A stretch of 64,000 bases of DNA from Nesterenkonia sp. E16_10 (GTDB lineage: Bacteria; Actinomycetota; Actinomycetes; Actinomycetales; Micrococcaceae). The stretch's first letter is position 1. The number at the start of each line of letters is the position of its first letter. Made by a program: the position numbers and the translations under genes. The stretch is from contig NZ_JADPSA010000001.1 of assembly GCF_017347085.1 (NCBI RefSeq), positions 1 to 64,000 on the forward strand, written 5' to 3'. The notes under the pieces were generated by a model. It made no database searches and was not told the DNA's origin. It saw only the letters and a list, made by a program, of their open reading frames with translations. Of this stretch, positions 1 to 64,000 are shown piece after piece.

Positions 1-2
1 CC

Positions 3-674
3 CCATCTCCAACGCCGACCCCCACCCCGACACCGTCTCCAACCCCGACGCCCACCCCCACACCGTCTCCAACCTCGACCGCGGATCCGAATGAACACAC
101 CGCCGTCGTCGTCCGCATCATCGACGGGGACACCGTGGAGCTGGATTCCGGAGACACCGTGCGGGTCAGCGGGATCGACACGCCTGAACGCGGCGAGTGT
201 CACTTCGACACCGCCTCCGCTCGGATGAGTGAACTCGTGCTGGGCAAGACGGTCACCCTGACCCGCGATGGCGAGGACACCGATCGCTATGACCGGATCC
301 TGCGCTATGTCGACGTCGACGGCGACGACGCCGGCATCACGCTGATCCAGGAGGGCCTCGCCACCGCCCGCTATGACTCGCGGGACGGCTACGGCTTCCA
401 CACTCGCGAGCCGGACTACATCTCCGCCGACGACGGCGCTCCGCTGCAGACCTGCGCCCCAGAGCCGGCACCGGCACCCGCTCCAGCCCCGGCACCTGCC
501 CCCGGCCCGGCCCAGCAGGGCGCGAACTGCGATCCCAACTACACCCCCTGCATCCCGGTCTTCCCGCCGGACATCAACTGCGGCGATCTCGATGTCTCGG
601 TCCGAGTCATCGGCATCGACGTCCATGGCCTGGACGGCGATGGCGACGGCTTCGGATGCGAGGCCAATGGCTGA
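3..674 (+). CDS. Thermonuclease (staphylococcal nuclease-like) with C-terminal excalibur domain, 5'-truncated
   Basis: The frame is open from the left window edge, so the N-terminus (probably a signal peptide) is missing. A Pro/Thr/Ser linker is followed by the SNase core: VVVRIIDGDTVEL with the calcium-binding Asp residues, then SGIDTPERGE carrying the catalytic Arg of the family, and a second half with the basic strand around ARYDSRDGYG. After a PAPAPAP spacer comes an excalibur domain: NCDPNYTPC at its start, then the calcium-loop-like DGDGDGFGCE just before the stop. SNase plus excalibur is a common arrangement for secreted or surface nucleases of Gram-positive bacteria. The family cleaves DNA and RNA to 3'-phosphates. 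Family call is firm; export is inferred because the start is not in the window. Confidence 0.87.
   Translation, partial: PSPTPTPTPTPSPTPTPTPTPSPTSTADPNEHTAVVVRIIDGDTVELDSGDTVRVSGIDTPERGECHFDTASARMSELVLGKTVTLTRDGEDTDRYDRILRYVDVDGDDAGITLIQEGLATARYDSRDGYGFHTREPDYISADDGAPLQTCAPEPAPAPAPAPAPAPGPAQQGANCDPNYTPCIPVFPPDINCGDLDVSVRVIGIDVHGLDGDGDGFGCEANG
6..80 (+). repeat. 30-bp tandem repeat encoding Pro/Thr/Ser linker
   Basis: Two and a half copies of an imperfect 30-bp unit starting TCTCCAAC (about 6-35, 36-65, 66-80) encode the PTPTP-type linker of the nuclease. The array probably continues left of the window and may vary in copy number. Confidence 0.7.
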
Positions 675-691
675 GGCACTATCGTGCTGAC

Positions 692-949
692 ATGGCACAA
701 CGGCCCACATCCAGCGAAAATCAACCTGTGGAGCAGTTCACCGCTGATCCCGCTGTGCTCGAGTGGGCCACCGGCGGAAGGTTCTGGACCCGCTGGCAGA
801 GCGCGGTCGCGATCATGGGCATCCCACTCATCGCGTGGATGTACCTCGCCCCCTCGGAGCTGCAGCTGACCCCGGTCTGGTACCTGGTGTCCTGGGTGGC
901 GATCTTCCTGGTCGCCACCGTCGCGGGCCGGGTGCGTCGACGCTTCTGA
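692..949 (+). CDS. Small two-helix membrane protein, unknown function
   Basis: An 85-residue protein from the ATG at 692; I chose this over the upstream in-frame GTG because the latter overlaps the nuclease gene. Residues about 29-48 (AVAIMGIPLIAWMYL region) and 57-78 (VWYLVSWVAIFLVATVAG) look like two membrane helices, and the protein ends in a positively charged VRRRF tail. It lies 17 bp after the nuclease gene on the same strand. No family recognised and no clear ribosome binding site seen. Confidence 0.55.
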   Translation: MAQRPTSSENQPVEQFTADPAVLEWATGGRFWTRWQSAVAIMGIPLIAWMYLAPSELQLTPVWYLVSWVAIFLVATVAGRVRRRF

Positions 950-982
950 GCCTGCGCCTGCGCCTGAGTCTGCGCCTGAGTC

Positions 983-1465
983 TCAGCCGCGTCGCATCGG
1001 CACGTGCGGGATGTCGTCTTCCAGGAACGGCTCCCCCGACCGGGAGAACCCGAAGGACTCATACCAGCTCTGCAGCGGGGCCTGCGCGTCGAGCGTCACC
1101 GAAGACTCGGCCGACTGCGCGGCGCAGAGCTCCAGCGCTCGACGCATCAGCTCCCCCGCCACCCCGGTCCCGCGCACCGCAGGACTCGCCACCACACGTC
1201 CGATCCGGAAACCCTCCGGCTCCCGGAGCACCCGCAGCGTGGCGGTGGGTGCGCCGTCGTCCTCGGTGGCCGGCTCGGCAGACGTCCCGCCGACCGCCCA
1301 GAGCATCACCGCTCCCGGTTCGAGGTCCCGGCCATCGAGCTCCGGATACGGGCACTGCTGCTCGACCACGAACACGTCGGTGCGCAGCTGCAGGATCCGG
1401 TAGAGCGTGATGGGATCCATCTGGGCCACCGGGGCGGCGTGAAACGAGGCAGGCATGGGATCCAT
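983..1465 (-). CDS. elaA: ElaA-type GNAT N-acetyltransferase
   Basis: A 160-residue GCN5-related acetyltransferase. The N-terminal block LYRILQLRTDVFVVEQQCPY followed by PELDGRDLEPGA is the hallmark of the ElaA/YyaT group, and RVVASPAVRGTGVAGELMRRA is the acetyl-CoA binding Q/RxxGxG/A loop. The C-terminal LDAQAPLQSWYESFGF matches the family ending. The start is taken at MDPMPAS (1465); longer readings run into the rlmH region on the other strand. ElaA substrates are not well defined. It is divergent from rlmH with only 27 bp between the starts, so the promoters must be compact. Confidence 0.85.
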   Translation of the reverse strand: MDPMPASFHAAPVAQMDPITLYRILQLRTDVFVVEQQCPYPELDGRDLEPGAVMLWAVGGTSAEPATEDDGAPTATLRVLREPEGFRIGRVVASPAVRGTGVAGELMRRALELCAAQSAESSVTLDAQAPLQSWYESFGFSRSGEPFLEDDIPHVPMRRG

Positions 1466-1492
1466 CCTAGGGTTGCCGGTAGTCTCGGGCGT

Positions 1493-1951
1493 ATGACCAT
1501 CACCGCCCTGGCCATTGGCAAGAAGCACGAGAAATGGGCCGTGGAGGGGATCGAGCGCTACACCAAGCGGCTGCGCAAGCCCTATGACCTGGACTGGAAG
1601 CTGCTCCCGCATTCCTCCCGCGAGCACGATGCCGCCCGGCAGGAGGAGTCCGAGCGGATCCTCGCCGCGCTCAAGCCGAAGGACCACGTCATCCTGCTCG
1701 ACGAGCGCGGCAAGAACATCAGTTCCACCAGCCTGGCCGAGCACCTCCAGGGCAGCTTCGACGCCGGGCAACACGTGGTGGTGATCATCGGCGGGGCCTA
1801 CGGGGTCACCGATGAGCTGAATCACCGCGCCGACTTCGTCTGGTCGCTCTCCAGACTCGTGTTCCCGCACCAGCTGGTGCGGATGCTCCTCGCCGAGCAG
1901 GTCTACCGCGCCCAGGAGATCTCCGGTGGACGGTCCTATCACCATGTCTGA
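1493..1951 (+). CDS. rlmH: 23S rRNA (pseudouridine1915-N3)-methyltransferase RlmH
   Basis: A 152-residue SPOUT methyltransferase, normal length for RlmH, which methylates pseudouridine 1915 of helix 69 in 70S ribosomes using S-adenosylmethionine. Visible hallmarks are LLDERGKNISSTSLAEHL, the SAM-knot sequence VVIIGGAYGV, and the C-terminal LSRLVFPHQLVRMLLAEQVYRA then GRSYHHV, close to the invariant family ending with the catalytic His/Tyr. The start ATG at 1493 gives MTITALAIGK. The stop overlaps the next gene by 8 bp. Confidence 0.97.
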   Translation: MTITALAIGKKHEKWAVEGIERYTKRLRKPYDLDWKLLPHSSREHDAARQEESERILAALKPKDHVILLDERGKNISSTSLAEHLQGSFDAGQHVVVIIGGAYGVTDELNHRADFVWSLSRLVFPHQLVRMLLAEQVYRAQEISGGRSYHHV

Positions 1952-2600
1952 GCCCGAAGCAGTCGTCGGGATCCTTGGTGCCGGCCGGGCCGGCACCGCC
2001 TTCGCCCGGGCACTGCTGCGCGCCGGGATCGACGTGGACATCGCTTCGACCCGACCGCCCCGCGCGCTGCAGCATCATCTCAAGATCTACGCCCCGGGCG
2101 CGACGCCGGTGGTGGCCGAGGACATCGCCGAGCGCGCGCGGGACTCCAGCGGCCTGGTGATTCTGGCCGTGCCGCAGGAGGAGCTCGATGAGGTCGCCCC
2201 GGCCTGGGTGGCCGGGACCGTGCTGGTCGACGCGACCAACACCTGGCAGGACGAGCTGCTCCCGAGTTGGCTGCAGGCCGCCGTGGATGAACAGCTGCCC
2301 ACCTCGATGGCGCTGGCCGGCCGGTTCGGCTCCGCCCGGGTGGTCAAGGCGCTGAACCACATCGCCCACTCCGAGATCGACGACGCCGCCATGCCCGAGG
2401 CCGAGCTCTCCCAACGCCGCGCACTCGCCGTGGCCGGAGACGACGACGCCGCCCGAGGGCTGGTCATGGGGCTGCTGGTCCGCATGGGCTTCGACCCGGT
2501 CTCGCTCGGCGCGCTGGCCGCGGGCCGGGTCATGGAGCCTGATGGGCCGCTGTTCAACCGCCCGCTGCGCCGCGAGGATCTGCTGCGCTTCGCTCGCTGA
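1944..2600 (+). CDS. NAD(P)-binding oxidoreductase, F420-dependent NADP reductase-like
   Basis: A 218-residue Rossmann protein. AVVGILGAGRAGTAFARALL near the N-terminus is a GxGxxG dinucleotide loop, and the segments LVILAVPQEELDEV and SARVVKALNHIAH are those of the NADPH-dependent F420 reductase / NAD-binding domain 2-type family. The ATG at 1944 is preferred to the GTG at 1926 because it gives MSEPEA directly before the Rossmann strand. It overlaps rlmH by 8 bp, so it is probably translated from the same message. The substrate is unknown; F420 use is only suggested by similarity. Confidence 0.75.
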   Translation: MSEPEAVVGILGAGRAGTAFARALLRAGIDVDIASTRPPRALQHHLKIYAPGATPVVAEDIAERARDSSGLVILAVPQEELDEVAPAWVAGTVLVDATNTWQDELLPSWLQAAVDEQLPTSMALAGRFGSARVVKALNHIAHSEIDDAAMPEAELSQRRALAVAGDDDAARGLVMGLLVRMGFDPVSLGALAAGRVMEPDGPLFNRPLRREDLLRFAR

Positions 2601-2622
2601 GCCCCCGGTGTTCTGGATCCCC

Positions 2623-3279
2623 TCACCGGGTGCGACGGGTGAAGATCAGATGCACGACTCCGCTCGGTGACGGGGTCGCTTCCACCTCGAAGCGCGCTTC
2701 GATGCCCTCGAGCCCGTCCCAGAGCCGTTCGCCGCGGCCAAGAATGATCGGCACCAGGACCAGGTGCATGACGTCGACCAGATCCGCCTCAAGGAACTGC
2801 CGCAGCGTGGCGACCCCGCCGCCGATCCGGACGTCCAGGCCCCCGGCGAGGTCCCGGGCCTGGGCCAGGGCGGAGACCGGGTCGGCGTCCACGAAGTGGA
2901 AGGTCGTGCCGCCGTCCATCTCGAGCATCGGCCGCGGATGGTGGGTCAGCACGACCACCGGGGTATGGAAGACCGGGTTCTCACCCCACCAACCCCGCCA
3001 TTCCTCGTCCGCCCAGGGGCCGCGCTGCGGACCGAACTTATGCCGTCCCATGATCTCGGCACCGATCCGGGTTCCCCACTGGCTGGCGAACGCCTCGTCG
3101 ACCCCGCGGGATCCCTGGGTCTTCCCCGGCAGGCCCATCTCCCGGAAGGTCCGGGTCTCGAAGGCCCACTCCATCAGGCGCATCCCGGCGTGACCGAAGG
3201 GCGCCTCCAACGACTGACCCTCCCCTGCGCCGAAGCCGTCGAGGGAGATCGAGAAGTTGTGCACGCGGACCAGTGACAT
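2623..3279 (-). CDS. RibD C-terminal / dihydrofolate reductase family protein
   Basis: A 218-residue protein starting MSLVRVHNFSISLDGFGAG, the typical first strand of RibD_C reductases, followed by EIMGRHKFG and a Trp-rich loop, VVVLTHHPRP, the dinucleotide-binding strand VRIGGGVATLRQFLEADLVD, and the C-terminal LVPIILGRGERLWDGL. The family uses NADPH; the riboflavin branch reduces the ribosyl side chain, but stand-alone members like this one are mostly uncharacterised. It is monocistronic and divergent from lhr across a 248-bp gap in which I see no other gene. Confidence 0.85.
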   Translation of the reverse strand: MSLVRVHNFSISLDGFGAGEGQSLEAPFGHAGMRLMEWAFETRTFREMGLPGKTQGSRGVDEAFASQWGTRIGAEIMGRHKFGPQRGPWADEEWRGWWGENPVFHTPVVVLTHHPRPMLEMDGGTTFHFVDADPVSALAQARDLAGGLDVRIGGGVATLRQFLEADLVDVMHLVLVPIILGRGERLWDGLEGIEARFEVEATPSPSGVVHLIFTRRTR

Positions 3280-3527
3280 GGCATCTCCCGAGCCTTCTCT
3301 CACGTCTTCACTCCCGCGTGATCGCCTGCCGGTGATCACGCCAGCCTTCTCGAGCCTCAAGCTACTCGCGCTCAGGTGCGGATGACCATGGTGGGAACGC
3401 TGGCAGATCGTGGGCGGCTCACGGGGAAATGGGTGCTGCGGCGAGCGCGCACTCCACCGCCTCGGCACCGATCGACCTGTGGCGAGATGCGTCAGGCGAT
3501 GTCCGTGGCGGCCTCTAGAGTTAGACC

Positions 3528-6500
3528 ATGACCGCCCTGGCCCCTTTCACCGAGCCCACCCGGCGTTGGTTCCAGGCATCCTTCGGGCAGCCCACGTCCG
3601 CGCAGGCCGGTGCCTGGGACGCGGTGGCGCGGGGCAAGAACGCGCTGGTGGTCGCGCCCACCGGTTCGGGCAAGACGCTCTCAGCCTTCCTGTGGTCGAT
3701 CGACCAGCTCTTCGCCGCACCCACCGCGGGCACCTCGGTGCTCTACATCTCCCCGCTGAAGGCGCTCGGCGTGGACATCGAACGGAACCTGCGCAGCCCG
3801 CTGGTCGGGATCGCGCACACCGCCCGTCGGCTCGCCGCCGAGGGCTCCGCCCAGGAGCCGGCGGAGATCACGGTGGGGGTGCGCACCGGTGACTCCACGC
3901 CCAAGGAGCGCCGGGACCTGGTCCGGAAGCCCCCGCAGATCCTGATCACCACCCCCGAATCGCTCTACCTGATGCTCACCTCACAGGCACGCAACACCCT
4001 GTCCGGGGTCAAGACCGTGATCCTGGACGAGGTGCACGCCCTGGCCGGCACCAAGCGCGGCGCCCACCTGGCGGTCTCGCTGGAACGGCTGAATAACCTG
4101 CTGGAGACCCCGGCCCAGCGGATCGGACTCTCCGCCACAGTGGAACCCCGGGAAGAGGTGGCCCGCTTCCTCGGCGGCACCGCAGCGGTGGAGATCGTGG
4201 CGCCGAAGTCGGAGAAGACCTGGGACATCACCGTCTCGGTGCCGGTGGAGGACCTCGCCTCCCCCAGCACCGCGCCGCCCGAGAGCGCAGCTGCCCTCTC
4301 CGGCGCCGCCTCGAACGGGCGCGCAGAGCCCGAGTCTGCGGCGGAGATCCCCGCCCTCGGTGCTGGAATCGAGGTCCTGCCGGAGGACGTCCTGTCCAGC
4401 GACCAGCCGCTGCAGCCCAGCATCTGGCCGCATGTGGAGCACCGGGTGGTGGACCTGGTCACCGAGAACCGCTCGACCATCGTCTTTGTGAACTCCCGCC
4501 GGCTCGCTGAGAAGCTCACGGGCCGGATCAATGAGATCTGGTCCGAGCGCCAGCCCCCTGCCGCCCACGACGAGGCCTCGACCTCGGCCTCCGGGGGCGA
4601 GTCGGAGACCGAGGAGCCGGCCCCGCTGGCCCGGTCGCACCACGGCTCGGTCTCGAAGGAACAGCGCAAGCTCACCGAGGAGGCGCTGAAATCCGGCCAG
4701 CTGCGCTGCGTTGTGGCCACCTCCTCCCTGGAGCTCGGCATCGATATGGGCGCCGTGGATCTGGTGATCCAGGTGGAGGCGCCCTTCGCCGTCTCGGCCG
4801 GGCTGCAGCGGATCGGCCGCGCCGGACACCAGGTGGGTGAGGTCTCGGTGGGCTGGTTCTTCCCCAAGCACCGCGGAGACCTGGTGAGCACCGCCGTCAT
4901 CGTGGAACGGATGCTCGCCGGGCAGATCGAAGCGCTGCACATCCCGCGCAACCCGCTGGACATCCTGGCCCAGCAGACCGTGGCCGCCGCCGCGATGGAC
5001 CCGCTGGATGTGGAGTCCTGGTTCGAGACGCTGCGCCGCAGCGCCCCCTTCGCGACCCTGCCCCGCTCCGCCTATGAGGCCACCCTGGACCTGCTCGCCG
5101 GCAAATACCCCTCCGACCGGTTCGCCGAGCTGCGCCCCCGGGTGGTCTGGGACCGCGACGCCGGCACCGTCACCGGGCGCCCGGGCGCGCAGCGGATCGC
5201 GGTCACCTCCGGCGGCACCATCCCCGACCGAGGGCTCTTCGGGGTCTACCTCGCCGGCGGAGAGGACTCCGGCTCGGCCCGCTCCGGCGGTCGCCGGGTC
5301 GGGGAGCTCGATGAAGAGATGGTCTACGAGTCCCGAGTCGGTGACGTCTTCGCGCTGGGGGCCACCAGCTGGCGGATCCAGGAGATCACCTTCGATCGGG
5401 TGCTGGTCGTGCCGGCCTTCGGGCAGCCCGCCTCGCTGCCGTTCTGGCGCGGGGACGGCTTCGGCCGCCCGGCCGAGCTCGGCCGCGCACTGGGCCGGTT
5501 CACTCGCGAGGTCCACTCCGGAGCGGCCGAGCCCACCGCGGAACGGCTCACCGCGCTGGGCATGGACACCTGGGCGCAGGAGAACCTGCTGCGCTACTTC
5601 ACCGAACAGCAGGAAGCCGCCGGGGTGCTCCCCAGCGACACCACCCTGGTGGTGGAACAGACCAAGGACGAGCTCGGCGACTGGCGGATCGTGCTGCTCT
5701 CCCCCTACGGCCTGCAGGTCCACGCCCCCTGGGCGCTCGCGGTCGGCGAGCGCCTGCATGATCGGTTCGGCCTCGACGGCTCGGCCATGGCCAGCGACGA
5801 CGGAATCGTGCTGCGGGTCCCGATGATGGACGAGGATCCACCCGGCGCGGAGCTCTTCGCCTTCGACCCCGACGAGCTCGAGGACCTGGTCACCGGCCAG
5901 GTCAGCTCCTCGGCCCTGTTCGCCGGCCGGTTCCGGGAGGCCGCCGCCAGGGCCCTGCTGCTGCCCAAGCAGAACCCCGGTCAGCGGACCCCGCTGTGGC
6001 AGCAGCGCCAGCGCTCCTCCCAGCTGCTGGAGGTCGCCTCCGGGTATCCCGACTTCCCGGTGATCATGGAGGCCATGCGGGAGGTGCTGCAGGACGTCTA
6101 CGACATGCCGGCGCTGCTGGAGCTGCTGCGCAGCATCGCCCAGCGCGGGGTCAAGATCGTGGAGACCACCACCTCCAAGCCCTCCCCCTTCGCCCAGTCG
6201 ATCCTCTTCGGCTACATCGCCCAGTTCCTCTACGAGGGGGACTCTCCGCTGGCCGAACGCCGGGCCGCCGCACTCTCGGTGGACCCGGCGCTGCTGGGAG
6301 AGCTGCTGGGCAGGGTGGAGCTGCGCGAGTTCCTCGACGCCGCGATCATCGCCGAATCCGAGGCCTACGCCCAACGGCTGATCCCCTCCCGGCACCTGCG
6401 CGGAGAAGAGGGCGTCGCGGACCTGCTGCGCCTGCTCGGTCCGCTGACCTCCGAGCAGCTCGCCGCCCGACTCGAAGACGGCGAGCCGGCCGAGGAGCAC

Positions 6501-8402
6501 GCCGAAGCGCTGGTCTCCCACCAGCGCGCCTTCCGGGTCATGTGGCGCACCGGCACGGCCGGGGCCGGGGAGTCCGAGCAGGACCAGACCGAGCAGCGCT
6601 ACGCCGCGATCGAGGACGCCTCCCGGCTGCGTGACGGGCTGGGCACCCCGATGCCGGTCGGCATCCCCTACGCCTTCCTCGACCCGGTGGAGGACCCGCT
6701 CGGGGACCTCCTCGGCCGCTATGCCCGCACCCACGGGCCCTTCCTGGTGGAGGAGGCGGCCGCCGAGCTGGGGCTCAGCCGCGCCGTCGTGGTGGACACG
6801 CTGAACCGTCTGGTCCGTGAGCACCGGGTGGTGGAGGGGCTGTTCCGGCCCGACCGGGTCATCCCCGCCGACGCGCGCCCCGGGACGGTGGAGTACTGCG
6901 ACACCGAGATGCTGCGCAGGATCCGGCGCCGCTCGCTGGCGGCCCTGCGCGCCCAGGTGGAGCCGGTGCCGACACCCGCCTACGCCCAGTTCCTGCTCGA
7001 GTGGCAGGGCATCACCGCCGCCCGGGGGAAGGGCTCCTCGGCCTCGGGGGTCTCAGCCGTGGCGGAATCTCTGGCCCAGCTCTCGGGGGCCGCGGCCCCG
7101 GCCAGCGCGTGGGAGTCCTATATCCTCCCGGCCCGGGTCCCCGACTACCGTCCGGGAATGCTCGATGAGCTGCTCTCCGCCGGGGAGTTCCTCGCCGTGG
7201 GCAAGGGCGCGCTCAGCGGACATGACGGCTGGCTGGCCTTCTACCCCCGCGAGGACGCCGAGGCGCTGCTGAATCAGCCCGGCAGCGCAGGGCTGGGCAG
7301 CAACGGTGAGGATTTCAGCCCCACCGCGCTGCAGGCCGCGATCCTCGAGGTTCTCACCCGGGGCGGCGCCTGGTTCATCGAGGCGCTGCACGACCAGCTC
7401 GACCCTGAGCTCACCGGCTCTCGAGAGACCACCAAGAACGCGCTCTGGGAGCTGTTCTGGGCCGGCCGGGTCGCCCCCGACAGCTTCACCGCGCTGCGCC
7501 GCTTCATGTCCACCGGGACCACTGCGCACAAGAAGCAGCCCACTCCGGCAAGGCCGAGGCACAGCTCCCGGCGAATGGCGCTGCGCCGAGCCACCGAATC
7601 CCACCGCGCCCGGGTCGGTGGGTCCGCAGCCTCCGGGCCGGGCGGGGCGGGCGGCCGCTGGCAGCTGGTCCCGACCGGGTCGGTGGATGCCACCGTTGCC
7701 GCGCACACTCGTGCCGAGATCCTGCTGGATCGCTACGGGGTGGTCACCCGCGGCTCGGTGATGTCCGAGCAGCAGTCAGGACTCGGCGCCTCCGCCAAGG
7801 GCGGTTTCGCGGCGGTCTACAAGGTGCTCTCGGCGGCCGAGGACTCCGGGCAGATCCGGCGCGGCTATTTCATCGAACAGCTCGGCGCCGCCCAGTTCAC
7901 CTCCTCGGCGACCATCGATCAGCTGCGCTGGATCTCTGAACGCCTCGAGGACGCCGCCGAGCAGGACCGCGCAGAATCGGAGTCCGGGTCGCCCCGGGCG
8001 GGGAGCACCGGGACCTCGGGCGCCCGGAAGCAGCAGGACGCGGCCGTGGTGCTCGCGGCCACCGACCCGGCCAACCCCTACGGGGCCGCCCTGGACTGGC
8101 CGGAGCTGGAGAACTCCACGCACCTGCCCGGACGCAAGGCGGGCGCCGTCGTCGTGCTCTACCGCGGCCAGCTGGTACTCTACATGGAACGCGGAGGCCG
8201 CACCCTGCTGCTCTTCACCGAGGAGGAGTCCACCATGGATCTGATCTCCCGGGCCCTGGTGCCGGCGCTGCGCGCCGCGAAGACCGGTCGGATCGCGGTG
8301 GAGCGGGTCAATGGCGACCGCATCCTGACCCACCCGCTGGGACAGCTGCTGCGCGACGCCGGTTTCAACTCCTCCCCCTCCGGGCTGAGATTCGCGCCCT
8401 GA
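3528..8402 (+). CDS. lhr: Lhr-type ATP-dependent superfamily 2 DNA helicase
   Basis: At 1624 residues this is a full-length bacterial Lhr. Motif I is APTGSGKT at residues 43-50, Ia-type ISPLKAL at about 74-80, TTPESL at 141-146, motif II DEVH at 167-170 and motif III SAT shortly after. The second RecA domain has FVNSRRLAEKL and motif VI QRIGRAGHQ. These are followed by a winged-helix and Lhr core (TSGGTIPDRGLFGV, GATSWRIQEI) and a long C-terminal extension. Lhr translocates 3'-5' on single-stranded DNA and unwinds RNA:DNA hybrids in mycobacteria, with a role in mutagen-response repair. Pro/Ala/Glu-rich inserts sit around residues 245-280 and 345-370, and a basic low-complexity stretch around 1330-1380. 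The gene stands alone. Confidence 0.95.
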   Translation: MTALAPFTEPTRRWFQASFGQPTSAQAGAWDAVARGKNALVVAPTGSGKTLSAFLWSIDQLFAAPTAGTSVLYISPLKALGVDIERNLRSPLVGIAHTARRLAAEGSAQEPAEITVGVRTGDSTPKERRDLVRKPPQILITTPESLYLMLTSQARNTLSGVKTVILDEVHALAGTKRGAHLAVSLERLNNLLETPAQRIGLSATVEPREEVARFLGGTAAVEIVAPKSEKTWDITVSVPVEDLASPSTAPPESAAALSGAASNGRAEPESAAEIPALGAGIEVLPEDVLSSDQPLQPSIWPHVEHRVVDLVTENRSTIVFVNSRRLAEKLTGRINEIWSERQPPAAHDEASTSASGGESETEEPAPLARSHHGSVSKEQRKLTEEALKSGQLRCVVATSSLELGIDMGAVDLVIQVEAPFAVSAGLQRIGRAGHQVGEVSVGWFFPKHRGDLVSTAVIVERMLAGQIEALHIPRNPLDILAQQTVAAAAMDPLDVESWFETLRRSAPFATLPRSAYEATLDLLAGKYPSDRFAELRPRVVWDRDAGTVTGRPGAQRIAVTSGGTIPDRGLFGVYLAGGEDSGSARSGGRRVGELDEEMVYESRVGDVFALGATSWRIQEITFDRVLVVPAFGQPASLPFWRGDGFGRPAELGRALGRFTREVHSGAAEPTAERLTALGMDTWAQENLLRYFTEQQEAAGVLPSDTTLVVEQTKDELGDWRIVLLSPYGLQVHAPWALAVGERLHDRFGLDGSAMASDDGIVLRVPMMDEDPPGAELFAFDPDELEDLVTGQVSSSALFAGRFREAAARALLLPKQNPGQRTPLWQQRQRSSQLLEVASGYPDFPVIMEAMREVLQDVYDMPALLELLRSIAQRGVKIVETTTSKPSPFAQSILFGYIAQFLYEGDSPLAERRAAALSVDPALLGELLGRVELREFLDAAIIAESEAYAQRLIPSRHLRGEEGVADLLRLLGPLTSEQLAARLEDGEPAEEHAEALVSHQRAFRVMWRTGTAGAGESEQDQTEQRYAAIEDASRLRDGLGTPMPVGIPYAFLDPVEDPLGDLLGRYARTHGPFLVEEAAAELGLSRAVVVDTLNRLVREHRVVEGLFRPDRVIPADARPGTVEYCDTEMLRRIRRRSLAALRAQVEPVPTPAYAQFLLEWQGITAARGKGSSASGVSAVAESLAQLSGAAAPASAWESYILPARVPDYRPGMLDELLSAGEFLAVGKGALSGHDGWLAFYPREDAEALLNQPGSAGLGSNGEDFSPTALQAAILEVLTRGGAWFIEALHDQLDPELTGSRETTKNALWELFWAGRVAPDSFTALRRFMSTGTTAHKKQPTPARPRHSSRRMALRRATESHRARVGGSAASGPGGAGGRWQLVPTGSVDATVAAHTRAEILLDRYGVVTRGSVMSEQQSGLGASAKGGFAAVYKVLSAAEDSGQIRRGYFIEQLGAAQFTSSATIDQLRWISERLEDAAEQDRAESESGSPRAGSTGTSGARKQQDAAVVLAATDPANPYGAALDWPELENSTHLPGRKAGAVVVLYRGQLVLYMERGGRTLLLFTEEESTMDLISRALVPALRAAKTGRIAVERVNGDRILTHPLGQLLRDAGFNSSPSGLRFAP

Positions 8403-8500
8403 CCATCCCCCATGAGCACCCCCACGGAGCACCCCCATGCCAGCTCACCCGCGCCGAGCCCGGTCACAGAGAACTCAGAAATTCCGGCTAGGCTGAAGCC

Positions 8501-9196
8501 ATGACTCTTTGCATTCCGTTTCTGATGTTCCAGGGTCAGGCCCAAGAAGCGATCGAGCACTACCTCAAGGTCTTCCCGGACGCTGAGCTCTTGGAGATCG
8601 TGCACCACCCCGAGGGCACCGAGATCTATGACCCGGCCCCGCCGGCCTCCGCCGAGGACCTCGACGACGCCGTGGCGGTGGATCTCGCCGAGGTGGACCT
8701 CCCAGAGGACACCGAGGCCGGGGAAGCAAGCCACGCCGCAGCAGAGTCCGAGCCGGGGGACACCGGTGACCTGCCCGAGCCGACCCAGCCTGACTCGGGT
8801 GAACCCGAGTCCACTGAGACCACGCTGATCACGGTCGAGCATGCCGAGGACGCGTCAGATCCGGACGAGGTCCCGATCGCTCCGGTGCCTCTCGTGGCCA
8901 CCGCGCAGCTGAAGATCGGCGGGCAGGTGCTGATGATCCAGGACAGCCTGATGAAGCACGAGTTCGGCTTCACCCCCTCGATCTCGGTGGCCGTGGTGGT
9001 GGACTCCACCGCAGAGTTCCATCAGATCGTGGACAGCCTGGCTCCGGGTGGGGAGTTCCTCATGGAACCCGGCGACTACGACTTCGCGGCCAACTTCGCC
9101 TGGATCAAGGACCGCTTCGGCATGTCCTGGCAGGTCAACCAGCCCCTGGGCCAGCCCGAGCCCACCGCGCAGGCCGAGGCGCCGGTCTGGGGCTGA
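8501..9196 (+). CDS. PhnB/VOC-like protein with large acidic insertion
   Basis: A 231-residue protein. Residues 1-44 (FLMFQGQAQEAIEHYLKVFP, then EIYDP) and about 131-215 (ATAQLKIGGQVLMIQDS, PSISVAVVVDS, then FAWIKDRFGMSWQV) form a PhnB / 3-demethylubiquinone-methyltransferase-like fold of the VOC superfamily. Between the halves is an 85-residue Asp/Glu/Pro/Thr-rich segment absent from usual members, which are about 130-160 residues. Despite the historical name such proteins are not shown to be methyltransferases, and no function can be assigned. The ATG at 8501 starts MTLCIPF, the usual family start. Confidence 0.72.
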   Translation: MTLCIPFLMFQGQAQEAIEHYLKVFPDAELLEIVHHPEGTEIYDPAPPASAEDLDDAVAVDLAEVDLPEDTEAGEASHAAAESEPGDTGDLPEPTQPDSGEPESTETTLITVEHAEDASDPDEVPIAPVPLVATAQLKIGGQVLMIQDSLMKHEFGFTPSISVAVVVDSTAEFHQIVDSLAPGGEFLMEPGDYDFAANFAWIKDRFGMSWQVNQPLGQPEPTAQAEAPVWG

Positions 9197-9233
9197 GCCT
9201 CCCCGGCTCGCCGACCTGCACAGACCCTGACCT

Positions 9234-10253
9234 GTGACGCAGAAGTCTCCTCTCCCCGTGCGCGATGGCGTCAATGCCACGCGCCTGCGGGTACCGCTGA
9301 CCGGGCCCTGGCCCACCGTCCATGACTACGTGCTGGAGACCTTCGGCCACATCGACCATGGCGGGATCACGCAGCGCTTCCACGACGGCGAGGTGGTCGA
9401 TGTCCATGGCGCGCCGCTGAGCACCTCCACCCCGCTCGGGGAGCTTGAGTTCCTCTGGTACTACCGCTCGGTGAGCCACGAGGTCCGACTCCCCGTGACC
9501 GAGGAGCTCATCAATCAGGACGAACACCTGGTCGTGGTGGACAAGCCGCACTTCCTGCCCACCACACCCGCAGGACGCTACGTCCAGGAATCGCTGCTGG
9601 TCCGGCTGCGCAATACGCTGAACCTCCCGGACCTGGTGCCGATCCACCGACTGGACCGGGGTACCGCCGGCGTCGTGCTGTTCTCCAAGCAGCCTGACAC
9701 TCGCGGGGCATACCAGCTGCTCTTCGAGAACCGGGTGGTGCAGAAGTCCTACGAATGTGTCAGCGCGATCCCGGCGGGGATGAGCCCCGAGACCATGGCC
9801 TCGCGGTTCCCACTCACCGTGCGCAACAAGATCGAAAAGACCAAGGGCGTGGTGGTCTCCCAGCTCGCCTCCTATGCCCCGGAGCACTCCGGGAAGCGCC
9901 CGCACGACCGCACGGCACGGCAGGGCAAGCGACGTACCGAGGCCATTCCCGGGGCGAACTCCTCCTCCCAGATCGAGCTGCTGAGCACCGGAGGCAGTCC
10001 CTCCGGGCACGAGGTCGGGCACTTCCGTCTCAATCCGCATACCGGAAAGACTCATCAACTGCGCATCCACATGGCGCTGCTGGGTCTGGGTATCCTGAAT
10101 GATCGTTTCTATCCCGAACTACTTGATGACGCCCCTGATGAGTTCGACAAGCCGCTCCAGCTCCTGGCCAAGACGCTTGACTTCACCGATCCGCTGACCG
10201 GGGTGCCCCGCAGCTTCATCTCGTCTCGAACCCTCCAGGAGTCCCCGCAGTGA
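9234..10253 (+). CDS. RluA-family RNA pseudouridine synthase
   Basis: A 339-residue protein. The catalytic motif IHRLDRGTAGVVLFSK places the nucleophilic Asp at residue 141, VVVDKPHFLPTTPAG is motif I, and HTGKTHQLRIHMALLGLGI is the C-terminal family motif. It has an N-terminal extension but no evident S4 domain. A GTG start at 9234 gives MTQKSPLPVR. It belongs to the RluA group that isomerises uridines in rRNA or tRNA; the exact site cannot be told. A basic stretch (about 215-235) interrupts the fold. Its stop overlaps the next GTG start by 4 bp, so the two genes are likely coupled. Confidence 0.9.
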   Translation: MTQKSPLPVRDGVNATRLRVPLTGPWPTVHDYVLETFGHIDHGGITQRFHDGEVVDVHGAPLSTSTPLGELEFLWYYRSVSHEVRLPVTEELINQDEHLVVVDKPHFLPTTPAGRYVQESLLVRLRNTLNLPDLVPIHRLDRGTAGVVLFSKQPDTRGAYQLLFENRVVQKSYECVSAIPAGMSPETMASRFPLTVRNKIEKTKGVVVSQLASYAPEHSGKRPHDRTARQGKRRTEAIPGANSSSQIELLSTGGSPSGHEVGHFRLNPHTGKTHQLRIHMALLGLGILNDRFYPELLDDAPDEFDKPLQLLAKTLDFTDPLTGVPRSFISSRTLQESPQ

Positions 10254-10903
10254 ACCACCCTCCGATCGCCCTCGGCATCAATGACCTCGGCGATCCGGCG
10301 CTCTATCAGGAGTGGGGGCTGTACTACTTCGTGGTCCTGGCGGTGGCGGTGGCGTTCACCGCGATCGTGCCGCCGTTCCCCTCCGAGGTCATGGTGATCG
10401 CCTCCGGCACGATGGCCGCCGAGGAGATCTTCCCGCTCCTGCTGGTCCTCACCGTGACCTTCATCGGCTGCCTCACCGGTGACATCGGGGTCTACCTGCT
10501 CTTCCGCTATAAACTCATCCGGCTGCTCTACAGGTGGCGATGGGGACGTCGGCTGCACCGAAAGATGCTGCGGATCTCGCTGCGCGCCGGCGGCGCATCG
10601 ACCTGGGCGGGCCTGCTGCTCATCCGAGGAATCCCCGGGGGTCGCTCCGCCTCCATGGCCACCGCGGGGATCATGCGGCTCGGCGGCCGCTCGATCGTGG
10701 CGCTGTGCCTGCTGGGAGCGCTCACCTGGAGCCTGTGGCTGGTCGGATTAGGTTACATTACGGGAACAACTACCGGGCTCCCACCCTGGGCGAGCACGGC
10801 GGCCGCCATCGTTGTGGGTACCCTGGTGGGGTTGGGAATCACCGTGCTGATGACCCGGCAGCGTTCGCGTCAGGGGGCCGAACGCGAGTCGGTCGCCCGT
10901 TGA
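10250..10903 (+). CDS. DedA-like (VTT domain) membrane protein
   Basis: A 217-residue membrane protein with about five hydrophobic segments. FTAIVPPFPSEVMVIASG matches the re-entrant segment with the conserved acidic residue of DedA/VTT proteins. FIGCLTGDIGVYLLFRYK and LLLIRGIPGGRSASMATAGIMRL match the conserved Gly-Asp and Arg-Pro-Gly-Arg-like motifs. Members of this superfamily act as undecaprenyl-phosphate or phosphatidylethanolamine flippases. The GTG start overlaps the preceding stop (GTGA), with an AGGAG just upstream. Assignment to DedA proper rather than another VTT branch is moderate. Confidence 0.75.
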   Translation: MNHPPIALGINDLGDPALYQEWGLYYFVVLAVAVAFTAIVPPFPSEVMVIASGTMAAEEIFPLLLVLTVTFIGCLTGDIGVYLLFRYKLIRLLYRWRWGRRLHRKMLRISLRAGGASTWAGLLLIRGIPGGRSASMATAGIMRLGGRSIVALCLLGALTWSLWLVGLGYITGTTTGLPPWASTAAAIVVGTLVGLGITVLMTRQRSRQGAERESVAR

Positions 10904-10977
10904 CCAGCAACGATCCGAGGACCGGGATCCAGCACCGAGTGCACATGACAGCCATGACCTAGAGGAGGAACACGGGC

Positions 10978-12630
10978 TTGACCGAGAAGTCCCAGGACGA
11001 GTCCGTCGAGACGCTCGCCGACGCCACGGATACAGGCGCCGAGACCGAGAGCTCAGCTGCGTCCACCGAGGACAGCTCCGCCGCGGATCACGCGGCCGAG
11101 CCCGCAGCCTCTGCCCGAAAACCGGCCCCCTCGCGCGAGTCGGGTGCCTCTGACGCATCGGCCTCCCCTGAGCCGTCCGCACCTTCTGAGCCCTCCTCAG
11201 CGTCTGAGCCGTCCTCCGCATCTGAGTCCTCCGCGCCTTCAGAAGCTTCCGTGCCTTCTGAAGCTTCCGCGCCTTCTGAGTCCTCCGCGCCCTCCAAGCC
11301 GTCGAGACCCTCGGTGCGCTGGAGCCGACCCACGCCGGCCCGGCCCACCCCATCCAAGACCGACTCCCCCAACACGGATCTCAGCAGCTTCTTCGACGAC
11401 CTCGACGAGAAGTTCCTGGGCGCGGCCCGCCGAGTCGGTGCCGCCTTCCGCCGGTCCCCCGCTCCGGAGCAGCCCAGTCCTGCCTCGACTAGAGCCGCCC
11501 AGCGCCCGGCGGCTCCCACCGAGAACGTGGACAGCGCCCCGTTCGCCTTCGTGCACCCCGCGCCCGGGACGGAGTCGTCCCCGCTGAGTCTTCCTCGGCC
11601 TCGACGCGGTCTGGATGAGCAGCGGCAGCGCGAGGTGATCTTGGAGAAGGCTGCGGCGATCGAGGCGGCCACCGCGTGGAACCACCAGCCCAATGATCGT
11701 GAAGTCCTCGAGTCCGCTGACGACGAAGAGGACCTCTTCACCTACATCCCGCCCTACAACATGCCCTCCAGGGACCCTGATCCCGCACCGGTGCGCAGTG
11801 ATCTCTACCGTCAGATCTTCGTGACCACGGGCGCCCTGGCCGCGCTGGCCTCGGTCCTCTGGATGTTCGGGATCTTCCCGGCGTCACCGGCCATCTTGGG
11901 CGGCAACGGGCTCGACGAGCTCGCAGGCGGCTGGTACTCCGGCGGACAGGCGCTGCTCTCTCCGAACGCGAACTTCTACTGGCTCTGGCCGGTCATCGTG
12001 CTGGGCCTGCTCGCGCACGCGGTCCACCAGTGGACCACCACCCAGATCTCCACTCCGCGGCAGCGCCGCTCCGGCTGGCAGGTCGGCTCGGCCTCGCTGT
12101 TCATGCTGCTCTGGACCTTCGCGGTGCACCAGGACATGCTCACCCTCGCGGTGCTTGCTTCGCTCGCCGCGGCACTGGCCCTGATCGACGCGATCCGGCA
12201 GTTCACCTTCCGCACCGCCCGGACCGGCATGGAACGCCGCTTCTCCGATACCACCACCGGGCTCTTCACCGGCTGGGCGATGGTCGCCGCCATGTCTTCG
12301 CTCTCGGTCTGGCTGACCGCCATGGGCTGGCGAGTGCCAGGCATCCCGGCGGTGCTCTGGGCGCTGCTGGGACTGGGCATCTGCATCTGGGCCGCGGCCT
12401 ACTATGCAATGACCGAACGCGGCAGGATCGCAGTGGCCCTCGGCATGGGCTGGGGCATGTTCTGGCTGGTCTTCCCCCGTCTGCTCTCCGAGGTCACCTC
12501 CGTGTGGGTCGCGATCTCGGCAGCGATGGGCGCCTTCGTCGTCATCCTCGCGACCGAATCTCGACGACACAAGATCAACCACGCGGAGCGACGCGCCGCT
12601 ATGGGGCGTCCGCTCGAAGACATCATCTGA
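10978..12630 (+). CDS. Large membrane protein with Ser/Pro/Glu-rich cytoplasmic N-terminus
   Basis: A 550-residue protein. The TTG at 10978 is the likely start because a strong AGGAGG lies 9 bp upstream. Residues 1-110 are low complexity, dominated by Ser-Glu-Pro/Ala repeats (SAPSEASVPSEAS type). Residues about 125-150 (SSFFDDLDEKFLGAARRVGAAFRR) look like an amphipathic helix. The C-terminal 270 residues carry roughly eight membrane helices, ending in a basic tail. The arrangement WPVIVLGLLAHAVHQW recalls large TspO-like actinobacterial proteins, but the resemblance is too weak to name it. It precedes a lipoprotein gene by 51 bp on the same strand. Confidence 0.7.
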   Translation: MTEKSQDESVETLADATDTGAETESSAASTEDSSAADHAAEPAASARKPAPSRESGASDASASPEPSAPSEPSSASEPSSASESSAPSEASVPSEASAPSESSAPSKPSRPSVRWSRPTPARPTPSKTDSPNTDLSSFFDDLDEKFLGAARRVGAAFRRSPAPEQPSPASTRAAQRPAAPTENVDSAPFAFVHPAPGTESSPLSLPRPRRGLDEQRQREVILEKAAAIEAATAWNHQPNDREVLESADDEEDLFTYIPPYNMPSRDPDPAPVRSDLYRQIFVTTGALAALASVLWMFGIFPASPAILGGNGLDELAGGWYSGGQALLSPNANFYWLWPVIVLGLLAHAVHQWTTTQISTPRQRRSGWQVGSASLFMLLWTFAVHQDMLTLAVLASLAAALALIDAIRQFTFRTARTGMERRFSDTTTGLFTGWAMVAAMSSLSVWLTAMGWRVPGIPAVLWALLGLGICIWAAAYYAMTERGRIAVALGMGWGMFWLVFPRLLSEVTSVWVAISAAMGAFVVILATESRRHKINHAERRAAMGRPLEDII

Positions 12631-12681
12631 CCCAGCCTGGCGCGATCAACGCACAGACTGGACCACCGCACAGGAGGCACG

Positions 12682-13434
12682 ATGAGGCACCCGCACCCAA
12701 GCCAGATCACCGCAATGGGAGCAGCCACCCTGCTCCTGCTCTCCTCCTGCGGCTCCCCCGAGGGAACTCAAGACCCCGCTCCCGCCGAGGACACGCAGCA
12801 GGCCGACCAGCCCACGCCGTCCTCTGAGTCCGACCCGGCTGACCAGACTGGCCAGCCGGACGAGACAGCCGAGCCCGAACAGCCAGAAGAGTCCGAGCAG
12901 GCGGAGGAGTCCGAGACCCCGGCACCGGCCGAGGACCAGGAGCCGGATCAGGCCGAGGACGCGGCCTCCGCCGACTTCCGGACCGACGCCCAGGAGTCTG
13001 AGGGCTTCCCGGGGGAGTTCACCCGCGGCGAAGACCCCAACCATCTGATCGACGTCCGTTCCGGCATCCACGAGGGCTACGACCGAGTGGTGTTCGAGTA
13101 CACCGGTGACGGCGTCCCCAGCTGGCGTGGAGAGTACACCGACTCCGCGGCGGAGCTGGGCCGCGGCGAGCCTATCGAGGTCGCCGGCGACCACATCCTG
13201 GAGATCAACGTCAACGGGCCTTCCTGGGCGCCGGAAGACCCGCCAGAGGATGAGCTTCCCTCACAGGAATACTACGAACGCGATACTGGCGGGTCCTTCG
13301 AAGAGATCTTCATCCAGGGCCCGTACGAGGCTCACTCGCAATACCTGATCGGACTGGACCAGGAACGACCCTTCCAGGTTCAGCTGCTCGAGGACCCGAC
13401 CCGACTTGTGGTGGACATCGCCAACGACGAATGA
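12682..13434 (+). CDS. AMIN-like domain lipoprotein
   Basis: A 250-residue lipoprotein: a short N-terminus, hydrophobic segment ITAMGAATLLLLSSC with lipobox LSSC at about residues 22-25, then an acidic Gln/Glu/Pro-rich tether to about residue 105. The C-terminal 140 residues (LIDVRSGIHEGYDRVVFEYTG, ILEINVNGP, LVVDIAND) match the AMIN-like domain found in many actinobacterial lipoproteins, whose exact role is unknown; AMIN domains of amidases bind cell wall polymers. An AGGAGG precedes the ATG. Exported and lipid-anchored by inference from the lipobox. Confidence 0.75.
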   Translation: MRHPHPSQITAMGAATLLLLSSCGSPEGTQDPAPAEDTQQADQPTPSSESDPADQTGQPDETAEPEQPEESEQAEESETPAPAEDQEPDQAEDAASADFRTDAQESEGFPGEFTRGEDPNHLIDVRSGIHEGYDRVVFEYTGDGVPSWRGEYTDSAAELGRGEPIEVAGDHILEINVNGPSWAPEDPPEDELPSQEYYERDTGGSFEEIFIQGPYEAHSQYLIGLDQERPFQVQLLEDPTRLVVDIANDE

Positions 13435-13488
13435 CCCCAGGCCGAGCCCCGATCGGCGGCACGCCCCGTTGTGGTGCATGATGGGACT

Positions 13489-14028
13489 ATGAGCATTCGA
13501 ACCCCAGATCCGAACCCCGGATGGTTGAACGAGGATGACCTCTACGAGGCACGACGACGGCTGCCCATGGTCTACGTCGAGGCGATCCCGGTCCGGCTGG
13601 ATCCCCTCGGCTGCATCACCGAGCTGGGGCTGCTCTACACCGCAGACGCCGAGGGCCACTTCTACCGCACCGTGGTCTCAGGACGGGTGATCTACCGCGA
13701 GACGATCCGCGCCGCGCTGCTGCGTAACATCGAGAAGGATCTCGGGTCCATGGTGATGCCGCAGATCCCCGCCTCACCGGTGCCGTTCGCCGTGGCTGAA
13801 TACTTCCCCTACCCCTCCGAGACCGGGCTGGTCGATGACCGGCAGCATGCGGTCTCCATGGCGTACATCGTGCCGGTCTCCGGGGAGTGCTCACCGCGCC
13901 AGGATGCCCTGGAGCTGAGCTGGATGACGCCAGACCAGGTGCTCAGCCCAGATGTGCAGGCAGAGTTCCTCGGCGGCCGTGAGAAGCTCATCCGCCAGGC
14001 CCTGGCCCACCTAGGTCACACCGGCTGA
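13489..14028 (+). CDS. NUDIX-family protein (DUF4916)
   Basis: A 179-residue protein of the DUF4916 branch of NUDIX-like proteins: GWLNEDDLYEARRRLPMVYVEAIPV at the N-terminus, then GLLYTADAEGHFYRTVVSGRV and the C-terminal LSWMTPDQVLSPDVQ. The classical NUDIX box GX5EX7REUXEEXGU is not evident, so hydrolase activity is uncertain. The ATG at 13489 (MSIRTPDPN) is preferred over the GTG at 13471. It stands between a lipoprotein and a membrane-protein gene in a same-strand run. Confidence 0.75.
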   Translation: MSIRTPDPNPGWLNEDDLYEARRRLPMVYVEAIPVRLDPLGCITELGLLYTADAEGHFYRTVVSGRVIYRETIRAALLRNIEKDLGSMVMPQIPASPVPFAVAEYFPYPSETGLVDDRQHAVSMAYIVPVSGECSPRQDALELSWMTPDQVLSPDVQAEFLGGREKLIRQALAHLGHTG

Positions 14029-14061
14029 CCCTCACCGGCTGCGGCCGGTAGAATCAGGCCA

Positions 14062-14580
14062 ATGACCACTCCCGCCCCAGAGAAGTCCGCCCGCCGCAGA
14101 AGGCCCTCCCGCAAGCAGGACGCTTCATCCCGTCCGGTGCTGCGGCTCGGCCTCACCGGGTGGATCGTCTCCTGGCTGGTGCCCACTGCCGTGATGGGTG
14201 GCCTGCTGCTCGCACTGGGCTTCCTCCCCGGCCTGAATGACGAGGGATTCCTGGCCCCGCTGATCCCCCTGATCGCGGCCGCGGCCGTAGTCGTCGGCAT
14301 CCCCGGGACCCTCCTGGTGAGCTGGCTCTACCGGCACCAGCTGCGCCCGACCGTGCACATCCTCGGCTACGTCCTCGTGGGACTGCTCTATGGCCCTGTG
14401 GTGCTCGTGGTCGGGGCTTCAGGACTGATCCCGATGCTCATCCCGCTGATCGGGTTCCCAGCCGGCATCCTGCTCGGGATCGGCCGGTGGATGGCGCAGC
14501 CGCTCGCGCGGGTGGAGAACCCCGACGACGACTCTGAGCACCTCGAAACCCCCGAACCTAAGGACCCTGAGCATGCCTGA
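14062..14580 (+). CDS. Four-helix membrane protein, unknown function
   Basis: A 172-residue protein. A basic cytoplasmic N-terminus (SARRRRPSRK) is followed by about four membrane helices (WIVSWLVPTAVMGGLLLALG; LIPLIAAAAVVVGIPGTLLV; ILGYVLVGLLYGPVVLVVG; MLIPLIGFPAGILLGIG) and an acidic tail. Its stop overlaps the thiD start by 8 bp, so the two are co-translated. No family recognised. Confidence 0.72.
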   Translation: MTTPAPEKSARRRRPSRKQDASSRPVLRLGLTGWIVSWLVPTAVMGGLLLALGFLPGLNDEGFLAPLIPLIAAAAVVVGIPGTLLVSWLYRHQLRPTVHILGYVLVGLLYGPVVLVVGASGLIPMLIPLIGFPAGILLGIGRWMAQPLARVENPDDDSEHLETPEPKDPEHA

Positions 14581-15397
14581 GACCAATGCGAAGCCCGCGA
14601 TGACCTTGAGCATCGCCGGATCCGAAGCCACCGGCGGCGCCGGAGCACAGGCGGATCTGAAGACCTTCCAGGAGCTGGGCACATTCGGCATGGTCGCGCT
14701 GACCTGCATCGTGTCCTTCAACCCGCGTGACGAGTGGAATCACCGGTTCATCCCGGTGGAGACCCAGGTGGTGCAGGACCAGCTCGACGCGATCTTCGGC
14801 ACCTACGGGCCCGAGGCCCTGGACACCGTCAAGCTCGGGATGATGGGCTCGCCCGCCATGATCTCCACCGTCGCCGCCGAGATGGCCGCAAGGAATCCTG
14901 GGCATCTCGTGCTGGATCCGGTGCTGATCTGCAAGGGCCAGGAGCCCGGTCACGCGCAGGACACCGATAACGCGCTGAAAGCCGAGCTGCTTCCGCTGGC
15001 CACCTTCGTCACGCCGAACCATTTCGAGACCGAGCAGCTCTCAGGAATGAAGGTCGAGACCCTGGAGGACCTGCAGGCAGCGGCCGCGGAGATCCACCGC
15101 CTCTCTGGAGCGGCGGTGCTCGCCAAGGGCGGGGTCCGGCTCGCCGGAAGCGAGGCCGTGGACGTCTTCGTCGACGCGGAGGGCATCGAGGTGCTCAGCG
15201 CGCCGAAGATCGGTGAGCATGCGGTCTCCGGGGCGGGCTGCTCCCTCGCCGCCGCGGTCACCGCGGAACTGGCCAAGGGCAGTTCGGCCCGTGACGCCGC
15301 ACGTCGGGCCAAGGAATTCGTCACCGCGGGCATTCGCCAGCGCGTGGCCGGCAATACTCCGTTCGACGCGCTGTGGCAGGGCGGCCTGCGCGGTTGA
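14573..15397 (+). CDS. thiD: ThiD-like hydroxymethylpyrimidine/pyridoxal kinase
   Basis: A 274-residue ribokinase-family enzyme. LSIAGSEATGGAGAQADLKTFQELGTFG is the N-terminal substrate-binding signature (family form AGSDxSGGAGIQADLKT). Further marks are VKLGMMGS, VLDPVLICKGQ, FVTPNHFETEQLSG and the C-terminal catalytic motif HAVSGAGCSLAAAVTAELA, where the usual GTGCTL reads GAGCSL. Such sequences include HMP(-P) kinases of thiamine synthesis and PdxK/ThiD-type pyridoxal kinases; the unusual Glu in GSEATGG leaves the substrate open. No TPP riboswitch is seen upstream, which mildly favours a B6 salvage role. Confidence 0.85.
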   Translation: MPETNAKPAMTLSIAGSEATGGAGAQADLKTFQELGTFGMVALTCIVSFNPRDEWNHRFIPVETQVVQDQLDAIFGTYGPEALDTVKLGMMGSPAMISTVAAEMAARNPGHLVLDPVLICKGQEPGHAQDTDNALKAELLPLATFVTPNHFETEQLSGMKVETLEDLQAAAAEIHRLSGAAVLAKGGVRLAGSEAVDVFVDAEGIEVLSAPKIGEHAVSGAGCSLAAAVTAELAKGSSARDAARRAKEFVTAGIRQRVAGNTPFDALWQGGLRG

Positions 15398-15475
15398 GCC
15401 GCTCACACCACGCCGATGATCTTCGGCAGTTGACTGCTCGGCGCACCGAGCCCCGCGCAATCTTCGTACTGGGCC

Positions 15476-16159
15476 CTAGCCTTCCTGGCCCTCTTCGAGC
15501 TGTGGCTCGATCAGTCCCAGCTGGGTCGCCCGGATCAACAGCTGAACCCGGTCTCGCACCCCGAAGCGCGCGCAGAGCCGACCCAGGTGCGCCTTGACTG
15601 CTCCTTCGGTCAGCACCATGCGCAGCGCGATCTCTCGATTGCTGAACCCTCGTGCCAGAAGGTTCAGGACCTCCGTCTCCCGGGGCGGTATCCGCGGCAG
15701 GTAGTCGGAACCGGCGAGGGCTGCGGAGAACTCCCCCGCCTCACTGACCTCATTGAACTCGAGCTTGCGAGCCACGTCCGGCGAGATCGGCACCGAGCTG
15801 CCGTGCACCTGGCGAACAGCTTCCAAGACCTGCTCCGCCGTGGCGTCCTTGACGATGTAGCCCTTGGCTCCGGCGTTCAGGGCCTGCAGCGCATGGCCCT
15901 CTGAGCTGAACGTGGTGACCGCCAAGACCGAGGTCTCCGGGGCGATCGCCATGACCGCAGCGGTGGCCTCGACCCCGCCCATCACCGGCATCTTGAGGTC
16001 CATGATCACCACGTCGGGCTTCTCCTCCCGCACCCGTTCGATGACTTCGACCCCGTTCTGCGCTTCGCCCACGCAGACCATATCGGGGGCGGAGTCCACA
16101 TAGGCGCGCAGGGCTGCACGCATGATCGGGTGATCGTCTGCGACAACAAGTCGGAGCAT
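15476..16159 (-). CDS. NarL/LuxR-family response regulator
   Basis: A 227-residue two-component regulator. The receiver domain has acidic pair D8/D9, phospho-acceptor D54 in VIMDLKMPVMGG, Thr in AVTTFSS and Lys in KGYIVKDA. The C-terminal LuxR HTH reads PPRETEVLNLLARGFSNREIALRM with VKAHLGRLCARFGVRDRVQL. It is divergent from a histidine kinase across a 418-bp AT-rich gap, so the two form a cognate pair and the gap probably holds its operators. It converges on thiD. Confidence 0.9.
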   Translation of the reverse strand: MLRLVVADDHPIMRAALRAYVDSAPDMVCVGEAQNGVEVIERVREEKPDVVIMDLKMPVMGGVEATAAVMAIAPETSVLAVTTFSSEGHALQALNAGAKGYIVKDATAEQVLEAVRQVHGSSVPISPDVARKLEFNEVSEAGEFSAALAGSDYLPRIPPRETEVLNLLARGFSNREIALRMVLTEGAVKAHLGRLCARFGVRDRVQLLIRATQLGLIEPQLEEGQEG

Positions 16160-16577
16160 GGTTGCACCTGTTCTTCCTCGGCCTTTTTGGACTCGGCGCG
16201 GCTTCCTAGATTATCCGACCTCATCGCGGGCATCCCGCTTCGAGTCCTGCCAGGGCGGGATCCCTGCCAAATTCAAGCGCCACCACGTAAATTAGATACT
16301 TTAGTCTACTATGCCTAAATCTAGGCACACCCTAATCTAAGTGTACGCACTAAAACTTTGCAGGTACACCCTTGGAAGGAACAAAAAAATGTCGCTCGCT
16401 TTGTTTGCTTACCGAATCGCCATGGTTTCTACTTTAGTTCTTACCACTATTCTAGGATTCTTTGACATATCAGGTACGGTCGAGGTTGAAGGTTTTCTTC
16501 GTTCGTTCTTCTGCGCAGCCTTCCCAAGATCTTCATCCTGCTAACCCCTCCCCAGCCCAGGGCGTCAGGACGTATCC
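16160..16577. promoter_or_regulatory. AT-rich divergent promoter region between response regulator and kinase
   Basis: This 418-bp gap is much richer in A/T than the rest of the window, especially 16260-16540. It contains the inverted repeat GCCTAAATCTAGGC at 16313-16326 (arms GCCTA/TAGGC) and nearby related words TTAGTCTA and CTAATCTAA, plausible binding sites for the divergent response regulator. A candidate peptide gene lies at 16389-16544. No RNA gene recognised. Confidence 0.45.
16389..16544 (+). CDS. Candidate small hydrophobic Cys-containing peptide
   Basis: A possible 51-residue peptide starting MSLALFAYRIAMVSTLVLTT. A GGAAGGA lies 8 bp before the ATG, an excellent ribosome binding site. 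The first 26 residues form one hydrophobic helix, and the C-terminus carries two cysteines and an aromatic patch (FLRSFFCAAFP, final SSSC). Base composition and codons (including TTA) are AT-rich compared with all neighbours. It lies between divergent two-component genes, 33 bp before the kinase start. It could be a signal or bacteriocin-like peptide, a small membrane protein, or chance coding in an AT-rich spacer. No processing enzyme is nearby. Confidence 0.4.
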   Translation: MSLALFAYRIAMVSTLVLTTILGFFDISGTVEVEGFLRSFFCAAFPRSSSC

Positions 16578-17762
16578 TTGAGAGTGACTTTTTCGAGTGA
16601 TGTAGCGCCAAGCCGCCGAGTCCTGAGCATCCTCACTCTTGCCACCATCGGCGGAATCTCCGCAGACGTCGGTCTTGCTCTGATCTTCGACCCCGAGTAC
16701 GGCAGCCCGACACTTCAGTACGGGTACGTGATCTGGATCCTCGCAGCCTCCTTGTTCTGGCTGCATCCAGCGGCGGGAGCCCTTGTTGCTTTGATCGGTG
16801 CGGCCATCGGGACCACAGTGCTCCCGGGACCGCCGCTCGAAAGTGTCATGCTGGTCGCACTCTTCAGCGGCCTGTGTGCGCTGTACTGCTCACCCTGGGT
16901 TCGACACCTCTATCTGGTGATGAGCCTGCTGATCGCCGTCAGCGTGGGTCTCTCAGAGAGCGTTCGAGTACTCGCCGTCGGACTGAGCCTGACATCAGGG
17001 ATCTTGATGGGCTTGTCGTACCTTGCCGGTCGAGCCACTCGGAGACACCTCGCTTCGCGCCTGTCAGCCGAGCGCGAGCTCGGTGAGCTGCGCGCGGCAC
17101 ACGAGGAGGCGCTCTCCGGGGAGCGCCGCTCGATCGCCAGGGATCTCCACGACATCCTGGCCCACGACCTCACCGTCATCTCCATGCAGACTCAGGTGGC
17201 GACGGCCACCGGAACCCCGGAATCGCGCGCTGCGGCACTGGCCCAGATCTCCCAGTCCGCCAGCGCCGCGCTCCACGATCTGCGTCGCGTGCTGTTAGTG
17301 CTGCAGCGCGAGAACATCATCGGCTCCGGCCCAGGCGATGCGCCCGAACTCGATCTGGAGTCCGGCCTGCAACGCTTCACCGGGCGCCTGCAGGACCTCG
17401 GATTCTCCGTGGACACCTCGGTACACGGGGACCTCAGCTCGATCCCGCAGTCTGTGGAGGCCTGCCTCTACCGGATCCTGCAGGAGTGCACCACGAACGT
17501 GGTCAAGCACGGAGCTCGCGGCCACGCGATCAACGACTGCAGCATCGAACTCGAGGTCAAGGAGGCCACCGTGGACCTCGCCGTGACGAACCGGACCGAC
17601 CCGAGTCAGGCACCGGCCCCGAAGTACGCCACCTCAGGAACCGGACTGATCAGCATGGAGGACCGCGCGGCCACGTTTGGTGGCACGATCGAGGCAGGCG
17701 CACCTGCTGACGGGATCTGGAGCGTGCAGGTCACTGGAATCCAGATGCGGCTGCTGCGCTGA
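16578..17762 (+). CDS. Sensor histidine kinase (NarL-partner, HisKA_3 type)
   Basis: A 394-residue kinase with about five membrane helices in residues 15-150 and no large extracellular domain. The dimerisation/phosphorylation motif ERRSIARDLHDILAHDLTVI places the phospho-His at residue 191. The HATPase_c N-box is LQECTTNVVKHG, and GTGLISMEDRAATFGG is the G-box. TTG at 16578 has AGGA 7 bp upstream; GTG at 16584 is the alternative. It pairs with the divergent response regulator. The membrane-embedded sensor suggests it responds to membrane state or a small ligand; the signal is unknown. Confidence 0.9.
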   Translation: MRVTFSSDVAPSRRVLSILTLATIGGISADVGLALIFDPEYGSPTLQYGYVIWILAASLFWLHPAAGALVALIGAAIGTTVLPGPPLESVMLVALFSGLCALYCSPWVRHLYLVMSLLIAVSVGLSESVRVLAVGLSLTSGILMGLSYLAGRATRRHLASRLSAERELGELRAAHEEALSGERRSIARDLHDILAHDLTVISMQTQVATATGTPESRAAALAQISQSASAALHDLRRVLLVLQRENIIGSGPGDAPELDLESGLQRFTGRLQDLGFSVDTSVHGDLSSIPQSVEACLYRILQECTTNVVKHGARGHAINDCSIELEVKEATVDLAVTNRTDPSQAPAPKYATSGTGLISMEDRAATFGGTIEAGAPADGIWSVQVTGIQMRLLR

Positions 17763-17814
17763 GCGGGCCACCCTCGGGCCGCTGCCGAACCGAAAGGCCC
17801 TCAGACACAGAGAG

Positions 17815-17845
17815 GCTCGGGCGGTGCCGTTCCCACCGCCCGAGC
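17815..17845 (+). terminator. Hairpin terminator after histidine kinase
   Basis: A perfect 12-bp inverted repeat (GCTCGGGCGGTG / CACCGCCCGAGC) with a 7-nt loop lies 52 bp after the kinase stop. There is no T-run, only ATTAA. The following 200 bp up to 18046 hold the promoter region of the next gene and a run of nine C (18020-18028). Confidence 0.65.
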
Positions 17846-18046
17846 ATTAACACCCGCCGAGGTCCTGCTCCGAACCCTTGCACCGTAACTCGGAGCGCCT
17901 CAAGGCAGATGCCCTCTCCCTGAATCATGCACCTGTGGTGCACGTCCAGTTACTATTCTCCGGGCACTGAACCCGCCGCGTAAGTGGACTTATGTCTACA
18001 GTTTGCAGGTTCAACTAAGCCCCCCCCCTTGTGACTATCGAGTAAC

Positions 18047-19297
18047 ATGTGTGCCATGACACATCACGCTCCCGATGCCTCCGTTGATCCGATCTACGAC
18101 GTCTCCACTGCACAAGATCTCGACTACTACGGCGTCTTCGATGACCTTCCCGCCGCGGACCGGCAGTGGTGGACCCGCGCCCGTGAGTTCTCCGCCGGCC
18201 TGGAGACTCGGATGGCCCAGCACTGGGAGCATGCCGAGTACCCCGTGGACCTGGTGCGCAAGGCCGGCGGGATGGGCCTGCTCACCGACGGCGTCGATGT
18301 CTCCGAGGCCTCGATGGAGACCCTCTCCCCCATGGCAGCCGGCCTGGTGAACATGGAGACCTCCCGGACGGACGGCTCCCTGGGCACCGCACTGGCGGTC
18401 CAGGGTGGGCTCGCACTGCGCACCCTGGCACTCTTCGGCTCGGCTGACCAGAAGGCGGAGCATTTCACCAAGCTGGCCACGGCGCAGACGCTGGGGTCCT
18501 TCGCGCTCACCGAGCCGACACACGGCTCCGACTCGGTCTCACTGGAGACCACCGCCCGGCTGGTGGGCGATGAGGACTCCGGGTACTACGTGATCAACGG
18601 GGCCAAGAAGTGGATCGGCAACGGCGCCTCGGGCGGGCTGACGTTCACCTGGGCCCGGGTGGCCGGCGGCATCCACGACGGCAATGTCCGCTGCTTCATG
18701 ATCGATCAGGACACCCGTGGCTACCGGGCCGAGGTGATCCAGGGCAAGGCCTCGCTGCGCGCGATCCACCAGGCGCTGATCCAGTACGAAGACGTCGAGG
18801 TCCCCGCCCACGCCGTCCTGCCGGGGTCAAAGACCTTCAAGGATGCCTCCAAGGTGCTCTTCGCGACCCGGCTGGGGGTGGCCTGGTCCGCCGTCGGCCA
18901 CGCCTCGGCGCTGGTCGAGGCGGCGCTGAGCTATTCCAAGCAGCGGGAGCAGTTCAGCCGTCCGCTGGCCAGCTTCCAGCTGGTGCAGGAGCGGCTGACC
19001 TGGATGGTCTCGGAGCTGACCTCCATGCAGCTGCATGTTCGAGCGGTCACCGAACGTGACATCGCCGGGACTCTGACCGGGCCGCAGGCCTCGCTGGCGA
19101 AGTATCACAACACCCGGAAGGCCCGGGCGATCGCCCAGGTCGCCCGGGACATGCTCGGCGGCAACGGGATCCTGCTCAAGAACAAGGTCCCGCGCCATAT
19201 GGCCGACATCGAGGCGATCCACACCTATGAGGGCACCGAGTCCGTCCAGAGCCTGATCATCGGGCGCGACCTGACCGGGTATTCGGCCTTCGCCTAG
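18047..19297 (+). CDS. Acyl-CoA dehydrogenase
   Basis: A 416-residue flavoprotein of normal length for the family. Hallmarks are GSFALTEPTHGSDSVSLETTA (FAD/substrate loop), the middle-domain GAKKWIGNGASGG, the helical FAD contact KQREQFSRPLASFQLVQERL, and the C-terminal RDMLGGNGILLKN with IHTYEGTESVQSLIIGRDLTG, where the Glu in YEGT is the expected catalytic base. The overall pattern resembles glutaryl-CoA dehydrogenase-like members, but the substrate is not proven. Start ATG at 18047 or 18056; neither has a clear Shine-Dalgarno, so the message may be leaderless. It is convergent with sdaA. Confidence 0.9.
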   Translation: MCAMTHHAPDASVDPIYDVSTAQDLDYYGVFDDLPAADRQWWTRAREFSAGLETRMAQHWEHAEYPVDLVRKAGGMGLLTDGVDVSEASMETLSPMAAGLVNMETSRTDGSLGTALAVQGGLALRTLALFGSADQKAEHFTKLATAQTLGSFALTEPTHGSDSVSLETTARLVGDEDSGYYVINGAKKWIGNGASGGLTFTWARVAGGIHDGNVRCFMIDQDTRGYRAEVIQGKASLRAIHQALIQYEDVEVPAHAVLPGSKTFKDASKVLFATRLGVAWSAVGHASALVEAALSYSKQREQFSRPLASFQLVQERLTWMVSELTSMQLHVRAVTERDIAGTLTGPQASLAKYHNTRKARAIAQVARDMLGGNGILLKNKVPRHMADIEAIHTYEGTESVQSLIIGRDLTGYSAFA

Positions 19298-19304
19298 GTC
19301 TGGT

Positions 19305-19335
19305 GTGCGGCGGCGCCTACGAGGCGGCGCCGCAC
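19305..19335. terminator. Bidirectional hairpin between convergent genes
   Basis: An inverted repeat, GTGCGGCGGCGCC then GGCGGCGCCGCAC with a 5-nt loop and one mismatch, lies between the stops of the acyl-CoA dehydrogenase and sdaA genes and can serve both strands. Confidence 0.6.
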
Positions 19336-19351
19336 GACAAGCCTCTGAGCC

Positions 19352-20914
19352 TCAGCACTCGACGACGTTGACCGCCAGCCCGCCCAGGGCGGTCTCCTTA
19401 TACTTTGAGGACATGTCCTTGCCGGTCTCGCGCATGGTCACGATGACCTCGTCCAGGGAGACCCGGTGGTCGCCGTCGCCCATCAGCGCCATCCGCGCGG
19501 CGTTGACCGCCTTGGTCGCGCCCATGGCGTTGCGCTCGATGCAGGGCACCTGCACCAGTCCGCCGATCGGATCGCAGGTGAGCCCGAGGTTGTGCTCCAT
19601 CGCGATCTCGGCGGCGTTCTCCACCTGTTTCGCGGTCCCGCCCAGGACCTCGCAGAGCCCGGCGGCGGCCATCGATGCGGCCGATCCGACCTCACCCTGA
19701 CAGCCGACCTCGGCACCGGAGATCGAGGCCTGTTCCTTATAGAGCACCCCGATGGCGGCGGCGGTGAGCAGGAACCGCACGGCGATGTCCTCGCGGTCCT
19801 CCTCCCCCGCGTAGCTCGCGCCGGGCCCGTAGTGGGTGGCGTAGAACCCGACGGCAGGAATGATCCCGGCGGCACCATTGGTGGGCGCGGTGACCACCCG
19901 TCCACCGGAGGCGTTCTCCTCGTTGACCGCCAGCGCCACCAGGTTCACCCATTCCTGCCAGTAGGCGTGGGTGCGGCCCGGATCGTCCTTCCACATCCGG
20001 GCGTGCCAGTCGGGAGCGCGACGTCGGACCTTGAGTCCGCCCGGCAGGTGCCCCTCCCGCTCCAAGGCGGAGTTCTTGCAGTCCTCCATGACCTGCCAGA
20101 GGTGCAGCACCTTCGCCGTGATCTCGGCGTCGGCCTCTTCCGCGGTGCCGCCGTGGCGGGCGCGGTGCAGGGCGCGCTCATTGGCGAACATCACTCGGGA
20201 GACCGGAAGGCCTGAACGGGCGCAGTGCTCCATGAGCTGCGCCCCGGTGGTGAAGGGGTAGGGCACCTCGGCATCCGGGGTGGCGAGCGCCTCACCCAGC
20301 GAGGCGTCGGAGGCCACCGCATCGGATTCAGAGAGCACGAAGCCGCCACCGATGGAGTAGAAGATCTCCTTCGCGAGCTGGTCTCCCTCGGCATCGAATG
20401 CGGTGAGCGTCATCGCGTTGGTGTGCCGGTCCATGACCGTGAGCGGGCGCTGGATGAAGTCCTCCACCCGCAGCCGGATCTCCCGTCCGGCTTCCGGCGC
20501 GGTATCCGACGCGGTATCCGACGCCGGGTCCTGCCCCGGGTCCGTCGCCGGGTCCTGCGCTGGCTGCGCGCCGGCAGGATCGGACTCCACGCCGGCGTGC
20601 TCGCGCCGGGCTCCGAGCTGGATCATGCCGGAGGCTTCCATCGCGGCAAGCCGCGAGTCGACCTGCTCGGGCAGTATGGTCTCCGGGTCCCAGCCCTCCA
20701 GACCGAGCAGCACCGCGGTGAAGGTGCCGTGACCGCGTCCGGTGGCCGAGAGCGACCCGTAGAGGTCCACCTGCACCGTCTCGGTCCGGGCCAGCGCTTC
20801 AGCGCTGCCGAGCTGCTCGGTCACGAAGCGCCGCGCGGCGCGCATCGGCCCCACGGTGTGCGAGGAGGACGGGCCGATGCCGACCCGGAGCAGGTCGAAG
20901 ATGCTGATGGTCAT
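19352..20914 (-). CDS. sdaA: L-serine ammonia-lyase (single-chain, iron-sulfur)
   Basis: A 520-residue enzyme converting L-serine to pyruvate and ammonia. The beta domain begins [25 protein letters not shown]. The alpha domain has [50 protein letters not shown], which carries the cysteines for the 4Fe-4S cluster, and the end [24 protein letters not shown] (shown in part). A 40-residue Asp/Pro/Ala/Gln insert at about residues 104-144, encoded by short DNA repeats, separates the two parts and makes it longer than the usual 455-460. It is the third gene of gcvP-gcvT-sdaA, 24 bp after gcvT, so it is probably under the glycine riboswitch. Confidence 0.95.
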
Positions 20915-20938
20915 GGTGAGTCTCGAATCCTGTCCCGC

Positions 20939-22080
20939 TCAGCGGGCGCGGCGGTAGAAGGGCAGCGGGACCACTTCGAAGGGCTGGGGCTTGCCGCGCA
21001 GATCGATATCGAGCCGGGTGCCGGGCTCGGTGTGCTCCACGTCGACATAGGCCATCGCGATCGGGAAGCCCAAGGTCGGGCTGGGCAGCCCGGAGGTCAC
21101 CGCACCCACGGTCTCACCGGCAGCCTCTCCCTCGACGGCGAGCACCGGGTAGCCGCCGCGGCCGGCCCGCCTGCCCAGTCCCTTGAGCCCGACCAGACGC
21201 TGACCCGAGGTCTTGCCGCGACCCTCGGCCTTGGCCGCCTCCAGGGCGGCGCGGCCGACGAAGTTCTCCGCCTTGCTGAAGGAGACCACCGGCAGCCCGG
21301 CCTCGAAGCTGACCCGTTCGGTGGAGAGCTCGTTGCCGTAGAGCGGCATGCCGGCCTCCAGGCGCAGCGAATCCCGGCAGGCCAGTCCGCAGGGCACCAG
21401 GCCGTCATCCGAGCCGGCCTCCAGCAGCGCCAGCCACAGGGCGTGGGCCTTCTCGTTGGGCAGGAACAGCTCGAACCCGTCCTCCCCGGTGTAGCCGGTG
21501 CGGGCCAGCAGGATCTCGTCGCCGCCGATGCTCACCGTGGTGAACGCGTAATAGCCCAGCTCTTCGACCAGGAAGGTCTCATTCGCGCGCACCACGGAGC
21601 TGATGATCTTCTGCGCGGCGGGTCCCTGCACCGCGATCAGGCTGATCCCCTCGGATTCGTCCCAGACCTCGACGTCGAAGCCGGCGCCGCCCGGGCCCGC
21701 GGCGGCACGTTCGCTGAGCGCGGCGGCGACCACCTCGCGGTTCGAGGCATTGGGCACCAGCAGGTACTCGTCCTCATCGATCCGATACGCGATCAGGTCA
21801 TCGAGGATCCCGCCGTCCTCGCGGCAGATCAGCGAGTACTTCGCCTTGCCGATCTTCACCGCGGCGAGGTTGCCGACCAGCGCGGTGTTCAGGAAGGTCG
21901 CGGCGTCGGGGCCCACGATCCGGATCTCGCCCATATGGGAGAGGTCGAAGAGCCCGGCGGTGGTGCGCACCGCGTGGTGTTCCTCGAGTTCGGAGCTGTA
22001 CTTCAGCGGCATCTTCCAGCCGCCGAAGTCGGTGAAGCTGGCGCCCAGTTCGGCGTGGGCGGCGCTCAGCGCGGTCTCTC

Positions 22081-22084
<4 letters not shown>
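20939..22084 (-). CDS. gcvT: Aminomethyltransferase, glycine cleavage T protein
   Basis: A 381-residue T protein, normal length. It transfers the methylene of H-protein-bound glycine to tetrahydrofolate, releasing ammonia. Seen: [24 protein letters not shown] at the N-terminus, [49 protein letters not shown] (catalytic Asp/Arg region) and a C-terminal [19 protein letters not shown]. Its ATG overlaps the gcvP stop by 4 bp (ATGA), so it is translationally coupled. No gcvH lies between gcvT and gcvP or elsewhere in the window. Confidence 0.96.
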
Positions 22085-25044
<2,960 letters not shown>

Positions 25045-25082
25045 AGAGGAACCTTCCAGGCATGGAGATGGCGCGGGTTCCT

Positions 25083-25333
25083 CCCCCGCTCTGTGATGGA
25101 CCTGAGAGATTCACCGGTCACCGCTCCCGTCAGACGGGGCAGAGCCGGCTTGCACCTTCGGTGAGCCAGCCAGGACATCGTCCTGACGGGCTGCTTTCCA
25201 GAGTTGCCACCCCTGCACGGTACTGAGTGCCTGAGAGATTCCCGGGGAGGATATTGCTCCTTCGGCGCCGGATCCGCGTCCAGGGCTGCGGTGTGATCGC
25301 TGCTCTGGATGCCAGCCGGACTCTCCCACACAG
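25083..25333 (-). promoter_or_regulatory. Tandem glycine riboswitch
   Basis: Read on the minus strand, the leader of gcvP contains two glycine aptamers. Aptamer 1 (about 25220-25333) starts GTGTGGGAGAGTCC and has the conserved CCGAAGGAGCAA (25254-25265) and AATCTCTCAGGCA. Aptamer 2 (about 25083-25215) has CAGGGGTGGCAACTCTGG, CCGAAGGTGCAA (25150-25161) and AATCTCTCAGG. The short linker between the aptamers is typical. Riboswitches of this class usually switch gcv operons on when glycine is high, here gcvP-gcvT-sdaA. The rest of the 360-bp gap (25334-25404) would hold the promoter. Confidence 0.95.
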
Positions 25334-25404
25334 GGGACATGGCGATGATTCAGTTTCCCTTCATTGTGCCACAGCAGTGTTTTCGGCCACGTTTCGGAAT
25401 GCCC

Positions 25405-26658
25405 TCACCGGGATCCTGCGACAGGGGTGCGCGCGTGTTCCGGGAGCAGGCCTACCCCGATCAGGCGTGCGGTGATCCGGCGCGGCACCGGTGAACCGAG
25501 CCGAAGCAGGGCTGCGCCGGCGCGCGGGACGATGCGGCGGCCCTCGGTGGAGCGCGCAATCACTCGATGCCCCCGGCCCTGAATGGCCTGCATGAGCTTC
25601 ACCGGGCGCTCTCGACGGGCTTGGACTCCCGCCAGCGTGCGGTCCGGGACCACCCCTTGCCGCAGTTCTGTCCCGACCGCGTTGGCGAGCGCGACAGCGT
25701 CCTGGATGGCGTAGTTCACGCCGACCCCGAACATCGGGGACATGGCGTGGGCAGCGTCGCCGATCGCGATGAATCCAGGCCGGTGCCAGCGTGGAAGCCG
25801 GTTGATCTGCACGGTGAGCAGCTTGATCTGCTCCCATTCGGTGAGGGTGTCCGCGACTCCGGCGAGCACCGGAGCCGCCTTCACCAGCCGGGTGCGGAAC
25901 GCCTTGATCCCGGCCCGCTGCAGCGCGGGGAACGTGCCCTTCTTGATGATCAGACCGGATTGGTAGGTGTCGCCGCGATCGATGGTGATCACCATGCCGG
26001 CTGAGGAGAGGTGGCCCAGGGTGGCCGGCGGCGGGTCGGAGGGCTTCGGAAGGCTGAACCAGAGCACGTCGATGGGCACCCCGGCCTCGACCGGTCGCAG
26101 CCCGGCGGCCTTCCGCAGCGCCGAGTCTCGGCCGTCGGCGGCCACCGTGAGTCTGGCCCGAATCTGCTGCTCACCGGACGCCGAGCGGACGCGCACTCCG
26201 GCGACGGGGCCCTCCTCGCCGGCCGGGTCTTCGCCCGGCGGCGAGGGCTGATGCACCAGGCCGATCACCTCGGTGTCCATCCGCAGGTCGAACCCGGGCA
26301 GCCTCTGGGCCTCCCGGGCGAGGAAGTCCAGGAAGTCCCATTGCGGAGCGAAGACCAGGAAGTTATCCGGTGGGCGCAGCACTCCGAAGTCCACCAGAGT
26401 CATCCGCTCCCCCTCGATGACGGCGTCCAGGGTCGAGAGCCGGGTGAGGGGCAGGGACAGGAACTTCTCACGCAGCCCCAGCTCGCCCAGGAGCCTGATC
26501 GTGGAGGGGTGGATGGTGTCACCGCGGAAGTCACGGAAGAAATCGGCGTGCTTCTCGACCACGGTGACCTCCAGCCCGGCGCGGGCCAGCAGGTAGCCCA
26601 GCATCATCCCGGCAGGTCCTCCCCCGGCGATCACACAGTCACGCTGTGGCTGGATCAT
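25405..26658 (-). CDS. FAD-dependent monooxygenase (PHBH-type)
   Basis: A 417-residue class A flavoprotein. Residues near the N-terminus, CVIAGGGPAGMMLGYLLARAG, are the GxGxxG FAD loop; LTVAADGRDSALRKAAG is the DG fingerprint contacting both FAD and NADPH; FIAIGDAAHAMSPMFGVGVNYAIQDA is the GD motif binding the FAD ribityl. The start at 26658 (MIQPQRD) has GAGGAGG 8 bp upstream and is preferred to an earlier GTG. It resembles the aromatic hydroxylases / FAD-binding domain 3 family; the substrate is unknown. It lies 26 bp after the M23-like gene on the same strand and may share its message. Confidence 0.88.
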   Translation of the reverse strand: MIQPQRDCVIAGGGPAGMMLGYLLARAGLEVTVVEKHADFFRDFRGDTIHPSTIRLLGELGLREKFLSLPLTRLSTLDAVIEGERMTLVDFGVLRPPDNFLVFAPQWDFLDFLAREAQRLPGFDLRMDTEVIGLVHQPSPPGEDPAGEEGPVAGVRVRSASGEQQIRARLTVAADGRDSALRKAAGLRPVEAGVPIDVLWFSLPKPSDPPPATLGHLSSAGMVITIDRGDTYQSGLIIKKGTFPALQRAGIKAFRTRLVKAAPVLAGVADTLTEWEQIKLLTVQINRLPRWHRPGFIAIGDAAHAMSPMFGVGVNYAIQDAVALANAVGTELRQGVVPDRTLAGVQARRERPVKLMQAIQGRGHRVIARSTEGRRIVPRAGAALLRLGSPVPRRITARLIGVGLLPEHARTPVAGSR

Positions 26659-26684
26659 CGGTCTCGCCTCCTCGTGGCCCACGC

Positions 26685-27395
26685 TCAGGCAGGAGCCGGG
26701 CGGACCGGTTGAACCACGGAGGAGTCTGCGGGGACACCGTGCCAGATCACCGCGGTCTCACCGCTGCGAATCTGCTCCTGGAAGTCGCGGAACATGATCG
26801 GCACGCCCTGGGCCGATTCAAGGTCGAGGCGGTCCATGGCCTGGAGATGGATATGTGGCTGGGTGGAGTTTCCGCTGTTGCCGCATTCGGCGAGGATCTC
26901 CCCGGAGCTGAGCCGCTGGCCGGTGTGGACCCGGATCGAGCCGCGGCGCAGGTGCACCAGGGCGATGAAGCTCTGGCTGCGCGGATCCTCGATGATCACG
27001 TGGTTTCCCGCCACCGCAGCCGGTCCTTGCCGGACCCGGGAGGGCTGCCCCAGCATGTAGGGGATCATGCTCAGCTGCGAGCGCCTGGCCGAGTGGTCCT
27101 CCTCGCCGTCGTGGATCACCCGCACGGTGCCCTCACATGGCGCCAGCACCTTCTTTCCGAAGCCCAAGAACAGCTCCGGACGCTCGGTGGCGAGCAGACT
27201 GCGCCAGCTCCGCGAGTCGGCGGACCGACCGCGGGCGTTGACCGCGACGAAATCGATGGCGTAACGGATGCCGAAGAGGTCGGTCCCGTGGCTCGGAACG
27301 TGTGAGGCCGGACTGTTCTGCACCTTCCAGCTGCCGGTGAAGGGCAGGGAAAGCTCCAGGGGGTGCGACGCAGAGGACGCGGACCGCAGCGGCAT
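26685..27395 (-). CDS. M23-type (LytM fold) peptidase domain protein without export signal
   Basis: A 236-residue protein with the M23 core: SHGTDLFGIRYAIDF supplies the first His/Asp ligands, NHVIIE and FIALVHLRRGSIRVHTGQRLSSGE the central strands, and GNSGNSTQPHIHLQ the HxH ligand/catalytic pair. Zinc and activity are expected for the family, which cleaves peptidoglycan cross-bridges. Neither start (ATG 27395, GTG 27416) gives a signal peptide or membrane helix. It may be non-classically exported, cytoplasmic, or mis-started; no upstream frame offers a signal. Confidence 0.75.
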   Translation of the reverse strand: MPLRSASSASHPLELSLPFTGSWKVQNSPASHVPSHGTDLFGIRYAIDFVAVNARGRSADSRSWRSLLATERPELFLGFGKKVLAPCEGTVRVIHDGEEDHSARRSQLSMIPYMLGQPSRVRQGPAAVAGNHVIIEDPRSQSFIALVHLRRGSIRVHTGQRLSSGEILAECGNSGNSTQPHIHLQAMDRLDLESAQGVPIMFRDFQEQIRSGETAVIWHGVPADSSVVQPVRPAPA

Positions 27396-27513
27396 GGTCC
27401 AAGCGTAGACCTGCACGGGTCTGAAGTCTTCAGGACCTGACCCGCTCGATCTCTCGATCGCGTTCCGTCACGACACCCCTTGTCAGGAGGCCAGACTCTG
27501 CGAGAATCGCGTC

Positions 27514-28218
27514 ATGACGCTCCATGACTTCGTCCCTGCAGCGAACCAGGGCGGTGACCAGGCCGTCCATGAGCTCGAGAACGGCGCGATCGATCCGCAG
27601 GGGACGCTGTGGGAGGCACTTCGACGAGCCGCGGACTGGCGGCACAAGGTGCTGGTGGATCTCGGCTGCGGCGCGGGCTACTGGCTGCCGAAGTACTCCG
27701 AGGCGGAGAAGACCATCGGGATCGAACCCGACAGCAGCCTGCTGGAGGCCGCCCGGGCCCGCACCCGACGCGCCGCGGTCTTCCAAGGCTCGGCCGAACA
27801 TATTCCGCTGGCGGATTCCAGCGTCGACGTGGTCCACGCCCGCTTCGCGTACTTCTTCCCCTCAGAGCACTTCGACCCCGCGGCCGGGCTGAAGGAGGTC
27901 GCTCGGGTCCTGCGGCCCGGGGGCAAGCTGGTGGTGATCGATCATGATCATGCGCTCGGCGAGTTCGCCGCACTGTTGCGCGCCGGCCCTCCCGCCGCCA
28001 CACAGGGCCGGGACAGCTACCCCTCGATCTGGTGGCAGGAACAGGGCGCGCGCACCACCGCGGTGATGAGCCGCTGGCAGTTCCACCGCCGGAGTGACCT
28101 CGAGCGGGTTCTGCACCTGGAGTTCCCCACCGAGGTGGCCGAGGACTGGCTGCGTCGCCACCCGGATCGACTCGGCCTCTCCTATGGCTGCCTGCTGCAT
28201 ATCTGGACCAAGCCCTGA
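27514..28218 (+). CDS. SAM-dependent methyltransferase
   Basis: A 234-residue class I methyltransferase. VLVDLGCGAGYWLPKYS is motif I, GIEPDSSLLEAARA holds the acidic motif II residue, AEHIPLADSSVDVVHARFAYFF is motif III/IV, and LKEVARVLRPGGKLVVIDHDH the usual motif V/VI. It has the Methyltransf_11 pattern seen in UbiE-like enzymes. The substrate cannot be inferred. It stands alone, divergent from the M23-like gene. Confidence 0.85.
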   Translation: MTLHDFVPAANQGGDQAVHELENGAIDPQGTLWEALRRAADWRHKVLVDLGCGAGYWLPKYSEAEKTIGIEPDSSLLEAARARTRRAAVFQGSAEHIPLADSSVDVVHARFAYFFPSEHFDPAAGLKEVARVLRPGGKLVVIDHDHALGEFAALLRAGPPAATQGRDSYPSIWWQEQGARTTAVMSRWQFHRRSDLERVLHLEFPTEVAEDWLRRHPDRLGLSYGCLLHIWTKP

Positions 28219-28382
28219 ACCCCTGACATGCGCCGAGTCGGGCCGGCCCGCAGAGCCGAGTCCAGCCCGCTGCGACTGCCGCTGCCCCAGGTCACATTTC
28301 GAAGGCGGAGAGTTCCGACGCCGCTGCGCAGGCTATCTTTCAGAGCAGGGCACCGAGCCCAGCACCTTTGAAAGGTTTTCCG

Positions 28383-28613
28383 TTGACTCAATACCGTGTA
28401 GCTCTGACCATGGACCGCTCCCTGGATGAACAGGAGATCCGAAACCTCCGTGAACAGCGCAGCGAGCTGATCTCGGACTACGAGATGGATGGCGACAACG
28501 TGGTCCTGGCGAGCCTCGATGCCGCAGACTCGCTGGCCGCCCGTGACACCGCCGAGGTGCAGGTCTCACGCGCCACGGGGGTGGCGATCCGCGCCGCGCA
28601 GCTCATCCCCTGA
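28383..28613 (+). CDS. Small conserved-looking soluble protein, unknown
   Basis: A 76-residue protein read from the TTG at 28383, chosen because GAAAGG lies 7 bp upstream; a TTG at 28368 is the alternative. The sequence begins MTQYRVALTMDRSLDEQEI and is rich in charged residues with a predicted beta-alpha-beta pattern. No family recognised. Its last 48 bp overlap the 3' end of the opposite-strand membrane-protein gene. Confidence 0.55.
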   Translation: MTQYRVALTMDRSLDEQEIRNLREQRSELISDYEMDGDNVVLASLDAADSLAARDTAEVQVSRATGVAIRAAQLIP

Positions 28614-29060
28614 TCGCTCCCGAGACGGAGGAAGACGCCGATCCGGCTGGTAGATCAGACCCAGCGTGAAGAGTGTGACCGCCGCCGAGAGGTGCAGCAG
28701 CAGCCCCATCAGCGGAACCAGCCCAGGACCGATGCTCTCGGTGGGCATGGCGCGCACGAGTGCGTCGCCGCCGATGAAGAACACCGCGGCCAGCAGCGCC
28801 ACCCCGCCCAGGAGCACCCGGAGGACCCTGCGCAGCGAGGCCAGATACAGCGCATAGATCGAGCACAGCGCCGCGGCGAGGGACCCGGTGCCGGCCACGA
28901 GGCTGAACTGCTCGTAGCTGAGGATGAAGAAGGCCAGCAGCAAGAAGGCCACGGCCGGCAGCAGGTTCAGCGCGGCGGCGATCAGCAGCAGCGCACGGGG
29001 CCGCCGGCCTGCCGCCGTCGTCGTGCTGCGCATCGGCGGTCTGGCCCCGGGGCTCGCCAT
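28566..29060 (-). CDS. Four-helix membrane protein downstream of DUF368
   Basis: A 164-residue protein with four hydrophobic segments (LLLIAAALNLLPAVAFLLLAFF; FSLVAGTGSLAAALCSIYALYL; VLLGGVALLAAVFFIGGDAL; LVPLMGLLLHLSAAVTLFTLGLIY) and a charged C-terminus. Its ATG at 29060 is 2 bp after the TAG of the DUF368 gene, so it is almost certainly co-translated with it. No family recognised. Coupling suggests a partner role in the envelope, which is inference. Confidence 0.7.
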   Translation of the reverse strand: MASPGARPPMRSTTTAAGRRPRALLLIAAALNLLPAVAFLLLAFFILSYEQFSLVAGTGSLAAALCSIYALYLASLRRVLRVLLGGVALLAAVFFIGGDALVRAMPTESIGPGLVPLMGLLLHLSAAVTLFTLGLIYQPDRRLPPSRERSGDELRGADRHPRGA

Positions 29061-29062
29061 CG

Positions 29063-30103
29063 CTAGCGCGCCTGGCGCTGGGACAACCGGTAGTCCAGCA
29101 GCACCAGCACCAGCACCACGGCGAACCCTGCGGCGCCCAGTCCCAGTGCCAGTCCCAGGTTCTCACCCGGGCCCAGCAGACCGCGGCCCTCGTCCTGCCA
29201 GGGCCACAGCGTGCGCAGTGCACCGACCATCACCCCGGCGAGCACCACCATGGTGATCCGGTGCCGGTGATCCAGCAGCCACTTCAAGCCCTTCACGATG
29301 GAGATCACGCCGAGCGCCAGGCCCAGCGCGAAGATGCCCAGGTAGGCGAGGTCGAAATCTGCCGCGGCGCGCAGCGTGGGCTCATACAGACCGAAGGTCA
29401 GCAGCAGGAAGGATCCCGAGAGCCCCGGCAGCAGCAGCGCCGAGACGGCGATGGCGGCTGCCGGCAGGATCACGTACCAGGTGGGCTCCACCGCGGTGGG
29501 CGGCAGCGAGACCAGCCAGAAGGTCAGACCGGCGGCGGCGATGCCGGCCACGAGGTGCGAGATCTTCAGCGGCCCCGACCGGTCGAACCAGGCCATCTGC
29601 AGCGGCACGAAGATCGAGGCGAGCACCATCCCGAAGAAGGTCGCCCGGGTGAGCTCGGGGTAGGTCTCCACGGCCTGGGACATCGGGCCGGCGACGGTGA
29701 AGACCGCGATGATCATCCCGATCATGACCGGCAGGATGATCTTCCAGTCCACCAGGCGCAGGTGACCCATGAAGCCGGCCCGGCGATCCGGTCCGGTGAT
29801 CAGCGCCCGACCGGCGGAGACCACATGGGAGGCGGAGTCGATGAGCTGCCGGTAGATCCCGACCACCAGCGCCACGGTGCCTCCGGAGACTCCGGGGACG
29901 GTCTCCACGGTGCCGATCATGGCGCCGCGGATCAGGTTCCCCGGCAACGAGGTGCGACGCGCCGGAGGCGGGCCGACGGGGCCCTGGTGTGCGACGGCGG
30001 GAGCGACGTCGCCCCGACGGCTGGTCTGGGAGGCGGAAGACTCGGCAGAGATGATGGACTCCTCGGTCAGGCAGATAGGGGGAAGCGGGTCTGATGACCG
30101 CAC
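29063..30103 (-). CDS. DUF368 protein, candidate undecaprenyl-phosphate translocase
   Basis: A 346-residue membrane protein. After a 50-residue N-terminal extension comes the DUF368 signature GAMIGTVETVPGVSGGTVALVVGIY; further helices follow, and LLLPGLSGSFLLLTFGLYEP repeats the Pro-Gly-xSG motif, giving the two-fold repeat typical of the family. DUF368 (PopT) proteins, like DedA proteins, return the carrier lipid undecaprenyl phosphate across the membrane. The GTG start at 30103 leaves an unusually long N-terminus; an internal start cannot be excluded. Confidence 0.85.
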   Translation of the reverse strand: MRSSDPLPPICLTEESIISAESSASQTSRRGDVAPAVAHQGPVGPPPARRTSLPGNLIRGAMIGTVETVPGVSGGTVALVVGIYRQLIDSASHVVSAGRALITGPDRRAGFMGHLRLVDWKIILPVMIGMIIAVFTVAGPMSQAVETYPELTRATFFGMVLASIFVPLQMAWFDRSGPLKISHLVAGIAAAGLTFWLVSLPPTAVEPTWYVILPAAAIAVSALLLPGLSGSFLLLTFGLYEPTLRAAADFDLAYLGIFALGLALGVISIVKGLKWLLDHRHRITMVVLAGVMVGALRTLWPWQDEGRGLLGPGENLGLALGLGAAGFAVVLVLVLLDYRLSQRQAR

Positions 30104-30130
30104 CGGGGCACCACGACGTCGGCCATTATC

Positions 30131-31471
30131 TCACCGAGTGCTGCGCGCGCCCAGCGTCTCGGGGTCCACCGCCTGGAACCGCACCTCGGCGCCGGGTGAG
30201 AGCTGCGCCGCCAGTGAGAGATCCTCACGCACCACGACGCCCAGCACCGGTTCTGCACTGGTCACCGGGTGCTCCGCCAGCGCCACCGAGGGCTGACCGG
30301 ATGCGGCGATGCTGATGGCCCCGCGCAGCAGCGGTTCCGCCGGCAGCGCCTCGGGCTGGGTCCGTGTGAGGGGATCATCGCCGTCCAGCAGCAGGCTGGA
30401 CCGGTCAGAGCCGGCCAGGACCTCCCAGGGCTGTCCCTCGAGCCGGGACAGGCCCGCGGCCCCGGCGCGGCGGGTGCCGAAGTACTCGACCCTGGGGCCG
30501 GGCACGTAGCGCAGCACGGTGGCCTCCCCCGGCAGCGGCAGCGGGGTGGGCGCCACGGAGGCGATGCCCACGAACCGCGAGGCCGCGCCGGCCAGCCCGA
30601 AGCGATCCCCCACCTGCACCGGGGCCGGCCCGATCCCTGCCACCGTGTCCGTGGCGGAGCTGCCCAGGACCACCGGCGCCGCCAGGCCGCCGGAGATCCC
30701 CAGGTAGCTGAAGACCCCGCGACGTGGCGGTCCCAGGTGCAGCACCTCGCCGGGGAAGACCCAGAACGGGGCGCGGCCCGGGGCGGTGCGGCTGCGCTGG
30801 GTGGTCTGGGCCACCTCGGTGCCTCCCCGGGAGATCGGCACGGGTTCCTGCGTGAGGATCTCCAGGGAGACCTCGGCCCCGGTCACAGCGAGGATGGAGG
30901 TCTGGCACAGGCGCAGGCTGAGCCCTCCCCCGCAGATCTCCAGGACCGCAGCGGAGTCATCATTGCCGATCAAACGGTTCGCCTGACGCGCGGCGGAGAA
31001 ATCGGCCGGTCCCGCGCGGCCGATGCCCAGGCCGCCGAAGCCATAGCGGCCCAGGTCCTGGATCAGGACCTGGCCCGGAGACTCGCAGGTAGCGTTCGGC
31101 AGCACCTCCACCACGGCCTCGCGCTCCTGAGGCCGCAGGCCTTCGGCGTAGGACTGCGGGATCTCGACGGCCGGGCCCCCGAGGTCCAGGGGCTCCTCGG
31201 GCGCCTCCCCGTCAGCTTCCGTGGCCGCGGAGCCGCTGGAAGCAGCAGACCTGCGCCGACGCAGCTTCAGCCGCTTGGCCTGCTTCAGCGCGGTCTGCGC
31301 GTCGCGGCGTCGGCGGAAGTCCACCAGGACCGTCCGAACCCCGGGAATCGCATCCAGCTGACCGGGGAAGGGCTGTCCGGCCAGGTGCGCCATCAGAAGA
31401 GAGCGATCTCTCTCCGCGGTGACCTCGAGGAGCAGGGCCCGCTGCCCTACTTCCCGGACGCTGTGAATCAT
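30131..31471 (-). CDS. KipI(truncated)-KipA fusion, PxpB/PxpC paralogue
   Basis: A 446-residue protein from ATG 31471. Residues 1-75 match only the first subdomain of KipI/PxpB (IHSVREVGQRALLLEV, GVRTVLVDF). The GFxPGFxY and SPGGWQLIG motifs that carry the rest of PxpB are missing. After a low-complexity linker (about 70-125), residues 130-446 form a complete KipA/PxpC (LIQDLGRYGFGGLGIGRAGPAD, ICGGGLSLRL, YLGISGGLAAPVVLGS, and P-GPR-EYF). It stands alone, without PxpA, and is a paralogue of the full fusion at 43265-45127. It probably cannot act as a 5-oxoprolinase by itself. Confidence 0.85.
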   Translation of the reverse strand: MIHSVREVGQRALLLEVTAERDRSLLMAHLAGQPFPGQLDAIPGVRTVLVDFRRRRDAQTALKQAKRLKLRRRRSAASSGSAATEADGEAPEEPLDLGGPAVEIPQSYAEGLRPQEREAVVEVLPNATCESPGQVLIQDLGRYGFGGLGIGRAGPADFSAARQANRLIGNDDSAAVLEICGGGLSLRLCQTSILAVTGAEVSLEILTQEPVPISRGGTEVAQTTQRSRTAPGRAPFWVFPGEVLHLGPPRRGVFSYLGISGGLAAPVVLGSSATDTVAGIGPAPVQVGDRFGLAGAASRFVGIASVAPTPLPLPGEATVLRYVPGPRVEYFGTRRAGAAGLSRLEGQPWEVLAGSDRSSLLLDGDDPLTRTQPEALPAEPLLRGAISIAASGQPSVALAEHPVTSAEPVLGVVVREDLSLAAQLSPGAEVRFQAVDPETLGARSTR

Positions 31472-31576
31472 CCCCCCAGCGTGCCACACCCAGGCGGCCA
31501 TCCCCTGACCTGGATCATGAGCCAGAACACGCGCACCGGCGGTCGTTTCCCCTGCGAACCATGAAACAATCGGCCT

Positions 31577-32857
31577 GTGATCGCCGCCAAGAAGACTGCC
31601 GCCGCGCCGAAGGAACCGCTCTTCACCAAGGACTTCCTGCTGGCGATCGTGATCAACCTCTTCCTGGCGATCGTGTTCTTCGTCCTGGTCACCGGTCTGG
31701 CGGTCTACGCCGCCGAGGAATTCTCCGCCGGCGAGACCGCCGCCGGGTTCGCCGCCTCCGCCTTCGTGGTCGGCGCACTCACCGCCCGGATCTTCGCGGG
31801 AAAGTACGTGAACTTCTTAGGCCGGCGCCGCACGGTGCTGGCCTGCCTGGTGGTCTACGTGCTCGCCGGTCTGGCCTACCTCGTGGTGGACAGCTACGAG
31901 ATGCTCATCGCGCTGCGCGCGGTGCATGGAATTTCTTTCGGCTTCGGGCAGACCGCGCTCAACGCCGGGGTCTTCGCGATGATCCCGCGCACGCGTCGCG
32001 GCGAGGGCGCTGGCTACTACCTGCTGGCGAACTCGCTGCCCCCCGCGATCGGTCCGCTGGCGGCGATCCAGCTGACCCAGCGCTATGACTTCTGGGCGAT
32101 GTTCCTCGCGGTCACCATCGTCTCGGTGATCGCGCTGATCTTCTCGCTGTTCCTGCGTCTGCCCGAGGACAAGCCCTGGCGCACCAGTCTGCTCGAGAAG
32201 CTGACCCTGCGCCCGCGGGACATCATCGAGCCCCGCGCCTTCAAGATCTCCCTGGTGGCGATGCTGCTGGGCATCGGCTTCGCCTCGGTGATGACGTTCC
32301 TCAACGGCTACGCCCGAAGCCTCGACATGGTGGACGCCGCTTCGCTGTTCTTCGTGATCTACGCCGGCGCGGTGCTGGTCTCCCGGTTGTTCATGGGCAA
32401 GGTCCAGGACCGCTACGGGGACAACGCGGCGGTGTACCCGGCGGTCATCTTCTACATCATCGCCATGGGACTGCTCGCCTGGGCGCCGAATCAGGGGGTG
32501 CTGCTCACCGCCGGGGTGCTGGCCGGCTTCGGCTTCGGCTCGCTGCTGCCGGTGCTCCAGGCGATCATCGCCTCGGATCTGCCCGCGCACCGCACCAGCA
32601 TCGGGATCTCGACCTTCTTCATCATGCTCGACGCCGGGTTCGGCTTCTCCCCGCTGTTGCTGGGCCCGCTGGTGAGCTTCGCGGACTACCGCTTCATGTA
32701 CGCGGCCTGCGCCGGCGTCGTCGTGCTCTCGCTGGTGCTCTACTGGCTGGTCCACGGCCGTCACGACGTCCACCAGGGTGTGGCGCGCCGGATCCCCCGC
32801 TCGGGTCCGCGGGGTAAGGACGCCGACGACGCCGGGTCAGGTCCGTCGAGCAGCTGA
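31577..32857 (+). CDS. MFS transporter
   Basis: A 426-residue, 12-helix major facilitator. The loop 2-3 signature is FAGKYVNFLGRRRTVLACL, and RAVHGISFGFGQTALNAGVFAMIPRTRRGEGAGYY (about residues 115-150) is typical of YhhS/YfcJ-type drug or sugar efflux members. GTG start at 31577. The C-terminus is a basic, then acidic tail. Divergent from the KipI-KipA gene. The substrate is unknown; an exporter is likelier than an importer. Confidence 0.85.
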   Translation: MIAAKKTAAAPKEPLFTKDFLLAIVINLFLAIVFFVLVTGLAVYAAEEFSAGETAAGFAASAFVVGALTARIFAGKYVNFLGRRRTVLACLVVYVLAGLAYLVVDSYEMLIALRAVHGISFGFGQTALNAGVFAMIPRTRRGEGAGYYLLANSLPPAIGPLAAIQLTQRYDFWAMFLAVTIVSVIALIFSLFLRLPEDKPWRTSLLEKLTLRPRDIIEPRAFKISLVAMLLGIGFASVMTFLNGYARSLDMVDAASLFFVIYAGAVLVSRLFMGKVQDRYGDNAAVYPAVIFYIIAMGLLAWAPNQGVLLTAGVLAGFGFGSLLPVLQAIIASDLPAHRTSIGISTFFIMLDAGFGFSPLLLGPLVSFADYRFMYAACAGVVVLSLVLYWLVHGRHDVHQGVARRIPRSGPRGKDADDAGSGPSSS

Positions 32858-32899
32858 CCCGGGCGTCGGCGCACCGGCGGAGAGAGCTCCGCGGCGGCG

Positions 32900-33841
32900 T
32901 CAGGGTGTGGGCGTGCCGCCGTTGGCGTTGAGGGTCTCACCGCTGACGTAGCTGGACTCCGGCGAGGCCAGGAAGACGAAGGCCGGCGCCATCTCCACCG
33001 GCTGCCCCGGACGGCCCAGCGGCGTGTCGTGGCCGAACTCCGGCAGCTTCTCCTTGGGCTGACCCTGGGTGGGCTGGATGATCGTCCAGACCGGACCGGG
33101 GGCCACGGCGTTGACGCGGATGCCCCGGGGGCCGAGCTGCTGGGCGAGCCCCTTGGTGAAGTTGTTGATCGCGGCCTTGGTGGCGGCGTAGTCCAGCAGC
33201 ATCGGGTTGGGCTGGTAGGCCTGGACCGAGGTGGAGTTCACGATCGTCGAGCCCGGGCCCATGTGCTTCAGCGCCGAGCGGCTCAGCGTGTACATCGACT
33301 TGATGTTGATCTGGAAGGCCTCATCGACCTGTTCGTCGGTCAGCTCCTCCAGGGAGTCGTTGACGATCTGCTTGCCGGCGTTGTTGACCAGGATGTCGAG
33401 TCCACCCAGCTGCTCGGCGGCGGAGTCGACCACGCTCTCGCGGTACGTCTGGTCCATCAGGTCACCGGGCAGCGCGACCGCGGTGCGCCCGGCATCCTCG
33501 ATCGCGGCGATGACACGCTCGGCGTCCTTGCCCTCGGCAGGGAGGTAGGCGATCGCCACATCGGCGCCCTCGCGGGCGAAGGCGACGGCGGTGGCCGCAC
33601 CGATGCCCGAGTCGCCGCCTGTCACCAGGGCTTTGCGGCCCTGCAGCCGACCAAGCCCGCGGTAGGACTCCAGGCCGATGTCCGGGACCGGCTCTGCGTC
33701 CACCTCGAGGCCCGGCTCGGGCTGGTCCTGCTTCGGCGGGGAGATCTTGCTGTGACGGGTGGTCGGATCGTCGAAGGCCAGCTGAGTGCCCTGCAGCTCA
33801 GCGGCGTCGGGAAAGGAAGCGGGAGTCGAATGAGTGCTCAT
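32900..33841 (-). CDS. Short-chain dehydrogenase/reductase (YhdF/YdaD-like)
   Basis: A 313-residue classical SDR with a 50-residue N-terminal extension (PPKQDQPEPGLEVDAEPVPD). Seen: KALVTGGDSGIGAATAVAFA (TGxxxGxG), ILVNNAG, the catalytic Ser in VNSTS, YAATKAAINN (Tyr/Lys pair), and VRVNAVAPGPVWT. The end YVSGETLNANGG fits. The extension and the PKQ-P sequence match the YhdF/YghA group, often general-stress oxidoreductases. Start at MSTHSTP (33841), preferred to earlier ones. Monocistronic. Confidence 0.9.
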   Translation of the reverse strand: MSTHSTPASFPDAAELQGTQLAFDDPTTRHSKISPPKQDQPEPGLEVDAEPVPDIGLESYRGLGRLQGRKALVTGGDSGIGAATAVAFAREGADVAIAYLPAEGKDAERVIAAIEDAGRTAVALPGDLMDQTYRESVVDSAAEQLGGLDILVNNAGKQIVNDSLEELTDEQVDEAFQINIKSMYTLSRSALKHMGPGSTIVNSTSVQAYQPNPMLLDYAATKAAINNFTKGLAQQLGPRGIRVNAVAPGPVWTIIQPTQGQPKEKLPEFGHDTPLGRPGQPVEMAPAFVFLASPESSYVSGETLNANGGTPTP

Positions 33842-33997
33842 GATTCCGACCCTATGACTGCACCCGAGTGACCCGCAAGGACCGTCATCCACTGAAGCTC
33901 ATGAGGTTTCCCACACCGGGATCGGGAATGAATTCCCGCCCCGAGGCCCGCCCGAGGCCCGGTCCGGCGGGGCGTCCAGCTCGGGGTCGGCTGCGGC

Positions 33998-34810
33998 TCA
34001 GGGCACCTGGAGCGCGGCGTTGGGCAGGTCGGTGATCAGCATGTGCCCGGGGGCGTGGCTGATCGCGAGCTCCGGCCGGGACTCCATCACCGCCGCCTGC
34101 GGGGTGACCCCGCAGGCCCAGAACACCGGGGTCCATCCGGCGGGGATCTGCACCGGATCCCCGAAGTCCGGGTCGCCGAGATCGGTGATCCCCAGGTCTG
34201 CGGGGCTGCCGATGTGCACCGGGGCGCCGTGGACCCCGGGATAGCGCGAGGTGATCCGGACCGCGTCGGCGATCAGGTCCGCGGGCAGCGGGCGCATCGA
34301 GACCACGAGGGGTCCGCTGAGCCGTCCCGCCGGGGCGCAGCGAAGTGCCGTCTTGTACATCGGCACGTTCACACCCTGCTCGATGTGCGCGATCGGGATG
34401 CCAGCCTCGAGCAGCGGGGCCTCGAAGGTGAAGCTGCACCCGATCAGGAAGGCCACCAGGTCCTCGCGCCAGTACTCGAGCGCGTCGTCGGGTTCCGCGA
34501 CCAGCTCCCCCTCGCGGTAGACCCGGTAGGCCGGGATGTCGGTGCGCAGATCGCCCTGCGCCAGCAGCGGTCTGCCGGCCCCGGCGTCGTGGAACTCTCC
34601 GGGCTCGAACACGCCGAGCACCGGGCAGGACTTCGGGTTGCGCTGGGCGAAGAGCAGCATGTCGAAGGCCAGTTCTCGGGGCAGCGCCAGCAGGTTGACC
34701 TGGGCGAAGCCCGGGCTGATCCCGCTGGTGGGCCGCCGCAGCCCGGCGCGGAACTGCGCGCGGGCCGCGGCTGGACTCAGCTGGGGCGTTGACCCTGGGG
34801 GGTGGCTCAT
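33998..34810 (-). CDS. DUF1445 putative hydro-lyase (YcsI-like)
   Basis: A 270-residue DUF1445 protein. Marks are [70 protein letters not shown], and [14 protein letters not shown] near the end. Homologues include YcsI of Bacillus subtilis, located with pxp genes, and the human D-glutamate cyclase domain, which makes 5-oxoproline from D-glutamate. Its ATG overlaps the stop of the NRAMP gene (ATGA), giving the ycsG-ycsI pair. A role in 5-oxoproline/lactam metabolism is inferred from that neighbourhood and the shared operator. Confidence 0.88.
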
Positions 34811-36153
34811 CCTTCGGTCCAGAGGCTGGCCAGACCGCCCAGCGAGCTGTAGCCCATGAAGATGGTCAGCAGCCAGACCAGGACACCGAGGATCAGCAGC
34901 CACTTGGGGTACTTATAGCCCTGCAGCAGGTCCCGACGGCGCCAGGCGGCGTAGAGGATCACGGCGAAGCCCAGCGGAAGCACGGTGCCGTTGAAGGCGC
35001 CTGCCATGATCAGCAGGGTCTGCGGGGCCTGACCCAGAAGCAGGAACACCGTGGTGGTGAGCACCAGGAAGCCGAGGAAGTACCAGCTCTTGGTGCTGTC
35101 CTTGGTGTTCTTCGTGGTCAGGAAGGACACCGTGGTGTAGGTGCAGCCCAGGACCGAGGTGATCGCGGCGACCCAGAAGACCGCTCCGAAGACGCGCAGC
35201 CCGATCTCGCCGAGCGCCACCGAGAACGCGTCCGCGGCGACGTTGTCCTCAGCCAGGACCACACCGGTGGAGACCACTCCGAGCACGGCCAGGAAGAGCA
35301 GGAAGCGGATGATGGTCGCCACGACGATTCCCAGAATGGAGGTCTGGGAGATCGCCTTGACGTTCTCCACCCCGGTGTTGCCCGAGGCGATCAGCCGGTG
35401 CGCGCCGGCGTAGGTGATGTAGCCGCCGACGGTGCCGCCGATCAGCGTGGTGATCACCAGGAACTCCACCTCATCGGGGACGAAGGTCTGGCGCAGCGCC
35501 TCGCCCAGCGGCGGGGCGGTGGTGATCGCCATGAAGATCATCAGCAGGATCAGCACCGCGCCACAGGCGACGACGATCCGGTCCAGGGCGACCCCGGCCT
35601 TCTTGGAGAGGAAGATCAGCAGCGCGAGGATCACCGAGAGGCCGCCGCCGATCCGGGCGTCCATGCCGGTCATCGCGTTCAGGCCCAGACCCGCGCCGGC
35701 GATGTTGCCGATGTTGAAGACCACGCCGCCGAAGAAGATCAGCGCGGCGAGCGCCCAGCCGAGGCCAGGCAGGATCCGGTTGCCCAGGGTCTGGGCGTAG
35801 AGCCCGGAGACCCCGAGCACCCGCCAGACGTTGAGCTGCACGGCGATGTCCACCAGCACCGAGATCAGGATGGCGAAGCCGAAGGCGGCTCCGAGCTGGT
35901 AGGTGAAGGTGGCGGTCTGGGTGATGAAGCCCGGTCCCACCGCGCTGGTGGCCATCAGGAACATCGCGCCCAGCAGCGCGGTGCGGCGGGTGCGGATCAG
36001 CACCGGACCCTTGGAGTCCGTGCCGCTGGAGCCCGGGCCGCCGGAGCCCGGGCCGACCTCTGGGCCTGAGAGGTCTGCATGCTGCGGGCGCTCTTCGTGC
36101 TTCGGGCTGCGGGGTGCATCCGCAGAGGATCTGGGGGTTGAGGCGTCAGCCAC
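34807..36153 (-). CDS. NRAMP-family transporter (YcsG-like)
   Basis: A 448-residue transporter: about 60 residues of Pro/Ser/Gly-rich N-terminus, then about 11 helices starting [22 protein letters not shown], where canonical NRAMP has the DPGN metal motif. Here GPGF/TQT replaces it, as in the YcsG branch thought to carry non-metal substrates. GTG at 36153 has GGAGGG 5 bp upstream and is my chosen start; earlier frames look non-coding. It is first in the ycsG-ycsI operon, with FadR-type palindromes 99-134 bp upstream. 5-Oxoproline or lactam uptake is a reasonable inference, not shown. Confidence 0.85.
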
Positions 36154-36251
36154 AGGAGCCCTCCGTGAGTGAGTAGGGGGAACAACGCGGACACCGTGCG
36201 CAGTGCACATGTGACGTACGTCTATTCCGTGGATCACAGCTCACAGTACTG

Positions 36252-36286
36252 TTGTTCAACAATCCAAGCAAGGAATTGTGGAACAA
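36252..36286. promoter_or_regulatory. Two FadR/GntR-type operators upstream of the ycsG-ycsI operon
   Basis: TTGTTCAACAA at 36252-36262 and TTGTGGAACAA at 36276-36286, centres 24 bp apart, both followed by TCC. Both fit the FadR-subfamily pattern TNGTNNNACNA. The first is identical to the site at 45966-45976 before pxpA. On the minus strand, the TTGAAC within the first site could double as a -35 element. Confidence 0.7.
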
Positions 36287-36324
36287 TCCGCCGACCTTTT
36301 ACATGACTGTCACATGCGTCGGCC

Positions 36325-36555
36325 TCAGGTGTCGGCGAGGATCCGCCGATTGATCTCGTGTCCGAAGCCGAACCAGACGAGCGTGCCCCCGATCGGGAAT
36401 CCGACCAGCACGATCACCCAGCACACCGTGAGCACCGGTGGCAGCCTGGGCTCCCGGGCCACCTGGATCAGCGCGATCACGATGAAGCCGATGATGGCGG
36501 CCACGGCCGCCGTTCCCAGGAGCATGAACAGGATGGACAGGACGCTGACGTTCAT
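36325..36555 (-). CDS. Small PLDc_N-like membrane protein
   Basis: A 76-residue protein with two helices (LSILFMLLGTAAVAAIIGFIVIALI and PVLTVCWVIVLVGFPIGGTLVWFGFG, shown in part below 30 residues each), matching the PLDc_N / phospholipase_D-nuclease N-terminal domain that occurs alone in many actinobacteria. Ends in a short charged tail. Function unknown. ATG at 36555. Confidence 0.7.
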   Translation of the reverse strand: MNVSVLSILFMLLGTAAVAAIIGFIVIALIQVAREPRLPPVLTVCWVIVLVGFPIGGTLVWFGFGHEINRRILADT

Positions 36556-36718
36556 GCCGATGACCCTACGTCGGCGGCCAGCTCACCCTCAAGGGTCAAC
36601 TGACCTGCAGTGACCCGGCGGTTCGGAATGCGGGTAGCGTTGAATCGGTTGTGGCCTGTGGGCTCGACGGTGCCGTCGCAGCCAGCCCGGCACCACGGAA
36701 GATCTTGGGGGTTTGTGC

Positions 36719-38587
36719 GTGAGCATGGAACGCGCGGCATGGGGCTCGCTCTACAGCATGACCCATGCGAAGAAGGACTATCGGCCGTTCAACCGGGAGA
36801 CGCTGAGCCGCATCGGCCGGTTCGCTCGTCCACACCGGACCCGGCTGATCTGGTTCCTGATCCTCTCGGTGGTCACCGCGGCACTGGCCGTGGCGACCCC
36901 GCTGCTGGCCGGTCAGGTGGTCAACGCGATCACCAGCTCCGCGGAGGTGGCGGTCGTGATCCGACTGGCCGTGCTGATCGCGCTCATCGCCGTGGCCGAT
37001 GCGGGGTTCAACATCCTGAGCCGCTGGCTCTCCTCACGGATCGGCGAGGGCCTGATCCTGGATCTGCGCACCGCCGTGTTCGACCACGTGCAGAAGATGC
37101 CGATCGCGTTCTTCACCCGCACCCGCACCGGTGCGCTGGTGAGCCGGTTGAACAACGACGTCATCGGCGCCCAGCGCGCGTTCAGCGGCACCCTCTCCGG
37201 CGTCGTCGGGAACCTGGTGATGGTCCTGCTCACCATCATCGCGATGCTCTCACTGTCCTGGCAGGTCACCCTGCTGGCCCTGGTCCTGCTGCCGGTGTTC
37301 GTGGTGCCTGCTCGTCTGATGGGCGGCCGGCTGGCCAAGCTGCAGCGCGAGGCGGCGAACCACAACGCCACCATGGGCACCCAGATGACCGAACGCTTCT
37401 CCGCCCCGGGCGCCACGCTGATCAAGCTGTTCGGACGCCCCGAGGAGGAGTCGGCGGAGTTCGAACGGCGCGCCCGCCGGGTCCAGGACATCGGGGTCAA
37501 GACCGCGATGCTGCAGTCCACCTTCATCACCGCGCTGACCCTGGTCTCCGCCCTGGCTCTGGCGCTGGTCTATGGCCTGGGCGGGTTCTACGCGATCCTC
37601 GGCGAGCTCGAGGCCGGCGCCGTGGTCTCCCTGGCGCTGCTGCTCACCAGGCTCTATGCGCCGCTGACCGCCCTGGCAAGCGCCAGGGTCGAGGTCATGA
37701 GTGCGCTGGTCAGCTTTGAACGCGTCTTCGAGGTACTGGACCTCAAGCCGCTGATCACCGAGAAGGAAGACGCCCAGCCGCTGCCCGAGGGCCCCACCGC
37801 CGTCGAGTTCGAGAATGTCACCTTCTCCTACCCCTCCGCGGAGAAGGTCTCACTGGCCTCCCTCGAGGAGGTCGCCACACTGGACCAGCGCGGCGGCGAG
37901 GAGGTGCTCCACGGCATCAGCCTGCGCGTGGAACCGGGCCAGACCGTGGCCATCGTGGGCTCTTCCGGGGCCGGCAAGTCCACCATCGCCGCGCTGCTGG
38001 CCCGGCTCTACGACGTGGACTCCGGTGCGGTGCGCATGGCGGGTGTGGACCTGCGTGACACCACCTTCGAGTCGCTGCGGGCCACCCTCGGTGTGGTCAC
38101 CCAGGACGGACATCTGTTCCATGACACGATCCGGGCCAACCTCACGCTGCCGGCGCCAGATTCCACCGATGAGCAGGTCTGGGACGCGATCCGCCGGGCC
38201 CGGCTGGAGGCGGTGGTGCATTCCATGCCCGATGGCCTCGACACCGTGGTCGGGGAACGCGGCTACCGGCTCTCCGGCGGCGAGCGCCAGCGGATGACCC
38301 TGGCCCGGCTGCTCCTGGCCCAGCCGCAGGTGGTGATCCTCGATGAGGCCACCGCCGCGCTGGACTCCACCTCTGAGGCCGCCGTGCAGGCCGCGCTGAC
38401 CGAGGCGCTGGTGGGTCGGACCGCCCTGGTGATCGCCCACCGGCTCTCCACCGTGCGCGCAGCAGATGCGATCCTGGTGGTCGAGGCCGGGAAGATCGTC
38501 GAGCGTGGCACGCACACCGAGCTGCTGGCTGCGGATGGGCGCTATGCCGAGCTCTACCGGACCCAGTTCGCCACCGAGGACTCCTGA
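36719..38587 (+). CDS. ABC transporter, fused permease and ATPase (exporter type)
   Basis: A 622-residue half-transporter acting as a dimer. Six membrane helices in residues 40-330 with the exporter coupling sequence FFTRTRTGALVSRLNNDV. The nucleotide domain has VAIVGSSGAGKSTIAALLA (Walker A), VTQDGHLFHDTI (Q-loop), YRLSGGERQRMTLARLLLAQP (signature), VVILDEATAALDS (Walker B) and AHRLSTVRAAD (H-loop). A 20-residue insert lies before Walker A, after TFSYPSA. GTG at 36719 (GGGGG 7 bp upstream) or ATG at 36725. A lipid or drug exporter by similarity; substrate not determinable. Confidence 0.92.
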   Translation: MSMERAAWGSLYSMTHAKKDYRPFNRETLSRIGRFARPHRTRLIWFLILSVVTAALAVATPLLAGQVVNAITSSAEVAVVIRLAVLIALIAVADAGFNILSRWLSSRIGEGLILDLRTAVFDHVQKMPIAFFTRTRTGALVSRLNNDVIGAQRAFSGTLSGVVGNLVMVLLTIIAMLSLSWQVTLLALVLLPVFVVPARLMGGRLAKLQREAANHNATMGTQMTERFSAPGATLIKLFGRPEEESAEFERRARRVQDIGVKTAMLQSTFITALTLVSALALALVYGLGGFYAILGELEAGAVVSLALLLTRLYAPLTALASARVEVMSALVSFERVFEVLDLKPLITEKEDAQPLPEGPTAVEFENVTFSYPSAEKVSLASLEEVATLDQRGGEEVLHGISLRVEPGQTVAIVGSSGAGKSTIAALLARLYDVDSGAVRMAGVDLRDTTFESLRATLGVVTQDGHLFHDTIRANLTLPAPDSTDEQVWDAIRRARLEAVVHSMPDGLDTVVGERGYRLSGGERQRMTLARLLLAQPQVVILDEATAALDSTSEAAVQAALTEALVGRTALVIAHRLSTVRAADAILVVEAGKIVERGTHTELLAADGRYAELYRTQFATEDS

Positions 38588-38634
38588 GCAGCTCCCTGCC
38601 CAGGACCGACATTCGATCAAGGAGAGACCCCCGC

Positions 38635-39372
38635 ATGAGTGCACGGTTCGAAGAGCTCGACTGGCAGCAGACGCCGATGGGCGAGCTGATGCTGCGCCGG
38701 CGCGCCGAGCCCGGCACCGGCACTCAGATCTATGAGGTGAAGCTCGGCGAGGAGTTCCTCATGTCGAGCCTGTTCACCGTGGCAGAGGAGCAGATGTCGC
38801 TTCTGGGCCTCGCCGCGACCAGGGGCGAGAAGCTCGACGTCGTCGTCGGCGGTCTCGGCCTGGGCTACACCGCGGTCACCGCGCTCGGCGACGCGCGGGT
38901 CCATCGGCTCGAGGTCATCGATGCGCTCCCGGCCGTCATCGACTGGCACCAGCGCAAGCTGCTGCCGGTCTCCGCGCAGCTCGTGGAGGACCCCCGGAGC
39001 AGCCTGCGCCAGGATGACTTCTTCGCCGTGATGCGGACACCCCCGGCACCGGAGGCACCCCGGCATGACCTGATCCTGCTCGACGTCGACCACTCGCCCC
39101 GGCACACCCTGCACCCCAGTCATTCGGACCTCTACACCACCGAGGGGCTCACCGCGCTCGCAGCGCACCTCGCCGATCACGGGGTCTTCACGCTGTGGTC
39201 CGACGATGCCCCGGACCAGGAGTTCATGGCCACGCTCGCCACGGTCTTCGATGACTGCCAGGCTCACCTCGTAGAGTTCGCCAACCACCTGACCGGCGGA
39301 GTCTCCTCGAACACCGTCTATGTGGGGATCAAGCCCGAACCGAGCAACGAGGCAACGCGTAATACAGCGTAA
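38635..39372 (+). CDS. Spermidine synthase-like methyltransferase-fold protein
   Basis: A 245-residue protein with a Rossmann core: LDVVVGGLGLGYTAVTAL (motif I), VHRLEVIDALPAVIDWHQ (acidic motif II), and HDLILLDVDHSPRHTLHP then YTTEGLTALAAHLADHGVFTLWSDD. It resembles the SpeE/polyamine aminopropyltransferase family found as uncharacterised actinobacterial members. The catalytic Asp region of true SpeE (D-x-D-P-x-GP) is replaced by DVDHSP, so spermidine synthesis is doubtful. Begins 47 bp after the ABC transporter, with AAGGAGAG before the ATG. Confidence 0.75.
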   Translation: MSARFEELDWQQTPMGELMLRRRAEPGTGTQIYEVKLGEEFLMSSLFTVAEEQMSLLGLAATRGEKLDVVVGGLGLGYTAVTALGDARVHRLEVIDALPAVIDWHQRKLLPVSAQLVEDPRSSLRQDDFFAVMRTPPAPEAPRHDLILLDVDHSPRHTLHPSHSDLYTTEGLTALAAHLADHGVFTLWSDDAPDQEFMATLATVFDDCQAHLVEFANHLTGGVSSNTVYVGIKPEPSNEATRNTA

Positions 39373-39499
39373 TGTGTGATCAGCGGCACGTGAGGTCTTC
39401 CAAAAGCGGCTTCTGCGGGTGAAGATGACGGTGAGTGAGAGCTCACCCATCACCTGCCCCGCAGCGATGCGGAGCCGATACTGTTCAGGAGACACCGCC

Positions 39500-39742
39500 A
39501 TGACCGAGAGCACCCGCACCGAGAGCGTGAACCCACAGGGAAACCAGCCCCACCAGATCGGCGACTGGGCCGATCTCGGCCAAGAGATGTGGTCCTATCT
39601 CACCGGCCGGGGCGCCGTGGTGAACTACACGCTCCAGGACATGACCGTGGAGGTCCCCCGCGACATCGGACCGGACGCGCCCCGGGCGGTCTGGAAGTTC
39701 AACGGCACGCTGCGGGTGACCACCAGTGACGACGCCAGCTGA
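39500..39742 (+). CDS. Small soluble protein upstream of FHA gene, unknown
   Basis: An 80-residue protein from ATG 39500 with AGGAGA 7 bp upstream. The acidic N-terminus is followed by DWADLGQEMWSYLTGRGAVVNY and a beta-rich C-terminus (TVEVPRDIGP, VWKFNGTLRVTTSD). It lies 33 bp before the FHA-domain gene and is likely co-expressed with it. No family recognised. Confidence 0.6.
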   Translation: MTESTRTESVNPQGNQPHQIGDWADLGQEMWSYLTGRGAVVNYTLQDMTVEVPRDIGPDAPRAVWKFNGTLRVTTSDDAS

Positions 39743-39775
39743 GCATGTTCGGCTGCGGTGGAGACCGGAGGAGCC

Positions 39776-40627
39776 ATGCGTCTAGACATCGACCTCGCCT
39801 TCAACGTCACCCAGGTGGAGCCGGATGGGACCTCGTCTGAACCGATCAACGCGACCATCACCGCGGCGGGCCGGCACATCGAGGTCCGCACCGAGGACTC
39901 TTCACTCCTCGACGGGATGCCGCGCTCGATCACCCGCGCGGCCGATGCCTTGGCCACCCAGTTGGCGGCGCAAGATCTGACGCTCAGCGTGATCGGTCCG
40001 GCGGGAGAGATCGTCTCCCTTGGTGCGGTGAAGACCACCATGCTGAGCCGAGCGCTCACCCGGTCGAAGCACATTCGGCTGGGTTCGCTGAAGTCGCTGC
40101 CCCGCTTCGCGGGCAGCGGTTCATCGGAGGCCCAGGGGTCCGGGTCGCTGATCCCGCCGGAGACGCCGTGGCCCCCGGCACCGACGTTCAACCGCAGGAT
40201 CCGGCGACGGGTCACCACCACGCATGCTCCGCGCGGCGCCGGCCGTCCGCGGCTGGTGATGAGTCGCACCGATCAGCCCGGCGCAGGCCCGCTGGAGTTC
40301 AACCTGGTGGCCGATCGCACGCTGATCGGCAGTGACGAGTCCTCCGATCTGCTGCTGGCGGGTCTGGAGCCGCTGCACGCGGAGATCCTGCACGACGAGT
40401 TCGACGAGTTCGTGATCGTCCGCCATGGGTCCATCGGTGGCAGCCGCAGCGCCGAGCCCGGGGCGCCGGTCACGCTGCGCACCGGGTCCCGGATCGACCT
40501 CGGGATCTGGCGGCTGGTGTTCCTGCGCGCGGAGTATGCCGATCACGGCAGACCCTATGGAGGACGCCAGGGCGGGGAGTATGCGTATCAGAAGCCGCAG
40601 TACGATCCGTATCGACAGCGAAGCTGA
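39776..40627 (+). CDS. FHA-domain protein
   Basis: A 283-residue protein. The C-terminal third is an FHA fold: FNLVADRTLIGSDESSDLLLAGLEPLHAEI matches the strand 3/4 region (G-R/S-x-DL-L and HAxI), then PVTLRTGSRIDLGIWRLVFLR. The usual Arg and Ser of the phosphothreonine site are not obvious, so phosphopeptide binding is uncertain. The N-terminal half (MRLDIDLAFNVTQ; ITRAADALATQLAAQDLTLSV) is beta-rich and unassigned; a basic RRIRRRV stretch links the two. Start ATG at 39776, with GGAGG close upstream. Confidence 0.75.
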   Translation: MRLDIDLAFNVTQVEPDGTSSEPINATITAAGRHIEVRTEDSSLLDGMPRSITRAADALATQLAAQDLTLSVIGPAGEIVSLGAVKTTMLSRALTRSKHIRLGSLKSLPRFAGSGSSEAQGSGSLIPPETPWPPAPTFNRRIRRRVTTTHAPRGAGRPRLVMSRTDQPGAGPLEFNLVADRTLIGSDESSDLLLAGLEPLHAEILHDEFDEFVIVRHGSIGGSRSAEPGAPVTLRTGSRIDLGIWRLVFLRAEYADHGRPYGGRQGGEYAYQKPQYDPYRQRS

Positions 40628-40715
40628 TCCGTCGACGGCAGTCACCGCACGCTGAAGGATCCGGGGCCAGGCTCGGTCGAGTCTGGCCCCGCCCTGCGTG
40701 GCGGGCCAGCTGGAC

Positions 40716-41393
40716 TCAGCCGCCCAGGTGTTCGAGCAGCTCGGCCTCGGCCGCATCGAGGTAGCGCAGCAGGTGCGTCTCCGCGGCCTGCCGGTCCCCC
40801 AGCGCGAGCAGCCGGGCCAGTTCCCGGTTTCGGTCGATATAGGCGTGATGGAAGCTGGGCTGCTCGGACTTGGCATAGAACGCCAGACGCATCCGCGCCA
40901 GCACCTGCTCCATGAGCGCGTCGATCATCGCGCTGCGCACCTGCGCGGCAATGGTCCGGTGGAAGACCTGGTTCGCCTGGGCCATCGCGGGGATGTCCCC
41001 GCGCTCCCTCGCCAGCTCCGCGGCGGAGACGATCCGGTGCAGGTGCTCGAGCTCCTCGGCGGGGAATGCTGCGGTGCGCACCGCGCCGACCTCCAGCACC
41101 CGGCGCACCCGGTAGACCTCGGCGATGTCTTCCGCCGAGGGCTGGTGCACGAAGACGCCGCGGTTGGGATGCCGCTCCACGAGCCCCTCGGAGGCCAGGA
41201 TCTGGAATCCGCTGCGCAGCGTGTGCCGCGAGATGTCGAGCTGTCGGGTCAGCTCGACCTCGGGAAGCTTGGTTCCTGGCCTGATGGTTCCGGCGGAGAT
41301 CGCCCCGCGCAGCAGCTCCGCGACGCGTTCCGGCACCTGAGCATGCTCGCTGAGGCCCTTGGGGGATAAGGAGCTCCACATCACATCGGTCAT
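40716..41393 (-). CDS. FadR/GntR-family regulator of the pxp cluster
   Basis: A 225-residue GntR regulator. The winged HTH reads LRGAISAGTIRPGTKLPEVEL then LDISRHTLRSGFQILASEGLVERHPNRGVFV. The C-terminal FCD domain (VYRVRRVLEVGAVRTAAF, ANQVFHRTIA, HHAYIDRNRELARLLALGD) has His residues that bind metal and organic-acid ligands in relatives. It follows the biotin carboxylase gene by 54 bp on the same strand and so closes the pxp operon. The FadR-type palindromes before pxpA and ycsG are its probable targets. The ligand may be 5-oxoproline or a related acid (inference). Confidence 0.88.
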   Translation of the reverse strand: MTDVMWSSLSPKGLSEHAQVPERVAELLRGAISAGTIRPGTKLPEVELTRQLDISRHTLRSGFQILASEGLVERHPNRGVFVHQPSAEDIAEVYRVRRVLEVGAVRTAAFPAEELEHLHRIVSAAELARERGDIPAMAQANQVFHRTIAAQVRSAMIDALMEQVLARMRLAFYAKSEQPSFHHAYIDRNRELARLLALGDRQAAETHLLRYLDAAEAELLEHLGG

Positions 41394-41447
41394 GACATCA
41401 ATCTAGCCGACACCGCAAAACTGCACCTCAACCTGGCATCACGTAGG

Positions 41448-43268
41448 TCATTCGATGGCGCCCAGCGCCTGGCCGGCGCGCAGCGCCGCACCGGGGGCAA
41501 GGTCCTCACGCCGGAAGCGTCCGCCGCGCGGGGCGGCCACGGTGGACTCCATCTTCATCGCCTCCACCACCGCGACCGGGTCCCCGGCGGAGACCTCGGC
41601 GCCGTCCTCCACCGCGAAGTTGACCAGGCTGCCGGCCAGCTTCGTCACCACGGCGCCGGGCGCGGCGTCGGTGGGGGCGTCCCTGGCGTCGTCGTCGGTG
41701 GCGTCGTGACCGGCCCCGGCACCTGCGCCGCCGCCGCTGCCGCCGCCGCTGCCGCTGCCGAGCAGGTTCAGCAGGGCGGCCGGCAGTCCCAGGCTCACCG
41801 CGCGGCCGTCGATCTCCACGGTGGTGCGACGCATCCGCTGCTCCCGGTGGCGCAGCGCGGCGACGAGATGCTCGGAGTCGACCATGGACTCGCCGTAGGC
41901 TTCCTCGAACTCGGTCTCGATCCAGCGGGTGTGGACCCGGAAGGTCTCCGCCCCGTCGGCGGCGAGGAAGTCCTCGGCCTCGAGCACCTGCCGGTGGAAG
42001 GGCAGCACGGTGGGCAGACCCTCGATGCGCATCTCGGCCAGAGCCATCCGGGCCCGGCGCAGCGTGGTGTCCCGGTCCGGTCCGGTGACCACGAGCTTGG
42101 CCAGCATCGAATCGAAGGCGCCGGAGATCTCATCTCCACTGCGCACCCCGGTGTCGACCCGGATGCCGGGGCCGGTGGGCGGGGCGAAGAGCGTCACCGG
42201 TCCGGGGGTGGGCAGGAATCCCTGGGCCGGCTCCTCAGCGTTGAGCCGGAACTCGATGGAGTGCCCGTGCGGCTGCGGGTCTTCTGTGAGGCGCAGCGGC
42301 TGCCCTTCGGCGATGCGCAGCTGTTCGGCCACCAGGTCCACCCCGGAGGTCTCCTCGGTGACGGGGTGTTCCACCTGGAGCCGGGTGTTGACCTCCAGGA
42401 AGCTCAGCAGGCCGGGTGTCTCGCCCTGGCCGGGGCTGAGCAGGTATTCCACGGTGCCGGCTCCGAGGTATCCGGCCTCGGCGCAGATCGCTCGGGCGGA
42501 GCGGTGGATGTCGGCGCGCTGGTCCTCGCTGAGGAACGGCGCGGGCGCCTCTTCCACGAGCTTCTGGTTCCGCCGCTGCAGCGAGCAGTCTCGGGTGCCG
42601 ACGACGACGACGTTGCCCTGGGCGTCCGCGAGGACCTGGGCCTCCACGTGCCGTGGCCGGTCCAGGAACCGTTCCACGAAGCATTCTCCGCGGCCGAAGG
42701 CGGATTCGGCCTCGCGCGTCGCCGAGGCGAAGGCCTCATCGATCTCGGACTCCTCGCGCACGATGCGCATCCCGCGGCCCCCGCCGCCATGGGCGGCCTT
42801 GATCGCCACCGGCAGTCCGTGCTCGGCCACGAACTCGCGGATCTCCTCGCCGCCGGAGACCGGGCCGTCGGTGCCCGGGACCAGCGGGGCGCCGACCTTG
42901 ACCGCGAGCGCCCGGGCGGTGACCTTGTTCCCGAGGGCTTCAATGGTCTCGGGCTTCGGGCCGATCCAGGTCAGTCCGGCGTCGATCACGGCGCGGGCGA
43001 AGTCGGCGTTCTCCGAGAGGAAGCCGTAGCCGGGGTGGATCGCGTCGGCGTCGAGCTCGCGGGCGGCGGCGAGGAGCTTCTGCTGGTCCAGGTAGGTCTG
43101 CGCCGGGGTGGTGCCGTGCAGCGCCACCGCCGCGTCGGCCAGCTGGACATGCAGCGAGTCCGCGTCCTGGTCGGCGTAGACCGCGGCGGCGCTGTAGCCG
43201 GATTCGCGGGCGCTGCGGATGATGCGGACGGCGATCTCGCCACGGTTGGCGATCAGGATTCGCTTCAT
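41448..43268 (-). CDS. Biotin carboxylase-BCCP protein of the pxp operon
   Basis: A 606-residue protein. The biotin carboxylase domain spans residues 1-450: [49 protein letters not shown] (ATP-grasp), [14 protein letters not shown] (catalytic Arg/Glu). A Gly-rich linker (about 512-532) leads to a biotinyl domain with EAMKMES, biotinyl Lys at 572. It charges biotin with CO2 using ATP. No acyl-CoA carboxyltransferase gene is nearby; instead the gene overlaps the PxpB-PxpC fusion by 4 bp (ATGA). In urea carboxylase the carboxyltransferase is a KipI-KipA domain, so this protein probably partners the fusion, though acyl-CoA carboxylase use elsewhere is possible. Confidence 0.92.
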
Positions 43269-45127
43269 GATGAGGGCTTCTTTTCTGCGTCAGGGGTCGC
43301 GGTGGTCTGGGGCAGCGGGGTCAGCGTGTCGGGATCCACGGGGACCAGGGTGATCTGGTCTCCGGGGGCGAGCTGGGCGGCACGCGGGAGGTCTTGGTCG
43401 ATGACGACGCCGATCACCGGGTATCCCCCGGTCACCGGGTGGTCGTTGAGGAAGAGCACCGGGGTGCCGGCGGGGGGCATCTGCAGCGAACCGCGGACCA
43501 CGCCCTCACTGGGAAGCTCACCCTCCTTGATCCGGCGCAGCGGGCGCGGGGAGTCCGGTGCGGGAGTCTCCGGTGCAGGAGTCTCCGGCTCGGGGACATC
43601 GAGCCGGATCCCGATCCGGTTCGAGGACTGGGAGACCGCCCAGGGCTGCGCCGCCAGCCGAGCGGCCTCCTCGGGGCTGAACCAGTCGGCCCGCGGACCG
43701 TAGGTGAAGCGCAGCGCGGTCGGCAGCCTGAGGGTGGGCGACTCAGCCGCGGAAGGCTCAGACCGAGGCTCGGCCACGGCGCCGGTGGCGACCCCGGCGG
43801 TGCGCAGCCGGTCTCCGGCCGCGAGCGGAGCCGGGCCCAACCCGGACATGGTGTCAGCGGAGACGCTGCCGAGCACCGGCGCGGCGGCGATGCCTCCGCG
43901 CAGCCCGATCACGCTGCGCAGTCCCCGTTCGGGGGCGCCGAGGCTCAGGGTCTCCCCCGCGGCGAGGGCGAAAGCGGTGCCCAGCGGGGCTCCCCGGCCG
44001 GACCCATCGGGGGCGGTGATGGTCAGCGGCGCCTGTGCCCCGGCGACCGCGAGCACCACGGTGGCTTCGGCGTGCAGGCTGAGTCCGCCATGCAGCGCTT
44101 CGAGCACTGCGGCCTGCGCGGGATTGCCCAGAAGCCGGTTCACCTCTCGGGCGGCGGCTTCATCGGCGACCCCGGCGCGGGAGACTCCGAGGTCGCTGAG
44201 TCCGCTGCGGCCGAGATCCTGGATCAGGGTCTGCAGACCCGGGTCCAGCACGGTGAGCGCGAGGTCCTCGCGACCGTGGGAGCCCTCGGTCGCGGTGTTC
44301 TCGGTTGCGGTGTCCTCGGTCGCGGCATCCTGCGGGTTCAGCGGGCCCGGCGGGTTCAGCGGGTTCGAGGGTGCATCGCGCGCGGTGGACTCGGTGGTCA
44401 CCGCGCGGGCCGTGACGGGCTTGTACCGCACCGAGTCCCCTGGCCGGACCAGCGCCGGGGATTCGCCGTGGGCTTCTCGGGAGAGGTCCCACATGGTGGC
44501 CGGGGTGTGACCGATCAGCTGCCAGCCGCCCGGCGAGACCCGCGGGTAGACCGCAGAGAACTCACCGGCCAGCGCCACGGCACCGGCCGGCACCGCCGTG
44601 CGGGGGCTGCTGCGACGCGGCACATCGAAGGCGCCCGCAGGGCCGGAATCAGCGCGGCCGGAATCAGCGCGGCCGGAGTCGGCGCTGGAGTCGTTTCCGG
44701 AGCTGCGTTGAGCGGGCTCCCCCGAGGCCGGAACAGGCACGCAATAGGTGAACCCGGGGGCGAATCCGCCGAAGGCTCCGGTCCACGAGGTGGAACTGTG
44801 CCAGTCGATCAACGCCTCGACGCTCATCTCCAGATGCGAGGCCAGCTCCTGGAGGTCCTCCCCGTCGTAGACGATCTCCAGCTCCACGTGGCGAGAGTCT
44901 GCGGTCGAGAACTCCCCCAGCTCCAGGCTGGGCAGCCGGGTCCGGGCTTCGCGCAGGGCAGGGCGGGCGGTGAAGCGCAGCAAGATGGTGCGAGCCGCCG
45001 CCACCGCCTCGACCTGGCCGGGCAGCGGGTCTCGGCGCAGCTGCTGATGCCAGGTCAGCACCTGGTCCAGGGTGTCGAACTCCAGCAGCAGCGCGCGGGG
45101 GCCGGCCTCTCGGATGGCGCGGATCAT
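43265..45127 (-). CDS. pxpBC: PxpB-PxpC (KipI-KipA) fusion, 5-oxoprolinase subunits B and C
   Basis: A 620-residue fusion. PxpB/KipI occupies residues 1-240: [27 protein letters not shown], then [23 protein letters not shown] with [16 protein letters not shown]. It has a Ser/Asp/Arg repeat insert at 138-166. A Thr/Glu/Asn-repeat linker (241-287) leads to PxpC/KipA ([46 protein letters not shown]). With PxpA such proteins cleave 5-oxo-L-proline to glutamate with ATP. The fold is also that of the urea carboxylase carboxyltransferase domain. It overlaps pxpA upstream and the biotin carboxylase downstream by 4 bp each, implying fixed stoichiometry. Confidence 0.93.
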
Positions 45128-45894
45128 GCGAAGCTGCGGATCTCGACTCCGGCGCCTTCCAGCGCGGTGCGCACCGCCTGGGCCATCGCCACCGCACCGG
45201 GGGTATCGCCGTGGGTGCAGATGGACTCTGCCTGGGTCTCGATGCGGGTGCCATCGCGGGCGATCAGCACCGACTCCTCGGCCAGGCGCAGCATGTTCTC
45301 CACGATCTGGTCGGTGTCATGCAGGACGGCGTCGGGCTCGCGCCGGGAGACCAGGGTGCCGTCGGGGTTGTAGCTGCGATCGGCGAAGGCCTCGGAGATC
45401 CCGCGCAGGCCGGCCTCGGCGGCGTAGTCCAGAGCGATCGAGCCGGGCAGCAGCAGCACCGGGAGGTCGCGCCCGGTGCTCTCGCGGTAGGCCGCGATGG
45501 TGTCGATGACCGCGTGGGCGTGCCCGGTGTGGGAGATCATCGCGTGATACAGCGCGCCGTGCGGCTTCACGTACCGGATGTGGGACCCCAGCCCCAGGGC
45601 GATCCCTTCCAGGGCGCCGAGCTGATAGAGCACGTCGGCGGCGAGCTCCTCGGGAGAACACTCCAGGTGACGGCGACCGAAGCCGGCGAGGTCGCGGTAG
45701 CCGATATGGGCTCCGATGACGACGTCGTTGGCCACTGCCTCGCTGGCGGTGGCCCGGATGGTCAGCGGGTCCCCCGCGTGGAAGCCGCAGGCGATGTTCG
45801 CGCTGGAGACGGTGCGCAGGATGGCGGCGTCGTCCCCGCTGGTCCAGTTGCCGAAGGACTCTCCGACGTCGCTGTTCAGGTCGATCTGTGCCAC
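45124..45894 (-). CDS. pxpA: 5-oxoprolinase subunit A (LamB/YcsF family)
   Basis: A 256-residue LamB/YcsF protein, usual length. The hallmark N-terminus [14 protein letters not shown] followed by [14 protein letters not shown] is complete, with [29 protein letters not shown], and [17 protein letters not shown] further on. GTG at 45894 has GAGGAGG 5 bp upstream. PxpA carries out the hydrolytic half of 5-oxoprolinase; the family also includes fungal lactam-utilisation protein LamB. First gene of the coupled operon with pxpBC, the biotin carboxylase and the FadR-type regulator. A palindromic operator lies 70-84 bp upstream. Confidence 0.95.
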
Positions 45895-45963
45895 GTGAAC
45901 CTCCTCGAGCCGATGTAGCCCACGTCTCAGTGTGAGCTGAGTCAAGGATGCCTGACTCGAGAG

Positions 45964-45978
45964 GATTGTTCAACAATC
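45964..45978. promoter_or_regulatory. FadR/GntR-type operator upstream of pxpA
   Basis: The 15-bp perfect palindrome GATTGTTCAACAATC (7-bp arms, central C) fits the FadR-subfamily consensus TNGTNNNACNA and contains the same TTGTTCAACAA found before the ycsG-ycsI operon at 36252. The probable binder is the GntR-type protein encoded at the end of the pxp operon. Confidence 0.72.
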
Positions 45979-46019
45979 TGAGCGAGATTCATGGTCACCG
46001 TCCCCGCGCCGGACGGCGC

Positions 46020-47549
46020 TCAATCCTGACGCGAGTGCCGCTCCAGGAACTCGTAGACCTCCGTGGTGTCCACTCCGGGGAAGGCGCCCTGGGGCATGGC
46101 GGCGAGCAGGTGACTGTTGGCGCGCGCCGCCGGCCAGGCCTGGCCCTCCCAGCGGGCCGCAAGCGCCGCAGGGGGCTGACGGCAGCAGGTCGGGTCATCG
46201 GGGCAGCGCGAGGAGGATCGCGAGGTCGTGTCGGAGCCGCGGAACCATTTCACGTGCTCGAAGGGCACCCCGATGGAGAGCGAGTAGAGCCCGGAGGAGT
46301 GCGCCTCGGTCCGTGCGGTGCACCAGAACGTGCCGACCGTGGTGTCGGTGTACTGGTGGAAGGACCGGAACTTGTCGTCGACCTCGAAGACCTGCCGCGA
46401 GGTCCATTGCCGGCAGATCGTCTGGCCCTCGATGGCCCCGGAATGGTCCGCCGGGAAGTTCACCCCGTCGTTCTCATAGGCCTTGTGCAGGATCCCGGAC
46501 TCATGGACCTTCTGGAAGTGACACGTGATGCCCAGATGCTCCGTGGCGAGATTCGTGAACCGGTGGGCTGCCGACTCATAGGAGACCGCAAAGGCGTCGC
46601 GCAGATCCTCGATAGCGATCTCCTTGCGCGCCTTGGACTCCTTGAGGAAGCGCACCGTGGTGGCCTGGGGCATCAGCAGGCTTGCGGCGAAGTAATTGGT
46701 ATAGACGCGCTGTCGCAGGAACTCGGAATAGTCCTGGGGCTCGGTGTGGCCCAGCACCTGATGACCCAGCGCCTGAAGCAGCACCGAACGGGCGTCCCAC
46801 TGCCGCGAGGTGCCCTGGGTCAGGTAGATGATCCGGTTCTTCTGATCCGTGACCGAGCGGGTGGATTCGGGCAGATTCTTCACGAAGCGCAGCGAGAACC
46901 CCAGGTGCGCGGCGATGTCGGCGGCCACATGGTGGGACAGCGGACCCTCGCGGTGGGCTACCGCGTCCAGCAGTCCTTGGGCGGCCGCCTCGATCTCAGG
47001 GTAATAGTTGTTCTTGGCGCGCATCTCCTCGCGCAGCTCGGTATTGGCCCGCCGCGCCTCCTCCGGAGTGGCGGCCTGCTCCTCGAGCTGACGGCGCAGC
47101 TCGCGCTGCAGAGCCACCAGTGATTCGAGCACATCCATGGGCAGCCGATTGCTGATCCGCACCGCAGGCAGGTTCAAGGCGGCATAGAGCGGGCCCCGCT
47201 GAGCCTTCTCCAGCTCGATCTCCAGGGCGGCGCGCTTCGAGGGCGGCTCGGCACCGAAGAGGTCGTCGAAGCTGACCTCCAACGCCTTGGCCAGCTGCTG
47301 CAGCTGAGAGAGCTTGGGCTCGCGGCGGCCGTTCTCCAGCAGCGAGAGCTGGCTGGGCGCGGTGCCCAACGCCTCGGCGAGCGCGTCGAGGGTCATTCCG
47401 GCCTGTTTGCGCAGGTGGCGCACGCGTCGACCGAGTGCGATCAGGTCGAATCCCTCGTCCTGGGCGTCCACCGAGGCGCGCTCAAGCGAGCGCAGCTGGG
47501 TGCGGTGGGACGCTTCCCTCGCCGTCGAGGTCTCTCGGACTGTCCGCAT
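46020..47549 (-). CDS. ramB: RamB/ScfR-type transcriptional regulator
   Basis: A 509-residue regulator. The XRE helix-turn-helix is at about residues 38-98 (LGRRVRHLRKQAGMTLDALAEALG, SQLSLLENGRREPKLSQL). Next are a coiled region (about 140-200) and the M78/IrrE-like segment with LLQALGHQVLGHTEP and TNYFAASLLMPQATTVRFL. A Cys-rich C-terminal domain (CRQW, FWCTART, CPDDPTCC) completes the short-chain fatty-acyl regulator family. RamB of Corynebacterium controls acetate and glyoxylate-cycle genes including aceA, which lies 4 kb away here. ATG at 47549. Orthology is by domain layout and context. Confidence 0.88.
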   Translation of the reverse strand: MRTVRETSTAREASHRTQLRSLERASVDAQDEGFDLIALGRRVRHLRKQAGMTLDALAEALGTAPSQLSLLENGRREPKLSQLQQLAKALEVSFDDLFGAEPPSKRAALEIELEKAQRGPLYAALNLPAVRISNRLPMDVLESLVALQRELRRQLEEQAATPEEARRANTELREEMRAKNNYYPEIEAAAQGLLDAVAHREGPLSHHVAADIAAHLGFSLRFVKNLPESTRSVTDQKNRIIYLTQGTSRQWDARSVLLQALGHQVLGHTEPQDYSEFLRQRVYTNYFAASLLMPQATTVRFLKESKARKEIAIEDLRDAFAVSYESAAHRFTNLATEHLGITCHFQKVHESGILHKAYENDGVNFPADHSGAIEGQTICRQWTSRQVFEVDDKFRSFHQYTDTTVGTFWCTARTEAHSSGLYSLSIGVPFEHVKWFRGSDTTSRSSSRCPDDPTCCRQPPAALAARWEGQAWPAARANSHLLAAMPQGAFPGVDTTEVYEFLERHSRQD

Positions 47550-47661
47550 ACCTATGGAGCATACCGCCCGGAGTCACATGGCCGGTGATGCACACCACTG
47601 CTGAGTGTACGCGAGTAGCGTGGAACACACCGCCGCATTCGACGTGCTGAAATCGCTCGTT

Positions 47662-47680
47662 AACAGGTTGTAAACAGGTT
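47662..47680. promoter_or_regulatory. Direct repeats in the proV promoter region
   Basis: AACAGGTT occurs at 47662-47669 and again at 47673-47680, an 11-bp phase (one helical turn), followed by TTATAT. This sits about 52 bp before the proV start, in an otherwise unremarkable 182-bp gap shared with ramB, and may be an operator. Confidence 0.35.
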
Positions 47681-47731
47681 ATATGCGGCTCCTGGTAAGG
47701 TCGAAGACCATTACTTCAACGGGGGAGAATC

Positions 47732-48957
<1,226 letters not shown>

Positions 48958-48961
<4 letters not shown>

Positions 48962-49896
48962 TCACGACTGCAGAAGAGACCGAAGGAGTCGGGGTTCCCC
49001 GGCTGAACGTCGGCGAATGGATCGAGACCGGCTTCGACTGGATCAACGACAACCTCGGATGGCTTTTCGACATCATCCAGACGGTGGTCTCGACACTGAC
49101 CGGCGGTCTGGACGGGGCGCTCAACACTCCCGATGCACTCCTGCTCGCGCTGGTGTTCTCCCTGCTCGGCTGGCTGGTCAAGGACTGGAAGCTCGGCCTG
49201 CTCTCGATCGTGATGCTGGTCTTCGTGATCAGCATCGATCAGTGGGAGAACGCAATGACCACGCTGGCGCTGGTGGCCGTGGCGGCCGCCATCGCCCTGG
49301 TGATCGCGATCCCGCTCGGCATCTGGGCCGCCCGGTCAGACCGGGTCAGTCAGACGATCCGGCCCGTGATGGACCTGATGCAGACCATGCCGGCGTTCGT
49401 CTGGCTGGTCCCGGTGGTGACCATGTTCAGCATCGGGGTGACCAGCGGCGTCGTCGCCACCATCATCTTCGCGCTCCCTCCCGGCGTGCGTTTCACCGAG
49501 CTCGGCATCCGCGGGGTCGACTCCGAGGTGGTGGAGGCGGGCCACGCGTTCGGCAGCACGCCCGGGCAGATCTTGCTGCGCATCCAGCTTCCGCTGGCGC
49601 TGAAGACCATCATGGCCGGCGTCAATCAGGTCATCATGCTGGCGCTGTCCATGGCTGTCATCGCCGGCCTGGTCGGAGCCGGAGGGCTCGGTGGCGAGGT
49701 CATGCGAGCCATCGGCAGCCTGGACATCGGTCTGGCGTTCGAGGCCGGGCTGGCCGTCGTCGTCCTGGCCATCTATCTGGACCGGGTCACCTCCGCCATC
49801 GGTCACGGCGGCATGGCCATGGGCCGGATGTCGAAGCTGCTGCGTCGGGGCCGTCCTCGACGAAGCCCTGAGCCCGTCCCCACGAACACCGCCTGA
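48958..49896 (+). CDS. proW: Glycine betaine/proline ABC transporter permease
   Basis: A 312-residue permease with about seven membrane helices. An N-terminal amphipathic stretch (LNVGEWIETGFDWINDNLGWLF) is typical of ProW/OpuAB. The EAA coupling loop is EAGHAFGSTPGQILLRIQLP, followed by the conserved ALSMAVIAGLVGAGGLG. It overlaps proV by 4 bp and is followed by proX after 80 bp. The charged tail RRGRPRRSPEP is cytoplasmic. Confidence 0.95.
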
Positions 49897-49976
49897 TCCG
49901 GCCTCGCCCGCGCGCGAAGCCACTCCCGAGGCCACAGACCAGACACCGCACCGCACACAACAGATTGAGGCACATC

Positions 49977-50885
49977 ATGAGTACACGCACTGGCACAGCA
50001 TCGAAATTCATCGGCCTGACCGCCGCGGCAGCCCTCGCGCTGACCGCCTGCGGCGGTGGAGACGACGCCGCAGAGAACGGGGACGCTGCCGAGAGCTCCG
50101 GCACCATCACCCTGGGCATCATTCCCAGCTGGACCGATGGACTGAGCATGGCCTACCTCTGGCAGGCCATCCTCGAAGACGAAGGCTACGAGGTCGAGAT
50201 CGAAGAGATCAATGACGCCGCCCCGCTCTACACGGGTGTCGCGCAGGGCGATCTCGACGTGTATCCCTCCGCATGGCCGGAGGTCACCCACGCCGAGTAC
50301 ATGGAGGAATACGGTGACGATCTGGAAGACCTCGGCGCCTATTACGAAGGCGCCGTGCTGACTCTGGCGGTCCCCGCATACACCGAGATCGACTCCATCG
50401 AAGAGCTGCCTGAGAATGCCGAGGACTTCAACGGTCAGGTCATCGGCATCGAGCCCGGCTCCGGTCATATGGGCGTGACCGCCAACGATGTGTTCCCTGC
50501 CTATGAATTGGATGCAGACTTCGAGCTCGTCGAATCCTCCACTGCCGCGATGCTGACCGAACTGGGCTCGGCGATCGATGCTGAGGAAGACATCGTCGTG
50601 ACCCTGTGGCGTCCGTTCTACGCCTACGGCGACTTCGACCTGAAGGACCTTGAGGACCCGGAAGGCGCGCTGGGCGAGCCCGAGACGCTGAACTTCATCG
50701 CCAACTCCGAGTTCTCCGGGGAGTTCCCGGACGTGGCCGAGTGGATGGGCAACTTCACGCTCTCCGACGAGGAGTACGCGGAGCTCGAGGACATGATGGT
50801 CAACGAGTACGCCGACAACGAGGAAGAGGGCGCAGCAGCCTGGATGGAAGACAACGCCGAGCTGATCGACTCACTCAAGGAGTGA
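49977..50885 (+). CDS. proX: Glycine betaine/proline-binding lipoprotein
   Basis: A 302-residue substrate-binding lipoprotein. Signal peptide with lipobox ALTAC at about residues 22-26, then an acidic linker and an OpuAC domain starting ITLGIIPSWTDGLSMAYLWQAIL. Trp residues of the ligand box are visible in PSW, AYLW, YPSAWPE and TLWRPFYAYG. GAGG lies 6 bp before the ATG. The mature protein is strikingly acidic, fitting function at high salt. Completes proVWX; followed by a strong hairpin. Confidence 0.93.
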   Translation: MSTRTGTASKFIGLTAAAALALTACGGGDDAAENGDAAESSGTITLGIIPSWTDGLSMAYLWQAILEDEGYEVEIEEINDAAPLYTGVAQGDLDVYPSAWPEVTHAEYMEEYGDDLEDLGAYYEGAVLTLAVPAYTEIDSIEELPENAEDFNGQVIGIEPGSGHMGVTANDVFPAYELDADFELVESSTAAMLTELGSAIDAEEDIVVTLWRPFYAYGDFDLKDLEDPEGALGEPETLNFIANSEFSGEFPDVAEWMGNFTLSDEEYAELEDMMVNEYADNEEEGAAAWMEDNAELIDSLKE

Positions 50886-50925
50886 TCTGCAGACGTTGAT
50901 CAGCAGCGGCTGCTCAGCACCCGAA

Positions 50926-50987
50926 GACGGAGACCCCCGGCCCCGCGGCGAGTCATGGACTCGAGCGTGGGACCGGGGGTCTCCGTC
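50926..50987. terminator. Long nested hairpin between proX and the malate-synthase-like gene
   Basis: Perfect 15-bp arms GACGGAGACCCCCGG (50926-50940) and CCGGGGGTCTCCGTC (50973-50987) enclose a second hairpin, CGAGTC-ATG-GACTCG. It sits between convergent genes and probably terminates both strands; no T-run. Confidence 0.7.
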
Positions 50988-51011
50988 TGTCGTGCCACGG
51001 CCAGCCGAGGT

Positions 51012-51671
51012 TCAGCGGGCCCGCTTCTGCAGCAGGACGGCGCCGCCGGCGTCGTCCTGCTCGGCGCTGAAGGTGATGGCCCGGATGGTGCCGGCCGGGA
51101 GGCCGACCAGCTCCTCGGCCCGGGTGAACATCTCCTGCCAGATCTCCAGCTCCGATTCGCCCTCGATGCCGAGCAGCGAGATGAACGGAGCCCTGCCCTC
51201 CGAGACCAGGCGGCGGGCCCGACGCTGGATGTGCAGCGCGAAGTCGACCAGCCCGGCCGAGAGCGGCTGCCCCTGCGAGAAGATCCGGTCCTCGGGCCGG
51301 GTCAGTCGCCGGGGAGTCGCAAAGGCCGCGGGAGGTTCCACCAGGTACCGCTCGACCAGCGCCTTCCAGGAGGCCTCGGCCTCCTCCGCACTTCCGCGCC
51401 GCCCCGTCGGGCTCGGCGCGAAGTTCCGCTGCGGCTGGAGCTCCGGTGCCTGGAGTTCGGCGATCCGTGTGCCGAATTCGCGGTGCAGGGTGCTCAGGAA
51501 GGTCAGCGCATCCGCGGTGAACACCTCGTTCTGCCGCGGTGCCCGCGGTGCCGTGAGGGTGATCCCGTTGATCGTGATGCCGCTGCTCGCACTGGCCTCG
51601 GTCGGATCGGTGATGCTTTCATTCCGGGGTTCGGTGCTGGAGTGCAAGGATGTGCTGGTCTGGGCGTTCAT
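51012..51671 (-). CDS. Truncated malate-synthase-like protein
   Basis: A 219-residue protein. After an N-terminal disordered stretch, LTFLSTLHREFGTRIAELQAP resembles the N-terminal helix of malate synthase A. Residues about 120-210 (DRIFSQGQPLSAGLVDFALHIQRRARRLV, PFISLLGIEGESELEIWQEMFTRAEELVGLPAGTIRAITF) align with the middle of the barrel (SGSLFDFGLYFFHNA; W-D-F-AQ-LG-P-GTIRAT). The Mg-binding FMADFEDANSPTW region and the whole C-terminal half with the catalytic Asp are absent, against about 530 residues in the family. It cannot be a working malate synthase alone. It sits 28 bp downstream of aceA, where aceB is expected. ATG 51671 has AAGGAG 6 bp upstream, so it may still be translated. Confidence 0.7.
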   Translation of the reverse strand: MNAQTSTSLHSSTEPRNESITDPTEASASSGITINGITLTAPRAPRQNEVFTADALTFLSTLHREFGTRIAELQAPELQPQRNFAPSPTGRRGSAEEAEASWKALVERYLVEPPAAFATPRRLTRPEDRIFSQGQPLSAGLVDFALHIQRRARRLVSEGRAPFISLLGIEGESELEIWQEMFTRAEELVGLPAGTIRAITFSAEQDDAGGAVLLQKRAR

Positions 51672-51699
51672 GGCTGACTCCTTTGTCAATGCCGGTGGA

Positions 51700-53067
51700 T
51701 CAGTGGAATTGTCCTGCTTCGGTGGAACCCTTATAGGCCACCGTCGAGGACTCGGGGTTCAACGTGGTCGAGATGGCATCGAAGTATCCGGTGCCGACCT
51801 CGCGCTGGTGCTTGGTGGCGGTGTAGCCGTCTGCTTCGGCGGCGAACTCCTTCTCCTGCAGCTCCACGTAGGCCTTCATCTGGTTGTCCTTATAGCCGCG
51901 CGCCAGCTCGAACATCGAGTAGTTCAGCGCGTGGAAGCCGGCCAGGGTGATGAACTGGAAGGTGAAGCCCATGGCGCCCAGCTCACGCTGGAACTTCGCG
52001 ATGGTCTCGTCGTCGAGGTGCTTCTTCCAGTTGAACGAGGGTGAGCAGTTATAGGCCAGCATCTGGTCCGGGAAGTCGGCCTTGACCGCCTCGGCGAACT
52101 GCTTGGCGTACTCCAGGTCCGGGGTGCCGGTCTCCATCCAGATCAGGTCCGCGTAGGGCGCATAGGCCTTCGCCCGGGAGATGCAGGGCTCGATGCCGTT
52201 GCGCACCTTGTAGAAGCCCTCGGCGGTGCGCTCCCCGGTGATGAAGGCCTGGTCGCGCTCGTCGACGTCGGAGGTGATCAGCGTGGCCGCCTCGGCGTCG
52301 GTGCGGGCGATGACCACGCTGGGGGTGTTGTGCACATCGGCGGCCAGGCGGGCTGACTGCAGCGTGCGCACGTGCTGTCCGGTGGGGATCAGCACCTTGC
52401 CGCCGAGGTGTCCACACTTCTTCTCCGAGGCGAGCTGATCCTCCCAGTGCACGCCGGCCGCGCCGGAGGCGATCATGGACTTCATCAGCTCGTAGGCGTT
52501 CAGCGGTCCGCCGAACCCGGCCTCGGCGTCGGCGATGATCGGGACCATGTAGTCCTCCACCGTGCGGGTGTTCTCGAGGTAGTCGATCTGATCCGCGCGC
52601 AGCAGAGCGTTGTTGATCCGGCGCACCACGGAAGGCACCGAGTTCGCCGGGTAGAGCGACTGGTCCGGGTAGGTGTGGCCCGAGAGGTTGGCGTCACCGG
52701 CGACCTGCCAGCCGGAGAGGTAGATGGCGCGCAGCCCGGCCTTGACCTGCTGGACGGCCATGTTGCCGGTCAGCGCACCCAGGGAATTCGTGTACTTGCC
52801 CTCGGCGTGCTCTGCGGTGAGCTGGCTCCAGAGCTTCTCGGAGCCGCGCTTGGCCAGGGTGTGCTCCTCCTGGACGTTGCCCTGCAGCTTGATGACCTCG
52901 GCTGCGGAGTAGTCGCGGGTGGTGTGTTCCCAACGGGGGTTGGTGTCCCAGTCCTGCTGCAGCGCGTCGACCTTCTGCTGGAAGACCTCTTTGGTCTCGG
53001 GGCTGAGCGTGCCCTGGGGCTGCGAGGTCTGCGATGTCTCGGACTGCGGAGTAAGTGTGTCGGTCAT
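51700..53067 (-). CDS. aceA: Isocitrate lyase
   Basis: A 455-residue class I isocitrate lyase that splits isocitrate into glyoxylate and succinate. Seen: [82 protein letters not shown] with catalytic Cys218, [15 protein letters not shown] and [20 protein letters not shown]. The ATG at 53067 has AAAGGAG 6 bp upstream. A RamB-type regulator gene is 4 kb away. The usual partner malate synthase is only represented by a truncated relative directly downstream. Confidence 0.97.
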
Positions 53068-53165
53068 CTGAATCTCCTTTGAATCGTGGACCGTTTTTCG
53101 GGGACAACCCCAGTTCACGCCCTGTGCAACCCAAACGCCAGGGTTTTCTCATCAAAGATCCTCAC

Positions 53166-53177
53166 TTCTTTGCGCAA
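53166..53177. promoter_or_regulatory. Possible RamB-like site upstream of aceA
   Basis: TTCTTTGCGCAA, about 100 bp before the aceA start, contains the CTTTGC core and partly fits the corynebacterial RamB motif (A/G)(A/G)AACTTTGCAAA. Weak; two or more mismatches. Confidence 0.25.
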
Positions 53178-53211
53178 TCGAAGAAACGTCGAAAGATGCG
53201 GAGGACCCCCA

Positions 53212-53232
53212 TCTTCTACACTGTGTAGAAGA
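53212..53232. promoter_or_regulatory. 21-bp perfect palindrome, probable repressor operator
   Basis: Arms TCTTCTACAC (53212-53221) and GTGTAGAAGA (53223-53232) flank a single central T. The palindrome lies 46 bp upstream of the small membrane-protein gene at 53279 and 145 bp upstream of aceA on the other strand. Its size and near-zero loop suit a dimeric TetR, BlaI/CopY or similar repressor rather than a terminator. Confidence 0.65.
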
Positions 53233-53278
53233 GACAGGACACAGCACACCCGCACCACACCACCCGAGGAGGAGCACC

Positions 53279-53716
53279 ATGACCAACCCCGCAACACCGC
53301 GGAACCCCACGACATCGACGACGACGGCCCCCGCCGCTCCGGCCAGCCCGATGCCGCGCCTGACCCTGATCGTCGGCGGCCTGCTGGTGGTGATCGGCAT
53401 CGCCGGCTATGTGGCCACCAGCTTCGCCAGCGCGACCGCGCTGATCCCCTCAGTGGTCGGCGTGCTGCTGCTGATCAGCGGCGGCATCGCGCTGAAGAAC
53501 CGCAAGCTCGGCGTGCACATCGCCCTGGTGGTCGCGCTGCTGGGCGCCTTCGGCATGATCATGCCGCTGATGAGCCTGCCCGAGCTCTTCGCCGGCGAGT
53601 CAGAGAACCCGGGAGCCGTGATCTCCTCGCTGGTCACCGTGATCGTGCTCGTGGTCTACATCGTCCTGGGCGTGCGCAGCTTCATCGCTGCCCGCCGATG
53701 GAAGAGCGCGCACTGA
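53279..53716 (+). CDS. Four-helix membrane protein, unknown function
   Basis: A 145-residue protein: Thr/Pro/Ala-rich N-terminus, then four helices (LTLIVGGLLVVIGIAGYVA; ALIPSVVGVLLLISGGIAL; VHIALVVALLGAFGMIMPL; AVISSLVTVIVLVVYIVLGV) and a basic end. GAGGAGG precedes the ATG at 53279. A 21-bp palindrome sits in its promoter region, so it is probably the regulated target. No family name assigned. Confidence 0.72.
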   Translation: MTNPATPRNPTTSTTTAPAAPASPMPRLTLIVGGLLVVIGIAGYVATSFASATALIPSVVGVLLLISGGIALKNRKLGVHIALVVALLGAFGMIMPLMSLPELFAGESENPGAVISSLVTVIVLVVYIVLGVRSFIAARRWKSAH

Positions 53717-53752
53717 ACTGACGCGGGCTGAGCTGGACGGGACTGAGCCGGC

Positions 53753-54280
53753 TCAGTCCGCAGAGCAGCGCAGGAGGCCGGGGACCAGATCGAGGTCCTC
53801 GGCCTCTTCCATGTCCTGGACCTCGAAATCGGAGCCCAGGATCAGGTCCACGCTGAAGTCACCGCGGTCATCGAGGTCCACCATGCTGCCGGGGATGTGC
53901 TGCTGCAGGGTGTAGGCCTGTCGCAGGCCCCGGTCCCCCACTCGGATGATCCCGGCGAAGCCCGTGTCGGCGAAGTAGTCGTTGTCGACCTCAGCCACCC
54001 GGAAGCCGCGAAGGCTGAGCTCGTCGGCCACCTGATGGGCCAGCCCGGGCGCGTTGGTGGTGTTGAACACCGAGATCCGGACCCGTTCGGGCACCACCGG
54101 CTGCTGGGTGCCGGAGGGGCACTGGTCCGCCGCGGGGATCGAGCCGCGGCCGAAGATGCTCACCGGCAGCGTTCCATTGATCATGAGCCAACTGGTCCCG
54201 CTGATCAGCCCGATCACGGCGAAGGTGCCCAGCCAGATCAGCAGCCGCTGGGTACGCGTGCTCGCAGGCCGGTGATCCAT
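53753..54280 (-). CDS. LytR C-terminal (LytR_C) domain membrane protein
   Basis: A 175-residue protein: one N-terminal helix (LLIWLGTFAVIGLISGTSWLM) and an extracytoplasmic LytR_C domain with VRISVFNTTNAPGLAHQVADEL, then RGFRVAEVDN and VDLILGSDFE. LytR_C domains occur at the end of LCP cell-wall ligases or alone, as here; the role is unclear but linked to the envelope. ATG at 54280. Confidence 0.82.
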   Translation of the reverse strand: MDHRPASTRTQRLLIWLGTFAVIGLISGTSWLMINGTLPVSIFGRGSIPAADQCPSGTQQPVVPERVRISVFNTTNAPGLAHQVADELSLRGFRVAEVDNDYFADTGFAGIIRVGDRGLRQAYTLQQHIPGSMVDLDDRGDFSVDLILGSDFEVQDMEEAEDLDLVPGLLRCSAD

Positions 54281-54318
54281 GGGACAAGTCTAGAAGCTTG
54301 CCGGGTGTGGAAGATTCA

Positions 54319-54927
54319 TCAGACGGATGCGGCGAGCCGCGGCTCACCCTCTGCGATGCCGACGCGTCTCCCTTGCTGCTCCGGGGCGCCCCCGGTGGCT
54401 CCTGCGACCAGACCGCCCAGCACGGCCATCACGATCCGTGGCCGCGCGACGCCGAGTTCACGCAGCTTGTCCTCTATGGCGCCATCAGCCCACAGCGAGA
54501 AGCGCATGTACCCGTAGACCGATGCTCCGACGGTCAGCCCGACGCACCATAGCGCCATCCTGCCCCGAGGGGTCAAGGGCGGCTTCTGGTCCTGCGTTGC
54601 CTGGTCCTCCGGGGCCGGCGGCTCACCCCGCTCCCCCTGCTCAGGTTCCCCCTGTTCGTTCGTCCGATCCTCGGGCGACGTCCGGCCAGCGTCGGCCATG
54701 GCCTCCCAGATTCGCGGCGTGACCAGGACTGTGGTGATGCCCGCCGCAGGGACCCACATGATGGCTTGGCGCAGCCATTCCGGATACTTGCGCACCGGCA
54801 CCAGGGTGAGGACGCCGGCAGCGGTCCCCTGGACCCATCGATTCTGGATCCAGGCTGGAACTCGACTCGGTGGCCGGTCAGAGAGGCGGGAAGCAGTCGC
54901 AGAAGAGTCCGCAGTCGGTGAAGTCAT
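54319..54927 (-). CDS. Membrane protein with acidic linker, unknown function
   Basis: A 202-residue protein from ATG 54927. One hydrophobic segment (AIMWVPAAGITTVLVTP), an acidic Glu/Gly/Pro/Gln stretch at about residues 80-115, then a second helix pair (MALWCVGLTVGASVYGYM; IVMAVLGGLVAGATGG). No family recognised. Located between the LytR_C gene and the SRP RNA. Confidence 0.6.
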   Translation of the reverse strand: MTSPTADSSATASRLSDRPPSRVPAWIQNRWVQGTAAGVLTLVPVRKYPEWLRQAIMWVPAAGITTVLVTPRIWEAMADAGRTSPEDRTNEQGEPEQGERGEPPAPEDQATQDQKPPLTPRGRMALWCVGLTVGASVYGYMRFSLWADGAIEDKLRELGVARPRIVMAVLGGLVAGATGGAPEQQGRRVGIAEGEPRLAASV

Positions 54928-55021
54928 GCTCCCAGAGTAGGAATGCGGCGCCGACCGGGCATCCGCCCAGAGGCTGATCCTGCCGGGATGGTCTAGCCGA
55001 TGGTGAGCTGCTGGAGACATT

Positions 55022-55114
55022 AAGAGCCCCACGTGCACCTGCCAGAGCCCACTTACCCTTGCTACCTTCCGGTCCTGGGGGAGTTCAGCAGGATGGCACC
55101 GCACGTGGGGCCAG
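55022..55114 (-). ncRNA. ffs: Small bacterial signal recognition particle RNA (4.5S-type)
   Basis: On the minus strand the closing stem GCCCCACGTGC pairs with GCACGTGGGGC (55101-55111 with 55025-55035). Between them is the domain IV core: GAACTCCCCCAGGACCGG, then the tetraloop-adjacent GGAAGGTAGCAAGGGTAAG. The last part matches the invariant GGAAGGNAGCA and GUAA of Ffh-binding helix 8. Length of about 90 nt is right for the Alu-less form of most bacteria. It binds Ffh for co-translational membrane targeting. Confidence 0.93.
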
Positions 55115-55156
55115 GAGTCATCGTATCTCGGTCTCAGCCTCGAAGGCCAATGGAGC

Positions 55157-56854
55157 TCAGCGCTTGAGCGCGTTGGCCACGTCCTGGAGCAGCTGCGGGA
55201 TGTCATCGCGGTCGGTGATCGCCTCGATGAAGACCAGCTTCTCGCGGTTGCTCATGGTGTCCTTGCAGGCCGCCAGCAGCTCTGCCTCGGTGCTGACCCG
55301 GCGGTAGAGGTAGTCCTCCTCCTCGGCGCCGAAGAGGCGGGGCACCAGTTCCCAGCGCCACGGGGCGATGTCGTTGTAGACCTCGTCGGGGCCGTGGATG
55401 GCGCGTTCCACGGTGTACCCGTCGTTGTTGACCAGCACCACGACCACAGGCAGCTTCTCCCGGATCATCACGCCCATCTCCTGGATGGTCAGCTGGGCTG
55501 AGCCGTCACCGATGAGCAGCACCGGCCGACGGCTGCGGTCAGCCAGCCCGGCACCGATGATCGCCGGCAAGGTATAGCCGATCGAACCCCACATGGGCTG
55601 CCCGATGAACGTGGACTTCGCCGGGAAGCGGTGGGAAGCCATCCCGAAGTAGCTGGTCCCCTGGTCGGCGGCGACGATATTGGCCGACTCCAGCTGTGAG
55701 GCCAGCACCGACCAGAGGCCGTCCTGGGTCAGCGGCCCCTCGGAGGGCTCCCGTGGGGTCTCCGTCGCCGGAGCCTCTGCAGCGGGCATGGGGACGACGT
55801 CGTCGAGCTCGGTGGTGACCCGATGCAGGACCGCGAGCGCGTCCTGCAGCGAGATCGGGGTGAAGACCTCATCACCGACCCGGGCGCCGAAGCGGGAGAC
55901 GTCGATCATCCGGGCGGGATCGAGATCCATCGAGAACCCGGCGGTGGTGTTGTCGGTGTATTCCACACCGAGGGTGATCAGCGCATCGGCACCCTCGATG
56001 ACCTCGCGCACCCGATCCTGAGATGCAGCTCCGGCGTAGATGCCCACGAAGTTCGGGTCCGACTCATCGACCAGGGTCTTGCCCCAGGCCAGGGTCGCGA
56101 AGGGGAGCTCGGACTCGGTGAGGAAGGAAGCCAGCTCCTCGGTGGCGCCGAGCCGGTGGACCAGCAGGTCGGCGAGCACCGCGGTGCGCCGCCCGGGCAG
56201 GAAGCGGCGCACCGCGTCTTCGAAGGCGGCGACGGCGCGCGGGGTGGTCACCGGCAGGTCGGTGGTCAGCGGTTCCGAGGGCGGGTAGGCGGCAACCTCG
56301 GCGACGTCGGCGGCCAGCATCAGATAGCCGGGGCGTCGGCGGAAGACCACATCGCGCAGGACCCGGTCGATCTCCCAGGTGGCGGTGGGGGCGTCGAGGT
56401 CGGCGTGCGCACAGGTGACCTCTTCGGCCATGCGCAGGAAGTGCTTGAAGTCGCCGTCGCCCAGCGAGTGGTGGATCTTGCGACCCGAGGCCTGGGTCTC
56501 CTTGGGCGGGGCGCCGACGATCTGGACCACCGGCACGGACTCGGCGTAGGAGCCGGCCACGGCGTTGATCGCGGAGAGCTCCCCGACCCCGTAAGTGGTC
56601 AGGAAGGCGCCGATGCCGCGGATCCGGGCGTAGCCGTCGGCGCTGTAGCCGGCGTTGAGCTCATTGGCGGAACCAACCCAGCGGATGCCGCGGTGGGCCA
56701 CCACGTGGTCCAGGAAATGGAGGTTGAAGTCTCCGGGGACCCCGAACAGCTCGGTCAGGCCGAGTTCGGCCAACCGGTCCAGCAGGTAGTCACCGATGGT
56801 GTAGTTCTCCAGGGACGCATCCTGGGCGGCTTCGGACTGTACTTCTTCGGGCAT
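55157..56854 (-). CDS. Pyruvate/indolepyruvate decarboxylase family enzyme
   Basis: A 565-residue TPP enzyme, normal length. IGDYLLDRLAELGLTELFGVPGDFNL and ANELNAGYSADGYAR carry the catalytic Glu; KIHHSLGDGDF supplies the adjacent His pair of the PDC/IpdC group. The C-terminal PP domain has LLIGDGSAQLTIQEMGVM and VVLVNNDGYTVERAIHG, together the GDG-NND TPP/Mg motif. The His-His pair separates it from acetolactate synthase. Substrate could be pyruvate, indolepyruvate or another 2-oxo acid; indolepyruvate-type is commoner in actinobacteria. Stands alone, divergent from an MDR oxidoreductase. ATG 56854. Confidence 0.88.
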   Translation of the reverse strand: MPEEVQSEAAQDASLENYTIGDYLLDRLAELGLTELFGVPGDFNLHFLDHVVAHRGIRWVGSANELNAGYSADGYARIRGIGAFLTTYGVGELSAINAVAGSYAESVPVVQIVGAPPKETQASGRKIHHSLGDGDFKHFLRMAEEVTCAHADLDAPTATWEIDRVLRDVVFRRRPGYLMLAADVAEVAAYPPSEPLTTDLPVTTPRAVAAFEDAVRRFLPGRRTAVLADLLVHRLGATEELASFLTESELPFATLAWGKTLVDESDPNFVGIYAGAASQDRVREVIEGADALITLGVEYTDNTTAGFSMDLDPARMIDVSRFGARVGDEVFTPISLQDALAVLHRVTTELDDVVPMPAAEAPATETPREPSEGPLTQDGLWSVLASQLESANIVAADQGTSYFGMASHRFPAKSTFIGQPMWGSIGYTLPAIIGAGLADRSRRPVLLIGDGSAQLTIQEMGVMIREKLPVVVVLVNNDGYTVERAIHGPDEVYNDIAPWRWELVPRLFGAEEEDYLYRRVSTEAELLAACKDTMSNREKLVFIEAITDRDDIPQLLQDVANALKR

Positions 56855-57092
56855 GGGTCTCGCCTTCTGGTCGTGGCAGGCTCCAGCGATGCGGGTGGTT
56901 CGACTGGGCGGCCAACGGTCTACGGTGCGTTCAGTCTACGTGGGAGCCGTCACAGCAGGTCCTGATCAGGCCGCCGGGCGGGACGGTGAACGGAATAGCC
57001 CGCGGCGCAAAGCCGTTCCTCCACGCGTGACGCACGGACAGCATCGGCGTCACCGGCATCATGCAGCAGCACCCTACGGAAGGCAGAACATC

Positions 57093-58070
57093 ATGCGCGC
57101 AGTCACCCAGAAGACCTTCGGCGAGCCATGGGACGTCCTCGACGTCGAGGAGGTCCCCACCCCGGACCCCGGCGCCGGAGAGGTGCGGGTGCGGACCCTG
57201 CTCTCCCCCATCCACAACCACGACCTGTGGACCATCCGCGGGTCCTACGGCTTCAAGCCGGAGCTGCCGGCTCGCACCGGGTCCGAGGCGGTCGGTGTCA
57301 TCGATGCCCTCGGAGAGGGCGTGGAGAACCTTGCAGTGGGTCAGCGGGTAGCTGTCGGCGGCGCCTTCGGCGCCTGGGCCGAGTACTTCACCGCCCCGGC
57401 CGCGGGCCTGATCCCGGTGGATGAGAACGCCGCCGACGAGGTCGCCGCCCAGCTGGTCGCGATGCCCTTCTCCACCATCGCGCTGCTGGACTGGTTGGAC
57501 CTGAACGAGGGTGATTGGATCATCCAGAACGCCGCCAACGGCGCCGTCGGCCGGATGCTCGCCCAGCTGGCCCCGACCCGAGGCATCAACGTGCTCGGCC
57601 TGGTGCGTCGCGACGCCGGCGTCGAGGAGCTCAGCGCCCAGGGCATCGACCGGGTCGTCTCCACGGAGTCAGCCGGCTGGCAGGACCGCGTCGCCGAGAT
57701 CACCGGCGGCGCGAAGATCATCGCAGGCATCGACTCCGTGGGCGGAGACGCCAGCAACGATGTGCTCTCCCAGCTGGGCGAGGACGCCACGCTGGTGATC
57801 TTCGGCGCCATGGCAGGTGGCACGATGGCGCTGAACTCCGGGGCGATCATCTTCAAGAACGTCACGATCAAGGGATTCTGGGGCTCCCGGGTGATGAGCG
57901 ATCTCGCGCCCCAGCGTCGAGGAGAGCTGTTCACCGAGCTGCTCACCCGGGTCGCGGACGGCACGCTTTCACTCACCGCCGAGGCGACCTATCCCTTCGA
58001 TCAGGCACGCGAGGCGGCGAAGGCGAACTTCGTCCCGGGCCGCAAGGGCAAGATCCTGCTGCGCCCCTGA
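57093..58070 (+). CDS. Zinc-independent MDR/quinone oxidoreductase-like protein
   Basis: A 325-residue medium-chain dehydrogenase/reductase. N-terminal GroES-like domain (MRAVTQKTFGEPWDVLDVEEVPTP, shown in part; LSPIHNHDLWTIRGSYG; GSEAVGVIDALGEGV), then the cofactor domain with IIQNAANGAVGRMLAQLA (AxxGxxG) and VLGLVRRDAG, whose Arg favours NADPH. The structural and catalytic zinc cysteines are lacking, placing it with quinone oxidoreductase/MECR-type enzymes. GGAAGG lies 8 bp before ATG 57093; upstream 238 bp shared with the decarboxylase gene holds no other feature. Confidence 0.88.
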   Translation: MRAVTQKTFGEPWDVLDVEEVPTPDPGAGEVRVRTLLSPIHNHDLWTIRGSYGFKPELPARTGSEAVGVIDALGEGVENLAVGQRVAVGGAFGAWAEYFTAPAAGLIPVDENAADEVAAQLVAMPFSTIALLDWLDLNEGDWIIQNAANGAVGRMLAQLAPTRGINVLGLVRRDAGVEELSAQGIDRVVSTESAGWQDRVAEITGGAKIIAGIDSVGGDASNDVLSQLGEDATLVIFGAMAGGTMALNSGAIIFKNVTIKGFWGSRVMSDLAPQRRGELFTELLTRVADGTLSLTAEATYPFDQAREAAKANFVPGRKGKILLRP

Positions 58071-58097
58071 GCGCCTGCACGCGCTGACCGGGCGCGC

Positions 58098-59030
58098 TCA
58101 GCTGCCCGGCGGCTGGAACACCCAGGGCTCGCTGGGCAGCGCCTGGGGGTCGAAGGACCCCAGCGCCTGGTCCAGCGGGCCGGCCGGGAGGCCCAGCGAG
58201 ACCAGCAGCAGGTCCCGCAGGGCCTCGGCATCGATCCCCTGCTCCTTCAGGGCAGCAAGGGTCACGGCACCGTCCCGCTTCGCCAGGCGCTCACCCTCGG
58301 TGTTGAGCACCAGCGGGACATGCGCGTACTGCACCTTCGCGGCCGCCTCCGTGCCGTAGAGCAGTCCGCGCAGATAGGCCTGGCTCGGTGTCGAGGAGGC
58401 CAGGTCGTCGCCGCGCACCACCTGGTCCACACCGGTGAGCTGATCATCGACCACCACGGCGAGGTTGTAGGCGGCGGCGCCGTCGTTGCGCTGGATCACG
58501 AAGTCGTCGACCTCGGTGGCGAGCTGGCCCAGCAGCATGTCTTCGACGGCGAACCGTTGCGCCGCCCCGGTCTCGGTGCGCGGGGTGCGCAGCCGCACCG
58601 CCGCGGGGCGCTGCGCTCGCCGTCGCGCCCGCTCGGCGGCGTCTAGGTCGCGACAGGTGCCCGGGTAGGCGCCGGTCGGCCCATGCGGGGCCCGCGCGGC
58701 CTCTCGAATCTCCCGGCGCGAGCAGAAGCACTCATAGGTCAGACCCGCCTGCTCCAGCGCCGCGATGGCTGCGGCATAGCGATCCGTCCGCTCGGACTGC
58801 CAGATCATCTCGGCGCCGTCCTGCGCGTCGAAGCTCAGTCCCATGGCCTGGAGGTCCTGGAGCTGCTGTTCCGCAGACCCGGGGACGGTGCGGGCGGCGT
58901 CGAGGTCTTCGAAGCGCAGCAGGAACGCCCGTCCGGTGGAGCGGGCGAAGAGCCAGGCGAGCATCCCGGTGCGCAGATTGCCCAGGTGCAGCTCCCCCGA
59001 GGGGCTGGGTGCATAGCGTCCAGCGGGCAT
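58098..59030 (-). CDS. gluQ: Glutamyl-Q tRNA(Asp) synthetase
   Basis: A 310-residue GluRS paralogue lacking the anticodon-binding domain. AGRYAPSPSGELHLGNLRTG is the HIGH-type motif, CFCSRREI and YPGTCRDL carry zinc-binding Cys residues, and the KMSKS counterpart is LAKRDGAVTL, as in GluQRS. It attaches glutamate to queuosine at position 34 of tRNA-Asp. TPSQAYLRGLLYG and VDDQLTGVDQVVRGDDL are family hallmarks. The start at 59030 gives MPAGRYAPSPSGE. Confidence 0.93.
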   Translation of the reverse strand: MPAGRYAPSPSGELHLGNLRTGMLAWLFARSTGRAFLLRFEDLDAARTVPGSAEQQLQDLQAMGLSFDAQDGAEMIWQSERTDRYAAAIAALEQAGLTYECFCSRREIREAARAPHGPTGAYPGTCRDLDAAERARRRAQRPAAVRLRTPRTETGAAQRFAVEDMLLGQLATEVDDFVIQRNDGAAAYNLAVVVDDQLTGVDQVVRGDDLASSTPSQAYLRGLLYGTEAAAKVQYAHVPLVLNTEGERLAKRDGAVTLAALKEQGIDAEALRDLLLVSLGLPAGPLDQALGSFDPQALPSEPWVFQPPGS

Positions 59031-59170
59031 CGGTGTCCCCTTTCCTCAGGTCAGATCGCGGCAGTGATCCATCCTACGGGGGCTCGATGTGCATTATGCG
59101 TCGGTTCTCCGCTAGTATGAAGTCTGCTCTCGAGGGCCGTGCCGATCAGGCAGGCCAGCGGAAGCAGCCA

Positions 59171-59258
59171 GGAGGATTCGCCTAGCGGCCTATGGCGCAC
59201 GCTTGGAACGCGTGTTGGGTTCACGCCCTCGGGGGTTCAAATCCCCCATCCTCCGCCA
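59171..59258 (+). tRNA. tRNA-Ser (anticodon GGA)
   Basis: An 88-nt tRNA including encoded CCA. The acceptor GGAGGAT pairs with ATCCTCC; the anticodon stem CACGC/GCGTG holds loop TTGGAAC with anticodon GGA. A long class II variable arm (TTGGGTTCACGCCCTC) and T-arm GGGGGTTCAAATCCCCC complete it. A weak promoter with TAGTAT at 59113-59118 lies upstream. An integrase gene follows on the same strand, so its 3' end is the likely integration site. Confidence 0.97.
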
Positions 59259-59261
59259 GTT

Positions 59262-59305
59262 GAGGCCCGGAATCCCGCGGAAGTAGCGGGGTCCGGGCCT
59301 CTTTT
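59262..59305 (+). terminator. Rho-independent terminator after tRNA-Ser
   Basis: Arms GAGGCCCGGA (59262-59271) and TCCGGGCCTC (59292-59301), with further inner pairing CCCGC/GCGGG, are followed by TTTT (T-run runs to 59305). Terminates the tRNA transcript before the integrase region. Confidence 0.9.
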
Positions 59306-59354
59306 CTCCCCAAAAGTCTCGAATCTGTCCCCACGGGCTCCGCAGACTGGCCTT

Positions 59355-60541
59355 ATGGCAAGCATTGAAGTGCGTTCAGGGATCGCCGGAGACTCTTTCA
59401 GGGTCATCCGGCGGGTGAAGATCCGGGGCAAGTGGGTCAAGAATTCCGCCAGCGCGCTCCCAGACAAGCCGGCAGCCCAGCTGGCACCAGGGACTCATCG
59501 AGTCCCTCGACGGGGACCAAGAGGCCGCAGACCGACTGCTGATGGCGCACGCCTCCGAGGCTCCCTTGCTCTCCACGATCGCGGCCGAGCACATCGCCCG
59601 GCTGATCGACGTTGCCCCATACACGCGGCACAAGTATCGAAACCACATCCAGCACCACCTCCCCCACCTCGACATCCCGGTGGACCAGATCACCGAGGAC
59701 GACGTCGCCCGCTGGGCCGCATGGCTGTCGAACGAGGCGCAGGTCCGCGGCCGCAAGACCCCCGGGTACGCGGCCAAGACGATCCACCACGCGCACGGCT
59801 TCCTCTACAGCGTGCTCGCCTACGCGGTGAAGCGAAGCTACTGCGCGAGCAACGCGGCCACCGACACGCATTTGCCGAGCACAGACGACGGCGACGGCGG
59901 CGAGAAGTTCCTCACCGCCGAAGAGGCCGGGGCACTGCTCCCCCACATCGCGCCCAAGTACCAGCCATATGCCCGATTCCTGTTTGCCACCGGGCTGCGC
60001 GCCGGAGAGCTCCTCGGCCTCAAGCCGGAGGAATTGACCGCCGTGGATGGCACCGCCTGCGTGCACGTGCTGCGGGCCATGAAGCAGGACGCGGACGGTG
60101 TGGGAGGTGCACGAGGGGGCACCCAAGACGAGGCAGTCACGGCGCACCCTCGAGATCGACGCGGAGACCATGCGGCACGTGTGGCCGCTCATCCGGGCGG
60201 CCGGCCACGGGAACTACGCCTTCCCCGCCGGGACGACGAAGGCGACACCGCGGTTGCGGCAGAACATGATCGAGGGCGCCCAGACCCGGGCGGCCAAGGC
60301 AGGGTTCTCCAAGAGGTTCGGGCTACACACGTTCCGCCACTCCCACGCCGCCCACATGCTCGCGCTCGGGTTGCCGATCCATGAGCTGCAGTGGAGGTTC
60401 GGGCACTCCAGCATTCAGGTCACAATCGACCGCTACGGTCGCCTGACGGCTCAGCGGCGCGGGACTGCCTCCCGCCTGTGCGCGGATGGCACGCGGGCGC
60501 TCAGCGCCGCCCACCCCGTGGCGCAGCTGGAACGGGCGTGA
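59355..60541 (+). pseudogene. Tyrosine integrase with two frameshifts
   Basis: Three adjacent reading frames give one phage integrase. Frame A (from ATG 59355) gives MASIEVRSGIAGDSFRVIRR to about 59475. Frame B continues with WHQGLIESLDGDQEAADRLL, the SAM-like core-binding domain (AAEHIARLIDV, YTRHKYRNHIQHHLPHLDI) and the first catalytic segment ATGLRAGELLGL, to about 60095. Frame C carries WEVHEGAPKTRQSRRTLEI, HTFRHSHAAHML and WRFGHSSIQVTIDRYGRL. All of R...HxxR...H...Y survive. Both shifts have the same sense. Either genuine decay or two sequencing indels in GC-rich tracts. Confidence 0.88.
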
Positions 60542-60592
60542 GTCAGTAACTACTTTCGTCTTCACTCTTTCTAATAGCTGAAGGAGTCGCCG

Positions 60593-60793
60593 ATGATTGC
60601 CGTAGTTGCTGTTGCTCTCCCGCTTGTTGCCACCCTGGTGACCATCGGCGCGATCGGAGCTTCTCTGTTGGCGTGGCACTACTGGGGCCCACGCAAAGGT
60701 GAATGGGATGTCCCTCTGCGTTTAGGCCTGGCCGACGGCAAGACCGTTGACGAGTCGCACTCCTCGATGTTGGTCGTCTTTCGCGTGGCATGA
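60593..60793 (+). CDS. Small membrane-anchored protein in the prophage region
   Basis: A 66-residue protein: an N-terminal helix (VVAVALPLVATLVTIGAIGA), then a short polar tail (YWGPRKGEWDVPLRL). AAGGAG lies 6 bp before ATG 60593. It could be a phage accessory membrane protein. No family recognised. The next gene begins 8 bp after its stop. Confidence 0.55.
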   Translation: MIAVVAVALPLVATLVTIGAIGASLLAWHYWGPRKGEWDVPLRLGLADGKTVDESHSSMLVVFRVA

Positions 60794-60800
60794 TGTCTCC

Positions 60801-61103
60801 GTGAACGCTCCTCGCCCGCTCCCGGAGCTGTTGATCTACGGAGAGCGCAGCATCCCCCCGGAAGAGGTGCAGTCTACCCCGTATCGTCGTGAGCCCTACG
60901 TCCGTGTGGAGCTCCCGGACCTTGGGGCGGTGGATGCGAAGGCGACCCGCTGGACGGACAGCCGCGTGCTGATCCGGTGGGTGGATGACGCCCACGACAC
61001 CCGGGGCGCATGGGTGCCGGCCGAATGGGTGACCCGGATCAACGGGAGTGAGTCGTGTTGGCGGGATCCGTATGATCATGGTGAACGGAAAGAACTGCTC
61101 TAG
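60801..61103 (+). CDS. Hypothetical 100-residue prophage protein
   Basis: Read from GTG 60801, giving MNAPRPLPELLIYGERSIPP. An upstream in-frame TTG at 60747 lies inside the preceding gene and is less likely. Predicted beta-rich (YVRVELPDLGAVDAK, TDSRVLIRWVDDAH, WVPAEWVTRING), consistent with a small globular phage protein. No family recognised. The following 94 bp to the terminator at 61198 hold nothing I can identify. Confidence 0.55.
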   Translation: MNAPRPLPELLIYGERSIPPEEVQSTPYRREPYVRVELPDLGAVDAKATRWTDSRVLIRWVDDAHDTRGAWVPAEWVTRINGSESCWRDPYDHGERKELL

Positions 61104-61197
61104 CCACTCGACCTGGAGGCTTGCACGGTTCGGAAGGTTTGCATAGGATTCATATCGGTTGCAGGGATATTCCAGATCCCAGAGCGCCAATTCGTGA

Positions 61198-61226
61198 AGC
61201 CCACGCCCTTCCAGGCGTGGGCTTTT
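61198..61226 (+). terminator. Rho-independent terminator
   Basis: Perfect 10-bp arms AGCCCACGCC and GGCGTGGGCT with a 6-nt loop, followed by TTT. It separates the small prophage genes from the DUF3800 gene, whose start lies 23 bp downstream. Confidence 0.85.
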
Positions 61227-61248
61227 GCGTTACACGAAAGGTGCGGAC

Positions 61249-62151
61249 TTGCTACTTGCCTACATCGATGAGATTGGTGAGCCTGGCGCGTTCGTGTCAC
61301 GTGACCACGCCCGTTACAAGACCAGCGCCGCGTTCGGCTATGCGGGCTTCATCCTGCCGGACTGGAGTGCTCGCCTCTTTGGGCAAACCTTCACGAATGA
61401 GAAGCGCACCGCATTCAAGACTGAGGTCGGAGCCGCGCCGAACCCCGGTGCATGGGAGAAGAAGGGCTCAGACATCTTTCGTGCCAAGATGAAACCTGAG
61501 TATGCGTACCAGCTCCGAGTGGTCAACGGGCTCGTGGGTGCCCTACGTGCCCGCAAGGGGCACCTGTTCTACTACGCAGCCGAGAAGAATCGGGGCACCC
61601 CCAAGCAAGTGACCATCTCCGTGGAGGAGCGCAGGATGAATGCTCTCCGACAAACGGTTAATAGGCTCGCTAGGTATGCCGACAAGAAGCAGGAGAACCT
61701 GCTCGTCATGATGGACTCGGTGCAGGAGAAGGAGCGCCGGGACAACGTACAGCAGATGTACGCCCACATTTTTAGCCGGAGCGCCTCCCATCGGGAGATG
61801 GCACGCGTATCTGAGCCCCCAATGCATATCGATAGCGCTCTGTCATCCAATATCCAGTTCGCAGACTGGATTGCATCGTTAGTCGGGCGAGCGATTGACT
61901 ACCAGCTCATCCACGACTCCGCCTTCGACTGGGTCGCATCCGGCAGTCACTTTCCGAACGTTTTTCGGAGCTTCACGTACGAGTCGAAATTGGATCTGTG
62001 GCAGAGATCCGTCCCTCATCTCCATCACTCTGAGGTCTTCCATCGAGAGCGACCGCTTTACCCGACCGTGACAGGTCAAGCACTTGGATCAGCTGTTAGC
62101 GACGACCGTATTGCAAAGATGCAGGCCATCGCACTGGCTTCTTCTCAATAG
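61249..62151 (+). CDS. DUF3800 protein
   Basis: A 300-residue protein. The start MLLAYIDEIGEPGAF is the DUF3800 signature (family form YIDESG), and GYAGFILP, FRAKMKPEYAYQLRVV, ENLLVMMDSVQEKERRDNVQQ, IDSALSSNIQFADWIASLVGRAI (shown in part) give the usual acidic residues: Asp in YID, Asp in MDS, D-S-x-x-x-x-Q-x-A-D at the end. The family has an RNase H-like fold. It is common on mobile elements and in defence islands, but its activity is not established. TTG at 61249 has GAAAGG 7 bp upstream; an upstream TTG lies inside the terminator hairpin and is rejected. Confidence 0.82.
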   Translation: MLLAYIDEIGEPGAFVSRDHARYKTSAAFGYAGFILPDWSARLFGQTFTNEKRTAFKTEVGAAPNPGAWEKKGSDIFRAKMKPEYAYQLRVVNGLVGALRARKGHLFYYAAEKNRGTPKQVTISVEERRMNALRQTVNRLARYADKKQENLLVMMDSVQEKERRDNVQQMYAHIFSRSASHREMARVSEPPMHIDSALSSNIQFADWIASLVGRAIDYQLIHDSAFDWVASGSHFPNVFRSFTYESKLDLWQRSVPHLHHSEVFHRERPLYPTVTGQALGSAVSDDRIAKMQAIALASSQ

Positions 62152-62167
62152 GCCTTATGCACGAAAA

Positions 62168-62196
62168 CCGCCCCACCCTCGTCTGAGGATGGGCGG
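62168..62196. terminator. Hairpin between convergent DUF3800 and holin-like genes
   Basis: CCGCCCCACC and GGATGGGCGG form a near-complete stem (one bulge) with a loop of about 9 nt between the two convergent stops. It can act on both strands; a short TTTT follows on the minus strand side. Confidence 0.6.
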
Positions 62197-62214
62197 CTCT
62201 GTGTGATGCGGTGG

Positions 62215-62490
62215 TTAGTCTCCGAGTGCCGCGGGGATCTCGGTCACGGGCTTGGGCTCGTCGTCGCTGAGATTCAGCACTGCCAGTGCGTGCGGGACCA
62301 GTGCGGCGAGGGCGGCCGCGACCAGACCGATCTCGACCACCACGGTCTCGGTAGCCTGCCGAATCTGCTGGACACTCCCCGGCTCGAGGAGCTCCGCGAC
62401 AACGGCGCCGACCAACACGAGGATGGCGACACCACCGATCGCGTAGAGGACCGTGCGTGGGGTCTTGGTGAGTAGGTGCTTCGTCGCCAT
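62215..62490 (-). CDS. Holin-like phage membrane protein
   Basis: A 91-residue protein. Short basic N-terminus (KHLLTKTPR), first helix VLYAIGGVAILVLVGAVVAELL, second helix VVVEIGLVAAALAALVPHALAVL, acidic C-terminal tail. The size, topology and position 3 bp after the endolysin stop fit a class II holin or holin-like protein. Name is by context. Confidence 0.7.
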   Translation of the reverse strand: MATKHLLTKTPRTVLYAIGGVAILVLVGAVVAELLEPGSVQQIRQATETVVVEIGLVAAALAALVPHALAVLNLSDDEPKPVTEIPAALGD

Positions 62491-62493
62491 GGT

Positions 62494-63485
62494 CTATCCC
62501 TTTCCATGGATGATGTCGGCCTGCCAGTTGAGCCAGTCGACGGTGGCGTTGGCGGTCTGCGGGCCCCGCTTGCCGTCGATGCGCCCGGTGTAGAAGCGGC
62601 GCCCGGTCTTGGGGTTGGTGCGCCGGGAGAGGCTGGTCTGCCACGCCCGGGTGCTGGATGGTCCCACCACGCTGATGTGAGTGATGAGTCCTCGGTAGGT
62701 GCCGTCCTTCTTGCACCACTTCTGGAGCCGCTGGGCGAAGGTACCCGTGTACCCGACCCGGCCGAGGAGGTCGTGCAGCGCCTTGTCCTGGTGCTTGTTC
62801 CGCTTGCCGGCGCGTGAGAGGTACGCGTCGGGCCAGGGGCGGCGGCCAGAGGGCCACGGCTTCGAGCTCTTCGCGGCGGGCTTGGACGCGGCAGGCTTGA
62901 CCGGTGCGGGCTTCGTAGCGGCAGGCCTGGCCGCGGACCACGATCCGCGCTTGATAGCGGCACGGAGCGCAGACCAGCCACCGGGCACCCGCGTGGGGTC
63001 AGACCGGTCGGTGGGGTTCCAATCGCCGTGCATCATGTGCACCAGGTTGCCGCCCCAGTCTTCGGTCATAGCCTTCCCGACCTTCGCGGCCGACTCGAGC
63101 TGTGCCGCGGTGACCGGGTACTTGGAGCTGTTGGCGTCGAAGCTGAACGCGATCGCCTCACGGTTGACGTCGTCGCGGTCATGCCACCACGGGAACCCCG
63201 GCCAGCGTGGGCGCACGAGCCAGCGGCGACGATGTACGCCTTGCCGGAGCGGCCATAGAGCACGTTGTAGAGCGGATACCCCTGGCCGTCGACCACGTAC
63301 CCCAGGGTCGGTGCGTCCTTGCCGCTGGCGAAGGCCGAGTCAACGGTCTCCGTGGTGTGATACGTCGCGGCCTTGATCTCATCGGCGAGGCCAGCGCGCC
63401 ACAGACTGCGCTTCTCCCGGCCCGGCACCACCTCATACTCCACCCCCGCAGGCTGCGTAATCCGGATAAGTCCTGTGACGAACAT
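62494..63485 (-). pseudogene. Frameshifted phage endolysin (N-acetylmuramoyl-L-alanine amidase)
   Basis: Two frames join into one lysin. The first, from ATG 63485, gives FVTGLIRITQPAG then ATYHTTETVDSAFASG and YGRSGKAYIVAAGSCAHAGRG, the amidase fold with its zinc His residues. Near 63190 the frame changes and continues with VNREAIAFSFDANSSKYPVT, HGDWNPTDRSDPTRVPGGW (the second zinc/catalytic segment), a KPAPVKPAASKPAAKSSKP linker and a C-terminal peptidoglycan-binding repeat (GTFAQRLQKWCKKDG, SLSRRTNPKTGRRFYTG). AGAGG lies 5 bp before the start. Without the shift it would be a normal lysin of about 330 residues. Confidence 0.82.
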
Positions 63486-63508
63486 GCATGCCTCTTGGGC
63501 ATAGGAAA

Positions 63509-63533
63509 GGCCCCGACCAGTTGGTGCGGGGCC
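63509..63533 (-). terminator. Hairpin upstream of the endolysin gene
   Basis: GGCCCCG / CGGGGCC arms with partly paired inner ACCA/TGGT; on the minus strand TTTCC follows. It probably terminates the FRG-domain gene. Confidence 0.6.
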
Positions 63534-63553
63534 CTAACCAATGCGCGCTTGTT

Positions 63554-64000
63554 CTACTCCGTAAAGTTCACGGTGTTGAGGTGTTGCGCAAGGGCCTCCA
63601 TGTCGGGATAGATGTAAGACCGGGTGAATCCGAACCGACTCTCGAGATAGGAGCGGATCTCGTTCTTAGCCTCCGCAGCGATTCTGAATCCGAATGTCGG
63701 AGCTAAGTTGTTTTTCCTCGGAACTGGCTTCCGGGAAGGCGAGTCCGCCTTCATGTAGATGGAGGAAACCGCTAGAAGGTCGGCACGCCGATAGTACTTT
63801 CCCAGCGCCTGGTCAGGTTGGGAGTTTTTGTGTGGCCAGAAGTAGCTCGACATTTTGTGGGACGTGATCGGGACTCCGTCCAGGAGGAAGCCTGCATTCT
63901 GGACAGTGATGCGCGAGTGGTAAGCAGGTGGGATCCAGTGCCACCTCCGGGAGCCAGTTCCCCAGTCGAATTCCTGCCTGGCTACATTGTCCGTCCACTG
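63554..64000 (-). CDS. FRG-domain protein, C-terminal part (cut by window edge)
   Basis: The frame is open to the right edge, giving 149 residues of the C-terminus. HWIPPAYHSRITVQNAGFLLDG corresponds to the P-x-R-I-x-Q-x-G-x-F segment of FRG domains, and NEIRSYLESRFGFTRSYIYPDMEALAQHL to the closing helix plus the LFPDLDGLA-type motif. The N-terminal FRG(Q) and DWT motifs must lie outside the window. FRG domains occur in phage-encoded and defence-associated proteins; biochemical activity is unknown. Base composition (AT-richer than neighbours) suggests recent transfer. Confidence 0.75.
   Translation of the reverse strand, partial: QWTDNVARQEFDWGTGSRRWHWIPPAYHSRITVQNAGFLLDGVPITSHKMSSYFWPHKNSQPDQALGKYYRRADLLAVSSIYMKADSPSRKPVPRKNNLAPTFGFRIAAEAKNEIRSYLESRFGFTRSYIYPDMEALAQHLNTVNFTE

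Follow-up and report, generated by a model that had tools for sequence, protein, structure and literature searches.

A probable biotin-dependent variant of the 5-oxoprolinase PxpABC encoded by three overlapping genes of Nesterenkonia sp. E16_10

Three overlapping genes in the window, i.e. the whole analysed stretch of 64,000 nucleotides, probably encode a biotin-dependent variant of the prokaryotic 5-oxoprolinase PxpABC; we assign this reading a probability of about 0.7. It is based on gene content, the integrity of the active sites, the conserved and partly fused coupling of a biotin carboxylase (BC) to PxpB-PxpC (PxpBC), the operator, the decay of a BC-less copy, and a solved complex of mycobacterial relatives. 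5-Oxoproline is a cyclic glutamate by-product; the gene set for its recycling carries its own BC, which suggests a urea-carboxylase-like ring opening. A preliminary description had proposed a split, urea-carboxylase-like biotin enzyme that acts together with PxpA on a lactam. This idea is well supported by conservation, fusions, the BC clade, and the complex of the relatives. Table 1 lists the features of the locus.

Table 1. Features of the pxp locus and its surroundings (positions refer to the window)
Feature	Position	Strand	Basis or remark
Decayed second PxpBC without PxpA	30131..31501	-	loss of many residues that are otherwise conserved
YcsI-like D-glutamate cyclase / putative hydro-lyase	33998..34903	-	PF07286 217 bits, NF003969 387 bits
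PxpT-like NRAMP-family transporter, probable 5-oxoproline uptake	34807..36237	-	PF01566
PxpR-type predicted site, weaker, upstream of PxpT-like gene	36250..36264	.	2 mismatches
Second PxpR-type predicted site, weaker, upstream of PxpT-like gene	36274..36288	.	2 mismatches
GntR/FCD regulator, candidate PxpR, next gene downstream on the strand	40716..41393	-	PF00392, PF07729
Biotin carboxylase (BC) with BCCP domain, biotinyl Lys572	41448..43268	-	606 aa; Pfam
PxpB-PxpC fusion (KipI-KipA), urea-carboxylase-type carboxyltransferase fold	43265..45127	-	620 aa; Pfam
PxpA (LamB/YcsF), proposed ring-opening subunit	45124..45894	-	GTG start, 256 aa
PxpR-type predicted operator, 70 nt upstream of pxpA	45964..45978	.	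motif match, exact core

The proposed arrangement of a LamB/YcsF protein, a KipI-KipA fusion and a BC, each gene overlapping the next by ATGA, was confirmed by the coordinates, by the sequence at both junctions (pxpA/pxpBC and pxpBC/BC) and by Pfam. PxpA matches LamB_YcsF (PF03746) with 307 bits and, scoring 330.6 bits against a cut-off of 226, belongs to the NCBIfam family PRK05406.1-3 ('PxpA'). In PxpBC, the domains CT_C_D (PF02682, 157 bits) and CT_A_B (PF02626, 248 bits) both exceed the Pfam cut-offs; the scores for the NCBIfam equivalogs stay below theirs (PxpB, TIGR00370: 103.7 versus 145.55 bits; PxpC, NF045499: 146.5 versus 500 bits). The predicted PxpBC model (mean pLDDT 81) matches the folds of TTHA0988, M. 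smegmatis MSMEG_0435-0436 and E. coli YbgJK, and those of the urea amidolyase and urea carboxylase from K. lactis. Nearly all columns conserved in PxpBC are kept, and few positions differ, e.g. V320 and V406. The third protein comprises the Pfam domains Biotin_carb_N, CPSase_L_D2, Biotin_carb_C and Biotin_lipoyl, and agrees with E. coli biotin carboxylase at 10 of 10 checked positions, among them those we take to be catalytic. Its AMKM motif places the biotinyl lysine at residue 572, as had been predicted. BC, carboxyltransferase (CT) and BCCP are thus all present besides PxpA, split over two proteins, which bears out the claim that the cluster supplies every urea carboxylase domain. For comparisons with related genomes, dN/dS was 0.12-0.14 for the BC gene (three pairs) and 0.26 and 0.32 for pxpBC (two pairs); these low values indicate that both genes are maintained.

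In order to judge how widely a BC accompanies pxpBC, we relied on genomes of the family and the phylum and on plasmids of our own choice; a contig scan gave three loci. Of the 108 family loci read, 71 have a BC gene immediately after pxpBC on the same strand, 36 are devoid of it and one lies at a contig edge. Preservation is poor in two of these 71 BCs, those of L178 (28%) and L180 (47% over 687 nt). In one genus (g20), four genomes encode PxpB-PxpC-BC in a single open reading frame, which in two of them reads through BCCP. The linked BCs of the fused type (n = 26; Micrococcaceae, Shinella, Paracoccus, and plasmids of Klebsiella and P. aeruginosa) form one clade (support values 95/92) that extends to proteobacteria and to which the BC of the window belongs; for this tree, 18 family rows were sampled and three housekeeping rows were dropped (very long branches, one with a stop). 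Separate BC and BCCP genes adjoin pxpABC in Rhizobium, Lactiplantibacillus, Haladaptatus, Sulfitobacter and Moraxella, and an archaeal plasmid is among the places where other BCs do so. On the other hand, pxpB/C occur without an adjoining BC in 22 of 40 phylum loci fetched and in E. coli K-12, Bacillus badius, Methylobacterium and Vibrio. A single origin of the linkage is not supported by either tree: on the PxpC tree the linked label has to change 15 times, at least two of these changes being forced by supported branches, and on the linked-BC tree seven times, with at least four forced. On sequence grounds, the view that BC and pxpBC are coupled other than by accident is well supported. A paper treating biotin carboxylase as part of the Pxp system was not found in the literature searched; an earlier mention in the key 2017 JBC paper is possible. 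In the parts of PMC12427679 consulted, extra BC/BCCP genes and pxpB/pxpC of Lactiplantibacillus pentosus are reported as separate findings.

These data also bear on a very improbable alternative, according to which BC-BCCP serves the genome's AccD as an additional alpha subunit of acyl-CoA carboxylase, its position in the operon being incidental. The BC domain is 65% identical to the genome's own actinobacterial-type AccA, the TRWIETEF segment of which is also kept in the BC-BCCP protein of the window; moreover, this protein shares the BC-BCCP architecture and the intact checked active site of actinobacterial AccA/AccA3. However, it falls into the separate pxp-linked clade. The AccD gene found in the genome adjoins its own AccA at C1 94-99 kb, some 48 kb from the operon and beyond the end of the window. 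No AccD match occurs in the fetched flanks (approximately 1.5 to 5 kb) of the 108 family loci; the preliminary description had likewise noted that an acyl-CoA carboxyltransferase is missing nearby. A second AccA-like BC (64-69% identity) was found in 16 of 31 family genomes and, by coordinates, lies beside pxpBC in all 16; in eight of eight BC-less genomes tested, there was a single AccA-like match above 50% identity. The linkage counts, this paralog placement, the BC clade and the single-frame fusions all make an accidental neighbourhood unlikely.

For the biotin-dependent PxpABC, we infer carboxyl transfer onto the lactam and, likewise, each kinetic step of the following cycle. With ATP and bicarbonate, the BC domain would load a carboxyl group onto the biotin of Lys572, and the BCCP carrier domain would deliver carboxybiotin to PxpBC with its urea carboxylase CT fold. 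PxpBC would then transfer the carboxyl group to the lactam of 5-oxoproline by N- or O-carboxylation, in the manner of urea carboxylase acting on urea. PxpA would hydrolyse the activated ring, and the resulting N-carboxyglutamate would lose CO2 to give glutamate. Bicarbonate would act catalytically, with ATP providing the energy for the uphill opening of the ring. Reportedly, PxpA, PxpB and PxpC of B. subtilis reconstituted 5-oxoprolinase activity without added biotin carboxylase. The preliminary statement that PxpABC is biotin-free fits the operons that are known best, but possibly not all of them.

Phosphorylation of 5-oxoproline by PxpB and PxpC is the published assumption. PxpA and PxpBC could form a complete canonical 5-oxoprolinase that phosphorylates the lactam by means of ATP, with BC-BCCP bound in a regulatory or boosting role and no carboxylation of 5-oxoproline. 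The published assumption and the existence of BC-less operons fit this explanation. In addition, a residue signature parting BC-linked from BC-less PxpBC was sought in the alignment and none was found; the conserved residues are equal in both groups, and so no residue marks the use of carboxybiotin. A solved structure that speaks for the coupling can also be read in this way: PDB entry 9yx5, entitled 'Structure of the long chain acyl-CoA carboxylase complex from Mycobacterium smegmatis with MSMEG_0435-MSMEG_0436 bound', lists the AccA alpha3 subunit together with allophanate hydrolase subunits 1 and 2, which are PxpB/PxpC relatives, and their binding may be regulatory. Nevertheless, we consider this explanation unlikely: the BC retains its active site and its biotin site and is maintained by selection, linkage to several BC types and fusion in a single frame would be unusual for a regulator, and PxpBC has its fold in common with the CT of urea carboxylase. 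The biotin-dependent reading also agrees with the 5-oxoprolinase of P. putida, whose component A had subunits of 64 and 51 kDa. These sizes are closer to BC-BCCP (62 kDa) and PxpBC (54-57 kDa) than to E. coli PxpB and PxpC (24 and 34 kDa), the 51 kDa subunit being smaller than the PxpBC fusions measured.

A bolder extension, which we regard as tentative and rather doubtful, is that PxpABC 5-oxoprolinases are generally biotin-dependent carboxylase-hydrolases: linked lineages would possess a dedicated BC, and the others would borrow the housekeeping BC of fatty acid synthesis, as is hinted at by the relatives bound to the AccA3-containing complex. The accepted phosphorylation mechanism would then be wrong for many PxpABC enzymes. 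Irrespective of this, a widespread pxp version with its own BC, at times in frame, makes the activation of 5-oxoproline a question open to test. If biotin dependence holds, a lactam joins acyl-CoAs, pyruvate and urea as substrates of biotin-dependent carboxylases, the common fold of urea carboxylase and PxpBC becomes easier to explain, and 'acetyl-CoA carboxylase' annotations in such loci, e.g. in the five genera with separate BC and BCCP genes named above, would be corrected.

The comparison with known systems places the operon nearest to PxpABC of B. subtilis, E. coli and C. glutamicum, as PxpA, PxpB and PxpC are homologs with the same conserved residues. In contrast to these systems, PxpB and PxpC are fused, and a BC-BCCP gene is added that overlaps pxpBC, which sets the operon apart from pxpA, B, C sets without biotin enzyme as in E. 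coli. Urea carboxylase / urea amidolyase (TIGR02712; PDB 3va7, 5i8i) has BC, both CT subdomain pairs, BCCP and the CT fold in common with the window, whereas the latter has two polypeptides, another domain order, PxpA as partner and differing conserved residues. Membership in this family was rejected, since the two proteins score 516.8 and 149.2 bits against a cut-off of 1303.85 and since, for example, Asp549 and Phe569 of the two bacterial urea carboxylases compared (PxpBC numbering) correspond to Gln549 and Tyr569. To our knowledge, caprolactamase CapAB and eukaryotic-type 5-oxoprolinase are devoid of a biotin domain. Like the proposed enzyme, they open lactams at the expense of ATP; according to PMC8453981, CapAB needs bicarbonate, one of the three mechanisms put forward for it involves a carboxylated lactim, and these enzymes are unrelated to PxpABC by the comparison made there.

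The genes and sites around the operon point to 5-oxoproline as the most likely substrate, ahead of other lactams, and on sequence grounds this assignment is well supported. The lactam half of the earlier suggestion of a lactam or amide substrate stands and is narrowed by the neighbouring genes (PxpT-like and YcsI-like), the operator and the decayed BC-less copy. Urea, which had been named there for testing, is not supported, as PxpBC has PxpBC-type residues at several conserved positions where the two urea carboxylases compared differ. The reference for the operator search was the core of the site tested for C. glutamicum PxpR. Sites with at most two mismatches occur in the 3.3 Mb assembly only at pxpA (one) and at the PxpT-like gene (two). 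This core precedes pxpA in 58/82 loci with BC versus 6/82 without; with 0-1 mismatch it was found in 64/71 linked versus 5/36 unlinked family loci, counts which are inflated by relatedness and leave seven linked loci without and five unlinked loci with an operator as exceptions. The locus further resembles C. glutamicum pxpTABC in its NRAMP-type transporter and GntR regulator. The latter, if it is PxpR, would turn on the operon and the PxpT-like transporter when 5-oxoproline is present. Uptake of 5-oxoproline is the probable role of this transporter by analogy to the description of C. glutamicum PxpT, which is also NRAMP-like; its gene is present in five of five genus genomes with the BC-linked operon and has no match in genome G012.

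The fungal lamA/lamB locus is a 2-pyrrolidinone locus; followed up as a possible precedent, it gave nothing useful in the literature found. A different lactam or amide as main substrate, for instance 2-pyrrolidinone, the D-isomer of 5-oxoproline, or urea, is quite improbable. GABA-type enzymes beside PxpA/BC genes in more distant Paenarthrobacter and Haladaptatus loci, molybdopterin-hydroxylase domains in two actinobacterial loci, and the YcsI-like cyclase, which could hint at 5-oxo-D-proline, speak for such a substrate. The restriction of PxpR-type sites to pxpA and the PxpT-like gene argues against it, as do the missing urea carboxylase residues and the decay of the BC-less pxpBC nearby. Furthermore, C. 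glutamicum PxpR binds 5-oxo-L-proline but not the four further amino acids examined with it, and the parts of its description consulted name no other lactam. In the tree, the decayed PxpBC joins the intact BC-less counterpart from G012 (support 100/99; the placement of one decayed-copy row, L252, taken from the wrong strand, is to be disregarded) and has the same neighbours on both sides; by these comparisons it is a remnant of a BC-less pxp locus. In the YcsI-like gene, the profile match begins at residue 41; its true start probably lies further downstream.

The arrangement claimed in the preliminary description, namely three genes with ATGA junctions and a biotinyl Lys572, was borne out on the window sequence. 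According to the sequence data, the operon is most likely a PxpABC system that includes its own biotin carboxylase (BC), that is, a biotin-dependent 5-oxoprolinase: the PxpB-PxpC fusion (PxpBC) would activate the lactam, driven by carboxybiotin, and PxpA would open the ring after this activation. The E. coli BC active-site positions compared, which we take to be those that matter, are all identical in the window protein (10/10); PxpBC is 86% identical to that of Nesterenkonia aurantiaca, the nearest named relative found.

Features of the pxp operon and of the changed PxpBC copy in the window
Feature	Position	Strand	Remark
PxpA	45124-45894	minus	first gene of the operon
PxpB-PxpC fusion	43265-45127	minus	ATGA overlap with both neighbours
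Biotin carboxylase with carrier (BCCP) domain	41448-43268	minus	biotinyl lysine 572
GntR/FCD regulator gene	40716-41393		next after the biotin carboxylase gene
Changed PxpBC copy	30131-31501		456 aa; free of stops in the window's genome and four others of the genus

Judged by identity and gene neighbourhood, the operon BC is not the housekeeping acyl-CoA carboxylase. A second alpha subunit (AccA, BC-BCCP) of the window's genome adjoins the carboxyltransferase gene AccD (contig C1, 94-99 kb) and shares 65% identity with the BC domain encoded in the window. Housekeeping AccA was found in all 31 family (Micrococcaceae) genomes searched, with identities of 74-83%, and 100% in the window's own genome. 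A second AccA-like BC (64-69% identity) occurs in 16 of the 31, in each case (16/16) beside pxpBC by coordinates; a seventeenth genome, G018, contains only degraded BC pieces beside pxpBC. In all eight BC-less genomes tested, a single AccA-like match (54-58%) exceeded 50% identity. A further biotin carboxylase, 45% identical, lies outside the window (G000:C31:24374-25684, locus L011).

For the family, 120 genomes were drawn; PxpBC was matched in 109, and the best locus was read in 108 (G098 was left out). A locus was called linked if a BC gene lay within 600 nt after pxpBC, in the same orientation. The proposed coupling without a carboxyltransferase neighbour recurred: 71 of the 108 loci were linked, the BC gene was absent in 36, one locus met a contig edge, and no AccD match was found in the fetched flanks (about 1.5 to 5 kb) of the 108. 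Among 70 loci measured, a 4-nt overlap was the commonest spacing. In four genomes of one genus, g20 (loci L030, L037, L144, L150), PxpB, PxpC and BC form one open frame, which also includes BCCP in L144 and L150; for the other two loci the fetched stretch stops earlier. A diverged version occurs in a fifth g20 genome, L178, whose BC (28% identity) lies in a different frame and whose PxpC has also diverged; this BC and that of L180 (47% over 687 nt) are the two poorly preserved ones among the 71.

With respect to the substrate, C. glutamicum PxpR, which represses pxpTABC via agattgttcaacaatct, has a KD of 726 nM for 5-oxo-L-proline (PMC13274462). An exact GATTGTTNAACAATC is located 70 nt upstream of pxpA in the window, and two copies with two mismatches lie just upstream of the PxpT-like transporter gene; no further sites with up to two mismatches were found in the assembly, and a control pattern gave no matches. 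The exact core precedes pxpA in 58/82 loci with BC versus 6/82 without; single-base shuffles gave 0/820. At 0-1 mismatch anywhere in the family loci, it occurs in 64/71 linked versus 5/36 unlinked loci, related genomes being counted repeatedly. Within the short flanks, a PxpT-like gene was found in 16/71 and a YcsI-like gene in 10/71 linked loci, versus 0/36 unlinked loci for both.

In genome G012 of the genus, which has no PxpT match, an intact BC-less pxpBC and pxpA are flanked by genes for a polyprenyl-phosphate transporter and an MFS protein. Five more genomes of the genus were searched, among them the window's; all keep this pxpBC in changed form without an adjoining pxpA and contain the BC-linked operon with a PxpT-like gene next door. 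The window's changed copy and three others group with the G012 pxpBC (100/99). Many otherwise conserved residues are gone from it; since dN/dS is 0.24-0.27 (4 pairs), it is probably translated, though probably not catalytic in the old way, and it may now serve in a new role as a pseudoenzyme. Because the BC-less copy decayed beside the BC-linked one, we suggest that both operons serve the same reaction.

Against a biotin-dependent mechanism count the many BC-less relatives, the failure to find a residue difference between BC-linked and BC-less PxpBC, and the B. subtilis enzyme, which was reportedly reconstituted without biotin carboxylase. An AlphaFold2 model of the window PxpBC (mean pLDDT 81) matches TTHA0988, MSMEG_0435-0436, E. 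coli YbgJK, K. lactis urea amidolyase and carboxylase, and PDB entry 9yx5, entitled 'Structure of the long chain acyl-CoA carboxylase complex from Mycobacterium smegmatis with MSMEG_0435-MSMEG_0436 bound'. This entry also contains the AccA alpha3 subunit and two propionyl-CoA carboxylase beta chains; judging by its title and listing, PxpB-PxpC relatives bind a biotin carboxylase complex, and a literature search found no paper on it. According to PMC8453981, a carboxylated lactim was one of three mechanisms considered for an unrelated bicarbonate-dependent caprolactamase, and P. putida 5-oxoprolinase has an 82 kDa component B besides component A, whose subunits measure 64 and 51 kDa. The sizes of the component A subunits, as given there, resemble those of BC-BCCP (62 kDa) and fused PxpBC (54-57 kDa) in three plasmid relatives, which is suggestive only; PxpA of these relatives has 26-27 kDa, and E. 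coli PxpB and PxpC have 24 and 34 kDa.

In a phylum sample of 198 genomes, PxpA occurred in 47, and 40 of 49 listed places were fetched. Eleven of the 40 loci, one from the window's family, contain pxpB/C, BC and BCCP, 22 pxpB/C alone and five PxpA alone; of the remaining two, one at a contig end carries just BCCP and the other an AccA-AccD pair instead. Among 19 plasmid loci, which were hand-picked and hence give no frequency, 11 contain pxpA, B, C, BC and BCCP, three pxpABC without BC, four PxpA alone and one only PxpA, BC and BCCP. The 11 loci with the full set include those of Shinella, Paracoccus, Klebsiella, P. aeruginosa, Rhizobium, Sulfitobacter, Lactiplantibacillus, Moraxella and the archaeon Haladaptatus; E. 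coli K-12 has pxpBCA without BC.

A tree was computed from 63 BCs, comprising 18 family rows that were sampled, all other linked rows whose BC was long enough, and reference BCs. In it, a single clade (95/92) next to AccA (96/77) unites the 26 fused-type pxp-linked BCs, which span Actinomycetota and Pseudomonadota. Linked BCs of Moraxella and Microvirga fall with E. coli AccC, those of Lactiplantibacillus and of one actinobacterial family join an AccC from Lactobacillaceae (with a long-branch warning), and the Rhizobium-type ones form a separate further group. We read these groupings as several independent recruitments; supported branches force at least four changes of the linked label. In the PxpC tree (96 of 159 rows), linkage is found in at least two lineages, and its label changes 15 times.

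On a Klebsiella variicola IncFIB plasmid typed conjugative (L117), insertion-sequence genes lie on either side of a module of GntR, PxpT-like, PxpA, YcsI-like, PxpBC and BC-BCCP genes; PxpA matches occur in 98 Klebsiella plasmid records. At loci L099 and L107, pxpB-pxpC-pxpA-BCCP with BC nearby adjoins genes whose products have xanthine dehydrogenase-like molybdopterin hydroxylase domains, which may point to a different ring substrate. On the Paenarthrobacter (L122) and Haladaptatus (L126) plasmids, class III aminotransferase and aldehyde dehydrogenase genes adjoin the PxpA and BC genes, and L122 also has glutamine-synthetase-like and gamma-glutamyl-GABA hydrolase genes; a 2-pyrrolidinone/GABA version is possible for these two loci.
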